This document shows positions 1 to 64,000 of a stretch of DNA of 64,000 nucleotides, in pieces (position 1 is the first letter of the stretch; each line of letters starts with the position of its first letter). A program made the translations under genes and the position numbers. The stretch covers positions 62,001 to 126,000 of the forward strand of contig CADAEH010000003.1 of assembly GCA_902786855.1 (NCBI GenBank), read 5' to 3'. This DNA comes from an uncultured Eubacteriales bacterium. GTDB lineage: Bacteria > Bacillota > Clostridia > Peptostreptococcales > Anaerovoracaceae. The notes under the pieces are model-generated. The model saw only the letters and a program-made list of their open reading frames with translations, ran no database searches and was not told the origin of the DNA.

Positions 1-518
1 CACTCATATCTGGCTGCGCGGGAAGCACCGATCCCTATTTTTGCCGCTTCTGCAGCAGCGTCTATGTTCGCTCCGAGGAAAATGAACTCCCAGTTGTATT
101 TCTCCTTCTGCCTTTCGATCATTCGGCGGACTTTGTTGTAATTGTATCTTCTGCTCGCATTTTCCATACCGTCAGTCGTTATGATGAAAATAGTCTTTTC
201 AGGCACATCCTCTTCCCTTGCATACTTGTGGATATTGCCGATGTGATGGATCGCATCTCCCACCGCATCGAGAAGAGCTGTACATCCGCGTACATAATAC
301 TGCCTGTCGGTCATCGGCTCGACTTTGCCGATGTCCACTCTGTCATAGATCACTTCACTCTGATCGTCAAAGAGTATCACGGATACATAAGCCTCTCCGT
401 CTTCCTTTTTCTGCTTTTCGATCATGCCGTTGAATCCGCCTATAGTATCAGCCTCCAGGCCGCTCATTGATCCGCTTCTGTCGAGTATCATTACCAGTTC
501 TGTAAGTCCCTTTTTCAT
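1..518 (-). CDS. von Willebrand factor A domain protein, C-terminus outside window
   Basis: The reverse strand encodes at least 172 residues starting at an ATG at 518, preceded by an AGGAGG ribosome binding site; the reading frame is still open at the window edge. The N-terminus reads MKKGLTELVMILDRSGSMSG, which carries the DxSGSMxG metal-ion-dependent adhesion site of VWA domains. Later come a conserved Thr in a CTALLDAVG segment and an IITTDGMEN segment, completing the MIDAS pattern. There is no signal peptide, so the protein is probably cytoplasmic, similar to the small stand-alone VWA proteins seen next to tellurite/stress or chaperone genes. Its partners would lie to the left and cannot be seen. 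The fold is clear; the role is unknown. Confidence 0.85.
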   Translation of the reverse strand, partial: MKKGLTELVMILDRSGSMSGLEADTIGGFNGMIEKQKKEDGEAYVSVILFDDQSEVIYDRVDIGKVEPMTDRQYYVRGCTALLDAVGDAIHHIGNIHKYAREEDVPEKTIFIITTDGMENASRRYNYNKVRRMIERQKEKYNWEFIFLGANIDAAAEAAKIGIGASRAARYE

Positions 519-601
519 AATAAATACCTCCTGTCCTGTTATCCGTTGTGAGTTTGCTTATCTCTTGCAGTCTCAGAATAACAAAACGGGAGGATGTAAT
601 G

Positions 602-618
602 GTCGCCCTACAGGCGAC
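602..618. other. small hairpin downstream of the LysR gene
   Basis: GTCGCC (602-607) and GGCGAC (613-618) flank a CTACA loop in the gap between the LysR stop and the VWA gene start. No U-tract follows on the minus strand, so it is not a convincing intrinsic terminator. Confidence 0.3.
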
Positions 619-662
619 AAATGTATGGTCTGCAGGGGTCCCGGGGATCATCTGCTAAGTTT

Positions 663-1538
663 TCAGATCTTAGCACCGACCTTTTCAGCCGCGAACAGGA
701 CGAATTCCTTAACAGCAGGAGCTGCATTCTCGAGGTCAGGCAGAGTGATGCCCAGATCTATCTTGCTCGGTGGATCGAGCGGAAGCATAACTGTGTTGGT
801 CTGCCAGTATCTCAGGATACCTTCATTCATGATACCGATACCGAGTCCCTTTTCTACCATATTGATAGCCGTGTAGTTCTCAAGTGTAGTAAGCCTGATA
901 TTAGGAACTATGCCGTACTTCTTTAGAAGTTCACGCACATCAGTGTCATCGCCCTCGCTAGGCATTATAAGGTTTTCCTTTTTGCACGCCTTAAGAGGAT
1001 AACATTCCTTGTCTGCATATGGATGATCCTTTGGAAGCACCGCAACCATAGGATCTTCGCCAAACGGGAACCAGTCATATGACGGATTGGACAGTCTTGA
1101 GCAAAATGCCAGATCAGCCTTGCCCGACGCGACCATCTTTTCGATTTTATTCTTGGTCGTCTCCTCTATCTGGATATTGACGGAAGGATGCTCATCGGTA
1201 AAGTCCTTGATGATACCCGGCAGAGTATGTGCCGCTATACTGCTGTATGTGGCGATCATTACATTTCCTTTGTACATACCGGAAAGCTCTGTTGCCGCAG
1301 AGTATAACTCAGCTTCCTTGCTGAGGAATTCGACAGCATATGGATACATGTATTCCCCTTCTCTTGTCAGAACCACACCGTGGCTTTTTCTTGTAAGCAG
1401 GGAAAACCCAAGTTCTGTCTCCATCGCGGAAACCAGCTGACTGATACCGGACGGAGTATAGCCCAGCAGTTTTCCGGCTGCGGTAAAGCTGCCCTCATCT
1501 GCCGCAGTTACAAAAGCTTTACACTTTATAACATCCAT
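663..1538 (-). CDS. LysR-family transcriptional regulator
   Basis: A 291-residue protein of normal LysR length. Residues 1-60 form the winged helix-turn-helix (FVTAADEGSFTAAGKLLGYT, then a recognition helix SGISQLVSAMETELG); residues 90-290 look like the periplasmic-binding-type co-inducer domain. The ATG at 1538 has a GAGGAAAGAA ribosome binding site. It lies downstream of the TSUP transporter gene on the same strand, separated from it by a terminator, so it is probably transcribed on its own or by read-through. By context it is a candidate regulator of the transporter. The inducer cannot be told from sequence. Confidence 0.9.
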   Translation of the reverse strand: MDVIKCKAFVTAADEGSFTAAGKLLGYTPSGISQLVSAMETELGFSLLTRKSHGVVLTREGEYMYPYAVEFLSKEAELYSAATELSGMYKGNVMIATYSSIAAHTLPGIIKDFTDEHPSVNIQIEETTKNKIEKMVASGKADLAFCSRLSNPSYDWFPFGEDPMVAVLPKDHPYADKECYPLKACKKENLIMPSEGDDTDVRELLKKYGIVPNIRLTTLENYTAINMVEKGLGIGIMNEGILRYWQTNTVMLPLDPPSKIDLGITLPDLENAAPAVKEFVLFAAEKVGAKI

Positions 1539-1586
1539 TCTTCTTTCCTCGTATTGTTCTTGATCTAAAACTCTCTCTATTCCGGC

Positions 1587-1622
1587 TAAAAAACTGACGG
1601 GAAACAGAAGTCCCCCGTCAGT
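1587..1622 (-). terminator. intrinsic terminator of the TSUP transporter gene
   Basis: On the minus strand ACTGACGGG and CCCGTCAGT form a 9-bp stem, followed at once by a T6 tract. It sits 58 bases past the transporter stop codon and before the LysR gene. Confidence 0.85.
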
Positions 1623-1679
1623 ATAATCGTTGTTCCGTTCAGAACTTCAAGCTTATCTCTTCTGATCTGAATGATCTGA

Positions 1680-2606
1680 TTAAGCAGCCTCGCCCTTCTT
1701 GATAGCGTCGTGCAGGAACAGGAACGATGTGATGTAGCAGACGATTACTACTACGATCGTCAGTGTTCTCAGTGAGAGGCTCTTTACTACAAAGTAAGCA
1801 AGGAATACACCGATAGTTCCGCAGATACCCTGTGTCCAGCAAGCAACCGGGTCATAACGTCCTTCCTGAATGAACTTAGGACCATTACCGAATGCCATCA
1901 GGAATGCGCAGGAACCCATCATAGCCGGGAATGCGCAGCCTGTGTCGAGTCCGAGGATTACGCAGAGAGCCATGCAAGGTGCATAGAGACCTACGCCGAT
2001 GCTCATGAGAGCACCAAGGATGAAGTTAGCTACGATAGCGATGATCAGCTTAGCGCCGCGGAGTCCCATCTCTGTTCCGACTTCGCCGAATGGGCCAACG
2101 CCGAGAACCTTGCAGAGCATTACTGTAGCAAGGATGAACATACCTACGAACATAGCGTATCTAACTTTCTTACGGTTGAACTTGGCTACTACGCCAGCCA
2201 TTGTGTACGCACCTACGATGGAAGCTACGATCATTCCAACGAGTGTCAGGATGTCCATGTCTACGAAACCAAAGAACAGGAATGCCTCGATACATACAGG
2301 CATAGTGTCTCCAACGTTCAGTGTACCAGGGATCAGTACGTCGTCTACAGACTTGGTCAGCTTGAATGCTGTTGTGGACGGAGCGAAAGATCCGATTCCC
2401 AGTGTGTCGAAGAAGTTAGCAACAAGACCGATGATCATAGTAGCGATCAGGTTCTTCTTCTCAAGTCCTCTTGCCCATGTTTCTGCAAAAGTCAGACCTG
2501 TATCAGGGTCTTTCGCATCACTTGCCATGAGCATCTTCTGCTTTCTGATCATGAGAACTACGCACAGTATAAAACCGAGCAATGATATAGCTTTTAATAC
2601 GATCAT
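1680..2606 (-). CDS. TSUP (TauE/SafE) family anion transporter
   Basis: A 308-residue integral membrane protein with about eight hydrophobic segments. Both halves carry a related motif: GIGSFAPSTTAF near residue 70 and GVGLYAPCMALC near residue 205, the internal duplication expected of the TSUP family. Members of this family export sulfite, sulfoacetate or other small organic anions, or import sulfur oxyanions; the substrate cannot be assigned here. The ATG at 2606 follows a GGAGG site seven bases upstream. A strong promoter lies at 2711-2738. The neighbouring LysR gene may regulate it. Confidence 0.85.
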   Translation of the reverse strand: MIVLKAISLLGFILCVVLMIRKQKMLMASDAKDPDTGLTFAETWARGLEKKNLIATMIIGLVANFFDTLGIGSFAPSTTAFKLTKSVDDVLIPGTLNVGDTMPVCIEAFLFFGFVDMDILTLVGMIVASIVGAYTMAGVVAKFNRKKVRYAMFVGMFILATVMLCKVLGVGPFGEVGTEMGLRGAKLIIAIVANFILGALMSIGVGLYAPCMALCVILGLDTGCAFPAMMGSCAFLMAFGNGPKFIQEGRYDPVACWTQGICGTIGVFLAYFVVKSLSLRTLTIVVVIVCYITSFLFLHDAIKKGEAA

Positions 2607-2710
2607 AAAACAACCTCCATAAATAGTATTAATGATTAAATAATGAGATACGTGCTCGTGGGATCCCTTTTAATACACGCAAAAAGTGATTCCACAATTT
2701 GTACAAGCTG

Positions 2711-2738
2711 ATTATAGCATTTCTGAAAGCAAAGTCAA
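2711..2738 (-). promoter_or_regulatory. promoter of the TSUP transporter gene
   Basis: Minus strand TTGACT (2733-2738), a 16-bp spacer and TATAAT (2711-2716), with TGC just before the -10 element (extended -10). A TTGTACAA palindrome at about 2698-2705 overlaps the expected start site and could be an operator. The rest of the 315-base divergent gap (2607-2921) is AT-rich without further recognisable elements apart from the plus-strand -10 box. Confidence 0.7.
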
Positions 2739-2837
2739 TATAATTGTGTCAGTTTTGTGACGAATCAGTGTGAACTAATTGTCTGTATAATTTGTTAAAG
2801 CTGATTTAAGGAAATGATAAAGTATTTTGCTTTTCTA

Positions 2838-2843
2838 TATAAT
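2838..2843 (+). promoter_or_regulatory. -10 box upstream of the small membrane protein gene
   Basis: A TATAAT hexamer in a very AT-rich stretch about 80 bases before the start at 2922. The -35 region (TGATAA) is poor, so the assignment is tentative. Confidence 0.4.
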
Positions 2844-2921
2844 ATATAGTACAATCTGCTGGAAAGAAAACGGTCTGCAAATGCAGACATCATGAAAAAC
2901 TATGAATTACAGGAGTTTTCA

Positions 2922-3533
2922 ATGAAACTTAATCCAAGCAACGATGTATACCCGGGCGATCTGAGTATTCTCAATATAAGAAAGCAGCAGTGGGCTAAGG
3001 GTGAAGAAAAGAGCAGGATCTACACGATCCTGTCTGTTGTCATCCTTATCGGCGGTCTTATATGCATGATCATCGTCAATAACAAGTTCGGCGGCACCAC
3101 GATGATGAGCCAGCTTCCGCTGCATATCACGATATGGATCACAGCACTTCTTGCTTTTCTTACGTCGCGTAAAGGCAAGCAGCTCTCACAGGCCCCTTTC
3201 TTCGGATATCATGACGCAAGATTCGAGACAGACGACGATACTCTGTATTACAGATATCAGCAGGGCATGACACTGAGGACTTTTATTATCAAGGATAGTA
3301 AGATCCACAAGATCACCAGAGACGATGAATGGGGCGTTATCCTCATCGAAGGAGACGGCACCGTCAATATCGAGAGACGCGGCGGCGAGACTGAAGAACA
3401 GGTACAGGAATTTTATTGTCTTGTACCGTTTGACAAGTATGATCTCGACGACCTGCTCCAGCCATACGGCAAAAAGGTCAAGAGCGTCAAGGGTTCTCTT
3501 CGTCAGAAGTATATAGATGAACATCAGCAGTGA
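2922..3533 (+). CDS. membrane protein of unknown function with two N-terminal TM segments
   Basis: I chose the ATG at 2922 (203 residues) because AGGAG at 2911-2915 precedes it with normal spacing; an in-frame ATG at 2892 has no such site. Two hydrophobic segments (about residues 36-55 and 66-83) are followed by a soluble beta-rich region with DDDTLYYRYQQGMTLRTF and a GVILIEGDGTVNIERRGG stretch, reminiscent of a membrane-attached PH-like domain. That resemblance is inference only. It ends nine bases before a flavodoxin-domain gene and is likely co-transcribed with it. I do not recognise the family. Confidence 0.75.
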   Translation: MKLNPSNDVYPGDLSILNIRKQQWAKGEEKSRIYTILSVVILIGGLICMIIVNNKFGGTTMMSQLPLHITIWITALLAFLTSRKGKQLSQAPFFGYHDARFETDDDTLYYRYQQGMTLRTFIIKDSKIHKITRDDEWGVILIEGDGTVNIERRGGETEEQVQEFYCLVPFDKYDLDDLLQPYGKKVKSVKGSLRQKYIDEHQQ

Positions 3534-3542
3534 GGTTATACG

Positions 3543-4136
3543 ATGGCAAGAAACACTAACAGAACGGCCATGAAGCGCCGTGAAGAAGCCGGTGAGGTCG
3601 TAAGGCCTGATACCATTGTAGTCGCCAGCGGTAAGTACGGCAGCTGCAACCAGTATGCAAAATGGCTGATCAGCAACCTCGGATGTGATGCGATAGAGTA
3701 TTCCAGGCAGCACCTTGGATATGTATCGCTGTACCATAATGTTATATTTATCGGCGCTATCAGGGATGCTGAGATAAGCAATGTCAACATCATGTGGCAA
3801 AACTACGGCAACTTCGGGCTTGAAGGCCGCAAGATCATCGTATGCGGAGTCGGTCTTGGTGACCCGGATAATGAAGACTACCGGGAAAAGGTCATGAAAC
3901 GAAGCAGCAGCCTTCCTGAGCATTGCTCGTTTTACATCCTTCCGGGTAAGATCGACCGCAGCAAGCTGAAACGCCTTGATAAACCTCAGTTCGACAAGTT
4001 CCTGGTCGATGCCGAGCGTATATACGGGATGGAGACAGCTCAGCTGATCCTGAGACGCGCAACGGAGGATTATAACGGGATCGATTCAAAGGCTCTCCAG
4101 CCTGTGATCGATGAGATACTTGCCACACGCCAATAG
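3543..4136 (+). CDS. flavodoxin-domain protein (HemG-like fold)
   Basis: A 197-residue protein. The start VVASGKYGSCNQYAKWL matches the phosphate-binding loop of stand-alone flavodoxin domains (T/S-x-x-G-x-[ST] pattern), and VIFIGAIRDAEI and IIVCGVGLGDP match later strands of the fold. Such domains bind FMN and carry out electron transfer or, in HemG, protoporphyrinogen oxidation; no haem pathway gene is nearby, so I do not assign that reaction. It follows the membrane protein gene closely, suggesting a small two-gene operon ended by the terminator at 4159-4199. Confidence 0.75.
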   Translation: MARNTNRTAMKRREEAGEVVRPDTIVVASGKYGSCNQYAKWLISNLGCDAIEYSRQHLGYVSLYHNVIFIGAIRDAEISNVNIMWQNYGNFGLEGRKIIVCGVGLGDPDNEDYREKVMKRSSSLPEHCSFYILPGKIDRSKLKRLDKPQFDKFLVDAERIYGMETAQLILRRATEDYNGIDSKALQPVIDEILATRQ

Positions 4137-4158
4137 CCTATACCAATAATAGTTGAAC

Positions 4159-4199
4159 AGAACTTTTGCGGAATATATCCTGCAGGAGTTCTTTTTTTA
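4159..4199 (+). terminator. intrinsic terminator after the flavodoxin-domain gene
   Basis: AGAACT (4159-4164) pairs with AGTTCT (4187-4192), with a partly paired inner stem, followed by a T7 tract. Confidence 0.75.
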
Positions 4200-4221
4200 G
4201 TGATTATGCACACATTTGTGA

Positions 4222-4227
4222 TATAAT
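4222..4227 (+). promoter_or_regulatory. probable pfkA -10 box
   Basis: TGATATAAT forms an extended -10 element about 108 bases before the pfkA start. No good -35 element is visible at 17 bp. Confidence 0.5.
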
Positions 4228-4334
4228 TTTGTGTAACGATTCTTACATCCCGTTCTGCATTCCATTTTGATCGGACCGGCAGAGCGCGTATGAAGTAAAT
4301 AAAGGGGCAGTTGATTACGGAGGGATAGTAACAA

Positions 4335-5300
4335 ATGAAAAGGATAGCAGTACTTACAAGCGGCGGCGACTCGCCGGGTATGAATGCAGCACTCAGAGCT
4401 GTCGTAAGAAACGGTATCGAGCATGATATGGAAGTCTTTGCAGTGCACAGCGGCTATGAAGGGCTTATTGACAACAAGTTTGAGAGAATGAGCCGCAGAT
4501 CAGTTGCCGATACTCTTCAGAGAGGCGGCACTATAATCAAGACTGCAAGAAGCAAAAGATTCCACGATCCGGAAAACAGAAAGATCGCTTATAAGAATCT
4601 TGAAAAGCTGAAGATCGAAGGACTGGTCGTCATAGGCGGAAACGGTTCTCTCGAAGGAGCAAGGATCCTGTCTGAAGAGTCTGGCATTCTCGTAATGGGA
4701 CTCCCCGGAACCATAGATAATGACCTCGCTTACACTGACTACACCATAGGTTTTGATACGGCGGTCAACACTGTACTGGATGCTATCACCAAGATCCGTG
4801 ATACCAGCTCTTCTCATGACAGGAGCACTGTCATTGAGGTCATGGGCAGACACTGCGGAGATATCGCCCTGTATTCAGGTATTGCCGGCGGAGCAGAAGT
4901 CGTACTGCTTCCTGAGGTCGAGATGCCGCTGGAAGAAGTCGTGGAAAAAGTCAAAGAAGGTATCGAATGCGGGAAGCTTCATAACATCATCATAAAAGCT
5001 GAGGGTTATCCTGTCAGCTCCCAGGAGCTTATCAGGGTCCTGAAAAAAGAGACCGGACAGGATGTCAAGTTGGTAGTACTCTCATATCTGCAGAGAGGTG
5101 GATCTCCTACCTTCCGTGACAGAATGCTTGCTACGGACTGCGGTATGATGGCGGTAGAGCTGCTCTCACAGGGGATCGGCAACAGAGCCATCGGCGAAGT
5201 AAACGGAAAGATCGTCCATCTTGATCTTGCAAAAGCTCTCAAGGCAAAGAGATCGCTGCGTGAAGAGCTCTTCCAGGAGATCCATATCCTGAGTAAATAG
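4335..5300 (+). CDS. pfkA: ATP-type 6-phosphofructokinase
   Basis: A 321-residue protein of standard length for bacterial PfkA; it phosphorylates fructose 6-phosphate in glycolysis. Visible motifs are LTSGGDSPGMNAA (residues 8-20), GGNGSLEGA (101-109), GLPGTIDND (122-130, holding the catalytic Asp), RDTSSSHDR, VEVMGRHCGD and LQRGGSPTFRDR. Glycine in GLPGTIDND, where PPi-dependent enzymes carry lysine, argues for ATP. Unusually, the nucleotide-site aspartate of GGDGS (Asp103 in E. coli) is asparagine here. An AGGGATAG site precedes the ATG. It stands alone, with no pyruvate kinase gene next to it, and ends at the bidirectional terminator at 5382-5414. Confidence 0.95.
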   Translation: MKRIAVLTSGGDSPGMNAALRAVVRNGIEHDMEVFAVHSGYEGLIDNKFERMSRRSVADTLQRGGTIIKTARSKRFHDPENRKIAYKNLEKLKIEGLVVIGGNGSLEGARILSEESGILVMGLPGTIDNDLAYTDYTIGFDTAVNTVLDAITKIRDTSSSHDRSTVIEVMGRHCGDIALYSGIAGGAEVVLLPEVEMPLEEVVEKVKEGIECGKLHNIIIKAEGYPVSSQELIRVLKKETGQDVKLVVLSYLQRGGSPTFRDRMLATDCGMMAVELLSQGIGNRAIGEVNGKIVHLDLAKALKAKRSLREELFQEIHILSK

Positions 5301-5381
5301 TAAAGCAGCAGTTGTTGCAGCTCCGGAAGCAGGCTTTCAGGCGAGCTGTACTGGCAGACCAGGTGCCTGTAGAAAAAAACA

Positions 5382-5414
5382 GAGTGCATACCGGTTTATC
5401 GCCGGTATGCACTC
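5382..5414. terminator. bidirectional terminator between pfkA and the SPFH gene
   Basis: A perfect 13-bp stem GAGTGCATACCGG / CCGGTATGCACTC around a 7-base loop. On the plus strand it is followed by ATTTATTTT, and on the minus strand by TGTTTTTT, so it can serve both converging genes. Confidence 0.9.
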
Positions 5415-5456
5415 ATTTATTTTGCGTGTAACAGTAAGCTTAGATAATGCTGCAGC

Positions 5457-6497
5457 TTACAGTGTTCCCTTACGGTTCTCGATATCCGTCCTGATGACGT
5501 TACCGGTCACAGCTGCGGCTCTGCCCTCTTTGCTCGTGTCATCGTGCAGGCAAGGGTCGACTTCAGCAGGAGCTTTTGGCTTTGCACTGGTATCTATAGG
5601 TGTGGAGTCACCGACTCCGAGCGCTTCTGATATTACACCGAGAGAAGCTACTGCCTTCGTGATATCCGTCGGCATATAGATCTTGGTAGCCCTGCCGTCA
5701 GCGACATCTCTGAGAGCCTCGAGACCTTTGAGTCTGAGGACGCTTTCGTCGATATGAGCCTGTCTGAGTTTCTCAAGCCCGTCTGCCTGAGCCTCGTAAA
5801 CGAGTCTGATGGATTCCGCTTCACCCTGTGCAAGAGCGATCTTGGCTTCTCTCTCAGCTTCAGCCGCGAGCACTTTCGCTTTCTTGTCACCCTCAGCTCT
5901 TGATACTACTGATTCCTGATGTGCCTGAGCTTCAAGTACTGTCTGACGTCTTTCACGCTCTGCCCTCATCTGCTTGGTCATGACTTCCTCGATCTCGTGC
6001 GGCGGATCGATATTCTTGAGCTCTACTCTGTTCACCTTGATGCCCCATGGATCGGTAGCCTCATCGAGGATAGCTTCCATCTGAGCATTGATGGTCTCAC
6101 GGCTTGAAAGCGTGGTATCGAGCTCCATGCCGCCGATGATGCTCCTGAGCGTAGTAGCTGAAAGGTTCTGGAGTCCGGCGATCGGATTCTCTACACCGTA
6201 TGTGTATTTCTGTGGATCGAAGACCTTGGAAAATACTACCGAGTCGACTTTTACCGAAACGTTATCCTTAGTGATGACCGGCTGCGGCGGGAAGTCGAAC
6301 ACCTGCTCCTTGAGCGAGATCTTATTGACTATCCTGTCAATAAAAGGGATCTTGAGATGCAGACCTGCATACCATACGCTCTTGAATTTTCCGAGTCTCT
6401 CAATGATATACGCATGTTCCTGAGGCACGATCCTGATATTGGAAAGCAGCAGGTAAATAATTATTACTAAGACAACGATTGCGAAAATATGACTCAT
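5457..6497 (-). CDS. SPFH/stomatin-like membrane scaffold protein (QmcA/YbbK type)
   Basis: A 346-residue protein with an N-terminal membrane anchor (residues 3-20), then the SPFH/PHB domain starting IRIVPQEHAYIIERLGKFK and running to about residue 190. An Ala/Glu-rich coiled-coil (ERERRQTVLEAQAHQE and EAEREAKIALAQGEAES) follows, then a short tail. SPFH proteins oligomerise into membrane microdomain scaffolds and often act with FtsH or NfeD proteins; no NfeD gene is adjacent here. The ATG has an AGGAGG site. The flavodoxin gene lies 67 bases upstream on the same strand; an operon is possible but not shown. Confidence 0.9.
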   Translation of the reverse strand: MSHIFAIVVLVIIIYLLLSNIRIVPQEHAYIIERLGKFKSVWYAGLHLKIPFIDRIVNKISLKEQVFDFPPQPVITKDNVSVKVDSVVFSKVFDPQKYTYGVENPIAGLQNLSATTLRSIIGGMELDTTLSSRETINAQMEAILDEATDPWGIKVNRVELKNIDPPHEIEEVMTKQMRAERERRQTVLEAQAHQESVVSRAEGDKKAKVLAAEAEREAKIALAQGEAESIRLVYEAQADGLEKLRQAHIDESVLRLKGLEALRDVADGRATKIYMPTDITKAVASLGVISEALGVGDSTPIDTSAKPKAPAEVDPCLHDDTSKEGRAAAVTGNVIRTDIENRKGTL

Positions 6498-6564
6498 CTG
6501 TATTCCTCCTTTGTGTCAATTTGTATCATTATCTGTTATCCGTCATTATGTGCGTCCAACAGTT

Positions 6565-7083
6565 TTATCTGATGTTCTTTCTGGCCCACTCAGCGACTGT
6601 CTGTTCTGACTCAGCAGTCCGGCTGCCCTGTATGGCAAGACCTTTAACGACTTTTGCACCGCGGCATGTTTTCTTGAGATCGCGCACAGCTGTACCGAGA
6701 CCGGAACCCTCATGTGTCATAACAGGCATGACTCTTTTGCCTGTGAAATCCAGATCCTCAAGCTGTGTAAACATCGCCATCGGATATGTGCCCCACCAGC
6801 ACGGGCCAACGACAAAAATATTGTCGTATTTCCTCAGTCCTTCCAGATATTCCTCCAGTCGCGGTCTTGTGTTATTGCGGAGCTCTGCTTTTGCCTCTTC
6901 GATGCAGGCATGGTAGTCTTCAGGATATGTCTTGATGGTGCGTATCTCAAAAACATCAGCATCAACTGCGTCACGGATGTACTCCGCGATACGTTCTGAA
7001 TTGCCCTTATCTATGGAAAGTATCTTGCCGCCGAAATAGTTCTGGCCGCGGCGCGAGAAGTATATGACAAGATTCCTCGACAT
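6565..7083 (-). CDS. flavodoxin family protein
   Basis: A 172-residue protein starting MSRNLVIYFSRRGQNYFGG, where SRRGQ occupies the phosphate loop of flavodoxins. GNSERIAEYI and FVVGPCWWGTYPMAMFTQLE match the region that contacts the flavin ring in the flavodoxin_4 group, and MTHEGSGLGTAVRDLKK the C-terminal part. It probably binds FMN and acts as a low-potential electron carrier or small quinone/flavin reductase. The start at 7083 has an AAAGGAG site with six-base spacing. Confidence 0.85.
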   Translation of the reverse strand: MSRNLVIYFSRRGQNYFGGKILSIDKGNSERIAEYIRDAVDADVFEIRTIKTYPEDYHACIEEAKAELRNNTRPRLEEYLEGLRKYDNIFVVGPCWWGTYPMAMFTQLEDLDFTGKRVMPVMTHEGSGLGTAVRDLKKTCRGAKVVKGLAIQGSRTAESEQTVAEWARKNIR

Positions 7084-7188
7084 ACTAAGCTCCTTTCAAA
7101 AATCGTCCGGCACTAATTATATACCCATTCCGGCAGAAATGGAAACTTGTATACAGCTTTGTTTTCAAAACACGAAGGCGGATCCGTA

Positions 7189-8463
7189 TCAGTCTTCAAG
7201 CATGAGGCGGATGATCTCCTCATCAGTCTGCTTCATGCCTTGTCTTGCAAGCCTTCCGACTGTGCGTATCGTCTTCTCGACACCATCCTTGACGATACCG
7301 TCACCGCCGAAGAACTGATCGCCTTTGTTGTACATCGCAACGCCCATGAGGCCTGCGTCAACAGCCGAGGCTATCTTGGCAGCGCAGCTCGCCTTTGCTC
7401 CGTCACAGACTATGCCCGAGTCGATGGCGATGGCATTGACCACGGTATGTGATACTGCCTCTACCTTTCCTCCTTGCAGATAAGCTATGCCTGCTCCTGC
7501 TCCGCAGCCTGCGCTGACAGCTCCGCAGTATGCGCTGAGCCTGCCGATACCGGTCTTGAGATGAATGGTCACAAGGTTTGATACGACCAGACCGCGCAGC
7601 ATTTCGTCATGTCTTTTGTTATTGCAGAGGGCAAAGACTACTACAGGAACACTCGATGTGATCCCCTGATTGCCGCTGCCTGAGTTTATCACTACCGGCA
7701 GCTCACAGCCATTCATCCTTGCGTCACTTGCAGCCGCGGCATATGCTCTCATCCTGTAAGTGATATCCTCCGGGTGGCTTGCAAGCAGGACAGAACCTAT
7801 ATTGGCACCGTAATCTCCTCTCAGCCCCTCTTCGGCTATCGCCATGTTGTATTGTATCTGGCGCTCAAGGACCTCGCTGACATCATTTAGATCTACCGTA
7901 TCGGCAAAATCGACTATGCCTTCTATCGTAAGGCACTCCCTGTCAGTCAGTCCTCCGCCCTGCTCCACTATTGCTTTCTCCAGTATCACAGTACCGTTCC
8001 TTTTGATAGACACAATGTTGGTGTGAAAATCAACTATGCGAACTCTGGCATTATCGTCTCCTTTGTATGCATTGATGATGATATCGAAAATGTGGCCGTT
8101 GTCTACATGGCACACCTCGATCTCAGTATTCCCGAGATATGCCTTCATCTCTTCGATCTGTTTTTCTGATACATTTGAGATGACTTCAAGTTCGGCGTTC
8201 GCATCACCCGCAACTGCGCCTGCTGCGGCTGCAGCCTGGATGCCTCTCAGACCTCCTGTATGCGGAACTACTACGCTCTTTACATTCTTGATGATGTTAC
8301 CGCTGACTTCTGCTACGATCCTTTCCGGTCTGGCTCCAAGCACTTCAGTTGCTTTGGCCGCAGCATAAGCTATTGCGATAGGCTCAGTGCAGCCCATCGC
8401 AGGCCGCAGTTCTTCCTTGAGTATCTGTACATAATTTTTATATCTGTTATCATCCCTGGTCAT
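7189..8463 (-). CDS. L-cysteine desulfidase / UPF0597 family (CdsB/CyuA-like)
   Basis: A 424-residue protein of the family once called serine dehydratase alpha-like. Characterised members break L-cysteine down to pyruvate, ammonia and hydrogen sulfide using an Fe-S cluster. Seen here are the N-terminal RPAMGCTEPIAIAYA block (Cys25), the INSGSGNQGITSSVP block, GAVSAGCGAGAGIAY and IVCDGAKASCAAKIASAV, all typical of the family. An AGGGAGA site lies before the ATG at 8463. The gene stands alone between a flavodoxin and a divergent TetR regulator, which is a plausible but unproven regulator. Confidence 0.85.
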   Translation of the reverse strand: MTRDDNRYKNYVQILKEELRPAMGCTEPIAIAYAAAKATEVLGARPERIVAEVSGNIIKNVKSVVVPHTGGLRGIQAAAAAGAVAGDANAELEVISNVSEKQIEEMKAYLGNTEIEVCHVDNGHIFDIIINAYKGDDNARVRIVDFHTNIVSIKRNGTVILEKAIVEQGGGLTDRECLTIEGIVDFADTVDLNDVSEVLERQIQYNMAIAEEGLRGDYGANIGSVLLASHPEDITYRMRAYAAAASDARMNGCELPVVINSGSGNQGITSSVPVVVFALCNNKRHDEMLRGLVVSNLVTIHLKTGIGRLSAYCGAVSAGCGAGAGIAYLQGGKVEAVSHTVVNAIAIDSGIVCDGAKASCAAKIASAVDAGLMGVAMYNKGDQFFGGDGIVKDGVEKTIRTVGRLARQGMKQTDEEIIRLMLED

Positions 8464-8690
8464 GATCTTTCTCCCTTAATTGATCATCTGTTGAGATTTT
8501 TACCCTTATAGAAATTATAGCACGTATCTGATAAGAGTGCTCCATTAATGTAAAAATGACCGCCTGGGTCCTTTGGTCAATTTCTAACCATATGTTCAAA
8601 AATAATACAAAATGATGCCGCAAAAAGGCTCTTGCATTCCCTAAACTTTATATTATTAATCCAGAATATGTGGTACAATTTTGGAAATAC

Positions 8691-8696
8691 TATAAT
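8691..8696 (+). promoter_or_regulatory. probable -10 box of the TetR gene
   Basis: A TATAAT hexamer lies 139 bases before the TetR start, so the transcript would begin near 8703, just before the putative structured leader. No good -35 box at 17 bp. The remainder of the 371-base divergent gap (8464-8834) is AT-rich with nothing else recognisable. Confidence 0.45.
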
Positions 8697-8712
8697 AGAA
8701 ACCGTTATAGCT

Positions 8713-8798
8713 TGCGGATCTTTAAGGCTAGCCATTCCGGCTGGATGCAGGTGATCTCACCTTGACCCGAATCGTCTCTCCGATCATACGTATCCGCA
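8713..8798 (+). promoter_or_regulatory. putative structured RNA leader of the TetR gene
   Basis: Nested inverted repeats suggest a multi-helix fold. TGCGGAT (8713-8719) pairs with ATCCGCA (8792-8798) as an enclosing stem. Inside are AGCC/GGCT (8730-8742), AGGTGA/TCACCT (8749-8762) and ATCG/CGAT (8771-8784). A T5 run follows the closing stem. I do not recognise a known riboswitch class, and short helices can arise by chance. Confidence 0.4.
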
Positions 8799-8834
8799 TT
8801 TTTCAAGAATTATCATTAAGGAAAGCGAGAAATC

Positions 8835-9416
8835 ATGCCTCTTATAGTCGATAGAGAAAAAGTCAGAATGGATATCCTCATGGCATTCGAAAGATGCATG
8901 GAAGATACCCCGATGATGAATGTGTCCCTCAGGGATATAGCCAAGGAAGCCGGCATGTCTCATGCCAACCTCCTGAATTATTTCAGCAGCAAGAATGACC
9001 TCGTATTCAGCTACATAACTTATGTCCGTGACTTTGTATCGAAGATCTGTGTTGACTGGTTCGCTACACACAGCCGTAAGCGCTATAAATCGAACATAAA
9101 TTACCTGAATGCTTTCATGTCATATGTAGCCGAGAACAAGTTCGGAGAGAACCGCCCCGGTGCTCTGGCTCAGATCTACGTTCTTACACATTATGATAAG
9201 GATATTGCAGAGCTCGTGAAGAAGGAGTTTATTTCCTGGCGCAAAGTGATGGAAGAAGCTCTTGTATCTGTCTACGGTGAAGAAGTCGGCAAGAAAGAAG
9301 CCGAGGCTATGGTCATCCTGATCGTCGGCACTCTCATCTGCAACTATTGTGATGTCCACACCGGCCGTATCCAGGACAGTATCGTCAGTCAGTTCGGCTC
9401 TCTTGTCGAGTCATAG
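8835..9416 (+). CDS. TetR/AcrR-family transcriptional regulator
   Basis: A 193-residue protein. Residues 8-55 form a TetR-type helix-turn-helix (MDILMAFERCMEDTP, then VSLRDIAKEAGMSHANLLNYFSSK, where the last tyrosine-phenylalanine pair is the hallmark of the recognition helix). The rest is an all-helical ligand domain ending in a hydrophobic helix (AMVILIVGTLICNY). The long 5' leader and its lone position suggest autoregulation or control of the divergent cysteine desulfidase gene; both are inference. It ends at the terminator at 9478-9517. Confidence 0.88.
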   Translation: MPLIVDREKVRMDILMAFERCMEDTPMMNVSLRDIAKEAGMSHANLLNYFSSKNDLVFSYITYVRDFVSKICVDWFATHSRKRYKSNINYLNAFMSYVAENKFGENRPGALAQIYVLTHYDKDIAELVKKEFISWRKVMEEALVSVYGEEVGKKEAEAMVILIVGTLICNYCDVHTGRIQDSIVSQFGSLVES

Positions 9417-9477
9417 TATTCTGATCCCGGGTTTTCTGTCCCGGCCCAGTCTCAAAACAGAAACGATCTGAATTATA

Positions 9478-9517
9478 AAAGCTCTGCCTGCATATTCCTC
9501 TATGCGGGCAGAGCTTT
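9478..9517. terminator. bidirectional terminator between TetR and transglutaminase-like genes
   Basis: AAAGCTCTGCCTGCATA (9478-9494) pairs with TATGCGGGCAGAGCTTT (9501-9517) with one wobble/mismatch. T runs flank the stem on both strands. Confidence 0.9.
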
Positions 9518-9538
9518 TTCCGTTTTCGGCATCAGCTT

Positions 9539-11560
9539 CTATTTTGTCCTTACCCTTTTGGTCGAAGACCACTTGGAGACATGCTTTACTCCGCCTATCC
9601 ATTTATATGAACGGATACGGATGTAATAGTTTTTCTTTCTTGCCAGTTTCGTGATTTTCTTACCGGTTTTGGACTTGGCCGCTGTCTTCAGTACACAGCT
9701 TGAGTCGGCAAAGTCACTGCGTGTACTGTACTGGATCTCATAGCCTTTAATTTTTTTGCGTTTTTTGGCGCTGAGTTTTTTCCACTTAGCAGTAAAGCCG
9801 GCTTTTGATCCGGAAGGTTTTCTGATCGACACCTTAGGCAGATCAACAATGACTTTTGACCTGGTATAAGAGTTGCCGCAGGCACATTTGTAAATGACAT
9901 AGTCAAGGGTATCGACTGCTGTATAACGGTGAGTGTGAGGCAGCTTTCCGAGCCTCTCCTCTTTTACCTCATGGCATCGGCTGCAGACATATCTCTTTAT
10001 GCCTTCACTGTTTTCGGTTGCTTTCCTGGTTACTGTACCGCTGCCCCACGCGTGACCCAGCGGCTTGAAGGAAGAATCCTTATATGTCGTCTTCTGAGTG
10101 CAGTCCTCATCCAGGAAGTAATATCCAAGCAAAAGCCAGCGATCTATATTCCCGGGAGTCGTGCAGGTAGGTTCCTTTGCCGGGCAGAAAGAAACGGTGA
10201 TCGTTCCGAGCTTATAGTCCTGATCAGACAGCGTCAGCTCCCTTTCCGTAAACATGCCTCCGGCGCCATTCGTCCCTTTTGTAAAATCATCGTATTCGTA
10301 TCTGATCGTTCCGTATACAGTGCTCCCGATTCTCCGGTCGTATGTATACCCTGTTTGAACTGAGCCGGCAGTCCCTTTCTTCCATCCGGTCAGGAATACA
10401 TCTTCTTTGAAAAAGGTCTCAACATCCGGATCAGTTATATCTGAATTGGTCAGATCTGCGATATAGTTGCCTCCATCATTCATACGAAGGATGTTCCACA
10501 TATGACCTTCACCTTTTGTGCTGCTGCCATTGTACAGATAGCCCTGAACAGTGTAGCATTCTATACCACCACCGAACTTCGTCCTGTCACACAGATACTG
10601 GAAAGCCTTGCTGTATCCCTCACATACTACCTGTGTATCATCATCTCCGTCAAAGACGCTTATGAGCTGCCATGGGTCACCGTAAAACGGATCTGATCCG
10701 TGATTTTCGACCAGAAAAGCTGCATTCCAGTCGTATTCTGCAAATTCACACACCCTGTTCCGGTAACCATAGAGCTTGTCGATATCACTTTTGTCCGCGA
10801 ACTCATTAATGATATGTGAGACATTGGTCACTGCCTGACTTGCCTTTTTTGTCCTGACAGTATTCAGTCCATAGACAAAATCTGTTCCTCTGTAATTGTA
10901 CACGATCGAAGGATCCCAATAGTCCTTTGATACTGAAAAGATAAACAGATGCCTGTTGCCGCTTACAGATCCATGCAGATATCCTTCGACTTTATCATAC
11001 CAGTAGAACTCATACGGCATGTCAGTCATCAGCGCGCTGATGACATTTTTGAAGCTCACAGATTCTCTGTCAGTCACATAAAAAGCTGCATTATCAAGAT
11101 TGCCTGCCGCGATACTCTGGATATATGGTTTGATCTGATCATATGCAGCTTTCTCACCGGTATTGAGATAGTTTCTCCTGATCGCGAGTTTAGCCTTCTT
11201 CTTTTCGACTTCCATGCCGCCTGATCCGGAAGCTGCATGCTCCTGCAGTTCTGTGCCGGTCTCTGCATCTACTCCGGTATCGATATAGTCCTTGAGCAGA
11301 TCTTCAGAGTCAGGAAGCATATCTTCCGTATCAATAAGCTCGAACCCGGATATCTCCTCTATATCTGCAGGCATCTCTTCATCTGTCTCTCCAGCCTCAG
11401 ATATGTCTTCCGCATATTCATCGTAAGCTGATAATGTATCGTCGTATGATTCTTCATCTGCAAATGCAAAAGCAGGCATCATAGTAACTGCCACTATAAG
11501 TGACAGCAAAACAGTGCCCAGCCGCATTTTTATTCTCTTTTGTCTCTTACTTTTTTCCAT
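9539..11560 (-). CDS. secreted transglutaminase-like protein with C-terminal Fn3-like domain
   Basis: I place the start at ATG 11560 (673 residues) because AGGCG sits seven bases upstream; a GTG at 11566 lies too close to that site. Residues 10-35 are a signal peptide ending near AFAFA. An acidic linker follows. The transglutaminase/protease-like core holds the triad Cys ~313 (QVVCEGYSKAF), His ~353 (GEGHMWNIL) and Asp ~369 (NYIADLTNSD). Next come two short Cys-rich blocks (YVCSRCHEVKEE and YKCACGNSYTR) that look like small zinc-ribbon or surface repeats, and a basic C-terminal Fn3-like domain. Such proteins are exported and may crosslink or cleave peptides at the cell surface. There is no wall anchor, so the basic tail may hold it electrostatically. 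Confidence 0.8.
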   Translation of the reverse strand: MEKSKRQKRIKMRLGTVLLSLIVAVTMMPAFAFADEESYDDTLSAYDEYAEDISEAGETDEEMPADIEEISGFELIDTEDMLPDSEDLLKDYIDTGVDAETGTELQEHAASGSGGMEVEKKKAKLAIRRNYLNTGEKAAYDQIKPYIQSIAAGNLDNAAFYVTDRESVSFKNVISALMTDMPYEFYWYDKVEGYLHGSVSGNRHLFIFSVSKDYWDPSIVYNYRGTDFVYGLNTVRTKKASQAVTNVSHIINEFADKSDIDKLYGYRNRVCEFAEYDWNAAFLVENHGSDPFYGDPWQLISVFDGDDDTQVVCEGYSKAFQYLCDRTKFGGGIECYTVQGYLYNGSSTKGEGHMWNILRMNDGGNYIADLTNSDITDPDVETFFKEDVFLTGWKKGTAGSVQTGYTYDRRIGSTVYGTIRYEYDDFTKGTNGAGGMFTERELTLSDQDYKLGTITVSFCPAKEPTCTTPGNIDRWLLLGYYFLDEDCTQKTTYKDSSFKPLGHAWGSGTVTRKATENSEGIKRYVCSRCHEVKEERLGKLPHTHRYTAVDTLDYVIYKCACGNSYTRSKVIVDLPKVSIRKPSGSKAGFTAKWKKLSAKKRKKIKGYEIQYSTRSDFADSSCVLKTAAKSKTGKKITKLARKKNYYIRIRSYKWIGGVKHVSKWSSTKRVRTK

Positions 11561-11584
11561 TAACACTCGCCTTTATGTTTTCGG

Positions 11585-11617
11585 TTGGTATCCTTCTGAT
11601 ATCCTTTTGATATCCTT
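11585..11617. repeat. three tandem 11-bp repeats upstream of the transglutaminase-like gene
   Basis: TTGGTATCCTT, CTGATATCCTT and TTGATATCCTT follow one another without gaps (11585-11617), 25 bases upstream of the start codon. Minus-strand consensus is AAGGATATCAR. One helical turn of spacing suits a protein that binds the same DNA face repeatedly. An inverted GGATAT copy sits nearby at 11628-11633. Confidence 0.7.
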
Positions 11618-11820
11618 CCTTGCGGATCGGATATCAGGATCAAAATGCACCTAATAATTGATTATATTTTATTTGCAAAGGCTGTTGCCGTCAAGAAAGC
11701 TCCTGATATATTGACAGACTGTGTTTTCCTTCACCGATGTTTCCGTTTGGAAGACATCGTTAAAACGCAGCTATGGTATACTAACAAATACAAGGCAGGT
11801 ACTTCAGAAAGTGGAAAAGC

Positions 11821-12696
11821 GTGTCAAAGCTTGTAAAGATCATGATTGAAGGTATCAGATCATTTCTTGGATCGACTGCGTGGCGGATGGAGGCGCCGAA
11901 GATGTTCGGAGCTCTGCATCTTGTTTTGCTTGCAGCTGCGATATGCTTTGCAGTATTGGGCGCTGTATGGGCAAAACGTCTTGAAGATACCGGCCGTATC
12001 AAGCTTCTGGCTGCATGCGGGTGGATCCTGGCAGTGATGGAGATATACAAGCAACTGTTCCTCTTCTATGTTGTAAATAACGGTGTCTATGACTGGTGGT
12101 ACTTCCCTTTCCAGCTTTGCTCAGTGCCGATGTATCTGTGCATATTGCTGCCGGTGCTTGCAAGACCAGTGCGCGGTGGTGTGAAGGCTGTCGATACAGG
12201 CAGCAGACAAAAGATATATTCAGCCTGTCTCACGTTCATGGTCGGTTTCACATTTGTCAGTTCATTGGCGGCTCTTATATATCCGCAGGATTTTCTCAGA
12301 TCATATGTGACACTTACGCTGCATGGATTCATATGGCACGGACTGCTTCTCTTCATAAGCCTGATAATTGCCCTTTCCGGCATGGCTGACCTGTCCGGGC
12401 GAGGCATAACAGGATCCGTGATGCTTTTTCTCGGTCTGTGCTTGATCGCCGTGGGCATCAACGCGCTTGCAGAGCCATACATGGCTGCAGCATATTCCGA
12501 AGGTCTGCTGCATAATCAGTATGCAGCGATGTTCTATCTCAATCCGTACCATCTGTCGCCTCAGCTCCTGGTCGGTGCAATTCAAAAGAGCGCCGGTATC
12601 CCGGTAGGATTGGCGCTCTATATCGCAGTTATTATTGCAGTCAGTACAGCAACAGATCTCGTTTTCAGGAAAATAATCTCTCAGAGAAACATGTAA
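11821..12696 (+). CDS. YwaF/TIGR02206 family integral membrane protein
   Basis: A 291-residue protein with about seven membrane segments. The signature of the family is present: YDWWYFPFQLCSVPMYLCI in the third to fourth segment and HGFIWHGLLLF, then NQYAAMFYLNPYHLSP near the C-terminus. Bacillus YwaF belongs to this family and its role is not established. The reading frame opens with GTG at 11821 after a weak AGTGGA site; an ATG seven codons later (11842) is an alternative. It stands alone, converging on the D-lyxose isomerase gene. Confidence 0.75.
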   Translation: MSKLVKIMIEGIRSFLGSTAWRMEAPKMFGALHLVLLAAAICFAVLGAVWAKRLEDTGRIKLLAACGWILAVMEIYKQLFLFYVVNNGVYDWWYFPFQLCSVPMYLCILLPVLARPVRGGVKAVDTGSRQKIYSACLTFMVGFTFVSSLAALIYPQDFLRSYVTLTLHGFIWHGLLLFISLIIALSGMADLSGRGITGSVMLFLGLCLIAVGINALAEPYMAAAYSEGLLHNQYAAMFYLNPYHLSPQLLVGAIQKSAGIPVGLALYIAVIIAVSTATDLVFRKIISQRNM

Positions 12697-12711
12697 GGCC
12701 CTGTGAGATCG

Positions 12712-12726
12712 TCACCATCATGGTGA
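12712..12726. other. 7-1-7 palindrome between convergent genes
   Basis: TCACCAT-C-ATGGTGA between the YwaF-like stop and the isomerase stop. No clear T run follows on either strand, so a terminator role is only possible. Confidence 0.35.
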
Positions 12727-12743
12727 TCATGCTCTGTTTTCAC

Positions 12744-13433
12744 TTACTTCTGTTCCGTTGCTTCAGGGTACTCGTTGCAGAGCAGCCGGTATGGCGGTTC
12801 GTCCTCCTCGATCTCAGGGAATCTGTAGACAGGCTCATAGAACCGGTTGTCTGTATTGTCGTCATTTGCCTGTGACACTTCACCTATAAGCACGCTGCCC
12901 GTGCCACTCACCACATGGAATTCATGATACTGGTGCGGCCGGAGCGTCAGGCTCTGACCGGGCTCAAGCCGTACTTCAGTTCCTGCAGGCACATGATACG
13001 AACGTCCGTCTGAATTGACCAGGACATCTGTATCTGCAAGACCGCCCTCTCCATCATCATTGTATACCTGGATCAAAAGTGTCCCGCCGCCCCGGTTGAT
13101 TATATCCTCGGTCTTTATCCAGTGAAAATGCATCGGGGAGATCATATCATCGCGCAGAAACAGCAGTTTCTCAGCATAAGTCTTGCGATAGCGATCATCA
13201 TGCTGATTGCCGTTTCTCAGAGTGATCAGGCCCATACCGATCCTGTCAAAATCGCCGAGACCGTAATCCGTGATATCCCAGCCGAGCATATTGTCACGTA
13301 TCTCATCATACTCATGCCCCTTTGTCTGCCATTCCTCAGGGGTCCAGCTGCAGAATGGAGGCAGAGCGAATCCGACTTTCGTGATCAGATCCTCCATTTC
13401 CTTTATTACTTTGTTGATCTCAGATCTCTTCAT
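12744..13433 (-). CDS. D-lyxose/D-mannose isomerase family cupin
   Basis: A 229-residue protein matching bacterial D-lyxose ketol-isomerases (interconversion of D-lyxose and D-xylulose, also D-mannose and D-fructose). The cupin metal site is visible as His102, His104 and Glu109 in SPMHFHWIKTEDIINRGGG, plus His170 in RPHQYHEFHVV. The N-terminal helix and the LGWDITDYGLGDF block are also family features. There is no sugar kinase or transporter beside it, so the in vivo sugar is unclear. It is followed upstream on the same strand by the rhomboid gene 25 bases away and may belong to that operon. Confidence 0.85.
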   Translation of the reverse strand: MKRSEINKVIKEMEDLITKVGFALPPFCSWTPEEWQTKGHEYDEIRDNMLGWDITDYGLGDFDRIGMGLITLRNGNQHDDRYRKTYAEKLLFLRDDMISPMHFHWIKTEDIINRGGGTLLIQVYNDDGEGGLADTDVLVNSDGRSYHVPAGTEVRLEPGQSLTLRPHQYHEFHVVSGTGSVLIGEVSQANDDNTDNRFYEPVYRFPEIEEDEPPYRLLCNEYPEATEQK

Positions 13434-13458
13434 TCTAAGTTCCCGTGATATGAAGTTT

Positions 13459-14034
13459 TCAGTAGCGCTTACCGGTACGCTTATTGAGCTGATATCCTAT
13501 CACTGCACCGACGATACCGCCTGCGATGTGTGACAGATTTGATACGTTGTCCTGTAGGAATACACCCTCATACACCTGCTGTCCGATAAAGATGACCGCG
13601 ACCAGGATCACGGTCAGAGGGATCTCGCCTTCATTGAATCCCGTGAAGGATGTCAGGAGAATGAATGCGAAAACAACGCCGCTTGCTCCGCACAGGGCAA
13701 TGCCCGGGAACAGAAAATAGTTGAGCAATGCTGTGACAAGTGCTGTCGTCAGTATCACTTCAAGGATCTTGGCCGAGCCGTATTTCTCTTCAAGCATAGG
13801 ACCGAGCAGCAGGATGTACATCATGTTGCCTATGTAATGGCTCCAGCCGGCGTGCCCCAGTACATGTGTGAAAAACCTCACGTAAGTCAGCGGCGAGGCG
13901 AGCGATGAATGATATGTCATGAAAAGCAGCTTGTTGCTGGCTCCCATGGTAAGGTAGTTTGCAACCATCGCTCCTAAACTTATGAATACGAATGCCAGTA
14001 TTACCGGTGAATTGAATGTTATTCTCTTTTTCAT
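13459..14034 (-). CDS. rhomboid-family intramembrane serine protease
   Basis: I choose the ATG at 14034 (191 residues), which follows an AGAGG site and lies eight bases past the upstream stop; longer in-frame starts would overlap that gene. About six membrane segments. The catalytic Ser118 lies in CGASGVVFA and His169 in NLSHIAGG; the HVLGHAGWSHYIGNM block is the conserved L1 loop/TM2 motif. Rhomboids cut transmembrane proteins within the membrane. It is part of the minus-strand run with the hydrate dehydratase and proC genes, but a functional link is not obvious. Confidence 0.88.
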   Translation of the reverse strand: MKKRITFNSPVILAFVFISLGAMVANYLTMGASNKLLFMTYHSSLASPLTYVRFFTHVLGHAGWSHYIGNMMYILLLGPMLEEKYGSAKILEVILTTALVTALLNYFLFPGIALCGASGVVFAFILLTSFTGFNEGEIPLTVILVAVIFIGQQVYEGVFLQDNVSNLSHIAGGIVGAVIGYQLNKRTGKRY

Positions 14035-14042
14035 AGCACCTC

Positions 14043-14960
14043 TTATTCCCTGTGATCGAGTAAAATTTTCTCTATGACTTCTGCTACGCATGCAGCTGTA
14101 TCTGCTGAAGTCATGGTCACATCGCTGTGTCTGCTCTGTGCAAGCTCACCGGCAGCGCCATTTATATATGCTCCGGCTGCAGCTGCAAGTACCAGATCTT
14201 CAGCATTCACGCAAAGAGCCGAAAGGATGCCTGACAATACATCTCCGCTGCCGGCAGTTGCCATTCCCGGGCAGCCCCTGTCAGTGCATAGTATGCGTTT
14301 TCCTGTATATGACGTTCCCATATCCGCCGGTCCGGCGACATATGTCGTGCTGCCCTTAAGCAGTACGACCGCACCCAGTTCATCCGCAAGGAAAGAAGCA
14401 GCCGACGCAGGATCTGCCTTTGCTTCTGCGATGCTCATTCCTGAGAGCCTTGAAAACTCCTTGAGATGAGGTGTCAGTACAAGGCGGGCGCGAGTATCTT
14501 TTATAAAGGTATGATCAAGCTTCGACATCGCGTTCAGTCCGTCAGCATCTGCAACCAGCGTTTTGTCATAATGTGCAAGCAGGTATTCGATCGCCTTGAG
14601 AGTCTCGGGTGAATTGCCGATGCCCATGCCAAAAGTGATGCAGTCGTATTTACTGCACAGAACTGCGAATCTGTCCTCATCGAATACCAGCTCACCTGCT
14701 TCATCCTTAAGAGGGAAAAGCGTCGCTTCCATGATCTGCGGCGCAATCAGAGGACATATGCTTGCAGGTGCTGCAACGGTCGCAACGCCTGCGCCGCTTC
14801 TCATAGCTGCATTGGCCTGTGCGGCAAGCCTTATCGCGCCGCTGTACTCGATCGAGCCGCCGATAAGAGCAACATAACCAAAGCTGCCCTTATGACAGTC
14901 AGATGGGCGCCGCGGGAAAAGCGTGCTTATCTGTTCAGCAGTAACGTATTCAGCCTTCAT
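14043..14960 (-). CDS. nnrD: ADP-dependent (S)-NAD(P)H-hydrate dehydratase
   Basis: The start at 14960 (305 residues) has GGAGGAG upstream and overlaps the previous gene by 11 bases. This is the C-terminal YjeF domain alone: GSFGYVALIGGSIEYSGA, TFGMGIGNS, VADADGLNAM, LTPHLKEFSRL and CPGMATAGSGDVLSGILSAL. It repairs NAD(P)H damaged by hydration, using ADP or ATP. The epimerase half (YjeF N-terminal), often fused in bacteria, is missing from this polypeptide and from the window. Overlap with the cysteine-cluster gene implies translational coupling. Confidence 0.9.
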   Translation of the reverse strand: MKAEYVTAEQISTLFPRRPSDCHKGSFGYVALIGGSIEYSGAIRLAAQANAAMRSGAGVATVAAPASICPLIAPQIMEATLFPLKDEAGELVFDEDRFAVLCSKYDCITFGMGIGNSPETLKAIEYLLAHYDKTLVADADGLNAMSKLDHTFIKDTRARLVLTPHLKEFSRLSGMSIAEAKADPASAASFLADELGAVVLLKGSTTYVAGPADMGTSYTGKRILCTDRGCPGMATAGSGDVLSGILSALCVNAEDLVLAAAAGAYINGAAGELAQSRHSDVTMTSADTAACVAEVIEKILLDHRE

Positions 14961-15480
14961 ATCTCTCCTCCGAGTCCATTTTGACCAGATCATAGATGAG
15001 CGGATCGCGGATCAGATGTTTCCATACTGTCAGTGTCGCCTGAATGAAGTCGGGATCAAGTTCCGTCTCTTCTTCTATCATCGGGCAGCAGTAAGGCAGG
15101 TCCGAGTCATTCCAGACCAGGATCAGTTCCCCTTCTTCAGTGATATGGGGTGCCAGTGGAAAAGTGCGGCACTGTATCGGCCTCATCTTTCTCGGACAGT
15201 GCGGCGGCTCCTTGCATCTGATCCAGTTCACCTTGCCGTGCCATGAAGGCGGAAAGTCGTATTCTTCAGTGCTCTGAGTATTCCATGTGAGCCAGTCTGC
15301 GTGCTTGTCATGGATCTTCTCCTCTCCCGGCAACAGATATATGCCCATATCCTCTTCACTGACAGCCGTACAGCAGGCAGAGCCGCATATCATGCCGCAG
15401 TCAAACGGGACCGGGGAGACCCGGTCTAGCAGTCTGTAAATAGCTCTGTATGTCCTCTTGCGTGTAGTGCCTTTTATCAT
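14950..15480 (-). CDS. YkgJ-like cysteine-cluster protein
   Basis: Start placed at ATG 15480 (176 residues); an in-frame TTG four codons upstream is possible, and neither has a strong ribosome binding site. The protein holds a set of cysteines in the pattern CGMICGSACC near residue 30, then CKEPPHCPRKMRPIQCRTFPLAP and YCCPM later. This resembles the CxxCxxxC...CP.RP..C.. metal cluster proteins of the YkgJ type. The bound metal (zinc or Fe-S) and role are unknown. It overlaps nnrD and follows proC, so it is part of a small operon. Confidence 0.65.
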   Translation of the reverse strand: MIKGTTRKRTYRAIYRLLDRVSPVPFDCGMICGSACCTAVSEEDMGIYLLPGEEKIHDKHADWLTWNTQSTEEYDFPPSWHGKVNWIRCKEPPHCPRKMRPIQCRTFPLAPHITEEGELILVWNDSDLPYCCPMIEEETELDPDFIQATLTVWKHLIRDPLIYDLVKMDSEERYEG

Positions 15481-15528
15481 TTTCTGTTTCAATGCAGCAA
15501 TACTATGCTGCCTTATTCCTGCCGTTGT

Positions 15529-16320
15529 CTACAGCTCGCGTGAGCGGTTGGTTGCGTCGACTACTGCACGCATCACTGCGTGGCGGAAGCCGCCCTCTTC
15601 AAGTGTTTCGACACCTTCGATCGTGGTCCCTGCAGGAGATGAGACCATATCCTTGAGAGCACCCGGATGCATACCGGTCTCCAGAATGAGGCGGGCTGTC
15701 CCGAGGACCGTCTGCGCTGCCATCTTCATGGCAACAGGTCTCGTCAGTCCCTGCTTGACGCCTCCGTCCGCGAGAGCTTCGATGAACATCGCTGCATAGG
15801 CCGGACCGCCGCCCGAAAGCCCGCAAATAGCGTCGATGTCATATTCCTTGACCCACTCTACTATGCCGATCGACTCATACAGATCGACAGCAAACTTCTT
15901 CTCATCTTCACTAAAGTCAGTCTCCTTGCACAGTCCGAAAGCCCCCTCGAATACCAGTGCAGGTGTATTAGGAAGCAGCCTGAGTATCCTCGGCTTGCTG
16001 CCGCTGATCGCTTTTTTGAGTCTCTCAATGCTGACTCCTGCGACGATAGACATCATCGCTTTGCCTGCAAGAGCCTTCCTGCACATACCGAGAGCCTCTT
16101 CCATCTGCTGAGGCTTGACAGCCAGCAGGATGATATCCGATTCAGCGCAAAGAGCTTCATCATCGGCACAGATATGCAGTCCCAGTTCTGCTGCCTCTGC
16201 ATTCCTCACATCCAGGATATCGTAAACGTTGACGTCTTCTTTCTTAAGTGTTCCTTTTCTGAGCGCCCCCTTGACGATAGCGCCTCCCATGTTTCCAAAA
16301 CCAATAACACCGAATTTCAT
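15529..16320 (-). CDS. proC: pyrroline-5-carboxylate reductase
   Basis: A 263-residue enzyme of the usual ProC length, making L-proline from 1-pyrroline-5-carboxylate with NAD(P)H. The N-terminal Rossmann motif GVIGFGNMGGAIVKG, the ILLAVKPQQM strand, RLLPNTPALV, and the C-terminal signature GLSGGGPAYAAMFIEALADG with LKDMVSSPAGTTIEG are all present. A GGGAG site lies nine bases before the ATG. It heads the run proC, cysteine-cluster protein, nnrD, rhomboid. No proA/proB genes are nearby, so it may serve proline recycling or ornithine-derived proline. Confidence 0.95.
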   Translation of the reverse strand: MKFGVIGFGNMGGAIVKGALRKGTLKKEDVNVYDILDVRNAEAAELGLHICADDEALCAESDIILLAVKPQQMEEALGMCRKALAGKAMMSIVAGVSIERLKKAISGSKPRILRLLPNTPALVFEGAFGLCKETDFSEDEKKFAVDLYESIGIVEWVKEYDIDAICGLSGGGPAYAAMFIEALADGGVKQGLTRPVAMKMAAQTVLGTARLILETGMHPGALKDMVSSPAGTTIEGVETLEEGGFRHAVMRAVVDATNRSREL

Positions 16321-16413
16321 TTGCTCCAGCTCCCTTCCATAATTATGTATATGTTTTGTATGTTCGTATCAGATTATACCAAAGACATAGCTGCCGGATG
16401 TATTTGCCAAAGA

Positions 16414-17118
16414 CTAGACTGTCTGGAAATCCGCCGGTGAAAACTCCAGCAAGGCATCGTAGTCCTCCTGCCCGAAAAGGTCTATATAATCACGGACAGC
16501 ATTGCTGATGATCTCCTCCGAGTCTTCAGGAAACGCCTTGTATATCGCGTCCGCTACAGTGCAGTAGATATGCGCCGTATGATATGCAAAGTCTCTCATA
16601 GCACTTGTCCCGAGTTCAGACTTCTTTGCAGCGATCTTCTCCTGCTCCTCTGCTGGAAGCGGAAGGCCCCAGTCAAACCGGCAGACGTCTCCGCCCCAGC
16701 TCATAGCAGTCGTGACCGGAGTGCATACAGCACCGCAGCCAAAACCGTGTCCGAATCCTTCATATACCGCAGCATCCACGTTGACACAGTACTCACGCCC
16801 GTATTCAAGGATGTCGTATTTCTTCCATGCCTCACACCATGCACACTTGCTTATGTACGTAACGAGCGTAGGCTCAGCTGATACTGTTCCGAATTCCATC
16901 TGACCCGGATAGTCAGGCTTCCACTCACCGTATGCCTGATTGGTCCACAGGCATATCGGGTCGCCGTTAGCCCTTGCGCGCGCAGCCATTCTCGCTCCGC
17001 GCTCCATGCCGTAGCGCTTCATGCCTTCCTGTATCACAGTGCGCCCGTCCTCACCCTTTGCGAGGATCGTATACTTACTGAGCAGTGCAAACATCATAGC
17101 CTGATTTTCTATCTTCAT
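16414..17118 (-). CDS. L-2-amino-thiazoline-4-carboxylic acid hydrolase-like protein
   Basis: A 234-residue protein resembling the ATC hydrolase family, whose named activity opens 2-amino-thiazoline-4-carboxylate to S-carbamoyl-cysteine on the way to L-cysteine. Features seen are the CAWCEAWKKYDILEYGREYC block with paired cysteines, VNVDAAVYEGFGHGFGCGAVCTP and the DVCRFDW strand. Many family members in anaerobes have no proven substrate, so the reaction should not be assumed. A GGAGAACGGAA site precedes the ATG. An extended -10 box at 17203-17208 likely drives it. Confidence 0.7.
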   Translation of the reverse strand: MKIENQAMMFALLSKYTILAKGEDGRTVIQEGMKRYGMERGARMAARARANGDPICLWTNQAYGEWKPDYPGQMEFGTVSAEPTLVTYISKCAWCEAWKKYDILEYGREYCVNVDAAVYEGFGHGFGCGAVCTPVTTAMSWGGDVCRFDWGLPLPAEEQEKIAAKKSELGTSAMRDFAYHTAHIYCTVADAIYKAFPEDSEEIISNAVRDYIDLFGQEDYDALLEFSPADFQTV

Positions 17119-17141
17119 TTCCGTTCTCCGTATCTCTTCAG

Positions 17142-17208
17142 CCGGTTCCTGCCGGATTTACCCCTGGCTTTCCTGTCAAGGGCACCGGAACCTGTCTACA
17201 TGAGTATA
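17142..17208 (-). promoter_or_regulatory. promoter and possible structured 5' leader of the ATC hydrolase-like gene
   Basis: Minus strand TGCTATACT is an extended -10 box (17203-17208). About four bases after the predicted start, GGTTCC (17187-17192) can pair with GGAACC (17144-17149) enclosing a GC-rich segment. Known riboswitch motifs are not evident. Confidence 0.4.
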
Positions 17209-17230
17209 GCACAGATAATCAATTATCATC

Positions 17231-17259
17231 TTGTTTATTCGGCCGTATAGCAATATAAT
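17231..17259 (+). promoter_or_regulatory. promoter of the long acyl-CoA ligase gene
   Basis: TTGTTT (17231-17236), a 17-bp spacer and TATAAT (17254-17259). A 21-codon ORF (17278-17343) starts just after and ends 15 bases before the ligase start; whether it is translated is unknown. Confidence 0.7.
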
Positions 17260-17358
17260 TATGGAATTGATTGAATAATGATCAGAAAGACTAATATGAG
17301 AAATCCTACACAGGAAATAAGCACGAATAACATTTCATGCTGATCGGGGGAATAATCA

Positions 17359-19209
17359 ATGGAACAGAAACAACGCTCATATACAGACCGTGAATACAGG
17401 AATATCAAGCAGCGTGAGCGCGAAGTCATAGCACAGATGCTCGACGAGCTCAAGTCTTCAAAAGACCGCCGCTATCTGTTCAGGGACAAGCATGTAACCA
17501 CGGATATCAAAGACATGCTCAACTATTCGGCTGAAAATCATCCTGACGAGCCGCTTTTCAAGCAGAAATACAGCTCCAAGCTGCCTTATCAGGAGATATC
17601 TTTCAGGCGCGTCCTGGAAGATGTGAATGCTCTCGGTACTTCACTTATCGGACTCGGTCTTCAGGGAAAGCACATAGGAGTCATCGGCCGCAACTCTGCC
17701 GAGTGGGGTGAATCATATCTCGCAGTCATCGGCGGTGTGGGCGTCGTAGTTCCTCTTGACAGAGAGCTGAACGAAGACGAGCTGCACCAGCTTACCATCA
17801 AAGGCGAGCTCGAAGCAGTCCTGACAATGAACAACAAGTACTATGAGATGTTCAAGAACATCAAGGCTGCCGGCGACACCGAGCTCCGCTATGTCATCAA
17901 TGCCGAGATGGATAAGGATGAATCCGTAGAAGACGGTCTTCTCTCATGGAAGGAGCTCCGTGAGAGCGGACGCAAAAAGGTCTGGAACGGTGACCGCAGC
18001 TATATCGATGCCCGCATCATCAACACTGACCTTGCTGCCATCCTCTTTACTTCAGGTACTACCGGCGTCAGCAAGGGAGTAATGCTCAGTCATCGCAATC
18101 TGATGCTCGATGCGATACTCTGCCAGTCGATGTTTGAATGCGGCCCTGGGGACACATGCTTCTCAGTACTTCCTATGCACCACGCATATGAATGTACAGC
18201 CACATTCCTGACATGCGTATACAGCGGTGCCAGCATCGCTTTCAGCCGCGGACTCAAGTACCTGCGCAAGGATATACTCGAGGCAAAGCCGACCATCATG
18301 CTTGCGGTACCTGTCATCATTGAGAATTTCTACAACAGGATAATGAGGAGCCTGTACGATCAGGTTTCGGACAAAGTCCTCCTCAAGCTGATCCTTATGA
18401 AGACGACAGAAAATCACATCCGCATCAAGCTGCCTCGCAAGATAAGAACTAAGATCCGCGAGGTATTCGGCGGAGAGCTGCGCGCCATCATTTCCGGCGG
18501 TGCTGCCATCGATTCCAAGATCCTTGACTTTTTCTGCGATCTTGATATAAGCGCACTGCAGGGCTACGGTCTGTCTGAATGCTCACCTATCGTAGCGCTC
18601 AACCCGGACAAGAAGAAATACATCAAGAATGCCAGCGCAGGTCACCTGCTGCCTTTCGTCGAGTGCAAGATACTCGACAAGGATGAAAACGGCATCGGAG
18701 AGATCTGCTTCCGCGGACCTGTGATCATGATGGGCTACTATAAAGACCCTGAACGCACTGCAGAGGTCCTCGACGATGATGGCTGGTTCCACACCGGCGA
18801 CCTCGGATATCTTGATCACGATGATTACGTTTTCATCACAGGACGCAAGAAAAACGTGATCATAGCTGCCAACGGCAAAAACGTCTTCCCGGAAGAGCTC
18901 GAAGGATATCTGCTCGACAGCAAGTACATATCAGAGTGCATGGTATGGGGCGGCGACACTGATCCTGCTTCACCTTGGAATGGTATATGTGCAACCGTAA
19001 GGCTCGACGAGGAGGCTCTTAGGGATAAGCTTGGCGAAGGTTATACCGATGAGCAGGCTGCAGAGCTTATTGACGCAGAAGTCGATAAGATCAATGACAG
19101 CCATCCGAGATTCAAGAAGATCGCTCACGTAATAATCAGAAAGCGCGAATTCGATAAGACTACGGGTCTCAAGATACGCAGATTCGTAGAAGACAACAAG
19201 CGCGCTTAA
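17359..19209 (+). CDS. long-chain fatty acid-CoA ligase-like AMP-forming enzyme
   Basis: A 616-residue ANL-superfamily ligase. The P-loop-like A3 motif is ILFTSGTTGVSKGVMLSHRN; A5 is ALQGYGLSECSPIV; GWFHTGDLGYLD holds the ribose-binding Asp, followed by FITGRKKNVIIAANGKNVFP. The C-terminal end has the catalytic Lys in DKTTGLKIRRF. The N-terminal FRRVLEDVNALGTSLIGLGL block is typical of FadD/long-chain types. It activates fatty acids as acyl-AMP and then acyl-CoA (or loads another carrier). It has its own promoter and terminator and converges with a second, shorter ligase gene. Confidence 0.88.
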   Translation: MEQKQRSYTDREYRNIKQREREVIAQMLDELKSSKDRRYLFRDKHVTTDIKDMLNYSAENHPDEPLFKQKYSSKLPYQEISFRRVLEDVNALGTSLIGLGLQGKHIGVIGRNSAEWGESYLAVIGGVGVVVPLDRELNEDELHQLTIKGELEAVLTMNNKYYEMFKNIKAAGDTELRYVINAEMDKDESVEDGLLSWKELRESGRKKVWNGDRSYIDARIINTDLAAILFTSGTTGVSKGVMLSHRNLMLDAILCQSMFECGPGDTCFSVLPMHHAYECTATFLTCVYSGASIAFSRGLKYLRKDILEAKPTIMLAVPVIIENFYNRIMRSLYDQVSDKVLLKLILMKTTENHIRIKLPRKIRTKIREVFGGELRAIISGGAAIDSKILDFFCDLDISALQGYGLSECSPIVALNPDKKKYIKNASAGHLLPFVECKILDKDENGIGEICFRGPVIMMGYYKDPERTAEVLDDDGWFHTGDLGYLDHDDYVFITGRKKNVIIAANGKNVFPEELEGYLLDSKYISECMVWGGDTDPASPWNGICATVRLDEEALRDKLGEGYTDEQAAELIDAEVDKINDSHPRFKKIAHVIIRKREFDKTTGLKIRRFVEDNKRA

Positions 19210-19234
19210 GTAAAAGTACTATCAACAATAAAAG

Positions 19235-19278
19235 ACAGCTGCTCTGTCAGTTCATAACTGTGAGCAGCTGTTTTTTTT
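19235..19278 (+). terminator. intrinsic terminator after the acyl-CoA ligase gene
   Basis: ACAGCTGCTC (19235-19244) pairs with GAGCAGCTGT (19262-19271), an inner AGTT/AACT pair extends it, and a T8 run follows. Confidence 0.9.
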
Positions 19279-19338
19279 GTTTTGATTCCATACGGGACTA
19301 TCCGCATCTGTTGCTGCCTGAAAACTTCAGGCTGATCA

Positions 19339-20634
19339 TCAGTACTGATAGCGCCTCTGCAGCTCGTATCTCCTGATCTTGCCGGTGAGTGTGCGCGGAA
19401 GAGGTCTGCCGAACTCTACTATATCTGCTATCTGCTGTGACTGCAGCATCGTCTTGTTGTACTCTTCCACTGTTTCCCACAGGCTATCCGTATCTGCACC
19501 GGCACCGACCACCAGAATGATCTCGTCGTCAACGTCAATAAGAGCGATATCTGTCTCTCCGCTCATCTCAGCAATGTCGTGCTCATACTCCGGACAGTTT
19601 ATCTTGGAGCCATCGCTTAAGATGATCACATCCTTTTTGCGCCCCTGCAGGTGGAGTCTGCCCTCTTCGTCGAGCCATCCGAGGTCTCCCGTCAGCAGCC
19701 TGAAGTCCTCAGTTGTTTCAGGCTGACCGAGGTATCCCTTCATCATGCAAGGGGTCGAGATCGCGATCTCACCGTCAGGCTCTATCTCTACTTCAGTATC
19801 CGGGCACAGATACATAGCGTCAGGTTCATCCATGCTCTTAGTAATGGCAATGCCGCTTGACGTTTCGGTCAGACCATATCCGATATATACATTTATGCCT
19901 TTTTCTTTCAGCGCCTGCACTGTCTCGCCTGAACAAGGCGCAGCACCGATCAGCAATTCCTTAAGTTCAGGATTGAGAGCATCATTTCTGACCAGTGCAT
20001 CTGCTATAGCAGGTACAACAGGAAGTATCGTAGGTCTGAACAGCATCGGTGCCTTCAGCCTGTCACTTACCTCAGGGCAAAGTGCTATCGTAGCTCCGTA
20101 TGCAAGTCCCCACAGCAGGCTGCAGACTATACCGAACACATGGCAGAGCGGCAGCATGCAGAGGATCCTGTCATCCGGTCCGCATTCAAACATGTTCTGT
20201 CCGCTCCATGCACAGCAAAGGAGCGAGCGTGGTGTGAGTCTTACGACTTTGCTCCTGTTGGTGGTGCCCGATGTGAAGAAGAGGAGCTCTCCTTCCTCTG
20301 CAGGATCTTTGTGCCTGCAGATAAGTCTGTCAGTCGCTTCCTGCGCTTCTTCCAGCACCTTTTCAGGCATCATAGGACTGGCCATTATCACACAGCGTCC
20401 GCCCATGACCGTCGCAAATATCCTTGCTATCGTATCCGGATCAGGAGCAGAATAAATAATACTTGTACCCGGGCCGCGCTGCCGCGCCAGCTCTGTACGC
20501 ATCATTATCATTTCCGCAAGCTCGCGATAGCTGACACTGCATATATCTCCGTCTTCGTCTGTATACAGAAGTGCAGTGCCCTCTCTCTCAGCAAAAGCCT
20601 GTGTCAGTTCAAGAAAAGATTCATACTTTTTCAT
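19339..20634 (-). CDS. short AMP-forming acyl-CoA synthetase-like enzyme
   Basis: About 431 residues from the ATG at 20634; an in-frame ATG at 20664 has GGAGGG too close for normal spacing. It carries the ANL motifs LFFTSGTTNRSKVVRLTPRS, YIGYGLTETSSGIA, LTGDLGWLDEEGRLHLQGRKKDVIILSDG and the C-terminal catalytic Lys in LPRTLTGKIRRYEL. It is shorter than its convergent neighbour, with a compact N-terminal lobe. Both FEC-GPDD/GPGD and LPMHHA/LPLCHV segments resemble those of the other ligase, pointing to related substrates. The acid it activates cannot be told. Confidence 0.85.
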   Translation of the reverse strand: MKKYESFLELTQAFAEREGTALLYTDEDGDICSVSYRELAEMIMMRTELARQRGPGTSIIYSAPDPDTIARIFATVMGGRCVIMASPMMPEKVLEEAQEATDRLICRHKDPAEEGELLFFTSGTTNRSKVVRLTPRSLLCCAWSGQNMFECGPDDRILCMLPLCHVFGIVCSLLWGLAYGATIALCPEVSDRLKAPMLFRPTILPVVPAIADALVRNDALNPELKELLIGAAPCSGETVQALKEKGINVYIGYGLTETSSGIAITKSMDEPDAMYLCPDTEVEIEPDGEIAISTPCMMKGYLGQPETTEDFRLLTGDLGWLDEEGRLHLQGRKKDVIILSDGSKINCPEYEHDIAEMSGETDIALIDVDDEIILVVGAGADTDSLWETVEEYNKTMLQSQQIADIVEFGRPLPRTLTGKIRRYELQRRYQY

Positions 20635-20725
20635 AGTTTTTACTCGATATATGTGCTTGATCATCCCTCCATGTCATAATGATAATATAATTAGCTGTTT
20701 TTAACCATATTATTTATGCACATTT

Positions 20726-22870
20726 TTACAGCATGATCTCACTCTTTTCTTTTGCCTCTTCGATAAGACGGTTGAGGAAGCCTGCCGGCTTCTGCAGGAG
20801 CATGCCGAATACGACTGAACCGATCGTAAAGAGGCACAGAACTCCCATGCATTTTGCATAGGTATGATCATAGGTTCCTGCTATACACTCCCTCATTGCG
20901 TCCATAGAGTATCTGAACGGCATCGCAGGGAACAGCACGCGGAACACTTTCGGCAGTACTTCTACCGGATAAGTGCCCCCCGATCCGGCAACCTGGAGTA
21001 CGAGTATGATGACCCCGGCTGCAAGACCGACATTCTCCAGAGCAAAAACAAGCGCGTAGTTGATCATCATGAACGTGATGCCGTTCATGCATGCCTCAAG
21101 TACGAAGAGTACCGGATGATGACACTGGATCCCGATGTAGAGCAGGTCTCCGAGAGAAACGATCAGCGCCTGTGCAAGGCCCACGAAAAGATAGATCCCG
21201 TATCTGCCGAAGAATCTCTCATGAAGTCTGAGATCCGGAAGATCATCACGCTTTTTGATCCTGGTCTTGATGAGAACAGCAGTAAGAAGGGCTCCTACCC
21301 ATTGCGCAAGCACTGTATAGAAAGGTGCCATTGCCGACCCGTACTCCCTGATCGGATATATCACTTCAGTCCTCATTTTGACCGGAGACGCAAGATATTC
21401 AGCTACAGATGTCTCATCATTGGCCAGAACATCATTGACATCAGCAAGGGATTCATTCCCTGCTATCCTGTTGAAGACGGCAGCAAGAGCATTGACTCCG
21501 TTTCTCACATACCCGAGTGATACTCCTGTGCTTTTCAGGCTCTTCTGGAGCTTTTCAAGGGCAATGCTGTAGCCCGCGAGTATATCGCTCAGATCTCCGA
21601 GGTCGCTCTCCACTCCGGAAAGCGCGCTCTGTGCGCTCGTAAGAGAACTGCGCGCATCTGCAATTGCCTTTTCAAGTTTTTTATCAAAGTCGGATACCAG
21701 TTTAGAGTCTATATCCTTGACTTTAGCGCCGGCATTTTCGAGCTTTTGCTTAAGATCTGTAAGCTCCTGTACCTTGCTTTCCCATTCGCTTTCCGCGATC
21801 TGTTTCTGCTCAGCCAGGCCTGTCTGTGCTTCCTCGAGCTGCTCACGCGTCTCTTTGAACTGCTCCGCCAGTCCGGTGTATCCAAGGTCTTTCAGATAAT
21901 TCTCGGTTCTCTGGCAGGATTCTATCATTTTATCAAGAAGATCGATGTTTCCCGGAAGCGAATCGACCACGTATTTGTTGAAAGCTGTGACATCCGTTGC
22001 CGCTGTATCCAGATTCTTTCTGATCCCGTCTACATCAGCGATCAGCTGCTGCTTTTCCTTTTCAACTGCTGTTGTCACTTCATCAGACGCTTTTTTATCA
22101 GGCAGAGTATCCGCTGCACTTTTCAGGATCGCTTCCTGCCCCTTTGCTGCGATCGCAGCATCACCGAGCAATTCATCTGAGACCTCCATCAGGCTGCTCG
22201 CTGAGTCTGCCAGTCCCTTTGCAGCTTTCAGCATAACTTCAGCATCTTCAAGCCTGTCATCCAGGTCATTCATCTTGCTCCCAAGATCTGAGAACACCTG
22301 CTGCGGATCATATCCGGTCGCATTGATCACAGAAGCAGCATCTGATACGTACTTCGCCAGTGTTTCGACAAATGCCGCATTTATCTGCTCCTGTACCGCT
22401 GTCTTGGCTTTACCGGTGATCTTAGGCGCTATTGCGTTCTTCTTCTCATTTTCATAGTAAACGAGTTTCGGGTTTTTAAGATCTCCGGTGGCGAATGAAA
22501 GCGCATCGCTACTGAACTCCTCAGGGATCACGAGTGCTGCATAGTATTCTCCTGAATGTACACCTTCTATTGCTGCAGCCGAGTCTTCTGTAAAGACCCA
22601 GCCTATATCATGATTTGCCTCGAGAGCTTCCGTTATCTTTTCTCCGACATTCACCGAAAGTCCCATCATGACAGCACCTTTATCATCATTTGCAACTGCG
22701 ACCTTGATTCGTCCTGTTGCTTCAGATTCATAAGGAGCCCAGTTGGAGAATATGTTGAACCACGCGTAGAGACACGGGATAATACATAGACCCATGATGG
22801 TGATGATCGCTACAACACTTGATGTAAGGCCGGCGGCATCATGTCTGATTATATTGAGGATGTTTTTCAT
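20726..22870 (-). CDS. YhgE/Pip-family membrane protein (first of a pair)
   Basis: A 714-residue protein. An N-terminal membrane helix (residues 15-40, ending PCLYAWFNIFSNWAPY) is followed by an extracytoplasmic domain with the YhgE signature (VAVANDDKGAVMMG and GEYYAALVIPEEFS). A long coiled-coil stretch (200-460) comes next, then about six C-terminal membrane segments of ABC-2 permease type. Pip/YhgE proteins act in surface export, including as phage-infection proteins and with type VII secretion. Its ATG overlaps the stop of the small middle gene by four bases (ATGA), so it is translationally coupled. Confidence 0.85.
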   Translation of the reverse strand: MKNILNIIRHDAAGLTSSVVAIITIMGLCIIPCLYAWFNIFSNWAPYESEATGRIKVAVANDDKGAVMMGLSVNVGEKITEALEANHDIGWVFTEDSAAAIEGVHSGEYYAALVIPEEFSSDALSFATGDLKNPKLVYYENEKKNAIAPKITGKAKTAVQEQINAAFVETLAKYVSDAASVINATGYDPQQVFSDLGSKMNDLDDRLEDAEVMLKAAKGLADSASSLMEVSDELLGDAAIAAKGQEAILKSAADTLPDKKASDEVTTAVEKEKQQLIADVDGIRKNLDTAATDVTAFNKYVVDSLPGNIDLLDKMIESCQRTENYLKDLGYTGLAEQFKETREQLEEAQTGLAEQKQIAESEWESKVQELTDLKQKLENAGAKVKDIDSKLVSDFDKKLEKAIADARSSLTSAQSALSGVESDLGDLSDILAGYSIALEKLQKSLKSTGVSLGYVRNGVNALAAVFNRIAGNESLADVNDVLANDETSVAEYLASPVKMRTEVIYPIREYGSAMAPFYTVLAQWVGALLTAVLIKTRIKKRDDLPDLRLHERFFGRYGIYLFVGLAQALIVSLGDLLYIGIQCHHPVLFVLEACMNGITFMMINYALVFALENVGLAAGVIILVLQVAGSGGTYPVEVLPKVFRVLFPAMPFRYSMDAMRECIAGTYDHTYAKCMGVLCLFTIGSVVFGMLLQKPAGFLNRLIEEAKEKSEIML

Positions 22871-23466
22871 TTTTCATCCTCCTTTCCTGCCTTGCCTGCC
22901 GCCATGATAGCTTCGAGCTCTTCTTCAGCCTCCAGTTCTGAAGCAGCCGCTTCAAGCATTTCCCTTACCTCTTCAAGAGCAGCTTCAGCCTCCATAAGCT
23001 CTGCTTCCCGCTGGTCTTCTTCCTCTGTCAGCTTGCCTGCAGGCTTGTGATCATTATCACGTCTGGCTCGTAAGAATTCCAATGCAGCTCTCTGTGCGCG
23101 TCTCTCTGCGATGCGTGCTTTTATCCTCTCCTGGAGTTCTTCTGCGGATGCATGCGGGAGCAGCCCGTCAAAATCTGCTTCACGGTTGGTAACGTCTTCA
23201 AGAGTTTTCTGTATCGAATCGTCCAGGTATTCAACGCTGATCAGATAAGCGCACAGCGCAAACATGCACAGTATCCATATGATAAGGAATACGATCTTGC
23301 TGCTGCCTGTGATCCAGAGAATCAGCCCCAGAATGGCAGGCAGGATCACAAGAAGTATCAGTCCGCGCCTGATACGCTTCTTGTTACTCTCATGCAGCAT
23401 CTCGCCGCGCTCGAGGAGCTGTGTATAGAGCTGCTCGTAATTGACGTCTCTTGAATCATCAGCCAT
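22867..23466 (-). CDS. small two-TM coiled-coil protein between the YhgE/Pip genes
   Basis: A 199-residue protein with two membrane helices (about 35-53 and 58-79) and a long, charged Glu/Ala/Arg-rich tail (ERIKARIAERRAQRAA, then EEEDQREAELMEAEAALEE) that should form a coiled coil. I recognise no named family. Its start shares one base with the stop of the upstream YhgE-like gene (TAATG) and its stop overlaps the next start (ATGA), so the three proteins are made together. It may be a cytoplasmic scaffold or adaptor of the Pip pair (inference). Confidence 0.7.
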   Translation of the reverse strand: MADDSRDVNYEQLYTQLLERGEMLHESNKKRIRRGLILLVILPAILGLILWITGSSKIVFLIIWILCMFALCAYLISVEYLDDSIQKTLEDVTNREADFDGLLPHASAEELQERIKARIAERRAQRAALEFLRARRDNDHKPAGKLTEEEDQREAELMEAEAALEEVREMLEAAASELEAEEELEAIMAAGKAGKEDEK

Positions 23467-25541
23467 TACAGCACCTCCGTTTCTTCGAGCTTTTCCGATA
23501 CAAACCTGTTCATACCGATGAAAGGACGGCGTACAACAAGTCCTATGACCAGTCCGACAACTCCGAACAGCAGCAGTTCTGCCAGATATATGAGCATGTC
23601 ATTTCCGTAGATCCCGCACAGAGCCTCACGGATCGCATTGATGGCGTACGGGAACGGGAAGAATTTATAGATCCTGCTGAATACTTCCGGAAGTATCTCG
23701 ATAGGATATGAACCGCTCGAGCCCGCGATCTGAACGACCATGATAACGACAACTATGGCCTTGCCGATGTCTCCGAAGGACAAAGTCAAAGAGTATATGA
23801 GAGTGACGAAAACAAGGCTCGTCACTTCCGCCGCAAGCAGCATGAGCCATGGATGTACCGGCCGGCAGTCAAGCAGGAATATGTCGCCTGCTATTATTAC
23901 AGCCGCCTGGATCTGCCCGAGCAGGAAGAATATCAGCCATCTTCCGAAGAAGTACTGTGCATCCCTGAGCCCCGGGAACTTTTTCCTGTCAGCATGGGTT
24001 TTGAGGATCGAAACAAGAATTACTCCTCCTACCCAGATCGCAAGGACTGAGTAGAAAGGTGCCATTGCGGCACCGTAGGATGCGACTGAATACACTTCTT
24101 CTATCTCGACATCAACCAGAGAAGAGAAGAATTTTCCGTACAGATCAGGATCTCCTCCGAGGAGATCGATCAGCAGTTCTATCCTGTCATCTTCTGAAGC
24201 ATTCTCTACTTCTCTGATGATATCACCTATCCTGTCCGATGCTGAGCGGATAGTCTTTTGCAGCTGGCTCAGTGCATCATCCAGGCTGTCGACCGTTTCG
24301 CTCGTCGCTTCAAGAACCGGGTCGACCCCGTTCATCATTCCGGAGACATTGCTGACAAAAGGTCCCAGCAGGCTGATCGTCCTGCTCATACTTTCGATCA
24401 TTGATTTGAATCCCGGCCTCAGAACATCCTTCTCAAGTGTCCTGAGAGAATTGATAGAAGCCAGTATGTCCTGCGCCTGTCCCGGCAGATCCTCAATGCC
24501 TGTCTCTATGCTCTTAGCCGCCTCGATCATGCTTCCGAGTGCGCCCTTGACTGTCTGCCCGCTCGGCAGCGTGCTGTCATCAGGGATCATATTGTAGAGC
24601 AGTTCAAGTTCTGAAAGAAGTTCATTCGCTCTATCTTTCACAGCCTGCTTTGCCTCAGGAGTGATCACGTCTGCTCCCTGGACGGCTGTAACTGCCGATT
24701 CCAGATTATCCAGCCTTTTCCTGATCGATGTAAGTCTGCCGTCAACAGCTGTCCTGAGCGTGTCGATGGTATTCTTAGCTGCTTTCATATCAGACTGGGC
24801 TTTGTCGACTTTTTTCTGATTTTTTGTCCTCGTGGCCTTGAGATCTTTTCTTGACTTGCTTATATGTCTCTGGACCTTATCACTGTTTGAGTTGAATGAA
24901 CTGATCGCCCTGTCGTATGAATCCAGAGTCCTCTGGAACTGTCTGAGTTGTTCTATGGCATCATTTGCAGCGTCCCCGCTGTCAAGGTCATCAGTAAATT
25001 CCTTAGTTTCGTCAAAGACTATGCTGAATACGGTTTCAAGGTATTTAGTATTGATGTTTTCCTGGAGAGTACTTGCTGCAGTCTCGGTTATTTTTGAGGC
25101 AACAGCGTTTTTCTTCGCATTTTCGTAATAAGTGAGAGGCTCCTTTACATCAAGCAGAGCCTGCTCAAAATGGTACATATTATATGTAAAATTATCCTCG
25201 AAGATTATCGCGGCATAGTATTCGCCCGACTCAACACCTGCTATAGCCTTCTCCGGCGTCCCGGGGAACTGCCAGCCGATCGAAGTGCTCTCCTTAAGCT
25301 CTTCGAAGACCTCTTCAGCCATATTCACATGGCTGCCGTCATCAAGATCCACCCCCGGATCATTCGAGGCGACGGCGATCTTTATGTTGCCTGTATTGAC
25401 ATACGGATTACCGTTTGCATATATATTTACCCACGCATAAAGAGCAGGCAGCACACTGATAGCGATAATTATCGCCACAGCGAAAAACTGCCTTGACACA
25501 GACTTTACATCATTCGCAAATATCCTGAAAATGCCGCTCAT
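23466..25541 (-). CDS. YhgE/Pip-family membrane protein (second of a pair)
   Basis: A 691-residue paralogue of the 20726-22870 product, with the same layout: N-terminal helix (VSRQFFAVAIIIAISVLPAL YAW region, residues 14-36), an IAVASNDPGVDLDDG and GEYYAAIIFEDNF domain, a coiled-coil middle (200-460), and C-terminal membrane segments with GSSGSYPIEILPEVF, matching GSGGTYPVEVLPKVF of the paralogue. It is the first gene of the operon and has an AGGA site. Two non-identical copies suggest a heterodimeric exporter, by analogy with paired ABC-2 permeases; no ATPase gene is adjacent. Confidence 0.85.
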   Translation of the reverse strand: MSGIFRIFANDVKSVSRQFFAVAIIIAISVLPALYAWVNIYANGNPYVNTGNIKIAVASNDPGVDLDDGSHVNMAEEVFEELKESTSIGWQFPGTPEKAIAGVESGEYYAAIIFEDNFTYNMYHFEQALLDVKEPLTYYENAKKNAVASKITETAASTLQENINTKYLETVFSIVFDETKEFTDDLDSGDAANDAIEQLRQFQRTLDSYDRAISSFNSNSDKVQRHISKSRKDLKATRTKNQKKVDKAQSDMKAAKNTIDTLRTAVDGRLTSIRKRLDNLESAVTAVQGADVITPEAKQAVKDRANELLSELELLYNMIPDDSTLPSGQTVKGALGSMIEAAKSIETGIEDLPGQAQDILASINSLRTLEKDVLRPGFKSMIESMSRTISLLGPFVSNVSGMMNGVDPVLEATSETVDSLDDALSQLQKTIRSASDRIGDIIREVENASEDDRIELLIDLLGGDPDLYGKFFSSLVDVEIEEVYSVASYGAAMAPFYSVLAIWVGGVILVSILKTHADRKKFPGLRDAQYFFGRWLIFFLLGQIQAAVIIAGDIFLLDCRPVHPWLMLLAAEVTSLVFVTLIYSLTLSFGDIGKAIVVVIMVVQIAGSSGSYPIEILPEVFSRIYKFFPFPYAINAIREALCGIYGNDMLIYLAELLLFGVVGLVIGLVVRRPFIGMNRFVSEKLEETEVL

Positions 25542-25567
25542 TTACTGTGATTCCTGTTTTTTCCATG

Positions 25568-25622
25568 TATGACTTTAAGTCATAGCTTAGTAATTATACT
25601 CTCGTGATCTGCTTTTTTTCAA
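25568..25622 (-). promoter_or_regulatory. promoter and palindromic operator of the YhgE/Pip operon
   Basis: Minus strand TTGAAA (25617-25622), 18-bp spacer, TATAAT (25593-25598). A perfect 17-bp palindrome TATGACTT-T-AAGTCATA (25568-25584) sits at the predicted start site, where a repressor would block transcription. No regulator gene is adjacent. Confidence 0.75.
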
Positions 25623-25707
25623 TCTTACATCACGATGTTTTTACTGATGTGCGCAAGACATAATTTTGCATATGTAAGCAGCGCCATTACGGTACTGCAT
25701 GGCATAT

Positions 25708-25736
25708 TTGATAAAGCCGGGTACTCGTGTTACTAT
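25708..25736 (+). promoter_or_regulatory. promoter of the C-S lyase gene
   Basis: TTGATA (25708-25713), 17-bp spacer, TACTAT (25731-25736), about 85 bases before the start codon. The 280-base divergent gap also holds the Pip operon promoter. Confidence 0.65.
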
Positions 25737-25821
25737 TCTGTTGTACTTGTCTGTATCTCTAGGGAATATTCCTGTTTTTTTACAGACATATCAGTCAGCA
25801 GGAGATAAGGAGTGAGGAAAA

Positions 25822-26976
25822 ATGCTGGAATATGTTGACCGCAGAGGAACTGACTGCTGTAAATGGGATGACGTTATGACCACTTTCGGTGCAGATGGTC
25901 TGCTCCCTTTCTGGGTAGCTGATATGGATTTCAGAGTGGACAGTCATATCATTGATGCTGTCACAGAATATATGAAAACGGGAGTCTACGGATACTATGT
26001 CGTTCCGGACAGCTACTATGAGTCATTCATAGCCTGGGAAAGAGAGCAGCACGGATTAACCATAGACCGTGACTGGATAAGATACTCTCCGGGTGTCGTC
26101 AGCGGGTTTAATTTTGCCGTACAGGTACTTACTCAGCCGGGTGATGCAGTGATCGTCACCACACCGGTATACTACCCGTTCCTACACGCAGTAGAGAATA
26201 ACGGACGTAAACTTATCTGTTCTGAGCTGGTAAGCCGGGACGGCCGGTATTATATCGACTTTGACGATTTCGAGGAACAGATAGTCAGTAATGAAGTGAA
26301 AGCATTCATTTTCTGCTCGCCGCACAATCCTGTAAGCCGTGTGTGGTCAGCTGATGAGATACGCACCCTGCTTGACATCTGCCGGAAGCACGATGTGGCA
26401 GTAATATCTGATGAGATACATCACGACCTCACATTCGAAGGCTCCATTCACATCCCTACCCTGAGTCTGGCCGGTGAAGATGACCGGATAATCATGTTCA
26501 CCTCGGCCTCTAAGTCATTCAACATAGCCGCACTGAGAAATTCATTCGTCGTGATCAGGAATCCTGATCTGCGCTCAGAATGGGATGACTTCATGAAAGG
26601 TCTGAGGCTTAACATGGGAAATCCTATGGGATACATAGCCTCTGAAGCAGCATACACACATGGAAAGGACTGGCTTGCTGAGGTAAAAGAAGTGATCTTC
26701 GGGAACTACAGTTATATAAAAGAGCAGTTCGCCTCTCACCTGCCTGAGGTCGTACTCACTCCGCTCGAAGGGACATATCTCGCCTGGGCAGATTTCAGAG
26801 CTTACCTCGCACCGCAGGACGTGCAGCCATTCATGCAGGAAAAATGCGGTCTGGCCTTTGACTACGGGCCTTGGTTCGGCGGTGATGAGAGCGGTACCTT
26901 TATCAGGATCAACCTTGCCACTTCAGGAGAAAATATAAAAGAGATGGTCAGCAGGATCATTGCCGGTCTGAAGTGA
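25822..26976 (+). CDS. PatB/MalY-type PLP-dependent C-S lyase
   Basis: A 384-residue fold-type I aminotransferase-like enzyme. PLP Lys231 lies in MFTSASKSFNIAAL; CSPHNPVSRVW, VISDEIHHDL and the C-terminal FIRINLAT (substrate-binding Arg) are all typical of the MalY/PatB group. These enzymes cleave cystathionine or cysteine conjugates to a thiol, pyruvate and ammonia; some members act as aminotransferases or as regulators like MalY. Strong AGGAGATAAGGAG upstream of the ATG. With the cysteine desulfidase and ATC hydrolase-like genes it points to active cysteine/sulfur compound breakdown. Confidence 0.88.
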   Translation: MLEYVDRRGTDCCKWDDVMTTFGADGLLPFWVADMDFRVDSHIIDAVTEYMKTGVYGYYVVPDSYYESFIAWEREQHGLTIDRDWIRYSPGVVSGFNFAVQVLTQPGDAVIVTTPVYYPFLHAVENNGRKLICSELVSRDGRYYIDFDDFEEQIVSNEVKAFIFCSPHNPVSRVWSADEIRTLLDICRKHDVAVISDEIHHDLTFEGSIHIPTLSLAGEDDRIIMFTSASKSFNIAALRNSFVVIRNPDLRSEWDDFMKGLRLNMGNPMGYIASEAAYTHGKDWLAEVKEVIFGNYSYIKEQFASHLPEVVLTPLEGTYLAWADFRAYLAPQDVQPFMQEKCGLAFDYGPWFGGDESGTFIRINLATSGENIKEMVSRIIAGLK

Positions 26977-27056
26977 TCGCAAAAGAATGGACAGAACATA
27001 AATCCGAACGTTATTTTGTATTTTTTTACAAAATTACAATTATTATTTATATTTTG

Positions 27057-27085
27057 TTGACAAATTTGCTCTATAGTTTTATTTT
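27057..27085 (+). promoter_or_regulatory. promoter of the amino-acid dehydrogenase gene
   Basis: TTGACA (27057-27062), 17-bp spacer, TATTTT (27080-27085) in an AT-rich gap just upstream of the SD and start at 27138. Confidence 0.7.
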
Positions 27086-27137
27086 TTTATTGGTACAAAT
27101 AATACGTAATAAATATAACAACGGGAGGGTATTACAT

Positions 27138-28184
27138 ATGACAAATATCGAGATGATCCGCGCATACGGACACGAGCAGGTAGCTTATTTCAACAATGAG
27201 AAAGCCGGTCTCAAGGCTATCATCGCTCTGCACAACACCAACCTGGGTCCTGCAGTAGGCGGCTGCCGTCTGTGGCCATATGAGAGCGAAGAAGCAGCAC
27301 TGTTCGATGTACTGCGTCTGTCTCGCGGAATGAGCCATAAGAACGCTGCAGCAGGCATGCCTCTTGGCGGAGCAAAGGGCGTAATCATCGCTCACCCATC
27401 AGAAAAGACAGAGGCTATGTTCGAAGCATTCGGTGAAGCTGTAAATACATTCATGGGCAAATACTACACTGCTGAGGATGTCAACACTGACACCAAGGAT
27501 GCAGATTACATGCTCCGTACAACTCAGTACGTAGTAGGCCGCGAAGATGTTTCCGGCGATCCTTCACCATTCACCGCTATCGGAGTATTTGATGGTATCC
27601 GCGCTGTTGCTCAGTTCATGAACGGTTCTGACAGCCTTGACGGAATGACCATCGCAGTTCAGGGACTCGGCAAGGTCGGTATGGATGTAGCCAAGAAGCT
27701 CCATGCAGCAGGCGCAAAACTGATCGTCTGCAACAACTCCAACCGCGAAGCAATGAAGTATGCAGTTGAAGAGCTCGGAGCTACTGAGGTCGGCAGAGAT
27801 GAGATCTACGGTGTAGAGTGCGATATCTTCTCACCATGCGCTCTCGGTGCAGTCGTCAATCCTAAGACCATCCCTCAGTTCAAGTGCAGAGCTATCGCAG
27901 GTGCTGCCAACAACGTTATCTATGATGATGCTTCCGGAGAAGCACTCAAGGCACGCGGCATCCTGTATGCTCCTGACTTCATCATCAACGGCGGCGGCGT
28001 TATCAATGCCGGACAGGAAGCATTCACAACCTATGACAAGGAGAACGTCCTCAAGCAGGTACACAATATCTACAATGTCGTATACAGAATGCTCGAAGAA
28101 TCCAAGGCAACAGGAATCCCTGAAGGCGTAATCGCTACCAACTTCGCAGAGAACCGCATCAAGAACGGTCTGGATGCAGACTAA
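27138..28184 (+). CDS. Glu/Leu/Phe/Val dehydrogenase family enzyme
   Basis: The ATG at 27138 (348 residues) follows GGGAGGG with eight-base spacing and lies downstream of the promoter, so longer upstream reading is not real. The active-site lysine is in AAAGMPLGGAKGVI, the proton-relay region in YYTAEDVNTDTKDADYM, and the NAD-binding motif in IAVQGLGKVGMDVAKKL. The length fits leucine/phenylalanine dehydrogenases (about 350-380) better than glutamate dehydrogenase (about 420-450). It reversibly deaminates a branched or aromatic amino acid with NAD. The gene has high-expression style codon use and its own terminator at 28234-28257. Confidence 0.88.
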   Translation: MTNIEMIRAYGHEQVAYFNNEKAGLKAIIALHNTNLGPAVGGCRLWPYESEEAALFDVLRLSRGMSHKNAAAGMPLGGAKGVIIAHPSEKTEAMFEAFGEAVNTFMGKYYTAEDVNTDTKDADYMLRTTQYVVGREDVSGDPSPFTAIGVFDGIRAVAQFMNGSDSLDGMTIAVQGLGKVGMDVAKKLHAAGAKLIVCNNSNREAMKYAVEELGATEVGRDEIYGVECDIFSPCALGAVVNPKTIPQFKCRAIAGAANNVIYDDASGEALKARGILYAPDFIINGGGVINAGQEAFTTYDKENVLKQVHNIYNVVYRMLEESKATGIPEGVIATNFAENRIKNGLDAD

Positions 28185-28233
28185 TAAGCCGGTACAATGT
28201 ACAATCTTCTTACATAAAACATTTCATTAAAAA

Positions 28234-28257
28234 ATCGCTTGCCTGTCGGCAAGCGAT
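28234..28257. terminator. bidirectional terminator between dehydrogenase and SpoIIE-like genes
   Basis: ATCGCTTGCC (28234-28243), TGTC loop, GGCAAGCGAT (28248-28257). T runs on both flanks (CTTTTT on plus, T6 on minus). Confidence 0.9.
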
Positions 28258-28270
28258 CTTTTTAATGTTG

Positions 28271-30316
28271 TCATGCTTTGGGACCGTTATATCGGAAGCC
28301 GAGCATCGTGATATCGTCGAATTGATCAGCCTTGCCGGCAAAACTGTCGATATCTGCTTTGATAGCCGGAAGGATCTCTTCCATCGGCTTGTCTTTGTTA
28401 TCGTTGAGTGCCTGCAGCATGCGGTCTGCACCGTACTGTTCATTATTCTCGTTGACCGCCTCAGGGACCCCATCGGTGTATACGAAGAGAGCGTCTCCCG
28501 GCTCAAGCCTGAGTTCATACTCAGTATACTTCATGCCCTCCATGATGCCGAGCGCAGGATTGTGTTTTCTCTTAAAGAGCTCATAACAGCCGCCTGCCCG
28601 CATCAGTGTAGGATACTCGTGACCTGCATTTACACACTTCATGATCCCGGTGTTCAGGTCTATGATGCCTATCCAGACAGTCACGAACATGCTCGCTTCA
28701 TTGCTCACACAGAGCACTTCATTGGTCTTTTCAAACACCTCTGTCGCCGATATACCGGTCTCCGCAAGACCGCGGATCGTCGTTTTGCTCCGCATCATGA
28801 ACAGAGAAGCAGGTATTCCCTTTCCGGAGACATCAGCTATGACCAGCGCCAGCATATCCGCATCAACGAAGTAGAAGTCATAGAAATCTCCTCCGACTTC
28901 CCTGGCCGGATCCATGGTCGCATAGATCTCAAACCCTTCATGCCTGAAGTGGAAGTTCTTAGGCAGCGCGGACTCCTGTATCGAGCGTGCAAGATGGAGT
29001 TCCTGCTCTATACGCTTTTCTGCTGCACTGATATATCCCTTGAGGACATGGACGGTCTGATTGATATCATCTGAAAGCGAAGAGAATTCCGATGAAGTAT
29101 AGACTTCGACTTTCTCATCAAGATCGCCGTCTGTGATCCTTTTCAGTGACTTATTCACCATGTGAAGTTTATTCACAACGATGTACTGTACCAGCAGCGA
29201 GATGAGCACGTATATGATCGCAAAAACGAGAGTATCTGACAGTATGGTCTCATATGCCTCGGCGTTACGGATCTTGTATACTTCACTCATCGGGATCATC
29301 ATCACAAGATAATTGCTGTCCTGCAGCTTTTCTATCCGGCACAGCATCTTTTCATCGAACACCTCTTCTTCAAAGGATTCATTCATTATGCCGCTCTCGA
29401 TCAGAGCAAGGACCTCTGCCGGAACCTCATCGGAATCCGGGTCTGAGATCAGTTTTCCTTCACTGCTGACTATATACAGCCTGCCATATTTACCGATATG
29501 CTGGTTGATCCCTTCTTCTGCCTGCGAACTGTATGCCTTAGTTGCGTCTTCCGAAGCGATCTGCATGGTCTTATGAGCTCTCTGGAGCGCAGCCTGCGTC
29601 TGTAAATCAAATTCAAACCAGAAGTTCAGTGAAAATACGAGCATAGTAACTGCAAAAAGCCATATCTGAAATCTGTAAGAGACAGGGACATCTCTTCCAA
29701 AAACACTTCTGGCCGGACCTTTCCAGTCACCGCTGAGTATTCTGATCACCAATGCAGTTGCAGCAAGCCCGAAACTGCTGAAAAGTATCATAGGTATCGA
29801 GCAGACCTGAACGACATAATACGCCATATCCATGTCTGATCTGTGAGTGATGAATACCACATACATGTGGAACACTTCGATCAGCGCGCCCATGAATGCC
29901 GCGTATGTGGTTCCGGGCAGTTTACCTTTGAATATATATTTTTTGAGAAATGCCGCGAGAAAACCGGCAAGACAGGTGGAAACGCTGCATGCAATACTCG
30001 TAAACGAGCCGATGTCCCAGTATGTGCCGGCGATATAGCGTTCAATACCACCGATCAGACCTGCAATGATGCCTGAGACAGGATCGAAAAAGAGGCCTGC
30101 AGATAACGGGCCGAGATCCCTTACATTGAGCACCATATCTCCAAAGTTGATGCCAAAATGGGTGGACAGTATCGAAAGCAGACCATATAAAACACCGATG
30201 GCGATCCGGATACCGGATGTCATCTGCTTATTCCTCAGTTGTTTCCACAGTATGACTGTTATCAGGACATAAGTCGCTGTTACAGCAGTCATCTGCAGAA
30301 TCATTTTAAACACCAT
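28271..30316 (-). CDS. membrane-bound SpoIIE/PP2C-type serine phosphatase with LytS-like sensor
   Basis: The ATG at 30316 (681 residues) has GAGGAG eight bases upstream. Residues 1-190 hold about six membrane helices with a DLGPLSAGLFFDPVSGIIAG block like the 5TM-LYT sensor module. A second helix pair frames an extracytoplasmic segment (about 240-370). A HAMP-like linker (VNKSLKRITDGDLDEKVEVY) and coiled coil lead to the C-terminal PP2C phosphatase: DPAREVGGDFYDFYF, LVIADVSGKGIPASLFM, and DDITMLGF carry the metal-binding acids. Such enzymes dephosphorylate anti-anti-sigma (STAS) proteins in a partner-switching cascade; no STAS or anti-sigma gene lies nearby. Its ligand is unknown. Confidence 0.9.
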   Translation of the reverse strand: MVFKMILQMTAVTATYVLITVILWKQLRNKQMTSGIRIAIGVLYGLLSILSTHFGINFGDMVLNVRDLGPLSAGLFFDPVSGIIAGLIGGIERYIAGTYWDIGSFTSIACSVSTCLAGFLAAFLKKYIFKGKLPGTTYAAFMGALIEVFHMYVVFITHRSDMDMAYYVVQVCSIPMILFSSFGLAATALVIRILSGDWKGPARSVFGRDVPVSYRFQIWLFAVTMLVFSLNFWFEFDLQTQAALQRAHKTMQIASEDATKAYSSQAEEGINQHIGKYGRLYIVSSEGKLISDPDSDEVPAEVLALIESGIMNESFEEEVFDEKMLCRIEKLQDSNYLVMMIPMSEVYKIRNAEAYETILSDTLVFAIIYVLISLLVQYIVVNKLHMVNKSLKRITDGDLDEKVEVYTSSEFSSLSDDINQTVHVLKGYISAAEKRIEQELHLARSIQESALPKNFHFRHEGFEIYATMDPAREVGGDFYDFYFVDADMLALVIADVSGKGIPASLFMMRSKTTIRGLAETGISATEVFEKTNEVLCVSNEASMFVTVWIGIIDLNTGIMKCVNAGHEYPTLMRAGGCYELFKRKHNPALGIMEGMKYTEYELRLEPGDALFVYTDGVPEAVNENNEQYGADRMLQALNDNKDKPMEEILPAIKADIDSFAGKADQFDDITMLGFRYNGPKA

Positions 30317-30340
30317 ATACCCCACTCCTCTAGCGGTCAC

Positions 30341-30346
30341 ATTATA
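30341..30346 (-). promoter_or_regulatory. -10 box of the SpoIIE-like gene
   Basis: Minus strand TGATATAAT (extended -10) 24 bases upstream of the start codon; the transcript would have a very short leader. No clear -35 element. Confidence 0.5.
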
Positions 30347-30428
30347 TCATAAAAGAACAGCCATAAGCTTTCATTCCGGTAACAAATGACCATCTGCGCG
30401 TAAATATACAGAGTTATTAATAGCAAAA

Positions 30429-30453
30429 GCCGGATATCCAGCGGATATCCGGC
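30429..30453 (-). terminator. terminator of the HU gene
   Basis: An 11-bp stem GCCGGATATCC/GGATATCCGGC with a three-base loop, followed on the minus strand by TTTT. Confidence 0.75.
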
Positions 30454-30489
30454 CTGATTGAGCCATTTCTGACTGTATCCAGTGATCGA

Positions 30490-30753
30490 TCAGCCGAGAA
30501 GCTTGTCAGAGAACTTAGCCTTGATAGCCTTCTTAGCCGGGATAGGCATCTCCTCACCAGTCTGAGGGTTGCGGCCCATTCTTGCAGCCTGCTCTTTTAC
30601 TTCTACCTTGAGAACGCCAGGGATAACGACCTTCTCGCCAGCCTTCATAGCGTCAGCGATAACTTCGTGATAAGCTTCAACTGCAGCTGCAGCGTCCTTC
30701 TTGGTGAAACCTGTCTTCTCTGCGAACTTTTCAATGAATTCTGCCTTTGTCAT
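30490..30753 (-). CDS. hup: HU-family histone-like DNA-binding protein
   Basis: An 87-residue protein, the usual HU size. MTKAEFIEKFAEKTGFTKKDAA is the dimerising N-terminal helix pair; KVVIPGVLKVEV leads to the beta arm, and the RMGRNPQTGEEMPIPAKK segment is the HU signature (GRNPxTG). It bends and compacts DNA as a dimer. An AAGGAG site lies nine bases before the ATG. It stands alone with its own terminator. Confidence 0.95.
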   Translation of the reverse strand: MTKAEFIEKFAEKTGFTKKDAAAAVEAYHEVIADAMKAGEKVVIPGVLKVEVKEQAARMGRNPQTGEEMPIPAKKAIKAKFSDKLLG

Positions 30754-30917
30754 TTTAGTAATCTCCTTTTAGCTAAAAGTATTTTAAAGAATAAAGAATA
30801 TTCTATAGGTGCATAAAAAGTAAGTGCCGAGCACCCTCAAAAAATATACTCCTTTTTGTCACACAAATCCACAAAAAATGTTGAAAAATCAACGATTTTA
30901 TTGAAGTACAATCAAAC

Positions 30918-30947
30918 GGACCAGCAGTGCGAAATCACTGCTGATCC
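30918..30947 (-). terminator. probable terminator of the tyrosine phenol-lyase-like gene
   Basis: A 12-bp stem (30918-30929 with 30936-30947, one G-U pair) around a six-base loop, 23 bases past the stop codon. The following minus-strand tract is only weakly U-rich (GTTTGATT). Confidence 0.6.
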
Positions 30948-30970
30948 TTTTAGGAATTATTCGGTCAATA

Positions 30971-32419
30971 TTACTGATCTTCTCCGAATTCCGCCTTGTA
31001 TGCCTCGATCAGCTTCTCCGGCCAGTCTGATACCGGTTCGAGTTTTCCTGTAAAGAATCTCAATGTAGCCGGCTCATGAACGAACCTCAGTCCGCCAATC
31101 AGCTCTCTGTGGTCGTATACCCACTTTACCCTGTCTATGACGTACTCGACCTGAGACAGTGTGAATACTCTTCTCGGCAGCGCCAGCCTGACAAGTTCCA
31201 TCGAAGCGATCCTCTCGCTTCCGTCCGGATTTCTCTCCTCTGAAAGAGTTCCTCTCTCCATGCCGCGTATGCCTCCGCAGAGGTAGAAAGCGCATGTAAG
31301 TGCACCCGCCGGGTATTCTTCCTGTGGTATATGCGGTGCGAACTGCAGAGCGTCGACGTGAGCACCAAGTCCTCCGCCCGGAGTGATCATCGGTACACCG
31401 TACTCTGACAGCTTGTTTACGCAGTGCTCAATGAACAACGGTCCCTGAGAGATGATGTCCATCTCCATCGATTCGTCAAATCCGACTGTCATGGCTTCCA
31501 TCTCACGCACAGACATTCCGCCGTATGTCAGGAATCCCTCATACATAGTTACCATGTCTTCCATCGAATGGAACATCTCTCTGTCCCTGATCATGATAGC
31601 TCCGCCGCGGGCAAAGCCGAATTTTCTCGCAGAAAAGTATATGATATCGAACTGGTTAGCAATCTCCATCGTGATCGCACGTACGGACATATCTTTGCGC
31701 TTTTCGTCGCGCACCTTGATAAAGTACAGATTGTCCTGCAGCAGAGAGGCATCAAGTACAGTGACGATCCCGTGCTTCCTTGCGATCGCGCATGCTTCCT
31801 TGAAGTTGTCGACTGATACCGGCTGGCCGCCGATCAGATTGGTTCCTGCCTCAAGACGCATGAAAGCGATGTTTTCCGCACCCTCTTTTTCTATGCACGC
31901 CTCAAGCTTATCAAGATCTATGTCTCCCTTGAACGGAAGATCACTGCTGGATTCGAGTCCCTCATCCTTGACAAGCTCTTCTACGTGTCCGCCGAGCCTT
32001 GTGATGTGCGCTTTGGCTGTAGTGAAGTGATAGTTCATGATAACGCAGCTGCCGGGCTTGACGAATCTGAGTGCAAGAATATTCTCACAGGCCCTGCCCT
32101 GGTGTGCAGGCAGGCAGTACTTCATGCCGAAGATCTCTCTCAGCTTGGCTCTCATGCGATAGAACGATTCGCTCCCTGCATAAGCATCATCCGGCATCAT
32201 CATTCCGGCAAGCATCTTATCACTCATGGCGTTTACGCCCGAGTCGGTGAGCATATCCATAAAGATATCCCCGTTGTGCAGCCTGAAAGTGTTGAAGCCG
32301 GCCTTCCTCATCTTAGACAGCCTCTGGTCAGCAGGCAGCAGATTGAGCTGCTGTACTATCTTGACCTTGTGCATCTCCATTGGAATAGGTTCGTGATCGT
32401 AGAATTTGATTGCGGGCAT
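30971..32419 (-). CDS. tyrosine phenol-lyase/tryptophanase-family PLP enzyme (tyrosine phenol-lyase-like)
   Basis: A 482-residue beta-eliminating lyase of the TPL/TnaA family (TPL: L-tyrosine to phenol, pyruvate and ammonia, reversible). The PLP lysine is Lys266 in YFSARKFGFARGG; DAYAGSESFY, AHQGRACEN, NLIGGQPVS and RLALPRRVFT match family blocks. Compared from memory with Citrobacter TPL, Thr133 (TPL Thr124; Asp in TnaA) and Arg389 (TPL Arg381; Ile in TnaA) fit a TPL rather than a tryptophanase. Oddities: the conserved Arg that contacts the PLP O3' (TPL Arg217) is Leu226, the Lys before the PLP Lys is Arg, and the GGH segment is GGL. It is expressed behind a six-tyrosine leader peptide and terminator. 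Exact substrate unproven. Confidence 0.85.
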   Translation of the reverse strand: MPAIKFYDHEPIPMEMHKVKIVQQLNLLPADQRLSKMRKAGFNTFRLHNGDIFMDMLTDSGVNAMSDKMLAGMMMPDDAYAGSESFYRMRAKLREIFGMKYCLPAHQGRACENILALRFVKPGSCVIMNYHFTTAKAHITRLGGHVEELVKDEGLESSSDLPFKGDIDLDKLEACIEKEGAENIAFMRLEAGTNLIGGQPVSVDNFKEACAIARKHGIVTVLDASLLQDNLYFIKVRDEKRKDMSVRAITMEIANQFDIIYFSARKFGFARGGAIMIRDREMFHSMEDMVTMYEGFLTYGGMSVREMEAMTVGFDESMEMDIISQGPLFIEHCVNKLSEYGVPMITPGGGLGAHVDALQFAPHIPQEEYPAGALTCAFYLCGGIRGMERGTLSEERNPDGSERIASMELVRLALPRRVFTLSQVEYVIDRVKWVYDHRELIGGLRFVHEPATLRFFTGKLEPVSDWPEKLIEAYKAEFGEDQ

Positions 32420-32456
32420 TTTGTATCCTCCTTAGTTTTAATAGATCTCCAGTCCC

Positions 32457-32498
32457 AAAAATAAATATCGCCCCGCGGCTGCCTGCTGCGGAGCGATA
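32457..32498 (-). terminator. leader terminator (attenuator) before the tyrosine phenol-lyase-like gene
   Basis: On the minus strand TATCGC pairs with GCGATA (32493-32498 with 32466-32471), extended inward by a four-pair and a two-pair helix around mismatches. It is followed by TTTATTTTT, a U-rich tract, and lies 38 bases before the lyase start, hence inside the leader. Confidence 0.8.
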
Positions 32499-32542
32499 CA
32501 TGGAATAACGAGTTCAGTACTGATATGAAGTCATCGTATATC

Positions 32543-32617
32543 TCACAGCAAAACAGCTACCTCGGAGCGGTAGTAGTAATAATAGTATTCTGCTGCAGAT
32601 CTGATGTTGAACTTCAT
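32543..32617 (-). CDS. 24-residue leader peptide with six consecutive tyrosines
   Basis: A short ORF, too small for routine gene callers: ATG at 32617, stop TGA at 32543-32545. Residues 1-10 read MKFNIRSAAE, residues 11-16 are six tyrosines (codons TAC TAT TAT TAC TAC TAC), and residues 17-24 read RSEVAVLL. An AAAGG element lies about 11 bases upstream, a little far but usable. It sits between a good promoter and an intrinsic terminator that precedes a tyrosine phenol-lyase-like gene. This is the layout of amino-acid attenuation leaders (known for his, trp, phe and leu operons). Six tyrosines in a row by chance in exactly this place is very unlikely, so I infer tyrosine sensing; function is not shown. 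Confidence 0.8.
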   Translation of the reverse strand: MKFNIRSAAEYYYYYYRSEVAVLL

Positions 32618-32659
32618 TTTACTTTTGACCTTTGTTGTTTGTTTCAATAAATTAACGAT

Positions 32660-32688
32660 AATTTAGCATATGATTTTGTAAAAATCAA
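32660..32688 (-). promoter_or_regulatory. promoter of the tyrosine leader and lyase transcript
   Basis: Minus strand TTGATT (32683-32688), 17-bp spacer, TAAATT (32660-32665). Transcription would begin near 32653, giving a leader of about 235 bases before the lyase start. Confidence 0.75.
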
Positions 32689-32725
32689 CAAATAACGCAT
32701 ATGTTCATTTTTTTAACCAAAACTG

Positions 32726-33613
32726 TCATTGCTTCAATTCGCTGAATGCTGCTGCTCCGAGTATCATCACTGCACCTATGATCGTATAGACCGAGATCGG
32801 CTCCTTCAGGAAAAACGCTGAAAGCAGTATCGCCTCGACAGGGTCGATATAGCTCATGATCCCGACAGTCTGTGCCGGCAGCCTGTTGACTGCATCGAAA
32901 TAGATGATATAACCGATGCCGGTATGCAGAAAGCCCAGCACCAGCAGACATATAATGCCGGTCATCGTAATGCTGACCTCTCTGAAAGCCCCTGTCAGAG
33001 CCGAATACGGCAGCATTATAAGTGAGACCATAGCCAGCTGCACGATGACCGTATTCATCGGAGATATATCCTTCATATACTTGTTGATCAGCACTACCAT
33101 CGCATAGAAGAATCCGCCTGATACGCCAAAAAGCACGCCTCTCATCTCAGAAAAATGCAGTCCTGTCTGAAGTACTCCCGAGACCAGGATCATGCCGCAG
33201 AAGGCAATTATGACGCATACTATTTTGCGGGCTGAGAGCCTTTCCCTGAGCACGACCGCAGCTGCAAGGATATAGAATACGGGCTGCATATAGTAGCACA
33301 GAGTACTTGTCGCTATCGTCGTATATTTGAATGCTTCGAACTGGCATATCCAGTTAGCACACATAAGAAAGGAACTGAGTGTCAGCCATCCTATATTGCG
33401 CTTTATCGCCTCATAGTCAGGTCTCTCCCTGCGGAGAGTGATCACAGCAAGAATTATGATCACGCCGAAAAACGCCCTTCCGAGGCATATGACGCTTGAC
33501 GGCATATTGATGAACCTCGACAGCGTCCCTATGGTGCCGAACAGCACTATAGTGAACAGCAGGTTCAGCTTTGCTCTGCTGTCATTGTTATCCTGATTTC
33601 TGCTATCCCCCAT
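32726..33613 (-). CDS. EamA/DMT-superfamily transporter
   Basis: A 295-residue protein with about ten membrane segments in two EamA repeats (LFTIVLFGTIGTLSRFI at the start; GGFFYAMVVLINKYMKD opening the second half; FLKEPISVYTIIGAVMILGAA near the end). DMT transporters export amino acids or metabolites. It lies directly upstream of the leader-controlled lyase gene, on the same strand, with only 38 bases between its stop and the lyase promoter. Export of an aromatic compound would be attractive but is inference. A GAGGG site precedes its ATG. Confidence 0.85.
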   Translation of the reverse strand: MGDSRNQDNNDSRAKLNLLFTIVLFGTIGTLSRFINMPSSVICLGRAFFGVIIILAVITLRRERPDYEAIKRNIGWLTLSSFLMCANWICQFEAFKYTTIATSTLCYYMQPVFYILAAAVVLRERLSARKIVCVIIAFCGMILVSGVLQTGLHFSEMRGVLFGVSGGFFYAMVVLINKYMKDISPMNTVIVQLAMVSLIMLPYSALTGAFREVSITMTGIICLLVLGFLHTGIGYIIYFDAVNRLPAQTVGIMSYIDPVEAILLSAFFLKEPISVYTIIGAVMILGAAAFSELKQ

Positions 33614-33639
33614 ACCGGTCCCTCAGTTAACTTAAAACT

Positions 33640-34095
33640 TTACTCTGCGGCCTGTCCGAGCAGAAACTTGTCAGCTATTTCGGCAGCTGCACGGCAGGCG
33701 CCAATGCACGGTCTGCTCTGATAATATTCCTCAGTCCTTACAGCAGGCTCACCGATATCCTCGCCCTTCCTGAGGCCGAGAAGTTCCCTGCATATGATAG
33801 TGCCTTTCTTCGCTTCGAATTCAGCGCACATCTTCTGTATCAGGGCATAGAGCTCTTTCTTGCTCTCATAGTCAGCAGGATCAGCGTATCCCTGCAGATA
33901 TCCTGCCAGCAGTGTCATCCCGGAAACTGCTCCGCACACCTCTCTGAGCTTGCCGAAACCGGCACCGAAAGGGCTCGCGATCTTAGCCGCTTCCTCCTCA
34001 GTCATCCCTACAGTATCTGCAAATGCAGCAAATACCGACTGGCTGCAGTTATATCCCTGTCTGAACAATTCTTCTGCCCTGTCCGCTCTGTTCAT
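33640..34095 (-). CDS. C_GCAxxG_C_C family redox-type protein
   Basis: The ATG at 34095 (151 residues) follows GGAGG nine bases upstream, and a longer in-frame start is not preferred. The family cysteines are visible: YNCSQSVFAAFAD, VCGAVSGMTLLAGYL, TIICRELLGL and CIGACRAAAE. Proteins of this family are thought to bind metal or take part in redox reactions; no function is established. It is common in anaerobes and sulfur-metabolising bacteria. It is downstream of a papain-like lipoprotein gene, separated by a terminator-like hairpin. Confidence 0.85.
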   Translation of the reverse strand: MNRADRAEELFRQGYNCSQSVFAAFADTVGMTEEEAAKIASPFGAGFGKLREVCGAVSGMTLLAGYLQGYADPADYESKKELYALIQKMCAEFEAKKGTIICRELLGLRKGEDIGEPAVRTEEYYQSRPCIGACRAAAEIADKFLLGQAAE

Positions 34096-34124
34096 ATACA
34101 CCATCCTCCGTTTCTGTAAAGAAA

Positions 34125-34173
34125 GATGCTCACAGCAGTCACGAGCAAAACGCACAAAGCCGCTGAAAGCATC
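34125..34173 (-). terminator. probable terminator of the papain-like lipoprotein gene
   Basis: On the minus strand GATGCT/AGCATC and an inner CAGC/GCTG form the stem, followed by TTTCTTT. It could instead act on the leader of the next gene. Confidence 0.55.
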
Positions 34174-34217
34174 CTCCGTAACTCTATTCTTTTTTCCGAT
34201 CTGCTCCTTATATGCAT

Positions 34218-34898
34218 TTATTTTGCAGCTCTGTAAACGTTCAGGATCTTCTTGTTGCTGAACTGCCTGACCTTTTTGTTGCCGGGATTCAGATATCCGA
34301 AATATTTCTTGATCTGTGCCTCCGCAAGGTATGGCTTCCCATCGACCTCAACAAAGATGCAAGTGTGTTTCCTGCCTGAATTCCTCAGATACAGAATGAT
34401 ATCACCATCCTGGAGCGTCGACAGATCTCCGCTGTACGGTACCTGAACAAATCTGTCAGATGCCTGCAGGTATTCGTACTGATCATCCCAGCCTCTCGGA
34501 TAATCAGGATCATAGCCTGAAGTCCTTATGACAGTACCGACGAACACATCACAACTAGCCCCGGCTCTCGGAGCCGCGGACCAGCTGCTTCTGTTAGGAT
34601 AAACTACATCGATTGATTTCTGGAAGTTCTGTGTCGGCGATCCGTCCGGATACGAATAGACCGGTTTATCGGTGCCCCTAGGCCAGGCCAGCAAAAGCGC
34701 GGTCAGCGCGATCCTGGTCGGGCCGTCCTTGGCCTTCAAAAGCTCTTCAGGGACTTCCTGAAGATCTTTGAGCACATCTTTGTTGCTCCTGTTGCTGCTG
34801 TTATCTCCCGGAGCAGAAGGACTGGGCTGGGCAGTACAGGAAGCCAGCATCAGAATGCAGAGCAAAACGATCGTAAGTTTTCTTGTCTTCTTTATCAC
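34218..34898 (-). CDS. lipoprotein with NlpC/CHAP-like papain fold
   Basis: A 226-residue protein. Residues 1-21 form a lipoprotein signal with the lipobox LASC. A Ser/Asn-rich linker follows. The C-terminal half has a candidate catalytic Cys in RAGASCDVFVGTVIRTSGYD, GDIILYLRNSGRKHTCIFVEV (His after a Gly-Asp-Ile strand) and YLAEAQI, the order expected of NlpC/P60 and CHAP peptidases that cut peptidoglycan peptides or amides. The sequence is divergent, so the assignment is by motif order. It would be anchored on the outer face of the membrane. Confidence 0.65.
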   Translation of the reverse strand: MIKKTRKLTIVLLCILMLASCTAQPSPSAPGDNSSNRSNKDVLKDLQEVPEELLKAKDGPTRIALTALLLAWPRGTDKPVYSYPDGSPTQNFQKSIDVVYPNRSSWSAAPRAGASCDVFVGTVIRTSGYDPDYPRGWDDQYEYLQASDRFVQVPYSGDLSTLQDGDIILYLRNSGRKHTCIFVEVDGKPYLAEAQIKKYFGYLNPGNKKVRQFSNKKILNVYRAAK

Positions 34899-34936
34899 TT
34901 GAATATTACCTGTAAAAATCTGTGATGATCTTTATA

Positions 34937-35887
34937 TTATTCGAATTCTATCTCAACATCGAGGATGCATCTGTAGAAGAAATCTATGATGCCCTCTTCA
35001 ACATCATCCTTCAGTTCATTGTAGTTGTGGATCTCATGGCGATAGCCTGAGTAGAGCATTGTCTCAACATCACATCCGGCCTCGGTCAGCCAGTTGGATA
35101 CCTTATATACGCCCTCGCCGTACTGTCCTACCGGGTCCTGATCGCCTGCGATATTATAGATCGGCAGTTCTGCAGGGACCTTTGCCGCCCATTCAGGGCC
35201 TGTGATCAGATCCATCATCTTGCAGAAATCGAGGAATGAACGGTTGCTGGTCGGCTTGGTAAACGCATCGAACGGATCGTTTGCGTGGTCTTTCTGCACG
35301 AATTCATCGTGGCAGATCCATTCGTTTCCGAGCTTGACGCCCTCATCGCAGCGCGCGAACATCCATCCCATAACGATGCCTCCGACATCAGGGTCGGACT
35401 CATTGCCCTTGCCGGCGTCAACAAGTTTCTGCAGATATGCTATGCTGTTGTCGAGACCCGGGAATTCTCCGGAAGTACCGCAGAGAGTGACTCCGTCGAG
35501 CTCACCGCCATACTTGGTGATATAGTCGCGTGCGATGAATGAGCCCATGCTGTGTCCGAACATGAAATACGGAAGATCAGGATACATCTCTTTGACGAGT
35601 TTTGTCAATGTATGTTCGTCTTCCATCATCGTGTGAGGTCCCATGCTGCCCCAGTCGCCCCAGATACCATTCTCAAGAGCAGTCTTGCCGTGTCCGACAT
35701 GGTCGTCAGCTGCAACGATGAAGCCCGCATCCATGAACTTGACTATCATGTGCAGATATCTGCGAGAATGCTCACCAAAACCATGGATCAGCTGGATGAT
35801 ACCTACAGGCTCAGCCGCCGGAACATATATCCATCCATAGACCATGTCTCTCTTGTTATAAGATTCAAAACATACCTCGTGAAGCAT
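34937..35887 (-). CDS. alpha/beta hydrolase, monoacylglycerol lipase-like (S33 type)
   Basis: A 316-residue serine hydrolase. The nucleophile Ser113 lies in FMFGHSMGSFIARDY; the oxyanion segment is QLIHGFGEHSRRY; the acid is in YNIAGDQDPVGQYG and the His in YSGYRHEIHNY. The layout (HGFGEHS, then GHSMGS) matches monoacylglycerol lipase and lysophospholipase-like enzymes. It is cytoplasmic, with no signal peptide. GGAGG lies eight bases before the ATG. Substrate is probably a lipid monoester, by family. Confidence 0.88.
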   Translation of the reverse strand: MLHEVCFESYNKRDMVYGWIYVPAAEPVGIIQLIHGFGEHSRRYLHMIVKFMDAGFIVAADDHVGHGKTALENGIWGDWGSMGPHTMMEDEHTLTKLVKEMYPDLPYFMFGHSMGSFIARDYITKYGGELDGVTLCGTSGEFPGLDNSIAYLQKLVDAGKGNESDPDVGGIVMGWMFARCDEGVKLGNEWICHDEFVQKDHANDPFDAFTKPTSNRSFLDFCKMMDLITGPEWAAKVPAELPIYNIAGDQDPVGQYGEGVYKVSNWLTEAGCDVETMLYSGYRHEIHNYNELKDDVEEGIIDFFYRCILDVEIEFE

Positions 35888-36013
35888 ATCCTTCTCCTCC
35901 CTTTCCTGTTCAGCAGCAATTATCGTTCTGACAATACATATAATACCACTATCGTATAATAAAATGCGATTTCTTCCTAAAACTTCAAGGAGAGCTCAGC
36001 ACACCACTGAGTA

Positions 36014-36937
36014 TCAGCTGCCCTTGGATATCGTCAGTATCGCGATCCCTGTGAGGATGCACGCGATCCCGAGCAGCTCGGTTATATGGAAACTCTGCCC
36101 GAGCAAAACAGCCGAGGCTGTGACCGCAACAACAGGCTCGAACAGGTTGTATACACCTGCGCGTACCGGACCGACTATGCTGGCCCCGTAGAGGAACAGG
36201 CCGAAAGCCATGGACGCGCCCGGAATGATAATGAATACCATCGCAGCCGCCATAGGGATATCCCAGCCTCCCGGGAATTCCCACAGTCTGCAGAAAGGTG
36301 CCAGGAAGCATCCTCCGATGAAGAGTCCCCATCCCACGGTCTCATAGGTCCCGTACCGTCTCACAAGCGGCGGCGGCAGCACCATATAAAGCGCGCTGCA
36401 GAGCGCGGATATTAGTCCGAATACCAGAGCCAGCGGATGTATAGCCAGTGCGCCGGCATCCCCATGAGTAGCGATCAGGAATGAGCCTCCTATGACCAGC
36501 GGCAGGGTTATAAGCTCTACTGCGCGCGGTCTCCTGTGTTCGATCAGTATCACAGCGATCAGGACATAAACAGGCGCGGTCTGCTGTATAGCGCTTGCTA
36601 TCCCCGCGTTGCTGTAGCCGATCGACAGATAATATGTCAGCTGACACACTCCAAAAGCAAAAGCTGCTATCGCAAGCAGCCTGATAACGGAATTCCTGTC
36701 CTTCCATATATCGAACAGACCGCGCGGATCTTTTACCGCAGCAGGAATGAGCAGCACAAGTCCCGATGTGATCATCCTGAAATTCGCTGTCCACATCGGA
36801 TCCAGCCCTCGTGCCATGAGGTACTTGCTTACGACCGCGTTCAGCCCCCAGAGTGCAGCTCCGGTAAGTGCGATCAGCGTACCTGTGAAAAGCCCGGGCT
36901 GTCTGTTTTCTGTTTTTCCTGTCTGCCCGTTAATCAA
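36014..36937 (-). CDS. EamA/DMT-superfamily transporter with TTG start
   Basis: A 307-residue protein with about ten membrane helices in two EamA repeats (LIALTGAALWGLNAVVSKYLM and LVFGLISALCSALYMVLPPP, then VVAVTASAVLLGQSFHITEL). The first codon is TTG at 36937, overlapping the TGA of the upstream gene by three bases (TTGA); no ATG precedes the first membrane helix. An AGGA element lies about nine bases upstream. So it is translationally coupled to the small acidic membrane protein. Substrate unknown; many such proteins export amino acids or drugs. Confidence 0.82.
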   Translation of the reverse strand: MINGQTGKTENRQPGLFTGTLIALTGAALWGLNAVVSKYLMARGLDPMWTANFRMITSGLVLLIPAAVKDPRGLFDIWKDRNSVIRLLAIAAFAFGVCQLTYYLSIGYSNAGIASAIQQTAPVYVLIAVILIEHRRPRAVELITLPLVIGGSFLIATHGDAGALAIHPLALVFGLISALCSALYMVLPPPLVRRYGTYETVGWGLFIGGCFLAPFCRLWEFPGGWDIPMAAAMVFIIIPGASMAFGLFLYGASIVGPVRAGVYNLFEPVVAVTASAVLLGQSFHITELLGIACILTGIAILTISKGS

Positions 36938-37440
36938 TTTTCAGTCCTGTCAAAACTGAATTCAACAACTTCTTCCGAGTCTGCCTGATCTGTAACGGTT
37001 TCGGTTTCGACTTCTATGCCGGTATCCTCTGTTACCTCATCTGCAGGCTCTTCATATACTTCGCCCTCTTCCTCTTCTGCATACTCTTCATATCTGCCTT
37101 CATACGGATCGTCTGCTATTGGCGAGCCTCCGAGCCGGGCATTGATGACATCCTTATTTATCAGATAGAAGAGAAACAGGCACACAGCTGCAACAACGAG
37201 TGCAGTCACTGTAGCACTGTCTCTCCCGTTTTCGATGGAAAACGCAATAAACGTACCACCGAGGATGAACAGGGCTTTATACTTAGGGTCAAACCAGTTT
37301 TTGATCAGATATGTTGCAACAAAAACCAGTCCCAGAGCGATCGTACTGAGTTTCGCAGCTATCCCGTCTGACTCAGTAGATGAAGCACATACCAGGACGC
37401 CGAAGATCAGCCAGCCTATTCCTTTGGATCCTAAACTCAT
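36934..37440 (-). CDS. small membrane protein with acidic C-terminal tail
   Basis: A 168-residue protein. Three to four membrane helices in residues 5-95 are followed by a strongly acidic, Glu/Asp-rich tail (EGRYEEYAEEEEGEVYEE and later ETVTDQADSEEVVEF). I recognise no family. AGGAG lies six bases before the ATG. It overlaps the following transporter gene, suggesting a shared transcript and perhaps an accessory role. Confidence 0.65.
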   Translation of the reverse strand: MSLGSKGIGWLIFGVLVCASSTESDGIAAKLSTIALGLVFVATYLIKNWFDPKYKALFILGGTFIAFSIENGRDSATVTALVVAAVCLFLFYLINKDVINARLGGSPIADDPYEGRYEEYAEEEEGEVYEEPADEVTEDTGIEVETETVTDQADSEEVVEFSFDRTEN

Positions 37441-37496
37441 CTCTGTCTCCTCTGATCACACAGATCTCTGTAACTGTGCAGTCCCTCTACCAGGCG

Positions 37497-38324
37497 TTAT
37501 CCTATCTCAAATACAAGTCCGGTCTTCAGAGCATGGACTTTGCTTCCGAGCTCCCGGCTCATGATAGCCATCGCCTTGCTGCCGGTGCAGTGCCCTGTGT
37601 ATACAGCATCCGCCCCTGTCTCCTCAACACGGCGCGCAAAGGCGCTGACATACTCGTCAGTCTTGTTGTACAGATGGAACCCTCCGACCATAGCGAGGAT
37701 CCTTTTGCCCGGATACACCTGCATGACCTCATTGATAATGACGTCAGCGCCGGCATGCGAACAGCTGTTGAACACAGCTACTCCATCCTCAAGCTCGAAC
37801 ACCAGGCTCTGCTCGTGCCTGAAATCGTCAGGAATGTACTTCATGAAGCCCTGTCTGAGGAACATCTTATCCATCCTGCCCATATTTTCGAGGCCAGGTG
37901 TCGTATGTCCGAGCAGTCTGATGCCCTCATCTATATACATATCGATGTCTGCTCTGATGATCCTGTCTGCATGGCGCTCCATGATCCCGCGAGGTATACC
38001 CGCATACTTATAGAGCAGATGCTTCCTGTCATAGCAGTTCTCGTCACATCCGTGCGCCACGTATAGTTTCGCATGATCATTGATCTTAAAGAACGTCTCG
38101 AGCCCGTTGGCATGGTCGTCATGAGCATGTGAGAGCACCGCAAAGTCGACACGGTCAAGATCGATGTCCATTTTCTCGGCATTTTTCGCAAAAAGACCGG
38201 ACAACCCGGCATCGAGCAGAACAGTTCTGTCTCCGTATTCGATATAGAAGGAAAGACCCCATTCACCTCGCAGCCCCACACCTGCAGTATTGTCCACGAG
38301 GACTGTTACCTTCATCTTTTCCAT
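37497..38324 (-). CDS. metallo-beta-lactamase fold hydrolase, MJ0296/dihydropterin-synthase-like
   Basis: A 275-residue MBL-fold protein. The zinc motif is LSHAHDDHANGLE (HxHxDH); further ligands are in NSCSHAGADVI and YTGHCTG. Its start VTVLVDNTAGVGLRGEWGLSFYIEYGDRTVLLD and layout match the family annotated as 7,8-dihydropterin-6-methyl-4-(ribofuranosyl)-aminobenzene phosphate synthase (methanopterin pathway) in archaea. In Clostridia that pathway is absent, so the reaction is likely different. AGGAG eight bases before the ATG. Confidence 0.85.
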   Translation of the reverse strand: MEKMKVTVLVDNTAGVGLRGEWGLSFYIEYGDRTVLLDAGLSGLFAKNAEKMDIDLDRVDFAVLSHAHDDHANGLETFFKINDHAKLYVAHGCDENCYDRKHLLYKYAGIPRGIMERHADRIIRADIDMYIDEGIRLLGHTTPGLENMGRMDKMFLRQGFMKYIPDDFRHEQSLVFELEDGVAVFNSCSHAGADVIINEVMQVYPGKRILAMVGGFHLYNKTDEYVSAFARRVEETGADAVYTGHCTGSKAMAIMSRELGSKVHALKTGLVFEIG

Positions 38325-38397
38325 TGGTCATGCTCCTTTTTTCAGTTTTTTTGATTCTATCACATCCGTGGCCTGAACGCGCCCGAAAGCAAGAAAA

Positions 38398-38433
38398 CCC
38401 CATTGCCGGCAGTTTAAGTCGTCAGCAACGGGG
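38398..38433 (-). terminator. terminator after the DUF4870-like gene
   Basis: CCCCGTTGC pairs with GCAATGGGG (one G-U) on the minus strand, followed by TTTTCTTGCTTT. It lies 25 bases past the stop at 38458. Confidence 0.75.
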
Positions 38434-38457
38434 GGACTCTTTTGCATGGTATGCCTG

Positions 38458-38760
38458 TTAATTGAAGAGGTGGAGTTCTCCAATGACAGGAAGCGGCTCC
38501 ATGCTCCAGGTGACAGCACGGAACACCCCTACAGCCCAGGCAATCAGCACCACGAAGTTTATGATCCCTGATATGATCCCGCCGACGAACGGCAATACCG
38601 CCAATGCAGCTCCGATCATTGAGAGAATGTTGATGACCAGGGCCTGATTGATGTGAAGCGTTGTGAACGGATCATCTTTGTCTCTTATGACGAGCGCGAC
38701 AATGAACCCGATCCAGGTGATATATGCAGCAACCGCTGCTGTATTCGACTTTTTATACAT
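38458..38760 (-). CDS. DUF4870/Tic20-like small membrane protein
   Basis: A 100-residue protein with three to four short hydrophobic segments: AAVAAYITWIGFIVALVIR, FTTLHINQALVINILSMIG and IISGIINFVVLIAWAVGVF. The conserved FTTxHxNQAL stretch is the hallmark of the DUF4870 family, also seen in Tic20-like proteins. Role unknown. AAGGA site upstream. It forms an unconnected single gene between the MBL hydrolase and the YdcF-like gene. Confidence 0.8.
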   Translation of the reverse strand: MYKKSNTAAVAAYITWIGFIVALVIRDKDDPFTTLHINQALVINILSMIGAALAVLPFVGGIISGIINFVVLIAWAVGVFRAVTWSMEPLPVIGELHLFN

Positions 38761-38837
38761 TTTGATAGTCCTTTCTGCAAAAGTGTATCAGTTATCACGT
38801 TTCAGATTACCGAAGCATCCGATCCGCAGTCTATGGG

Positions 38838-39878
38838 TCAGTGCATTTTGAGCACAACGAATACCAGGAACAGACTTAACACCCATCCGGCAGCGAGATA
38901 CAGGAAATGTTTTTTCTCTGCATGGACAGCAATGAATTCGCGTATCAGCGCACTCGGCCAGTAATAGAACGCCACATGGCTGCCTATGCCGACGCACTTC
39001 AGTCCGACCTTGCGGCAGTATCTCAGTGCCCTGTATACATGATAATTGCTGGTCACAAGAGCAGTATACTTTCTGCCCTCAGCAGCATCTATTATGGCCT
39101 TGGAGTTTTTTAAGTTCTCAAATGTCGTAGCGGACTGATCCTCGATGATGATCTTTTCCTCAGGTATCCCCTTCTCCAGAAGGTAGCCCCTCATTGCCGC
39201 TGCTTCGGATATCGTCTCATCTCCGCCCTGTCCGCCTGAAGGTATGAGGATCGGCGGCGTAGGGTCCTTGCGGTAGACATCTATCGCCTTGTCGATGCGG
39301 TCGGCAAGGAGTTTTGAGACCCTGCTCCCGTCGAGCAGCCCCGCGCCGTGGATGATCACATAGTCAAAATCTTTCTTGCGCGGTATGATCATCAGGAATA
39401 CTGAGTATATCATAAATATAAGAAAAGCCATAGACAGATAGATCACAGAAACACTGATGAAAAGTGTTGCATAGCTTAGGTTCTCAGCTTCCCTTTCTGT
39501 CAGCCCGATATTGATATGCTTGCCGATACCGAGCATGTAAATGAATGTTGCGATCTCACCCACGCCTATGACCACGCCGAAGACGAATGAAAGCAGATTG
39601 GCCAGGCTGTGTCCCTCCCGCTTGAACATGACGATCCCGTTATGGATCATGAAAAACGGTACCACGAGTATCGCTGCTATAGTAACGAAGAGCAGCGTAT
39701 AAGCGACATTTTCCAGATAATTATCTACTGCAAACACAAACAGCGCAAAAGTCGTTGATGCAAGTGCAAAAAACAGAAAATAGCAGTTGCGGTATCTGCT
39801 TCTGTCCCGCTCGAGTGCGATGAACAGTACAAGCCAGCAGAACACAGGTAAAATATAAAAGAATAGTGTTGAATCCAT
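38838..39878 (-). CDS. YdcF/ElyC-family (DUF218) protein with N-terminal membrane domain
   Basis: A 346-residue protein. Seven to eight membrane helices occupy residues 1-190. The soluble YdcF domain follows: YVIIHGAGLLDGSRVSKLLADRI, ILIPSGGQGGDETISEAAAM, GIPEEKIIIEDQSATTFENL, and VTSNYHVYRALRYC. DUF218 proteins such as ElyC and SanA bear on envelope integrity and peptidoglycan. The C-terminal helix re-enters the membrane. It has an AAGG site. This large-membrane-domain form is common in Gram-positive bacteria. Confidence 0.85.
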   Translation of the reverse strand: MDSTLFFYILPVFCWLVLFIALERDRSRYRNCYFLFFALASTTFALFVFAVDNYLENVAYTLLFVTIAAILVVPFFMIHNGIVMFKREGHSLANLLSFVFGVVIGVGEIATFIYMLGIGKHINIGLTEREAENLSYATLFISVSVIYLSMAFLIFMIYSVFLMIIPRKKDFDYVIIHGAGLLDGSRVSKLLADRIDKAIDVYRKDPTPPILIPSGGQGGDETISEAAAMRGYLLEKGIPEEKIIIEDQSATTFENLKNSKAIIDAAEGRKYTALVTSNYHVYRALRYCRKVGLKCVGIGSHVAFYYWPSALIREFIAVHAEKKHFLYLAAGWVLSLFLVFVVLKMH

Positions 39879-39925
39879 TTTGTCCTTTTATGTGACTTTC
39901 AGATACACATTGCTGGACGCTTGTG

Positions 39926-40495
39926 TTATCTGAATGTTATTTCAGTTTCTGTCATATCGTCAATGATAGCAAGGGACTCGACCCTGTACCCTCTCGCTCT
40001 GAGGTTGTCTCCTCCCATCTGGAATCCTTTTTCGACTGCAGCCGCACAGCCAACGACCTCAGCACCGGCATCCTCAGCGATGGCGATCAGGCCGTTGATA
40101 GCACTCCCGTGTGTGAGAAAATCATCGACTACAAGCACCTTATCCTCCGGGTGGATATACTCTTTTCTGACAGTTACGTGATTTTCCTTGCCGTGAGAGA
40201 AAGAGTGGACAAGAGCTTTGTATACGTCATCATCTTTCTTGGCTGTCTTGCTCTTCTTCGCAAAAACAACGGGCAGACCCATTGCCATCCCGGCCGCAAC
40301 AGCGATCGCAATGCCGGATGACTCTATGGTGAGGATCAGGGTCGCACCGGAATCCTTATACAGACGGGCGATCTCCTCTCCGACCTCTTTGAGCATCAGA
40401 GTGTCGATCCTCTCATTGAGGAAACTGCCTACCTTGATCACTCCGCCAGGCATGATAACTCCTTCTGATAAGATCTTTTCTTCCATTAGTTTCAT
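39926..40495 (-). CDS. xpt: xanthine phosphoribosyltransferase
   Basis: A 189-residue enzyme of the expected Xpt length, joining xanthine to PRPP to make XMP for purine salvage. The PRPP loop is KVLVVDDFLTHGSAINGL; LTIESSGIAIAVAAGMAMG and VVFAKKSKTAKKDDDVY are Xpt blocks, and VEKGFQMGGDNLRARGY the C-terminal motif. GGAGG lies six bases before the ATG. In many Bacillota xpt is behind a purine riboswitch; here the gap upstream is only about 95 bases and shows none. No pbuX permease is adjacent. Confidence 0.93.
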   Translation of the reverse strand: MKLMEEKILSEGVIMPGGVIKVGSFLNERIDTLMLKEVGEEIARLYKDSGATLILTIESSGIAIAVAAGMAMGLPVVFAKKSKTAKKDDDVYKALVHSFSHGKENHVTVRKEYIHPEDKVLVVDDFLTHGSAINGLIAIAEDAGAEVVGCAAAVEKGFQMGGDNLRARGYRVESLAIIDDMTETEITFR

Positions 40496-40550
40496 GATGA
40501 GCCTCCGATCTTTTGCATGTCTCCTTCTGCCCTTTTCATTAAGCCTTTTT

Positions 40551-40556
40551 ATTGTA
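40551..40556 (-). promoter_or_regulatory. -10 box upstream of xpt
   Basis: Minus strand TGGTACAAT (extended -10) about 56 bases upstream of the start. No clear -35 element. Confidence 0.45.
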
Positions 40557-40590
40557 CCATACCTGTGCAGTATATTCTCATTTGTTTCCC

Positions 40591-41607
40591 CTATTCCGGA
40601 TAATTCAGATTATTGATCTTAAACAGCCTGTTGAGACGCATTACATGATTGGCCTTGGTATCGTTTATCTGGCTGGTCGTATTGTAAAAACCTGCATAAA
40701 ACTGGTTCCCATCGTGGAATATGCACTGGAGCTCGTTCCCCGGGAATGTTCCGTACGGAAAAACCATCTGCCCTGCGAACTCTCCTTTCAGAGTATGGAT
40801 CGTTACCACATTGTACAGGTATACCCCTTTGAAGCTCCTGACATCATATATATAATTACCGATGCTTTCCATGCCCTGATTGAGCAGATGCTCATTTTTG
40901 CCCGACAGCCTGACATATTTCTTAGGTTTCATGTTGCCGTCAAAAATGATGACATTATTGTCGTTGCGGAGCCTCCCGACGTAACAGTTCTTCTGTTCGT
41001 TATATGCTATCGCAGTGAACCCTTTATACTTCTTCCTTACAGATTTTGGCAGACCTTTCACCTTTCGCGTCAGCTTTATATTCTTTTTCTTTTTTACTTT
41101 GAGAGTATCAGGGTCTATGAAAACGGCTCTTTTGTCTTTAACTCTGCAGCATGTCGCCACGATCAGGTTCTTTCTGGTGTTGTAGGTGAGGTTGTTGCCG
41201 TGATAGATCGGCAATGCTTTGGATACCTTGATCACGGTCAGGCTCGCGAGATGCACCTTTACGATCTTACACTTTTCGACAGTTCTGTTATACAGGGTCA
41301 GATACGCATATCCGTTATTAGCACAGGCTCCCTGCAGGGTGTCATATCCGTACAGCACCTGCCCGGCTTCAGTCCTGTAGTCAAAGAACCTGCCATTCTT
41401 TTCAAGCAGAGTAAGGGAAGCCATCTGCGACACCGGCTCCGATGTGCTGTAAGGAAAGCTCCCTGCAGCAGCAGAAACTGCAGCCGTATCCATGATGACC
41501 ATACATGCAAAAATGCTCAGACTGAGCACTGCCGTGATCAGTCCCCTCGATGCTTTTGATATGGCCTTATTTCTTATAACTCTTTCCATACTTTTTATCA
41601 TATGCAT
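40591..41607 (-). CDS. secreted protein of unknown function
   Basis: A 338-residue protein with a signal peptide-like N-terminus (basic start, then a hydrophobic run LITAVLSLSIFACMVIMD, ending near AVSAAA). The mature part shows recurring short strands such as YGYDTLQGACANNGYAYLT, IYHGNNLTYNTRKNLIVA and FTAIAYNEQKNCYVGRL, each followed by a turn, suggestive of a beta-propeller with six or so blades. This is inference. The middle is Lys-rich. The start at 41607 is uncertain; ATG at 41601 has better spacing from GAGAG. I recognise no family name. Confidence 0.6.
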   Translation of the reverse strand: MHMIKSMERVIRNKAISKASRGLITAVLSLSIFACMVIMDTAAVSAAAGSFPYSTSEPVSQMASLTLLEKNGRFFDYRTEAGQVLYGYDTLQGACANNGYAYLTLYNRTVEKCKIVKVHLASLTVIKVSKALPIYHGNNLTYNTRKNLIVATCCRVKDKRAVFIDPDTLKVKKKKNIKLTRKVKGLPKSVRKKYKGFTAIAYNEQKNCYVGRLRNDNNVIIFDGNMKPKKYVRLSGKNEHLLNQGMESIGNYIYDVRSFKGVYLYNVVTIHTLKGEFAGQMVFPYGTFPGNELQCIFHDGNQFYAGFYNTTSQINDTKANHVMRLNRLFKINNLNYPE

Positions 41608-41642
41608 TCTCTCGTCCCTGTGGCCTATACCGGATCACGCCG

Positions 41643-42587
41643 TCATGCTTCGCATTTTGCCCAGAGACGCTTTACAGCAGCCTCATAGGACTCAGGATCC
41701 GTCCTGTAATTGACAGCGTGTCCGGCACCATTGATGATAAGCATCTCTTTTTCGCCGTTAAACGCTTCAAAGTTTATGTATGTCATTTTGGTCGGAACAA
41801 AATCGTCCTCGCTGCCATGCACGAAGAGGACCGGTATATCGCAATTCTGGAGCGCATCGACGGACGAGTATTTTGTACCCTTGATGCCCGTCCTGCCGGC
41901 ATATCTTCTCTCAGTCAGCAGCTCCATCAGCTTGCCGTATGGGAGATGCATGGTTTTGTTCGTCAGGTATCTCCAGATATCCTGAGGTGAAGTGAATCCG
42001 CAGTCAGCGATCACGCCCTTGACGTTGCCGGGCAGATCAAGCGCCGAGGTCATCATGACTGTCGCCGAACCCATCGACACGCCGTAGATATACACAGGCA
42101 GATCAGATGACACCTTGTTATTGACCCATTTTATCCATTCCAGACAGTCATATCTTTCCAGCAGTGCAAAGCCCATGAAGCTGCCTTCGCTGCTGTTCTG
42201 TCCGCGCTCATCCGGAAGAAGGATGTTGCAGCGGCTCTCGTGCAGGAAATCAATGATATCGCCGAAATCCTTGAGCCAGCTCCCGTGCCATCCGTGCATG
42301 CAGATGACCGTCCTCTCAGCATCCTCACACGGATACCAGTGCCCGAGGAGCGAGACATTATCGAAGGTCTGCATTGTCACCGTCTGTATATCCGGATTAT
42401 TCTCATGCTTTCTGTTGGTCTCAGGATTATAAGTATTCTTATCCTTTTCCGGCATGTGCACGGAAGTCTTTACGATCCTGAAAGCCATCACCTCTGCAAC
42501 AGCAAGTACCAGGACCGGCACAGCAGCTGCGGCTGCTCCGGCAATGATCAGCTTCTTCTTTTTGTTCTTCTTCCTGTTCCGCTTCAT
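41643..42587 (-). CDS. membrane-anchored alpha/beta hydrolase
   Basis: A 314-residue protein. The N-terminus is lysine/arginine-rich then hydrophobic (residues 12-35), so it is anchored with the catalytic domain outside. The nucleophile Ser171 lies in YIYGVSMGSATVMMT; the oxyanion hole is VICMHGWHGSW; the acid is in HGSEDDFVPTKM and the His in INGAGHAVNY. The DERGQNSSEGS loop and the missing lid fit the BAAT/dienelactone-like peptidase S9/S15 relatives. GAGGAG precedes the ATG. Confidence 0.85.
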   Translation of the reverse strand: MKRNRKKNKKKKLIIAGAAAAAVPVLVLAVAEVMAFRIVKTSVHMPEKDKNTYNPETNRKHENNPDIQTVTMQTFDNVSLLGHWYPCEDAERTVICMHGWHGSWLKDFGDIIDFLHESRCNILLPDERGQNSSEGSFMGFALLERYDCLEWIKWVNNKVSSDLPVYIYGVSMGSATVMMTSALDLPGNVKGVIADCGFTSPQDIWRYLTNKTMHLPYGKLMELLTERRYAGRTGIKGTKYSSVDALQNCDIPVLFVHGSEDDFVPTKMTYINFEAFNGEKEMLIINGAGHAVNYRTDPESYEAAVKRLWAKCEA

Positions 42588-42668
42588 TCTTATTATCTCC
42601 TCAGTAATGATAACTGTCCGCTACAGTCTTCAACACCTGCCGCGCCTGACCTCTTCTGTCCGCAGCGC

Positions 42669-43490
42669 CTAGCGTTGTTCCACTGAAATGTATTTGTCTT
42701 TTATATTGTTATAGAAATAATCATCAATAGGGTCTGCTGCTTCAAATTCGTTATAGACCTCTTCAGGGACATCATAGTAATACAGAAGTTCCTGAGATTC
42801 CCTTATCTCGACACCCAGAATATTTTGCTCACTGTCATATCCTATTCCGGATATCAGTGAAGATTCCACAGGATGAAGCTTTACATATGCATATGTAGAA
42901 ATATCACCCTCTTCGGAAGGCTCTGCACCTTCTTCGCCCTCACTATAGGCGAATACTGCGACCCCCGTTTCAGGTCCGTACAATTCATTGATATTATCGA
43001 CATCGAGTCTTACTGTATATCTGCCGCTTTCACGCTCCGCATATCCGCTGTACATGCCCTCGAATTCCTTATCCCATGTCAGAGACAGGATCTCTTCAAG
43101 TTCATCGGATGCATAGGAGTCAGTCAGCCCGAATACAGTCTTCAGAGTCCCGTATACCGATGTGCATGTATCCTCAGCCCCGATCTCGTCTTTCGAATAA
43201 CACGGAAATCCAAAATACAGATCTCCTCCATCGACTCTGAGTGTGACTCCTCCGTCATACACACCTTCTTCTTCCAGAGAATCATGCTGTGAGCTTATAC
43301 TTTCGAATGTGTCTCCGACAGGATTGAAGGTTTCGAAGTAGTCCCATCCGATCGCAGGAGGTTCTTCGACCTCAGTATCAGCGTCATCAGAGGAACATGA
43401 TGTCAGAAAAGCGCAAAAAACCATCAAAATGCTCAGAAGCATACTTAACAGTCTGAACAGTCCCCTTTTTTCTGAAATTCCTTTTGGCAT
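42669..43490 (-). CDS. lipoprotein with C-terminal KTSC-like domain
   Basis: The ATG at 43490 (273 residues) follows a GGGGGTG stretch and lies five codons inside a longer frame that also opens with ATG. A lipoprotein signal ends in the lipobox LTSC. The middle region is acidic and unfamiliar. The last 60 residues (GIGYDSEQNILGVEIRES, then YYYDVPEEVYNEFEAADPID and NNIKDKY) resemble the KTSC domain, a small fold of unknown function often found near DNA-binding or phage proteins. Here it would be displayed outside the membrane, an unusual setting. Confidence 0.65.
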   Translation of the reverse strand: MPKGISEKRGLFRLLSMLLSILMVFCAFLTSCSSDDADTEVEEPPAIGWDYFETFNPVGDTFESISSQHDSLEEEGVYDGGVTLRVDGGDLYFGFPCYSKDEIGAEDTCTSVYGTLKTVFGLTDSYASDELEEILSLTWDKEFEGMYSGYAERESGRYTVRLDVDNINELYGPETGVAVFAYSEGEEGAEPSEEGDISTYAYVKLHPVESSLISGIGYDSEQNILGVEIRESQELLYYYDVPEEVYNEFEAADPIDDYFYNNIKDKYISVEQR

Positions 43491-43560
43491 CCCGATCACC
43501 CCCATGCCTGATAATTCTTATCTGATTATTGGATAGATCCCCCTGCACATTGTCGCTCGT

Positions 43561-43884
43561 TTACTTGTTATCGGGTTCTATCTCCATACATCTCTGAACA
43601 GCCTTCTGCAGCCTGGTCACAAGTTCTATATGCTCGGTGATCAGATCATAGACAGCATCCTCTGAAAGAACGCCGCGCTTCAGGTCATCCGGGAACTCGC
43701 CCGCTCTGTCCGCATCATAATCATCCATCCAGTCACCGTTGCCATAATACTCTTCAAGCTCATAGTACTTATCCAGAATGCTCTCATATTTTTCCAGAGC
43801 TTCAGATAATTCTCCGATGGCGGCACAGGATTCGTCGAGATATGATTCCATCCTGATGACTCTTTCGATCTGTTGTTTATTCAT
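43561..43884 (-). CDS. DUF4298-family protein
   Basis: A 107-residue acidic, helical protein. It matches the pattern of small DUF4298 proteins: IERVIRMESYLDESCAAIGE, LEEYYGNGDWMDDYDADRAG and PDDLKRGVLSEDAVYDLITEH. Function unknown; such proteins occur widely in Gram-positive gut bacteria. AAGGTG precedes the ATG. It stands alone between the lipoprotein gene and the divergent PDZ gene. Confidence 0.8.
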   Translation of the reverse strand: MNKQQIERVIRMESYLDESCAAIGELSEALEKYESILDKYYELEEYYGNGDWMDDYDADRAGEFPDDLKRGVLSEDAVYDLITEHIELVTRLQKAVQRCMEIEPDNK

Positions 43885-43909
43885 TTATTTTCACCTTATT
43901 ATGCAGCCA

Positions 43910-43954
43910 GCATTTTTCGCATTATTTCACAGTCTGCATTTTTCGCATTATTTC
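43910..43954. repeat. pair of 19-bp direct repeats upstream of the PDZ gene
   Basis: GCATTTTTCGCATTATTTC occurs at 43910-43928 and again at 43936-43954, 26 bases apart centre to centre, in the divergent gap. A third partial copy CGCATCATGCA follows. It may be a regulator binding site; no palindrome. Confidence 0.6.
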
Positions 43955-44193
43955 GCATCATGCAGTTTATGGCTCTTCAGCGGCCAGTCCTGCTTTCAGC
44001 TTTTTTTCAATACCTATTTTACCATAAAGCCGGCGGGAATACCCCTATCCTGTACATGCAGCAGAAGAGTGCGCTTTTTTTACTGAAATGCTTGTCGGAT
44101 TCTATTCCGACAACTTGCTTTTTTAAGTTAATTTTAAGGTGCAGCTGTGATAATTCAACTGCGATATACAGCAAGGGAAGGAGGGCGTGTAAT

Positions 44194-45603
44194 ATGGCAA
44201 AAAAGAAGAATTCCAAGAAGAAAAATCCTAAGGTCAACAAGATGAAGGATCAGATGATACAGGAACAGGAACTCAGGGAAACCGAAGCAGTTGAAACAGT
44301 CAATGAGGCTGATGCAGTTGAAGCTGCACCGGCTGAAGTAATTGAAACAGTCGAGGTCACTAAGGACACTGTGATCATTGATACATCTGATATAGCAGTT
44401 GTTCCTGAGACGGAAACACCTGGACCAACTGAAGCAGTTGAGACACCGAAAGCTGAAGTAACCGTAGCACCGGAGGCATCGGAACCTGAAGTAACCGGAA
44501 TACCGGAGATACCGGAACCTGAATCACAGGACACACAGAAGCCTGAGTCAGCTGGAATAACCATGGATACTGTGATCATCGATGCATCTGATATAACAGA
44601 TTTTCAGGAATCAGAAGTACCTGATGTCATTGAGTTATCAGGACCGATAGCAGATGAACCTGCAACAGATAACGAGCCGGTCAATGAAACACCGACACCT
44701 GGACCGGAAGCCCCGGTACAGGATCCGGAGCCTGTGGTGCATGCAACCACAGAAGTCCCAGTGCACAATGCCGGTGAAGGACCTGCCGACACAGAGTTTG
44801 AGACCATACCGCATGCAGCTGAGTCACCGGTTGAGACAACGGCTCTTACGAAAGTGATCCCTGCAGCAACTGAGAACACATCTCCGGAAGCGGAAAAAAA
44901 GCCGAAGGAATCCAAGTTTAAAGACCTGTTCGGGGACAAACCGGTCACCCGGAAATTCCTGGCAATCGCTCTGGCTTCAGCGCTTCTTCTCAACGCTGTG
45001 ATCTCAGCAGGGCTTATGGGAATTTTTGCAGGCGGCATCAAAAAAGACATAGAAAAATCGTTAGACGATCATAACCCAAAGCAGTTATTCGATCATGATT
45101 TCGGAGATCAGGGCGGTGGCATGACGCCTCCTGACTGGAACAATGACAATGACCGTGATTATGATGACGGGTATGATAACGACTGGGATGATGACCGGTT
45201 CGATAACGACTGGGATGACAACGATGACAGATATGATGACCAGTATGGAAACGACTGGGGCAATAATGACGATGATAACTATTCAGGCGCTTATCCTTGG
45301 TCAGGACAGCAGGAAAGCAATGACAGCCAGCAGTCACAGCAGGGTCAGCAGAATGCTTCCAGAGTGACCATAGGCATAGTCATAAGTGAAAACAACGGAG
45401 TATATATCACGGAAGTCACAGGCAACAATGCTCAGAAAGCAGGCTTTAAGGCCGGTGACAGGATAGTCTCCTTCGATGGAAAGAACATCAATGACAGCAA
45501 CAGCCTCATTTCAGAAGTGCAGAACCACAAAGCAGGCGATAAAGTCAAAGTCATAGTAGAGCGCGACGGAAAAGAGACCACGATCACGACAACGCTTGAA
45601 TGA
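44194..45603 (+). CDS. single-pass membrane protein with a C-terminal PDZ domain
   Basis: The ATG at 44194 (469 residues) follows GGAAGGAGGG; a longer frame upstream is not supported. Layout: Lys-rich start, a long Glu/Pro/Thr-rich, low-complexity segment (residues 20-230) that contains two near copies of DTVIIDxSDI, one membrane helix (about 252-272, LAIALASALLLNAVISAGLM), an Asp/Asn/Trp-rich acidic stretch (300-365), a Gln/Ser linker, and a PDZ domain (about 385-469: VTIGIVISENNGVYITEV, AGFKAGDRIVSFDGKNIND). There is no protease domain, unlike HtrA. It probably binds extracellular peptide ends. Confidence 0.8.
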   Translation: MAKKKNSKKKNPKVNKMKDQMIQEQELRETEAVETVNEADAVEAAPAEVIETVEVTKDTVIIDTSDIAVVPETETPGPTEAVETPKAEVTVAPEASEPEVTGIPEIPEPESQDTQKPESAGITMDTVIIDASDITDFQESEVPDVIELSGPIADEPATDNEPVNETPTPGPEAPVQDPEPVVHATTEVPVHNAGEGPADTEFETIPHAAESPVETTALTKVIPAATENTSPEAEKKPKESKFKDLFGDKPVTRKFLAIALASALLLNAVISAGLMGIFAGGIKKDIEKSLDDHNPKQLFDHDFGDQGGGMTPPDWNNDNDRDYDDGYDNDWDDDRFDNDWDDNDDRYDDQYGNDWGNNDDDNYSGAYPWSGQQESNDSQQSQQGQQNASRVTIGIVISENNGVYITEVTGNNAQKAGFKAGDRIVSFDGKNINDSNSLISEVQNHKAGDKVKVIVERDGKETTITTTLE

Positions 45604-45629
45604 TCATCTGAATAAAAACCTGGTATAAT

Positions 45630-45665
45630 AAAAAACTGCGAGAGCAACATGGTTGTTACCCTCGC
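45630..45665 (-). terminator. minus-strand terminator in the PDZ-InlB gap
   Basis: GCGAG/CTCGC with an inner CAAC/GTTG, followed on the minus strand by GTTTTTTATTATA. It lies about 225 bases downstream of the InlB-like stop. Confidence 0.65.
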
Positions 45666-45750
45666 GTCATCACTGCCAACATTTATAAGGCTGAGCGTCA
45701 CCTGTATTCTTATGATAGCCTATGGTTGATGATTTGTCAACGTTTATGGG

Positions 45751-45788
45751 GAGGACTCAGAATGCATCGAGCATTCCGGGTCCTCTTT
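45751..45788 (+). terminator. possible plus-strand terminator after the PDZ gene
   Basis: GAGGAC and GAATGC (45751-45765) pair with GCATTC and GTCCTC (45771-45785), then TTTAATT. The T run is weak. The rest of 45604-45888 shows no gene I can support. Confidence 0.45.
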
Positions 45789-45888
45789 AATTATGACCGC
45801 TTGCTGCAGCGTGTGGATGGCGCTTTGAAAAACAACGCTCGATTCGCTGCCGTCAATGCCCCAAGTATTGGTTTATTATCAACTGTGG

Positions 45889-48800
45889 TTATTTCCTGCG
45901 AAGCCTCAGAAGCACTGAGCCTGCGAAAGCCGCTGTGGACAAAAGCAGCAGGACCATCCATGCTGGAAGTGAGCTGCTGTCACCCGTTTCAACGCCGACC
46001 TTTTCCCACTGCGCCGTCAGTGTATGATCTCCTGTCACCTTGTAATTGGCGCCGGCCTTATATCGGCTTCCTTTCCAGTAAGCGAATTTATAGCCCTTTC
46101 TTTCCGGTTTAGGCAGCTTTATCACATCGCCGTAAGTGCATGTGACTTTGACTGTTCCCTTCTTTCCGTCAAGAGTCCCGCCGTTCAGGTCATATGTAAT
46201 GACGTACTTCTCCTTTTCCCACTGAGCGTAAAGGATCACGGTATGGTCTGGGTAGATCGTAAGGTTCTTTACACTCTCCATATCGGCAAATGAAAGCCCT
46301 TCTCCGTCCGCTTCCGTGTTCCAGCCACTCAAAGCGTAGTGCTTTTTGCTGAATCCGGCGGCTGCAAGCCTTTGCGGCACGTCATAGGTAAACTTCTGAT
46401 CCTGCATGCTGCCATTGCCGCCATTCGCATCGAAGTGGACATTGTATGTGTTTGGTTTCCATTGCGCGTATAAGACCAGTGTCTCTCCCTTAGGAGCAGC
46501 ATTTTCAATGATCTCATCTGTCTCATACCGTCTGCCGCTTCCATCAGGCTTCGTGTTCCATGATTCAGGAGTATAGCCCCTGCGCCAGAAATTGCATGGC
46601 GGCAGCTCGTATCTGCAGTTGGTGTTGACGCGCGTATCAGGCATCTCGCCTTCAGCATCTTCGGAGTTCTTGTCGAACAGGATGGTATAGTAATCGTGTT
46701 CCCACTGAGCAAACAGTGTGATGCTCCCGCCGGTCGTAAGATTGCATACTTCCTGACCGTCCTCATATGATGTGCCCCCACCCGCAGGCTCGGTATTCCA
46801 CCCTGTGAAATGCCAGTCGGTCCTGGCGAAAGTATTCTCCTCCAGCTTCTGCGTGGTATCGTACGTGAACTCCTGAGGAGCCATAGTGCCTGATCCCGCG
46901 CCGTTCCCGTAGAAATATACGGTATACTTGTCCGGCTCCCATTGAGCGTAGAGCATCACTTCAGCATCATCTTCCGGAGGACCGATCTCAGTCCACTTTG
47001 CAGCATCGATCTCAGCCATATCGCTTAGCGATACTCCCGAACCGTCCGCCTCTGTATTCCAGCCTGTGAATGTCCAACCTGTCAGAGAAAAATCATTCTT
47101 CGTCAGTTTCTGCGGCTCATCGAACACAAAGTCCTGCTGGTCCGTCATGCTGCCTTCGACATCATGAGTTGCATCAGACGGCTTGTTCTTATTGAAGCTG
47201 ATATGGTAAATGTTCGGCGCCGCATGTGCTGTTAAATCCACAGTACCGTTAATTATTATCGTCTGCTCGGCTCCGTACGGATCCCACTCAGGCTCCACTC
47301 CGTAGTATGACCAGCCGTCAAAATGATATCCCTCGTTGGCGCTTGCCCCTATGATCACGGAGGAATCGTCAGGAACTTCTATCGTTTTATCCGGTTCGCT
47401 GGTCCCCGTCACTCTTACAAATGAATTCGCGATGTGATCATCCTCATTCGTGCTTACCGTATAATAGTCGAATACGGAGCTGACGGTTTTTCCGACGTAG
47501 TCAAATTCCATGCATAAAGCGATGTAGTTTTCGGGGTCGGTGACCTGTGTTTGATCGTTCAGTGCCGGATTGAAATACAGATAATAATGTCCATGCGGCA
47601 GCTGACCTGTCGTTGATCCTGTACTGACATGTGCAGGGTCAAAAACGAGAGTATTTCCTGTCGCAACAGGATCCGGCAGTCCGAACTCGTCTCCCTGATC
47701 GTTTTCCAGTATGAAATCACCCTTTGTAATGCTATTGGAGCCACTGACACCAAGAGGGATATTGTCCTTTGTGACCGCAGCGGCGATCTTGCCCTTATCG
47801 ACCCAGACTGCGGTCAGTGTTCTTCCCTTAAGATTGCCCTTATCGTCAAATACCGGCTCACCTCCAGCATCCTTTTCAATGAAATTGATTATGTCCTCAT
47901 TGTCACTATAGAAGGAACCAAACCCCTCTGCACTCCATCCGAGGAGCTCCTGGGTCTCCCTGTTGCTCCGTTCCTGCCATCCGAATGCTTCGTCAGAATA
48001 CTCTAAAAGCTTGAGTGATGTGTCGAAATGCGCTTCCTGCGTCTTTTGTGCAAGGCCTTCATTCAGGCCGGAATCGAATGTGACGTCATATCCCTTCGGC
48101 GTCCATTGGGCGTAAAGAGTCAGCTTTTCTCCCCAATCAGGATCATATGTAATGCTGCCTCCGTCAGCAAATGTCCGTCCGGTACCGTCTCTCTTAGTAT
48201 TCCAGCCTGCGAAATCCCAACCAGTCAGTCCATATCCGTTCTGAGGCAGCGAGCAGCTTTCAGTGATTGAAAAGACGTCTCCTGACATATAGCCTGAAAC
48301 GCTGTGGCTGGCATTTGCCGGCTGATTGGCATCAAATTCCACTAGATAATCTGTCTGTTCAAGTATGAAATACAGTTTAAGTTTTTTTGCGTCCCACTTC
48401 CATTCTCCGTCGGCATTAGCATACTGCGTGTTTTTTACCAAGCTCACAAATGATTGTCCATATTTTCCGTCAGCTATTCTTTTGCCCTTTTCATCCTCGT
48501 ATCCTTTTAAATCATACAGGCTCATTTTTCCACTTTTTTCAGGTGCCGGATCGATGGACAGGAGCTTATATCCATATACTCCTCTTCCTGTATAATTGCC
48601 CCCATCGACTTTGTTTATATATGTGATATCCGTAAATGCATCAAGCCTGATTTTTCTTCCCGTATCCAGCTTGACCGGATTAAAGTCGCCATCAAAAGCG
48701 CTATAGCTGCTGCTTGCAGTGTCTACTCTGCACATGTATCCATCTTCAGGATTTATTTTGCGCGGTATCCAGAACTCAACTATCTTGACATCAGTATCAT

Positions 48801-50733
48801 CGATATCCTCCTTGATAAACACATCATTAATTCCGTAATCATAGCCCAGCCCAGGGTCTGTCGTGAATGATGTCACTTCTGTCCATTCTTCCACGTCAGG
48901 ATTGAAAGAGAATTTTATCCATTCCAGAGTCTCATCCGCATCATTCTTAGGGTCCTCATCATATCCGATAGGGATACCATCTTCTGTGATTATGCTCCCT
49001 CCCGTGATCCTTATATCAGTCCGCTCACCGTTTCCGTCCTTGTATCCGCCTATACCGCTTAGAGCACACCCTTTGCCATTGTATGTCGCCGCCGTAGAAG
49101 TGATGGTCCCGCCTGTTATGCGGATACTGTCGACAGTCTGCAGGTAGTGATCAGCACAGCCGTTTGGTCCTCCTATCCCGGGGCTGTTCCATCCGCCTTT
49201 TGCATTGATCCTGCCTCCGGATATGGTCAGTGAGGAGACCCTGCCATGCGAAGTCGGACCTATTCCGGAACCTCCGAAGAATTTCTTGTTGAATGAGTCT
49301 CCGATGCTGCCTGCGGTCGCCGTTATGTCTCCGCCCTTTATTGTGATGTTGCCCGGATAATCGTCCCTGCTGTAGTGACCGATCCTGACATTGTTCGCTG
49401 TTCCTATACCAGATCCCATGGCAGAGCGTTTCCCGGACTTGTCAGGACGGCTGTCTATCGAGGCATTTATCCTGAGTTCTGTATCAGGACTGGCAGGCGC
49501 TATGGTAATATCCTTGACGCACCCTCCTATGCCGCATGTCAGATTACCTCCGACAGCTGTTATATCACCGCCTGTTATGGTGATCTTGTCCGCAGTACAT
49601 TCAGGTATATCGTTGCCGACAAGCACTGTCGTTCCTATGCCGCAGCCTGAGATGAATTGACCATCAGCTTCATTGCAGGTCCCTCCGTAGGCCTTGACTG
49701 TTCCACCCTTTATCTCTATCTCGCCTATATGGCTCCCGAACCATCCGCCTCCGATCCCGCAACCGGCAGTATCCTGTATACGGATCGTTGAGTATCCTTT
49801 TGTGTCTTTCAGGGAACCCATGCCCCATGCCTCGACATAACCTCCGCTTATGCTTATTTTGTCGATGTTTCCTCTGTAGCAGGTGCCTATGCCCGCTGCA
49901 CCCACCATGGTATGTTTATTGCCAAAGTTCCCAGCCTTCGAAATTACATGCGCGCCTGTAAACTTTATCTCTCCGATATGAGAATACTCGTATGCACCTA
50001 TACCGGGTCCGTCAACACGACCGTACGCCTCGATATTACCACTTGCAAACTCAATATTTCCGACCGTATAACTGGAAGTTATAAATCCTAAAGCTCCGTG
50101 GCCATATGCACCTATTGCAACACTTCCATGGACTCCGGTCTTGAAGCTCGGTCTGGCAATAATTGTCCCGGGATTCGAGCTGTCCTCAGTAGTGAATATC
50201 AGCTTCGTCTCTGTATTGTTTTTCATTATGGCGGGTAAAGCCTGCCAAATCCCGCACTGGTATGAATCCAGAGTTACACGCGCTCCCGGCATTGAATTGA
50301 GGATGACAGTGCCGCCTCTGGATTTTTTCGATGTTTCATCTATGTATATGGCTGAGCGGCTCCACCCTAGAGTATCGTTGTTAGGGCCCGTACCGTACGC
50401 ACTGGCCGACCCCGGTATGATGCTCAGATCACCTTTAAGATTGACCTTTACGGTCTTGCCTTTAGACACCGCGATATGGACCCACACCTTAGTGCTCGAG
50501 CCTTCGAGAGTGACCTCGCCTTTGCCGTTACTTCCGGTCGATTTGTCACTGATATATATGATGGTGTTTTTCGGCTTGCCGCTTATGTTACAGGTATCAC
50601 CGTTCTTGAGATGTATCGCGTTAACAGAATAAGCCTCTGCTTTTTCCATGAAAAAAAGCGGAGGCATGAAAGTAAATATCATTGCGGTGACCAGTATGAA
50701 AGCCAATGATCTCTTTTTTAATGTAATGACCAT
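45889..50733 (-). CDS. large InlB-repeat surface protein with TGD-type wall anchor
   Basis: The ATG at 50733 (1,614 residues) has GGAG six bases upstream; two in-frame ATGs further upstream are less good. A signal peptide (1-33) is followed by a long repetitive region (about 60-600) with recurring units such as KITITGGDITAVGG and GIGTCYRG, which look like parallel beta-helix turns. Six or seven Listeria/Bacteroides (InlB B) repeats follow (about 790-1575), each ending LYAQWE or LFAQWE. The C-terminus has VGVETGDSSSLPAW, a hydrophobic helix and RLRRK: a sortase-like anchor with ETGD in place of LPxTG. It is probably displayed on the wall for adhesion or sugar binding. Confidence 0.85.
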   Translation of the reverse strand: MVITLKKRSLAFILVTAMIFTFMPPLFFMEKAEAYSVNAIHLKNGDTCNISGKPKNTIIYISDKSTGSNGKGEVTLEGSSTKVWVHIAVSKGKTVKVNLKGDLSIIPGSASAYGTGPNNDTLGWSRSAIYIDETSKKSRGGTVILNSMPGARVTLDSYQCGIWQALPAIMKNNTETKLIFTTEDSSNPGTIIARPSFKTGVHGSVAIGAYGHGALGFITSSYTVGNIEFASGNIEAYGRVDGPGIGAYEYSHIGEIKFTGAHVISKAGNFGNKHTMVGAAGIGTCYRGNIDKISISGGYVEAWGMGSLKDTKGYSTIRIQDTAGCGIGGGWFGSHIGEIEIKGGTVKAYGGTCNEADGQFISGCGIGTTVLVGNDIPECTADKITITGGDITAVGGNLTCGIGGCVKDITIAPASPDTELRINASIDSRPDKSGKRSAMGSGIGTANNVRIGHYSRDDYPGNITIKGGDITATAGSIGDSFNKKFFGGSGIGPTSHGRVSSLTISGGRINAKGGWNSPGIGGPNGCADHYLQTVDSIRITGGTITSTAATYNGKGCALSGIGGYKDGNGERTDIRITGGSIITEDGIPIGYDEDPKNDADETLEWIKFSFNPDVEEWTEVTSFTTDPGLGYDYGINDVFIKEDIDDTDVKIVEFWIPRKINPEDGYMCRVDTASSSYSAFDGDFNPVKLDTGRKIRLDAFTDITYINKVDGGNYTGRGVYGYKLLSIDPAPEKSGKMSLYDLKGYEDEKGKRIADGKYGQSFVSLVKNTQYANADGEWKWDAKKLKLYFILEQTDYLVEFDANQPANASHSVSGYMSGDVFSITESCSLPQNGYGLTGWDFAGWNTKRDGTGRTFADGGSITYDPDWGEKLTLYAQWTPKGYDVTFDSGLNEGLAQKTQEAHFDTSLKLLEYSDEAFGWQERSNRETQELLGWSAEGFGSFYSDNEDIINFIEKDAGGEPVFDDKGNLKGRTLTAVWVDKGKIAAAVTKDNIPLGVSGSNSITKGDFILENDQGDEFGLPDPVATGNTLVFDPAHVSTGSTTGQLPHGHYYLYFNPALNDQTQVTDPENYIALCMEFDYVGKTVSSVFDYYTVSTNEDDHIANSFVRVTGTSEPDKTIEVPDDSSVIIGASANEGYHFDGWSYYGVEPEWDPYGAEQTIIINGTVDLTAHAAPNIYHISFNKNKPSDATHDVEGSMTDQQDFVFDEPQKLTKNDFSLTGWTFTGWNTEADGSGVSLSDMAEIDAAKWTEIGPPEDDAEVMLYAQWEPDKYTVYFYGNGAGSGTMAPQEFTYDTTQKLEENTFARTDWHFTGWNTEPAGGGTSYEDGQEVCNLTTGGSITLFAQWEHDYYTILFDKNSEDAEGEMPDTRVNTNCRYELPPCNFWRRGYTPESWNTKPDGSGRRYETDEIIENAAPKGETLVLYAQWKPNTYNVHFDANGGNGSMQDQKFTYDVPQRLAAAGFSKKHYALSGWNTEADGEGLSFADMESVKNLTIYPDHTVILYAQWEKEKYVITYDLNGGTLDGKKGTVKVTCTYGDVIKLPKPERKGYKFAYWKGSRYKAGANYKVTGDHTLTAQWEKVGVETGDSSSLPAWMVLLLLSTAAFAGSVLLRLRRK

Positions 50734-50884
50734 GCCGATCTCCATATTCTTTTCATATATGAAATACACATTTGATCATGTTTATTGTATCATCTTACAA
50801 ATAATTCACCAACAATTTGTGTAATATTTCAACGTGTTCTATAAAAATGATACAGCAAGGACATGGTTATGTCAGACTACTAGG

Positions 50885-51457
50885 CTATCGGATCTTCTCG
50901 TACGCGAGTCTTGGGTAGTCGTCTTCTTCTACATATATGGTGCCGCAGTGGACGAAGCCTGCTTTTTTCAGCATAGACTGCATCACTTTGTTGTCGCCAT
51001 GAGTATCCATGCGAAGGTGCCCGCACTGCTCAAACGCCCAGTTCAGGCAAAACATACCGGCGCCTTTCACAGTTCCGTCTGACGCGATTCTGTGTACGAC
51101 TCCATAGTCATCATCCCCTATCCAGGCGCCGTCAGTGATCACCCTGTAGGTCGGCTCAATGTCATGACCACCGGTGAAAAAGAATGTGCATATTATATTA
51201 CTATCATCACTTGTGCTGCTTTTAGTACTGATTCCGATCTTATCAGTGATACTGCTTTTGGAACCGATATCGCTTTCTTCACTGAGGCAGACATAGCTGT
51301 TCCCTGCCCTGATGTCTTCATGCAGCAGGTCTTCCGGCGGCCAGTTGGTCGGCCCCCACTGGTTGGGATTGCCGTGCTCTGCCATGAAAGCCCTTGCATA
51401 ACTGTAAATCTCCATCATCCGGAGCAGATCGTCTTCTGTAGCTTTTCTTATTTTCAT
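50885..51457 (-). CDS. GNAT-family N-acetyltransferase
   Basis: The ATG at 51457 (190 residues) has AGAGG five bases upstream; an earlier in-frame start is weaker. MKIRKATEDDLLRMMEIYSYARAFM is a typical GNAT N-terminus and YGVVHRIASDGTVKGAGMFCLNWAFE with HGDNKVMQSMLKKAGFVHCG is the acetyl-CoA binding core of the RimI-like branch. A Ser/Thr-rich insertion near residue 75 is unusual. It uses acetyl-CoA to modify an amine. It sits between two huge surface-protein genes. Confidence 0.85.
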   Translation of the reverse strand: MKIRKATEDDLLRMMEIYSYARAFMAEHGNPNQWGPTNWPPEDLLHEDIRAGNSYVCLSEESDIGSKSSITDKIGISTKSSTSDDSNIICTFFFTGGHDIEPTYRVITDGAWIGDDDYGVVHRIASDGTVKGAGMFCLNWAFEQCGHLRMDTHGDNKVMQSMLKKAGFVHCGTIYVEEDDYPRLAYEKIR

Positions 51458-51482
51458 GATTACCTCTGATCGCATTGTGCAA

Positions 51483-51517
51483 AATGCCCCGGAGCTTTTT
51501 TCTTTCTCCGGGGCATT
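51483..51517 (-). terminator. terminator of the giant adhesin gene
   Basis: A perfect 12-bp stem AATGCCCCGGAG/CTCCGGGGCATT with an 11-base loop, followed on the minus strand by TTTTGC. It lies 29 bases past the stop. Confidence 0.85.
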
Positions 51518-51545
51518 ATCTGTTTTGGGAATGAACTATGTCACC

Positions 51546-54500
51546 TTAGTTTGTGCGCCGTCTTCTGTAGATGAGGTACAGCAGGCCGGTCAGCGATGCC
51601 AGACCAAGTCCCATGTATGGTGCCAGAGGCAGCTCATCGCCGGTCTTTGTTGGTGGCCTCAGAGTGTTGATGAAGGTAGCTTCAACAGTCTCCTTCGGAT
51701 AGATCTTGAATGTCATCGTCTGTCCTTTGCCATCTTTTACGACACTGCCGTTATAGTAGACTTCGTACTCTGCCTTGTACTTGCCCTTTCCGGACTCAGT
51801 CAGCTCGTAGCTGATCTTGTTTCCTTCAGCATCGTAGACAGGCAGCTCAGCCCAGGTCGTGTCATCTGTCCAGTCGTTGGATTTGCTCAGCTTGGTGGAT
51901 TTCTTCACTCCGCTGATGCTGATCTCCTTGCCGTTTACAGTTGCTTTGAGCTTAATGGTAATTGAGCCAGGTACTTTCGCGCGGTCGCTGTTTTCCCATT
52001 CCTTGCTCACCTCGAGCGCACCCTTTACGAGCTTGTTCTCGATGTAGCTTGTGAAGCCGTCATCTGCAGTTCCCTTGACCTGTGCAGTGTACTCGTATGC
52101 GCCTACGGTTCCTGCTGTCTTATCAGTGCCGGTATAGCTTACGTTAACTACAACACCTGTCTTGGTTGTGTAGCTGACCTCGATTGCACGGTAGTCATAT
52201 GCATTTCCTACCATGTCGTACTTAGGAAGTCCCTTCCAGGTATGCTTCCAGTTATCGGACTGTGTCAGATCATAGTCCTCTACATCAGTCCAGTCTCCGC
52301 CGCCGCTCTTTCTCTGCAGCTTGACCTTGATCGACTTGATGTCTTTGTTGATGTTGAATGTATCATCAACGAAGGTCTTCTCGACGGTGAATTCTGTCGG
52401 GACCATAGTGTTCTTGATCTCGGACAGATCTGTCATCTTTGCACTGTCTACTGAGTTGTCCTCAACGAATGTATACGTTGAAGTTACCTCGTAGCAGCCT
52501 ACTTTGCCGTCCTTGACCTCAAGAGTCTGTCCGTCCACTGTGATCGAGATCTCAACTGCACGGTACTTCAGAGGATTGTTGTCCTCGTCGTAAGCTGGCA
52601 GTCCGTCGATCTCTGTGGTGCTCATCTTTTCACCAGCTGTTCTGCCGATCGTGAGGATGATCTCCTGACCGTTGAGCTTAGCCGGTGTCCATGTCTCGCC
52701 GTCCGGTGACTGTTCAACACGGAACGTGACTGCAGTGACCCTGGCGGCAACATCATCAGTGTCTTCCCACTCTTTCTTGACCTCCAGGCCGGTTGTGATC
52801 GGCGTATTGGTGATGGTCCAGCTCGTGTTGCCTGTAACCTCGTCTTTGCTCTTGACGAATACTGCGTCGTATCCCTGAAGCTCATGACCTTGAGCGTCGG
52901 TCTCCTTGACGTAGTAGGTGATCTCTGTTTCAGTCTCCTGACCTATGAGGTTCTTTTCTACCTTGTATCTCGGCAGCTTTTCCCATTTATCTTTCCAGTC
53001 AGGTTCTGTGAGAGTCTTCTCTTCGACCGTTTTACCGTCAGCGTATACCGCTTCCTTAGTGCATGCTTCATCAGTGTAGAGCATTACCTTGATGGACTTC
53101 GGTCTCTTTCCGTAAGCATCGTCATTGTCGTTCCACTTCTTCTCGACTGCTACCTCAACCATCTTAGGGTCAAGTACTTTCACTGTCTCCGTGTACTCGC
53201 AATCTTCAGGCGGTACAGTGTCGTAAGCAGGAACGTTCAGGATCCACTTGCCCTCATCGAGCTTTGTGATGTTTCCTACTGCCTTAGCGCCTTCAATATT
53301 GTAGCCATCAGCAGGTTTGCTCTCTACGATCGCATATTTCTTGAAGAAGAACAGTCCAGACTTGGAGACCTTGCCATCAGTACCTGTCATCAGAGTATCA
53401 ACGAGATTTTCTTCTGTCAGATCTGCCTCTGTTACGTTGTAGTCATGTTCGAACGGTCCGTAGAGCTTGAATTCCGCACCCTCAATCGGTTCCTCAGTCG
53501 CACGGTTGACCTTGGTCAGCTCGAGCGTCTTAAGCAGGTTGTATCCGTTGTCCTTGGTCATGTCGAATACATCCGCCGTCTGATGCAGGAAGAACTGTTC
53601 TGTCTGATAATCGCCTCTGCGATTCTCAAAGTTATCATCTGTCCTGTCTCCATCCGGAATCGAACCAGGGACATAAGAACCTCTCGGGCTTACCACGTTT
53701 TTGGTCTTAGTGAACGTGCTGCCCTTGTAGTTCATATTCATATTGTAGGTGTACGGATTCTTGCCGATCAGGTTGCTTGCGCCTCCGTTCGCGTCGAGCC
53801 ACTCCTTGTTGGTCGCTGTGCTTCCCTTCCTGATCTTAGCTGATGTGAGCTCATCGAACTCGAAGTGTGCGATACCGTACTTATCATCAGTATTAGTATC
53901 ATTTCCGGTCTCATCAATAGTTCCATCCCTGGTTTCTGTAACTGCGAGATTCCTCTGGTTGGAAATATTGAGCTTGACCCCAAGATCCTTGATCAGCTGC
54001 TTGACGATACCGTAATTCAGGTACCAGCTCTGCTTTCCGTCATCCTGTACGCCGTTGCTGTCGGCATCGATCCAGACATCACCGCCCACCTTGACCATAG
54101 GAGGAGCAATGGTAACTTCTACTACATTACTGCCAAGCGGGTCATTCGGAGTAGCCATGTTCGCTTTTGTCGGAGGAGCGAATGTGCTGTAGCCAAAGTT
54201 GAAGTCATTGGCCGCATTGGTGAATACGATCTCTGCCAGAGGTTCTGCCTCGCGATAGTCGGTCTTAGCCGTGTACTCGATCTGGAGATTCTTTTCTCCC
54301 TCAAGTACCACGGTATTGGCATCCGATACTTCGGTCTCATTTTCCGGGTCATAATCGAATGCCACGATGAACGCTGTCGGTTTATCAGGCTTGTCAGTAC
54401 TCCACCCTGTCGGGCATCCTGACTTGGAAGCATTGACTATATTAGTAATATCATCCGCACCGAATGCTGTAGCGTCACCGCTGTAATAGTACACAGTGTA

Positions 54501-57500
54501 ATCACTGCATGGCTGATCATTTACTCTTACAGCTTCTATCGCATCGAAGTACAGATCCCAGTTGGATCCTCTCGGCGTATTGTTGATACGGTTGTCTCCT
54601 ACGGCAGGCATGATATCCATGACTGCCAGGTTGGTACGCTTATTCGGTGAAAGATTGTTGATGGTGAGCTGATAATGCATGGTCCTCTGAGTGACATCCG
54701 TTTCATCATTGACCAGAACAGCTACCTTGTCTGTACGGTAGACACCTCCGTCAGAAGGACCATACTCTGCCTTGACGCAGACGAGCTGGTTGTCAGTGAC
54801 CCACTGATTCTCATGCCAGTCACCGAGATAACCGTATGTGCCCTGTGTTCCAAGAGCATCCTTGAGTGCCTTTGCACGGTCTTCGTCGCAGGTAAGTTCT
54901 GTTGCGATACTGACAAGTTCACTCGCCCACATGCCTTCATCATCCTTGATAACAGCTCCGGTGGTGTTGTCACTGGTAGCGACGCCAACCTCTTTACTGG
55001 TCGTGAATGCGAAGTTCCTCATCTGGTGACCGTAATTAGTAACTGCAGTTGATACTACTGCACTCAGCTCAACTTCAAGGCTCTCGCCATCTCCTATGGT
55101 ACCGGTGAAGGCGATATTCACATACTCGCTGTCTCCGGCAAAGCCTGTGGTCACAGTAGGTTTCTCTGCGATCGTACCCGGTCTGTCCGTGACTCTGACA
55201 AAATCTGATGCCTGATCTATCACCATGCCTTGCGGCAGGAGATCGACGATGATCGGATCTGTAAAGTCTATAGGTTCACCGGTCACGTTCTCTATTTTGA
55301 GCTTGTAGGTTATAGTAGAGCCAATGTCAACAGATACATCTGTAGGCGGACCGTCTTTGGAGAACTTGACCTTAGGTGCCTTTGCGGCATCAACTATGGT
55401 CACTGCATCATCCTTATCTTTCCGCTCATCCTGATCAAGCTTCTCTCCGGTGGAGGACCACGGTGTGAATGTCAGTCTCACATCCGCATTGTTCGTGATC
55501 TTCTTGACAGCGTTAACAACGCCCGTTTCAGGCTTCTCCTGTTTGAATACAGTTGCCATCACCTTGGTCTCTCCGGCAACGAAGTTCTGGCCAAGAGCAT
55601 AGCCTGTATCTGTCTTAAGTTCAGGTGAATTGTAGTCAATGTAGAAGGACTTGATCTTCTTGCCCTGTGCCTTGGTAGGCTTCACGGATATGTTGCCCTG
55701 AGATACATTGATCGGAACTGTGTCCTCTTTGTACTCGGTACCGTCAAATCCTACGAAGGTAACGGTCGCGTAGATTATGTAATCCTTATCAGGATCTGCT
55801 CCGACGAGGAACTTGTCCATGCTGCCCTGTCCGACAATGACCTCTGTGATGTCATACCATTCATCAGCCAGTGTAGCATCAGCAGGTTCCGGTGTAAGTC
55901 CGGAATCGTTGAGCCTGTAGCTGTCCAGTGCATAACCGTTGGTCGTAGTCGGCTTTACAGTGTAGGTCAGCTCAGCCTGCTTTACAGTCAGACTGTCTAC
56001 ATGATCCTTGTCCACCGTCTTCTCGAGCTCGACTTCCGCGTCGCCCATGTTGTTCTTGAATGTTACAGTGTACTCTTTCTCGTAACCCTCTTCAGGTACT
56101 GCGAATACTTTGTAGTACACTACGCGCGAGTCGTCTTTGATGATACTGTAATTAACAGCATTATCGGCACTGTCGAAAGCACGGTCTTCCACGGCGAGAT
56201 ATTTCTTGCCCGGATATATGTACTCTTCATTAGTGTACTTCGAGTTCACAGTCTCGCCGCTGATGCTATTGTCAGTTGTTGCAGCATCTGCAATAGCTTT
56301 GATCTGCGCATCCGTCAGCGTCTCAGGTGTGTCCGCAGGAACTTCATAAATATGGAAGCTTGCATTAGGATTCGTCACCTTTCCGCTGATATCCTCTTTC
56401 ACTACGTTGAGCTTGAGGTACGGAATATTATATCCGGTGAAGCTGTACTCAGTACCGTTATTAAAGTCGTGACCGAGGATGTACAGGGTCCTGCCGTCAT
56501 CAGATGTCGTGGTCGGCAGCTTGGTATCGCCGTTATAGACACCATAGAGTCCCACGTATCCGAGAACATCGTTGGTCTCAGCGATAGCGTAGTCATATCC
56601 TTTCAGGATCATGAACTCAGCTGTTCCCTGTGAGTCTGTTGTCTCAACAGGATGCCATGTGTTCCACTTAGTCCCTCCATCAGTACTGAAGTACATCTGG
56701 AACTTAGCTCCCGCAAGTGGAACTGTTTCATTTCCAGGGATCCCACCGTACTTGAGGATCTTTACAGTGATACCCTCAAAGTTCGGGAGTGCGTACTGGT
56801 TGGTCGTAGCATCAGTACCATCGAACCTGTACTGTCTGTTTTCACCCGGTCTCAGGCTCGGCACTTCGATATAAGCATTGCCGTCATCGATGGTGTACTG
56901 CTTGCCCGCGATCTCAGGTGCCTTGGTCTCATGGATATAGAATGTCTCGGCTGTTGTATCCTCAAACGGGATTATCGCTGTGTAGCTGCCGGCAACTCCG
57001 CCGGTCTTGCTGTTGTCCTGTACTGTCGCACCTGCTACCGGTGTTTTCTTATCTTCTCTCAGGACCTCAAATGAAGCATCTGTCAGGCCGGTGCCTGTCA
57101 GGCCGTCATACTTGAAGATGGTGACCCTTGCCTCCAGATATGTATTCGTCACGGATACCGTCACACCTGTCGAAGGGTACTTGATCTTGATCGGATATCT
57201 TCCCTTCTCATCAGCAGTAACCGGTGATCCTCCGACACTTACCTCTTTGAGCTTATAGCCGGTCTGGGCAGTTTCTGTCAGATAGTAGATCTTATCCTCG
57301 TCTATACCCTGACTGAGGTCTTCGAAGAGCGCCGTAGTCTTACTTGTAATAGTACCGCCGGTAGCCGTACCGGTAGCTGTAGCAGGATTGCCGGTAATGG
57401 TCTTGCCCTCGGAATCTGTCAGATTGAATGTGAAGCTGTAATTCTTGGCAGGAACATCTCCGAACTCAACTGTTTTTTCAACAGTCAGAGGAACCTTCGG

Positions 57501-60500
57501 CGTATCCTTGAATTCCAGGTCACCTGTTCCGCCGGAAGCCTTGTTGACCTTATACTTGTCTGAATCAGCTATCGTGAGATCCAGCCCGCCGGTCATGACG
57601 ATCATCTGTCCCTTGGTATCAAGGTCATAGTGATCAGGAGCCTTGGTCTCAACTGCGTAGTAAACACCCGGCTTGAGACCTTCCTTGGTGACTGTGCCGT
57701 CTTCTCTGATAGTCACTGTCCCGACGTTGACCCACTTAGGATCACTTTCTGAAAACTCAGGAACTGTGTATGTTCCGCTTACCCTGTCAAATGCGTGATA
57801 GTAGAGCTTGAACTGAGCTCCTGCGAGCTTCTTAGGATCAGTCTGCTCATTCTGTCGGTCTTTCTTGATCAGCTTCACCTGGACATTATGGACGTTCGGA
57901 GCCTTGAAGGAGAACGCTTTATTGTATTCTTTTTTAACGATCACCTTTTCATGCAGCTTGGAGCCGTCCTGGCTGCTTTCGCCGCTAGGCTTTGTTGTTG
58001 TTTCGTAGCTGACAGGATATCCAGTGCCGTTAACGAGAGCTGCGTAGTCCGGATTCTGTGCTGCGAAGAGCAGTGCAAAGTATTCATTGGTAAATCCTGA
58101 CGGTGCAACCGACTCAGTCAATGTGAATGTAGTATCAGCCGGCAGTTTCGTAAATACAGCTTTTCCGCTGCTGGTGGATTCTTCCCCGCTGTAAAATGTT
58201 CCCGTTTTGCTTTGCAGAATGAAAGTAGCTGCCTGAGCGATCGTATTGCCGCTCATGTCAGTCTTTTCGATGGACATTCTCGCCATGGACGGGCTGTATG
58301 TCGTAAACGTCTGAGTCCTGTCGGAAACAACTACCGTGAAGTGGAATGCTGTATTAGTGTTAGGATAGAAATTCTCATATCCGGCTGCAGGTGTCTTCAT
58401 GACGACCCTGTATTCTCCAGGATCCAGCCCCTTAGCAAAGTGATAGCCGTTTCCATCTGTCGTGAAGGCAGATCCCGCCTGATTGGCAGATTTATTCTCT
58501 GCAGGGTTCCAGTATTCCCACTTATTCGTTGCAGGATTAAATTTCTCCAGTTCGAATACGACCTGCTTGGAGATGAACAGTGATGGATTGTCATCATGTA
58601 AAGTCTCCAGATCTGAATGGAGAAGCTCATATCCGGCCAGTTCAGGATCATATCCGAAATGACGCAGTGTCACAGAATTGTCGGTCGTCAGATAGTCTAC
58701 GATCGCCATGGACTTAGGTGTATTCTCAGTGTATGAGCTCCTTCTCTCTTCATTCTGATCGCAGAAATCCGCACTGGTATCTGTAATAACAGTCACTGCA
58801 TACTTGCTGTTACCGAGATACAGATCGCTCGGTATGAATTCGATCTGCAGATTGTGATTATGGAGGTCCAGTGAGTACTTGGATGAACCGGACTCCTCGA
58901 CCAGGACTGCATTGAGGTGGAAAGTACCCTTGATCCTGGTACGGTTGCCCTGTGCATCAGTGACCGGCTTTCCGTCAGGTCCCACAACATATGGATAGTC
59001 CACATCATATCCCGAATCAGGTGCACTGTGATAAGTGATTATGTCCTTAAGCTGATCAGGGAATCTTCTCTCGATCTCGTCAAAGATCGCCCATGCATCC
59101 ATGCTGCGCGACACACCGTATCCGGTAGTCGGACTTCCGTCCACCTGGTTCTCATCTCCTGTGGTGATGGTGTCGAGCAGGAGGACCTTGTTATGGTCTG
59201 ATGCATTGACTGCATACAGCTTGAATGTAGCATTAGGCATCAGTACGAAGTCCGTTCTTTCCAGTGGATCCTTGCCGGCTGTACTCTCTTTCTGCATCCA
59301 CTTTGTGAACTCGATGTAAGCCCAGTTTTCTGTGCCGTCACCAGGACCGGAAAGCGGACGGTCAAGCACAGTGTGTTGATTGATCTTATTCTTTTTAAGT
59401 CCTCCCGGATAGACCTTGGTGGACTGTCCGTTATTGGAATTGTTGGTGTAAGTAGTGCCTTCTTTCGGGAACAGGACGTAGTTCTCCGATGGGATGATCG
59501 CGTATCCGCTCGGTGCCTTGGTCTCTACCAGCCAGTACACGATGTTGTCTGCGATCTCCAGTACGTCGGTCTGGAACTCACCTGTCTGAGGCTGGTCATT
59601 AAAGATCCAGGTACCGGAAGTGTATTCACCCACTACTGTGCAGTTCGAAGCATCGAAAGTAAGTGTGCCACCCGACGTGCCTTCTGCAAGGACCTGCTTG
59701 TACAGTGTAAAGTTAGCACCATCCAGCAGTTTTTCAGGATTATCCCTGTCCTTCTTGAAAACGTGTATCTGTGTCCAAGGTGTCTCGTTGTCGATCTCAC
59801 CTGTATAGTTTGTTGCTGATGTGAGTTCTGCCCTGCTCAGCTGCTGGACATCTGCCTCAGTCAGTTCTGCAGGAGTAGTGCCGCCGGCATAGTCCTTGAG
59901 ATATTTACCTTGTACAGGCACCATGTATTTATAATCTGCTGGGACACTGTACTCGATGGCTACATAGCCGGCTTCTGAGAACTTCAGCGTTCCGAACTGG
60001 ACGTAGCCCTTGCTGTCGGTAGTACCTGATTTTACGTAGGTATAAGTACCGTCGCCATTGTTCTTGTAGAGGGCGATGACTGCTCCCTGCAGCTCATACT
60101 TGAGACCTGTCAGTTCATACTCACGGGCGTCATAATACTTCTTGACCACATCAACTGACATGTATGTATGGTTCGTGACAACACCAGCCTCGGCTGTACC
60201 TCCCAGGATCATGTCTGCAGGAGAGCCGTCGGATGTAAAGTTGTCAGTATAGTAAAGATCTGGCTGATCATCTATGTATTTCTCAACTACAACATAACGG
60301 ATCGGAGCGCCACTATCATCATAAACCGGCAGGTTAGTGAATGTCGCCAGACCGTCAGTTCCTGTAGCGCCGGTGACTGCATCCTTGCCCTCGAGCGGAT
60401 CACCTGTAGGGTTTCCCTGTGCATCAGCCACAAAGACCTGCATCTTAAATCCGTTGAGAGCAGGGGTTTTATCTGTAGGGCTTTCCTCTGTGATCAGGTT

Positions 60501-63500
60501 ATTATTCTTGTCATACAGATGCTTTTTAACAGTGAGATTTCCGGTATTGTAAATGTTGATAATACCTATATCCCACATAACATCTCCGCTTGCAGCCGGT
60601 CTGGTCACTGTATAAGGACCGAAATAGAATTGATTATCCTTATACACACCTTTCCCGCTGTACACACCCGGATTCGTATCAGGATATACTACATTATTGA
60701 CCTTGGTATCTTCATGCAGATAGTAAGTTCCATCCGGGAGAGAGACCGGAGTATTTCCGTCGCCCTTGATGGTGATAGGAGTGCCGCCTACCGGATAAGA
60801 CACAAAGTTATCACCGTCTTTGACATAGACTGTGAATGTGACATTGGCAAGCGGACTTGCATCTTTGTCCGGGGTATTCTCATTTTTGACCTTCTTGGTC
60901 AGACGGATCTTCTTATATGGAGTATCTGCAAATGTGAATTTGAGATCATCCGGAGATACTTCTGTATCGTCTGCCTTGAAGACCGCAAAGGTTCCATCGC
61001 TCTTGACGCCGACCTTCCATCCTGTTGTGTCGATCGACTGAGGCGCTGCATCACGGTAATATCCTGTCGGAACAGATGTCTCTGAAATGGTATATTCTTT
61101 GCCGAGCTCGACCTCAAGATTAGCGTATTTGCTTCCGTCCGATGTGACAGTCGTGGTCTTGGTTCCGTCGGATACTTCAAACTTAGCCCCGGCAAGCTGT
61201 GTGTCGGTGTTGTACCTATCGATTTTCCTGATGCCGATCACGATTTTCTGCTGGATATTGTAGGATGTCGGTGTCAGAAGATCGCCGGTATCCGTTGTGA
61301 ATGAGCCGACTTTCAGTGCAGGGGTATTCTGTCCATCAATGCGGATCGAAGAATCGGTTATCCATGTAAAGCCGGTTTCAGTTCCCTGCTCTACTACATA
61401 ATATGTATATGTCTTTCCGCTGCCGTTAACAGAGATCAGATCACTGTACCTGAGCTTTCCGTTTGATCCGGTAGTTGCTTCAGCAACGTACTCAGCAGCA
61501 GTCTGTCCATCTGCCACACGGTAGAGTTTGAAGGTCTTACCGCTCTGATTCGCAGCAGTATATGCTCCTGGAGAGTCATTGACTGTTACCTTCTTCTTGG
61601 TCAGTTCAATAAATCCGCCCCTGAGGTTCTTCATTATGATCTTATCCTGAGGGTCAGTGGCTGTGGCATTAGCCGGTGTGATCGAATAGGAAGTTGCAGT
61701 CCTCGAAGCAGTACCGTCTATGTTGTAGTAGCCTTCCGGAATATTCTCAACAAAACGATATTCATACTTGTTCCCGTTTGCATCGAGTCTGTCTACTTCG
61801 ATCGTGGATGCACCCTTGTTATCGATACTGACATCGGTTTTGAAAGTTTCCCAGGCAGATCCACTTGTTCTGCGCTCAAGCGTAAATGCTTTATTGAACT
61901 TGGCGTAATCGCCTGTTACATCTTTAAAAGTAGTAGGATCCGCTACAGTGCTGTACTGTTTCTGCAGATGGATCTCGATCTTATTCTTATAGTTCTCGAT
62001 ACTGACAGCATCTGCAGTAGTATTGCCGGCAGTCACATCGACCTCTACAGCCCGGTCGTATTTGATATAACCTGTCGGAGCAGATATCTCCCATACATAG
62101 TATTTGCCAGGTACCAGACGTGTGAATACAGCATTGTAATCGGTATTGCTGTTGGTCGTTACTTTGTAATCGTTCCCGTTTTCATCCTTTACAGGGATCG
62201 TGTGCTCTCTGTCCTTATAGAGACCGAAAACAACATTGGCAACCGGACGATGGTTGTTGGTATCATCGGTCTTTTTGATCTTGATCTGTCCCAGCTGCTC
62301 TTTGTTTTCGAATGACGCAGTGATCTTTCCGTCTTCATTGACCGTTTTGGTCTGTGAATCGCTGCCTACGACATCTGTATTCTGAGGTTTTCCTGCCTCC
62401 TTGATCACATAGGTCCCTGCATCGAGGTAGAAACCGATCTTTCCGTTCTTTCCGTTGGTCTCGGATGCCTGAGCGTCAGGGTCAATGGTCACAGTGCTTC
62501 CGGTTATAGGCTGATACTTGCCTGCACTGTCTTTGTAATAGATCCTTGCCAGTGTCGTTCCGTCGCTCTCATACACTTCATAAGTGGCCGGCCCGTTTAT
62601 GAGGCTGGTCGTCTTGGTGTAGAGGTTCTTGGTTTTGTTGTCATAGCTGACGATGTACTTTTCGATCGTGATATAGCCCGGCTTGATGTATCCAGGGATC
62701 GTAGTCGAAGCGTCATCCTCAGTGTCCTCAGGCTGATTCCGTCCAAGGATCTGATACTCTATGTTAGCTACGTTAGACGAATCAGCATCAGTCTTAGATG
62801 CGTTCTCATAGTACCAGACCATGAACTTATCCAGCTGATAGACCATGTCTACTTTGTACTCAGAGAATGCAGGTGTATTCTCTGCAACGAACTTGGTATT
62901 GGTACCTACTACAGCATAAGGCAGGTCGACCGGCCGACCGCTCTGTACAGGTATGGCTTTAGGCTTGCCGCCCTCGTCTGCTGATGAACCATCTTTATAT
63001 TGATATCCTGTATGCGCAGGTGTGACTGTCATGGACTGAGCAGGGAGCTTAGTCCCGTCATGCAGGGTCAGATCAGGAGTATCTGTCAGAGAGATGTCCT
63101 GCTTGAAAGGAGCTCGACCTGTTCTGGTGTATATGCTAGGGTCCTCGGTTATGACCATTTTACCTGATGAATCTTCGATACCGAGACCGTATTTAACGAG
63201 GTAATGGACGGTTACTGTGTTGTGGTCCTTGTCTATCGTGTAATTGTTCGGTTCTGCAAATGAAGACTTGGTGAGGACCCACTCATCCGGTGACGAGAGA
63301 GGGATCTCCTCAGTTTTGTCAGTTACTGTCTTGGAGTACTTTCTTGTAGTACCGTCTTCATTGATGCGCACGTTAAAATCTGCACTGACTGTAATATCGG
63401 CCTCGCCGAGAACAGTGCCGTCAGGCAGCTCACCGTTACCGGTGATCCTTGTGTTTATATCAAAGTTGATAGAATTACTGTTGGTAGCATCCCGGTGATC

Positions 63501-64000
63501 CTTCACAAGATTGATCGTCCATGTATTGGTGGCAGGATCAGTCTGCGTAAAGGATGCAACTGTGCCAGGTGTAGCGCTGGTGATGATAACGTGCTCAGGC
63601 ATCTTAACAGTGATCGTAATGTTCTCCCACTCTTCGAACATTACTTCCTGGTTCTGCCCGTCATACGGATATGTTGCAGCAGGCCACATATTGACATCCA
63701 CATTGTATGTGATCTCATCTCCCGCACGGGCTTTATCCTTATTATCTTTAAGGGAAACCGTGAAGGTCCTGGCCTGTCCGTTCGGACCGTAGTTGATCTC
63801 CGCCTGCTCTTCAGGGGAAACTGCAGGTGCTTTGGTCCCGGCTTTCTTTGCGTCCTCCTTGACTTCATCAAGAGCTTTCGGCTCTGCTGTATCATTGCTC
63901 ACAGCAGGAGGAGCGCCGGCATCCTTCTTAGCGTCTTCAGCTGCAGGCTTAGCGTCACCGGCATCTTCTTTCTGCTGGTCACCGTCTTCCTGCTTCTGAT
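51546..64000 (-). CDS. giant SpaA/Cna-B-type multidomain adhesin, N-terminus outside window
   Basis: The frame stays open to the window edge (Gln/Lys/Glu/Asp/Ala-rich low-complexity, no signal peptide yet), giving at least 4,150 residues; the GTG at 63902 is not the real start. The visible part has an N-terminal adhesin-like region (NYGPNGQARTFTVSLKDNKD), then some twenty or more prealbumin/Cna-B domains, each opening with a lysine strand (LGQIKIKKTDD, GGFIELTKKKV, LTVKKHLYDK, VQVKLIKKDR) that can form isopeptide crosslinks. Near 2,700-3,200 a DUF11-like block and an SdrD-like module (VGGDVWIDADSNGVQDDG) occur. It ends TKTGDELPLAPYMG, a helix and YRRRRTN: a wall anchor lacking LPxTG. Confidence 0.9.
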   Translation of the reverse strand, partial: QKQEDGDQQKEDAGDAKPAAEDAKKDAGAPPAVSNDTAEPKALDEVKEDAKKAGTKAPAVSPEEQAEINYGPNGQARTFTVSLKDNKDKARAGDEITYNVDVNMWPAATYPYDGQNQEVMFEEWENITITVKMPEHVIITSATPGTVASFTQTDPATNTWTINLVKDHRDATNSNSINFDINTRITGNGELPDGTVLGEADITVSADFNVRINEDGTTRKYSKTVTDKTEEIPLSSPDEWVLTKSSFAEPNNYTIDKDHNTVTVHYLVKYGLGIEDSSGKMVITEDPSIYTRTGRAPFKQDISLTDTPDLTLHDGTKLPAQSMTVTPAHTGYQYKDGSSADEGGKPKAIPVQSGRPVDLPYAVVGTNTKFVAENTPAFSEYKVDMVYQLDKFMVWYYENASKTDADSSNVANIEYQILGRNQPEDTEDDASTTIPGYIKPGYITIEKYIVSYDNKTKNLYTKTTSLINGPATYEVYESDGTTLARIYYKDSAGKYQPITGSTVTIDPDAQASETNGKNGKIGFYLDAGTYVIKEAGKPQNTDVVGSDSQTKTVNEDGKITASFENKEQLGQIKIKKTDDTNNHRPVANVVFGLYKDREHTIPVKDENGNDYKVTTNSNTDYNAVFTRLVPGKYYVWEISAPTGYIKYDRAVEVDVTAGNTTADAVSIENYKNKIEIHLQKQYSTVADPTTFKDVTGDYAKFNKAFTLERRTSGSAWETFKTDVSIDNKGASTIEVDRLDANGNKYEYRFVENIPEGYYNIDGTASRTATSYSITPANATATDPQDKIIMKNLRGGFIELTKKKVTVNDSPGAYTAANQSGKTFKLYRVADGQTAAEYVAEATTGSNGKLRYSDLISVNGSGKTYTYYVVEQGTETGFTWITDSSIRIDGQNTPALKVGSFTTDTGDLLTPTSYNIQQKIVIGIRKIDRYNTDTQLAGAKFEVSDGTKTTTVTSDGSKYANLEVELGKEYTISETSVPTGYYRDAAPQSIDTTGWKVGVKSDGTFAVFKADDTEVSPDDLKFTFADTPYKKIRLTKKVKNENTPDKDASPLANVTFTVYVKDGDNFVSYPVGGTPITIKGDGNTPVSLPDGTYYLHEDTKVNNVVYPDTNPGVYSGKGVYKDNQFYFGPYTVTRPAASGDVMWDIGIINIYNTGNLTVKKHLYDKNNNLITEESPTDKTPALNGFKMQVFVADAQGNPTGDPLEGKDAVTGATGTDGLATFTNLPVYDDSGAPIRYVVVEKYIDDQPDLYYTDNFTSDGSPADMILGGTAEAGVVTNHTYMSVDVVKKYYDAREYELTGLKYELQGAVIALYKNNGDGTYTYVKSGTTDSKGYVQFGTLKFSEAGYVAIEYSVPADYKYMVPVQGKYLKDYAGGTTPAELTEADVQQLSRAELTSATNYTGEIDNETPWTQIHVFKKDRDNPEKLLDGANFTLYKQVLAEGTSGGTLTFDASNCTVVGEYTSGTWIFNDQPQTGEFQTDVLEIADNIVYWLVETKAPSGYAIIPSENYVLFPKEGTTYTNNSNNGQSTKVYPGGLKKNKINQHTVLDRPLSGPGDGTENWAYIEFTKWMQKESTAGKDPLERTDFVLMPNATFKLYAVNASDHNKVLLLDTITTGDENQVDGSPTTGYGVSRSMDAWAIFDEIERRFPDQLKDIITYHSAPDSGYDVDYPYVVGPDGKPVTDAQGNRTRIKGTFHLNAVLVEESGSSKYSLDLHNHNLQIEFIPSDLYLGNSKYAVTVITDTSADFCDQNEERRSSYTENTPKSMAIVDYLTTDNSVTLRHFGYDPELAGYELLHSDLETLHDDNPSLFISKQVVFELEKFNPATNKWEYWNPAENKSANQAGSAFTTDGNGYHFAKGLDPGEYRVVMKTPAAGYENFYPNTNTAFHFTVVVSDRTQTFTTYSPSMARMSIEKTDMSGNTIAQAATFILQSKTGTFYSGEESTSSGKAVFTKLPADTTFTLTESVAPSGFTNEYFALLFAAQNPDYAALVNGTGYPVSYETTTKPSGESSQDGSKLHEKVIVKKEYNKAFSFKAPNVHNVQVKLIKKDRQNEQTDPKKLAGAQFKLYYHAFDRVSGTYTVPEFSESDPKWVNVGTVTIREDGTVTKEGLKPGVYYAVETKAPDHYDLDTKGQMIVMTGGLDLTIADSDKYKVNKASGGTGDLEFKDTPKVPLTVEKTVEFGDVPAKNYSFTFNLTDSEGKTITGNPATATGTATGGTITSKTTALFEDLSQGIDEDKIYYLTETAQTGYKLKEVSVGGSPVTADEKGRYPIKIKYPSTGVTVSVTNTYLEARVTIFKYDGLTGTGLTDASFEVLREDKKTPVAGATVQDNSKTGGVAGSYTAIIPFEDTTAETFYIHETKAPEIAGKQYTIDDGNAYIEVPSLRPGENRQYRFDGTDATTNQYALPNFEGITVKILKYGGIPGNETVPLAGAKFQMYFSTDGGTKWNTWHPVETTDSQGTAEFMILKGYDYAIAETNDVLGYVGLYGVYNGDTKLPTTTSDDGRTLYILGHDFNNGTEYSFTGYNIPYLKLNVVKEDISGKVTNPNASFHIYEVPADTPETLTDAQIKAIADAATTDNSISGETVNSKYTNEEYIYPGKKYLAVEDRAFDSADNAVNYSIIKDDSRVVYYKVFAVPEEGYEKEYTVTFKNNMGDAEVELEKTVDKDHVDSLTVKQAELTYTVKPTTTNGYALDSYRLNDSGLTPEPADATLADEWYDITEVIVGQGSMDKFLVGADPDKDYIIYATVTFVGFDGTEYKEDTVPINVSQGNISVKPTKAQGKKIKSFYIDYNSPELKTDTGYALGQNFVAGETKVMATVFKQEKPETGVVNAVKKITNNADVRLTFTPWSSTGEKLDQDERKDKDDAVTIVDAAKAPKVKFSKDGPPTDVSVDIGSTITYKLKIENVTGEPIDFTDPIIVDLLPQGMVIDQASDFVRVTDRPGTIAEKPTVTTGFAGDSEYVNIAFTGTIGDGESLEVELSAVVSTAVTNYGHQMRNFAFTTSKEVGVATSDNTTGAVIKDDEGMWASELVSIATELTCDEDRAKALKDALGTQGTYGYLGDWHENQWVTDNQLVCVKAEYGPSDGGVYRTDKVAVLVNDETDVTQRTMHYQLTINNLSPNKRTNLAVMDIMPAVGDNRINNTPRGSNWDLYFDAIEAVRVNDQPCSDYTVYYYSGDATAFGADDITNIVNASKSGCPTGWSTDKPDKPTAFIVAFDYDPENETEVSDANTVVLEGEKNLQIEYTAKTDYREAEPLAEIVFTNAANDFNFGYSTFAPPTKANMATPNDPLGSNVVEVTIAPPMVKVGGDVWIDADSNGVQDDGKQSWYLNYGIVKQLIKDLGVKLNISNQRNLAVTETRDGTIDETGNDTNTDDKYGIAHFEFDELTSAKIRKGSTATNKEWLDANGGASNLIGKNPYTYNMNMNYKGSTFTKTKNVVSPRGSYVPGSIPDGDRTDDNFENRRGDYQTEQFFLHQTADVFDMTKDNGYNLLKTLELTKVNRATEEPIEGAEFKLYGPFEHDYNVTEADLTEENLVDTLMTGTDGKVSKSGLFFFKKYAIVESKPADGYNIEGAKAVGNITKLDEGKWILNVPAYDTVPPEDCEYTETVKVLDPKMVEVAVEKKWNDNDDAYGKRPKSIKVMLYTDEACTKEAVYADGKTVEEKTLTEPDWKDKWEKLPRYKVEKNLIGQETETEITYYVKETDAQGHELQGYDAVFVKSKDEVTGNTSWTITNTPITTGLEVKKEWEDTDDVAARVTAVTFRVEQSPDGETWTPAKLNGQEIILTIGRTAGEKMSTTEIDGLPAYDEDNNPLKYRAVEISITVDGQTLEVKDGKVGCYEVTSTYTFVEDNSVDSAKMTDLSEIKNTMVPTEFTVEKTFVDDTFNINKDIKSIKVKLQRKSGGGDWTDVEDYDLTQSDNWKHTWKGLPKYDMVGNAYDYRAIEVSYTTKTGVVVNVSYTGTDKTAGTVGAYEYTAQVKGTADDGFTSYIENKLVKGALEVSKEWENSDRAKVPGSITIKLKATVNGKEISISGVKKSTKLSKSNDWTDDTTWAELPVYDAEGNKISYELTESGKGKYKAEYEVYYNGSVVKDGKGQTMTFKIYPKETVEATFINTLRPPTKTGDELPLAPYMGLGLASLTGLLYLIYRRRRTN

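Follow-up and report, generated by a model that had tools for sequence, protein, structure and literature searches.

On its minus strand, the window (the whole 64,000-nt stretch of DNA analysed) carries, in this order, a promoter-like site, a short leader ORF, an intrinsic terminator and a gene for a tyrosine phenol-lyase (TPL)-like enzyme (Table 1). The initial annotation had described a 24-codon ORF with six Tyr codons, a promoter before it and a terminator after it, and both the translation of 32543-32617 (-) and a search for the sites agreed with this reading; TTTATTTTT lies directly 3' of the terminator hairpin at 32498-32466 (-). The fold of 32650-32420 (-) had a z of -2.81, with 1 of 200 shuffles equally stable. 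A simple promoter/terminator scan of the window reported neither the promoter-like site nor the terminator hairpin, and an Rfam scan of the window at gathering thresholds gave no match, hence no T-box ahead of the window gene. An EamA gene lies upstream.

Table 1 Features of the leader locus in the window.
Feature	Position	Strand	Remarks
Leader peptide ORF	32543..32617	-	MKFNIRSAAEYYYYYYRSEVAVLL*, 24 codons; predicted, read from the sequence
Six Tyr control codons	32570..32587	-	TAC TAT TAT TAC TAC TAC, codons 11-16
Sigma-70-like promoter	32660..32688	-	TTGATT-17 bp-TAAATT; 8/12 consensus bases
Inverted repeat over the -35 box	32675..32692	.	TTTGT-N8-ACAAA; possible operator
Region 1	32586..32597	-	5' arm of the 1:2 pause hairpin
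Region 2	32544..32558	-	AGCTGTTTTGCTGTG; alternative partner of regions 1 and 3; overlaps the leader stop codon
Region 3	32477..32490	-	Antiterminator partner, in the 5' arm and loop of the terminator
Intrinsic terminator	32457..32498	-	3:4 hairpin 32498-32466 and T tract 32465-32457
Tyrosine phenol-lyase/tryptophanase-family PLP enzyme gene	30971..32419	-	Gene predicted to be regulated; 482 aa

Conservation and folding of the leader

The TPL-like gene was searched for in 100 genomes, 48 of which were genus genomes. Long orthologues were present in 26 of these 48, the window's included, the others being 82-91% identical; the G023 orthologue is split close to the 3' end. Metagenome-assembled genomes labelled Mogibacterium sp. 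(from goat and sheep gut) or uncultured Clostridiales bacterium carry close relatives of the gene. We compared the 5' leaders of related genomes, as the initial annotation had proposed, and found a leader with 5-8 consecutive Tyr codons in each of the 23 genus genomes, the window's among them, for which 500 nt of upstream sequence was available. A 24th leader (G015) sits at the edge of a contig other than that of the gene, which it is presumed to adjoin. The assembly of G001 contains 4 nt upstream of the gene, and that of G040 contains 251 nt up to the contig end, which hold no leader, are partly foreign-looking and, as we take it, partly resemble the end of a group II intron. The set of 24 leaders used below excludes L018 (4 nt upstream), L022 (the G040 locus) and L021 (180 nt; its leader is on another contig, and L088 was used instead). 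The leader is still there in G005, in which the TPL-like gene is broken and which also has a tyrA gene with a Tyr leader. Outside the genus, no leader was seen in the upstream DNA read for the homologues L058-L063, L065, L066 and L069 (173 nt for L060), nor for three of the four outside-genus loci L027-L030 (L027, L029 and L030). At the fourth, L028 (G091), the TPL-like gene is 55% identical, and a short frame that includes six Tyr codons (KYYYYYYTECSVS) lies about 496 nt ahead of it.

By a loose pattern, a promoter-like site with 17-bp spacing lies 99-128 nt before the Tyr run in 23 of the 24 TPL-like leaders, and the L023 leader has a spacing of 16 bp. Both Tyr codons are used (TAC 86, TAT 67 over 26 leaders, two of which are not on an intact TPL-like gene). 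The inverted repeat TTTGT-N8-ACAAA was found in 17/24 TPL-like leaders and ahead of the tyrA leaders L072 and L035, but not of the third one tested, L031; it may be an operator for some repressor.

One alternative is that a chance Tyr run lies in an untranslated 5' region, followed by the ordinary terminator of the upstream gene. The EamA gene, which ends some 110 nt ahead of the start of the leader, would suit this, and although five TAY codons in a row are found at a single site in the 2.9-Mb assembly (2 overlapping matches), the same assembly contains 3 occurrences of the backwards control pattern, so that the Tyr run alone is insufficient against chance. The initial annotation had called chance unlikely; the conclusion stands, because conservation of the leader in 24 genus genomes excludes chance, whereas the Tyr run by itself would not have done so. 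The Tyr/Phe content of leaders also fits the downstream gene, and the alternative helices covary (see below). We regard this alternative as extremely improbable.

Over the 24 leaders, 97.1% of cells were paired in the 3:4 terminator, 7 of its 10 pairs were changed on both sides, and none of 500 shuffles scored as high. The 2:3 antiterminator had 98.1% of cells paired and 3 of 13 pairs doubly changed (5/500 shuffles as high). The 1:2 hairpin (95.8% paired) is left untouched by the covariation test because it is nearly invariant, its doubly changed pairs being matched by 171 of 500 shuffles. A masking model gave the 3:4 terminator in 24/24 leaders when region 2 was hidden, and 1:2 together with 3:4 in 23/24 when the ribosome was absent. 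With region 1 hidden, as in the stalled state, the 2:3 antiterminator won in 18/24 leaders. The window leader was among the others: its stalled-state equilibrium fold keeps the terminator (14 pairs vs 0), and five more of the 24 leaders kept the terminator or were mixed. The leaders of the G037 tyrA gene and of the broken G005 gene likewise gave the terminator or a mixed equilibrium fold in the stalled state. The two window helices are close in strength (2:3 -22.5, 3:4 -23.4), and antitermination in the window leader would depend on 2:3 forming before 3:4, which it could do. Overall, the leaders have the parts of a classical attenuator, namely a leader ORF carrying consecutive control codons (its translation being predicted), an intrinsic terminator before the structural gene, and a mutually exclusive antiterminator helix sharing region 3, which does not win in the window's own stalled-state fold.

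These parts suggest the following mechanism. A shortage of charged tRNA-Tyr would stall the ribosome on the Tyr codons, so that it covers region 1; region 2 would then pair with region 3 as an antiterminator, and RNA polymerase would continue into the TPL-like gene. With enough tyrosine, the ribosome would move on to the stop codon within region 2 and cover this region, leaving the 3:4 terminator to form. An untranslated leader would form 1:2 and 3:4, and transcription would stop. The net effect would be that the TPL-like gene is switched on under tyrosine shortage. Attenuation through Tyr codons, as claimed in the initial annotation, gains support from conservation in the genus, covariation, the frame-shifted tails and the presence of the same module on other Tyr genes (see below); overlooked there was that such control, which would switch the gene on at low charged tRNA-Tyr, is the opposite of what a tyrosine-degrading lyase needs. 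Leader translation, stalling, termination and the direction of the enzyme are what we infer here, while anatomy, conservation, covariation and the gene set are based on sequence. We consider it highly probable that the leader is a Tyr-specific classical ribosome-mediated attenuator and that the role of the TPL-like enzyme is most likely to supply tyrosine and not to break it down.

A different kind of leader is known from the same enzyme family, E. coli tnaA being induced by tryptophan via a 24-residue leader peptide. Free tyrosine could similarly stall a nascent peptide at the stop codon and induce a catabolic TPL, an alternative suggested by the tryptophanase/TPL family of the downstream gene and by a window leader similar in length to that of E. 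coli. However, what follows the Tyr run (in the window, GGTAGCTGTTTTGCTGTGAG) is conserved as RNA across three reading frames. Region 2 is in one frame in 18/24 leaders and in a second frame in four (L002, L011, L020 and L026), and it lies behind an in-frame stop in 2/24 (L015 and L017); the frames of L012 and L025 were assigned by their VAVLL tails. The stop codon is found 9 to 48 nt past the Tyr run in the 24 TPL-like leaders. That region 2 is kept as RNA though its frame varies argues against an arrest peptide, and a TnaC-type peptide was rejected since the tails vary in frame and length and share no conserved C-terminal peptide. In addition, a ribosome at the stop codon would be expected to mask region 2 and so favour termination, an intrinsic terminator is in place, and the module is also found before tyrA and tyrS. 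Induction by a tyrosine arrest peptide is therefore very unlikely.

The module on other genes and T-boxes outside the genus

A covariance model (R1) was built from the leaders; it was trained on Tyr leaders, so its matches lean Tyr-rich. It matched in 30 of the 48 genus genomes. The module precedes tyrS in nine genus genomes (leader MNTHRLVAAIYYYDGASIEA and variants), and the one tyrS behind a leader that was tested (L173) scored 405 bits against TIGR00234. Among 30 tyrS loci read, a YYY leader was present in 12, with three more carriers in G036, G010 and G001, while 18 of the 30 showed none; the tyrS gene of the window's own genome has no Tyr leader. The module also precedes tyrA in G037 and G005 of the genus and in G282 and G305 of the wider family, and the G017 tyrA gene has a Tyr-rich leader as well. 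At eight other tyrA loci (L032-L034 and L036-L040) no Tyr/Phe leader was found in the upstream DNA read (for L034 only to the contig start), and these genes look embedded in a gene cluster. In G013 the module precedes an ABC_sub_bind gene (PF04392), read as an amino-acid ABC transporter gene, whose product reached 284 bits against the TrpX equivalog and missed its cut-off of 390.

Several single loci deserve mention. The G037 tyrA gene behind its leader has an in-frame TGA near the start (L072, about 1656-1690), which is either real decay or an assembly error. The same genome has two Tyr-leader attenuators with no tyrosine gene adjoining (L165 on C75 and L166 on C69), the former followed by a second terminator-like hairpin, and a further Tyr-leader attenuator lies at a contig end in G035 (L168, C35).

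In the wider family, R1 matched in 34 of 197 genomes. We read 27 family loci, of which 25 precede a DAHP synthase-like gene and two precede tyrA (both confirmed). The 25 calls were made by a shared motif, with L229, L237 and L246 confirmed by HMM. At least two Phe codons were found in the control stretch of 26/27 DAHP synthase leaders (several rows being near copies), compared to 0/24 TPL, 0/5 tyrA and 0/15 tyrS leaders; one tyrA and two tyrS leaders have one Phe. Tyr/Phe-rich frames also occur at L245, L247 and L248, the latter two outside the 27 DAHP synthase rows. The mixed Tyr/Phe leaders before DAHP synthase-like genes (L229-L259) come from many genera of the family, and their codon content tracks the pathway branch. 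Overall, control codons match the pathway, with Tyr before tyrA, tyrS and the TPL-like gene, and Tyr and Phe before DAHP synthase. In an order-level sample of 247 genomes, all 20 with R1 matches came from this family, whose share of the 247 is not given.

Outside the genus, Rfam T-boxes (102-113 bits) were found upstream of five TPL-like genes (L027, L065, L066, L146 and L149). When aligned to the model, the specifier was UAC (Tyr) in 5/5 and its distance to the following stem was constant; in L027 and L149 one base is missing between GAA and UAC, so that the specifier reading rests on the alignment. No prephenate dehydrogenase match was found in the genomes of L065 and L066, and the L027 genome has one. 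In a tree of 29 proteins, which like the residue table (see below) includes 12 of 26 genus proteins and neither L149 nor L150, the 12 leader-bearing genes formed one group (support 88/81) and four T-box genes fell in two places. The regulator labels need three changes on this tree, a number that fits independent gains as well as one gain plus losses. Similar to the leader attenuator, the Tyr T-box is predicted to raise expression under tyrosine shortage. This logic, ON when starved, is common to the leader, tyrA, tyrS and the Tyr T-boxes, and points to a part for the TPL-like enzyme in tyrosine supply.

The enzyme and its metabolic setting

The window's genome has no chorismate synthase match, while such a match was found in 22/48 genus genomes and 14/14 controls. 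Prephenate dehydrogenase (PF02153) was above the cut-off in 21/48 genus genomes and strong (E < 1e-15) in 13/48, and only these 13 were counted as positive; the window's genome (G000) has no strong match. Three of the eight weak matches are in gene-positive genomes (G043, G027 and G018) and five in gene-negative ones. The three former proteins were rejected as prephenate dehydrogenases, being glycerol-3-phosphate dehydrogenases instead, and so were two sub-threshold matches in G000, one a glycerol-3-phosphate dehydrogenase and the other ProC. A prephenate dehydratase-like gene is kept in G000 (C28:3854-4417; E 9.7e-51), in which neither chorismate synthase nor prephenate dehydrogenase was found.

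Chorismate synthase was lacking in 21/27 gene-positive compared to 5/21 gene-negative genomes (p = 3.5e-4, shared ancestry ignored), and in 8/10 vs 2/9 of genomes at least 90% complete (p = 0.023, shared ancestry ignored). Strong prephenate dehydrogenase was lacking in 22/27 vs 13/21, which is not significant (Fisher p = 0.19), and prephenate dehydrogenase was lacking in 8/10 vs 3/9 of genomes at least 90% complete (p = 0.07). In these comparisons, all of which ignore shared ancestry, the 27 gene-positive genomes include G034 (a 76-aa edge fragment), those counted as gene-negative include G005 (broken), G028 (a 53-aa remnant) and G017 (a 36% relative), and many assemblies are incomplete. Five gene-positive genomes also have tyrA.

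The adjoining downstream gene does look like TPL, as the initial annotation had said: its product belongs to Beta_elim_lyase (PF01212; E 3e-46) and its best PDB matches are tyrosine phenol-lyases. It scored 563 bits against the tryptophanase subfamily NF009709 (cut-off 285) and 435 bits against the NCBI tyrosine phenol-lyase equivalog, below the cut-off of 720.7. In C. freundii TPL numbering, Y71, R100, T124, N185, D214, K257, M379, R381, R404, F448 and F449 are kept in 23/23 clade members examined, including K257, which we take to be the Schiff-base Lys and which is conserved in the window enzyme, whereas two changes are fixed in 23/23 (R217 to L, K256 to R). We take T124, M379, R381 and F448 to be TPL-type aryl-side residues, and R217 and K256 to be PLP-pocket positions. 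The outgroups L155-L157 have D, V, I/V and H at the four aryl-side positions and are presumably tryptophanase-like. That the clade keeps these residues while the outgroups differ makes TPL-type aryl recognition likely, with an altered PLP pocket.

An alternative explanation is that the attenuator is as described and the enzyme has a role other than tyrosine supply, such as a different substrate or a catabolic or signalling use at times of starvation. The two fixed changes in the PLP pocket and the score under the TPL equivalog cut-off could both be read in this way, as could the homologues L058-L063: their genomes show a prephenate dehydrogenase match (a partial one for L061), and no leader and no T-box was seen in the DNA read upstream of these genes (173 nt for L060, which is outside the T-box sources). 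Against it stand the four TPL-type residues kept in 23/23, the control of the gene by Tyr starvation through two unrelated devices with three changes on the tree, and the concentration of the gene where chorismate synthase was unmatched. We therefore hold another role to be possible but rather unlikely.

Tyrosine supply by the TPL-like enzyme could possibly proceed from phenol. The chances seem about even for a broader proposal, namely that a diverged TPL branch in gut bacteria whose shikimate pathway has been lost would act as a tyrosine synthase on scavenged phenol, replacing prephenate dehydrogenase, under Tyr-starvation control via ribosome attenuator and T-boxes. If true, this would be a route to tyrosine from phenol for such bacteria. 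Regulation is used here to predict that an enzyme known for tyrosine breakdown supplies tyrosine instead.

Relation to known systems

TnaC of the tna operon is an arrest peptide that senses free Trp, is Rho-dependent and induces a catabolic gene. As here, a leader peptide precedes a gene of the same enzyme family; arrest and catabolic induction are features of TnaC. A Tyr-specific T-box has the same physiological input and output as the leader, but is a tRNA-binding RNA in which leader translation is not involved. PMC1262725 (2005) states that T-boxes control the tyrosine genes and that classical attenuation acts on none of the Firmicutes aminoacyl-tRNA synthetase genes. The excerpts of PMC9413887 report His-leader attenuators in some Firmicutes lineages without a histidine T-box, likewise classical attenuation in Bacillota, with histidine and different genes. 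In PMC8632094, the section on the uORFC-13-1 motif places a uORF with Phe codons and a terminator before aroF (DAHP synthase) in Acholeplasma. This is likewise an aromatic-codon uORF, but its codons (Phe), lineage and sequence differ, and no tyrosine leader is described in that section. Titles and abstract openings of the papers found among open-access PMC full texts mention neither a tyrosine leader-peptide attenuator nor a T-box on a TPL gene, although earlier reports may exist.

The classical attenuators (trp, his, phe, leu and thr operons; gamma-proteobacterial pheST) share with the present leader an ORF with a run of codons for the sensed amino acid, 2:3 and 3:4 helices with a putative 1:2 hairpin, an intrinsic terminator and a stop codon in or near region 2. 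They also have in common a biosynthetic or synthetase gene downstream; here tyrosine is sensed, the target is of the TPL family and the host belongs to the Bacillota. If true, tyrosine would join the amino acids sensed by leader-peptide attenuation, and one Bacillota family has a set of aromatic attenuators in which the codon content follows the gene served. The attenuator is thus a tyrosine member of a known mechanism, with an unexpected target and lineage.
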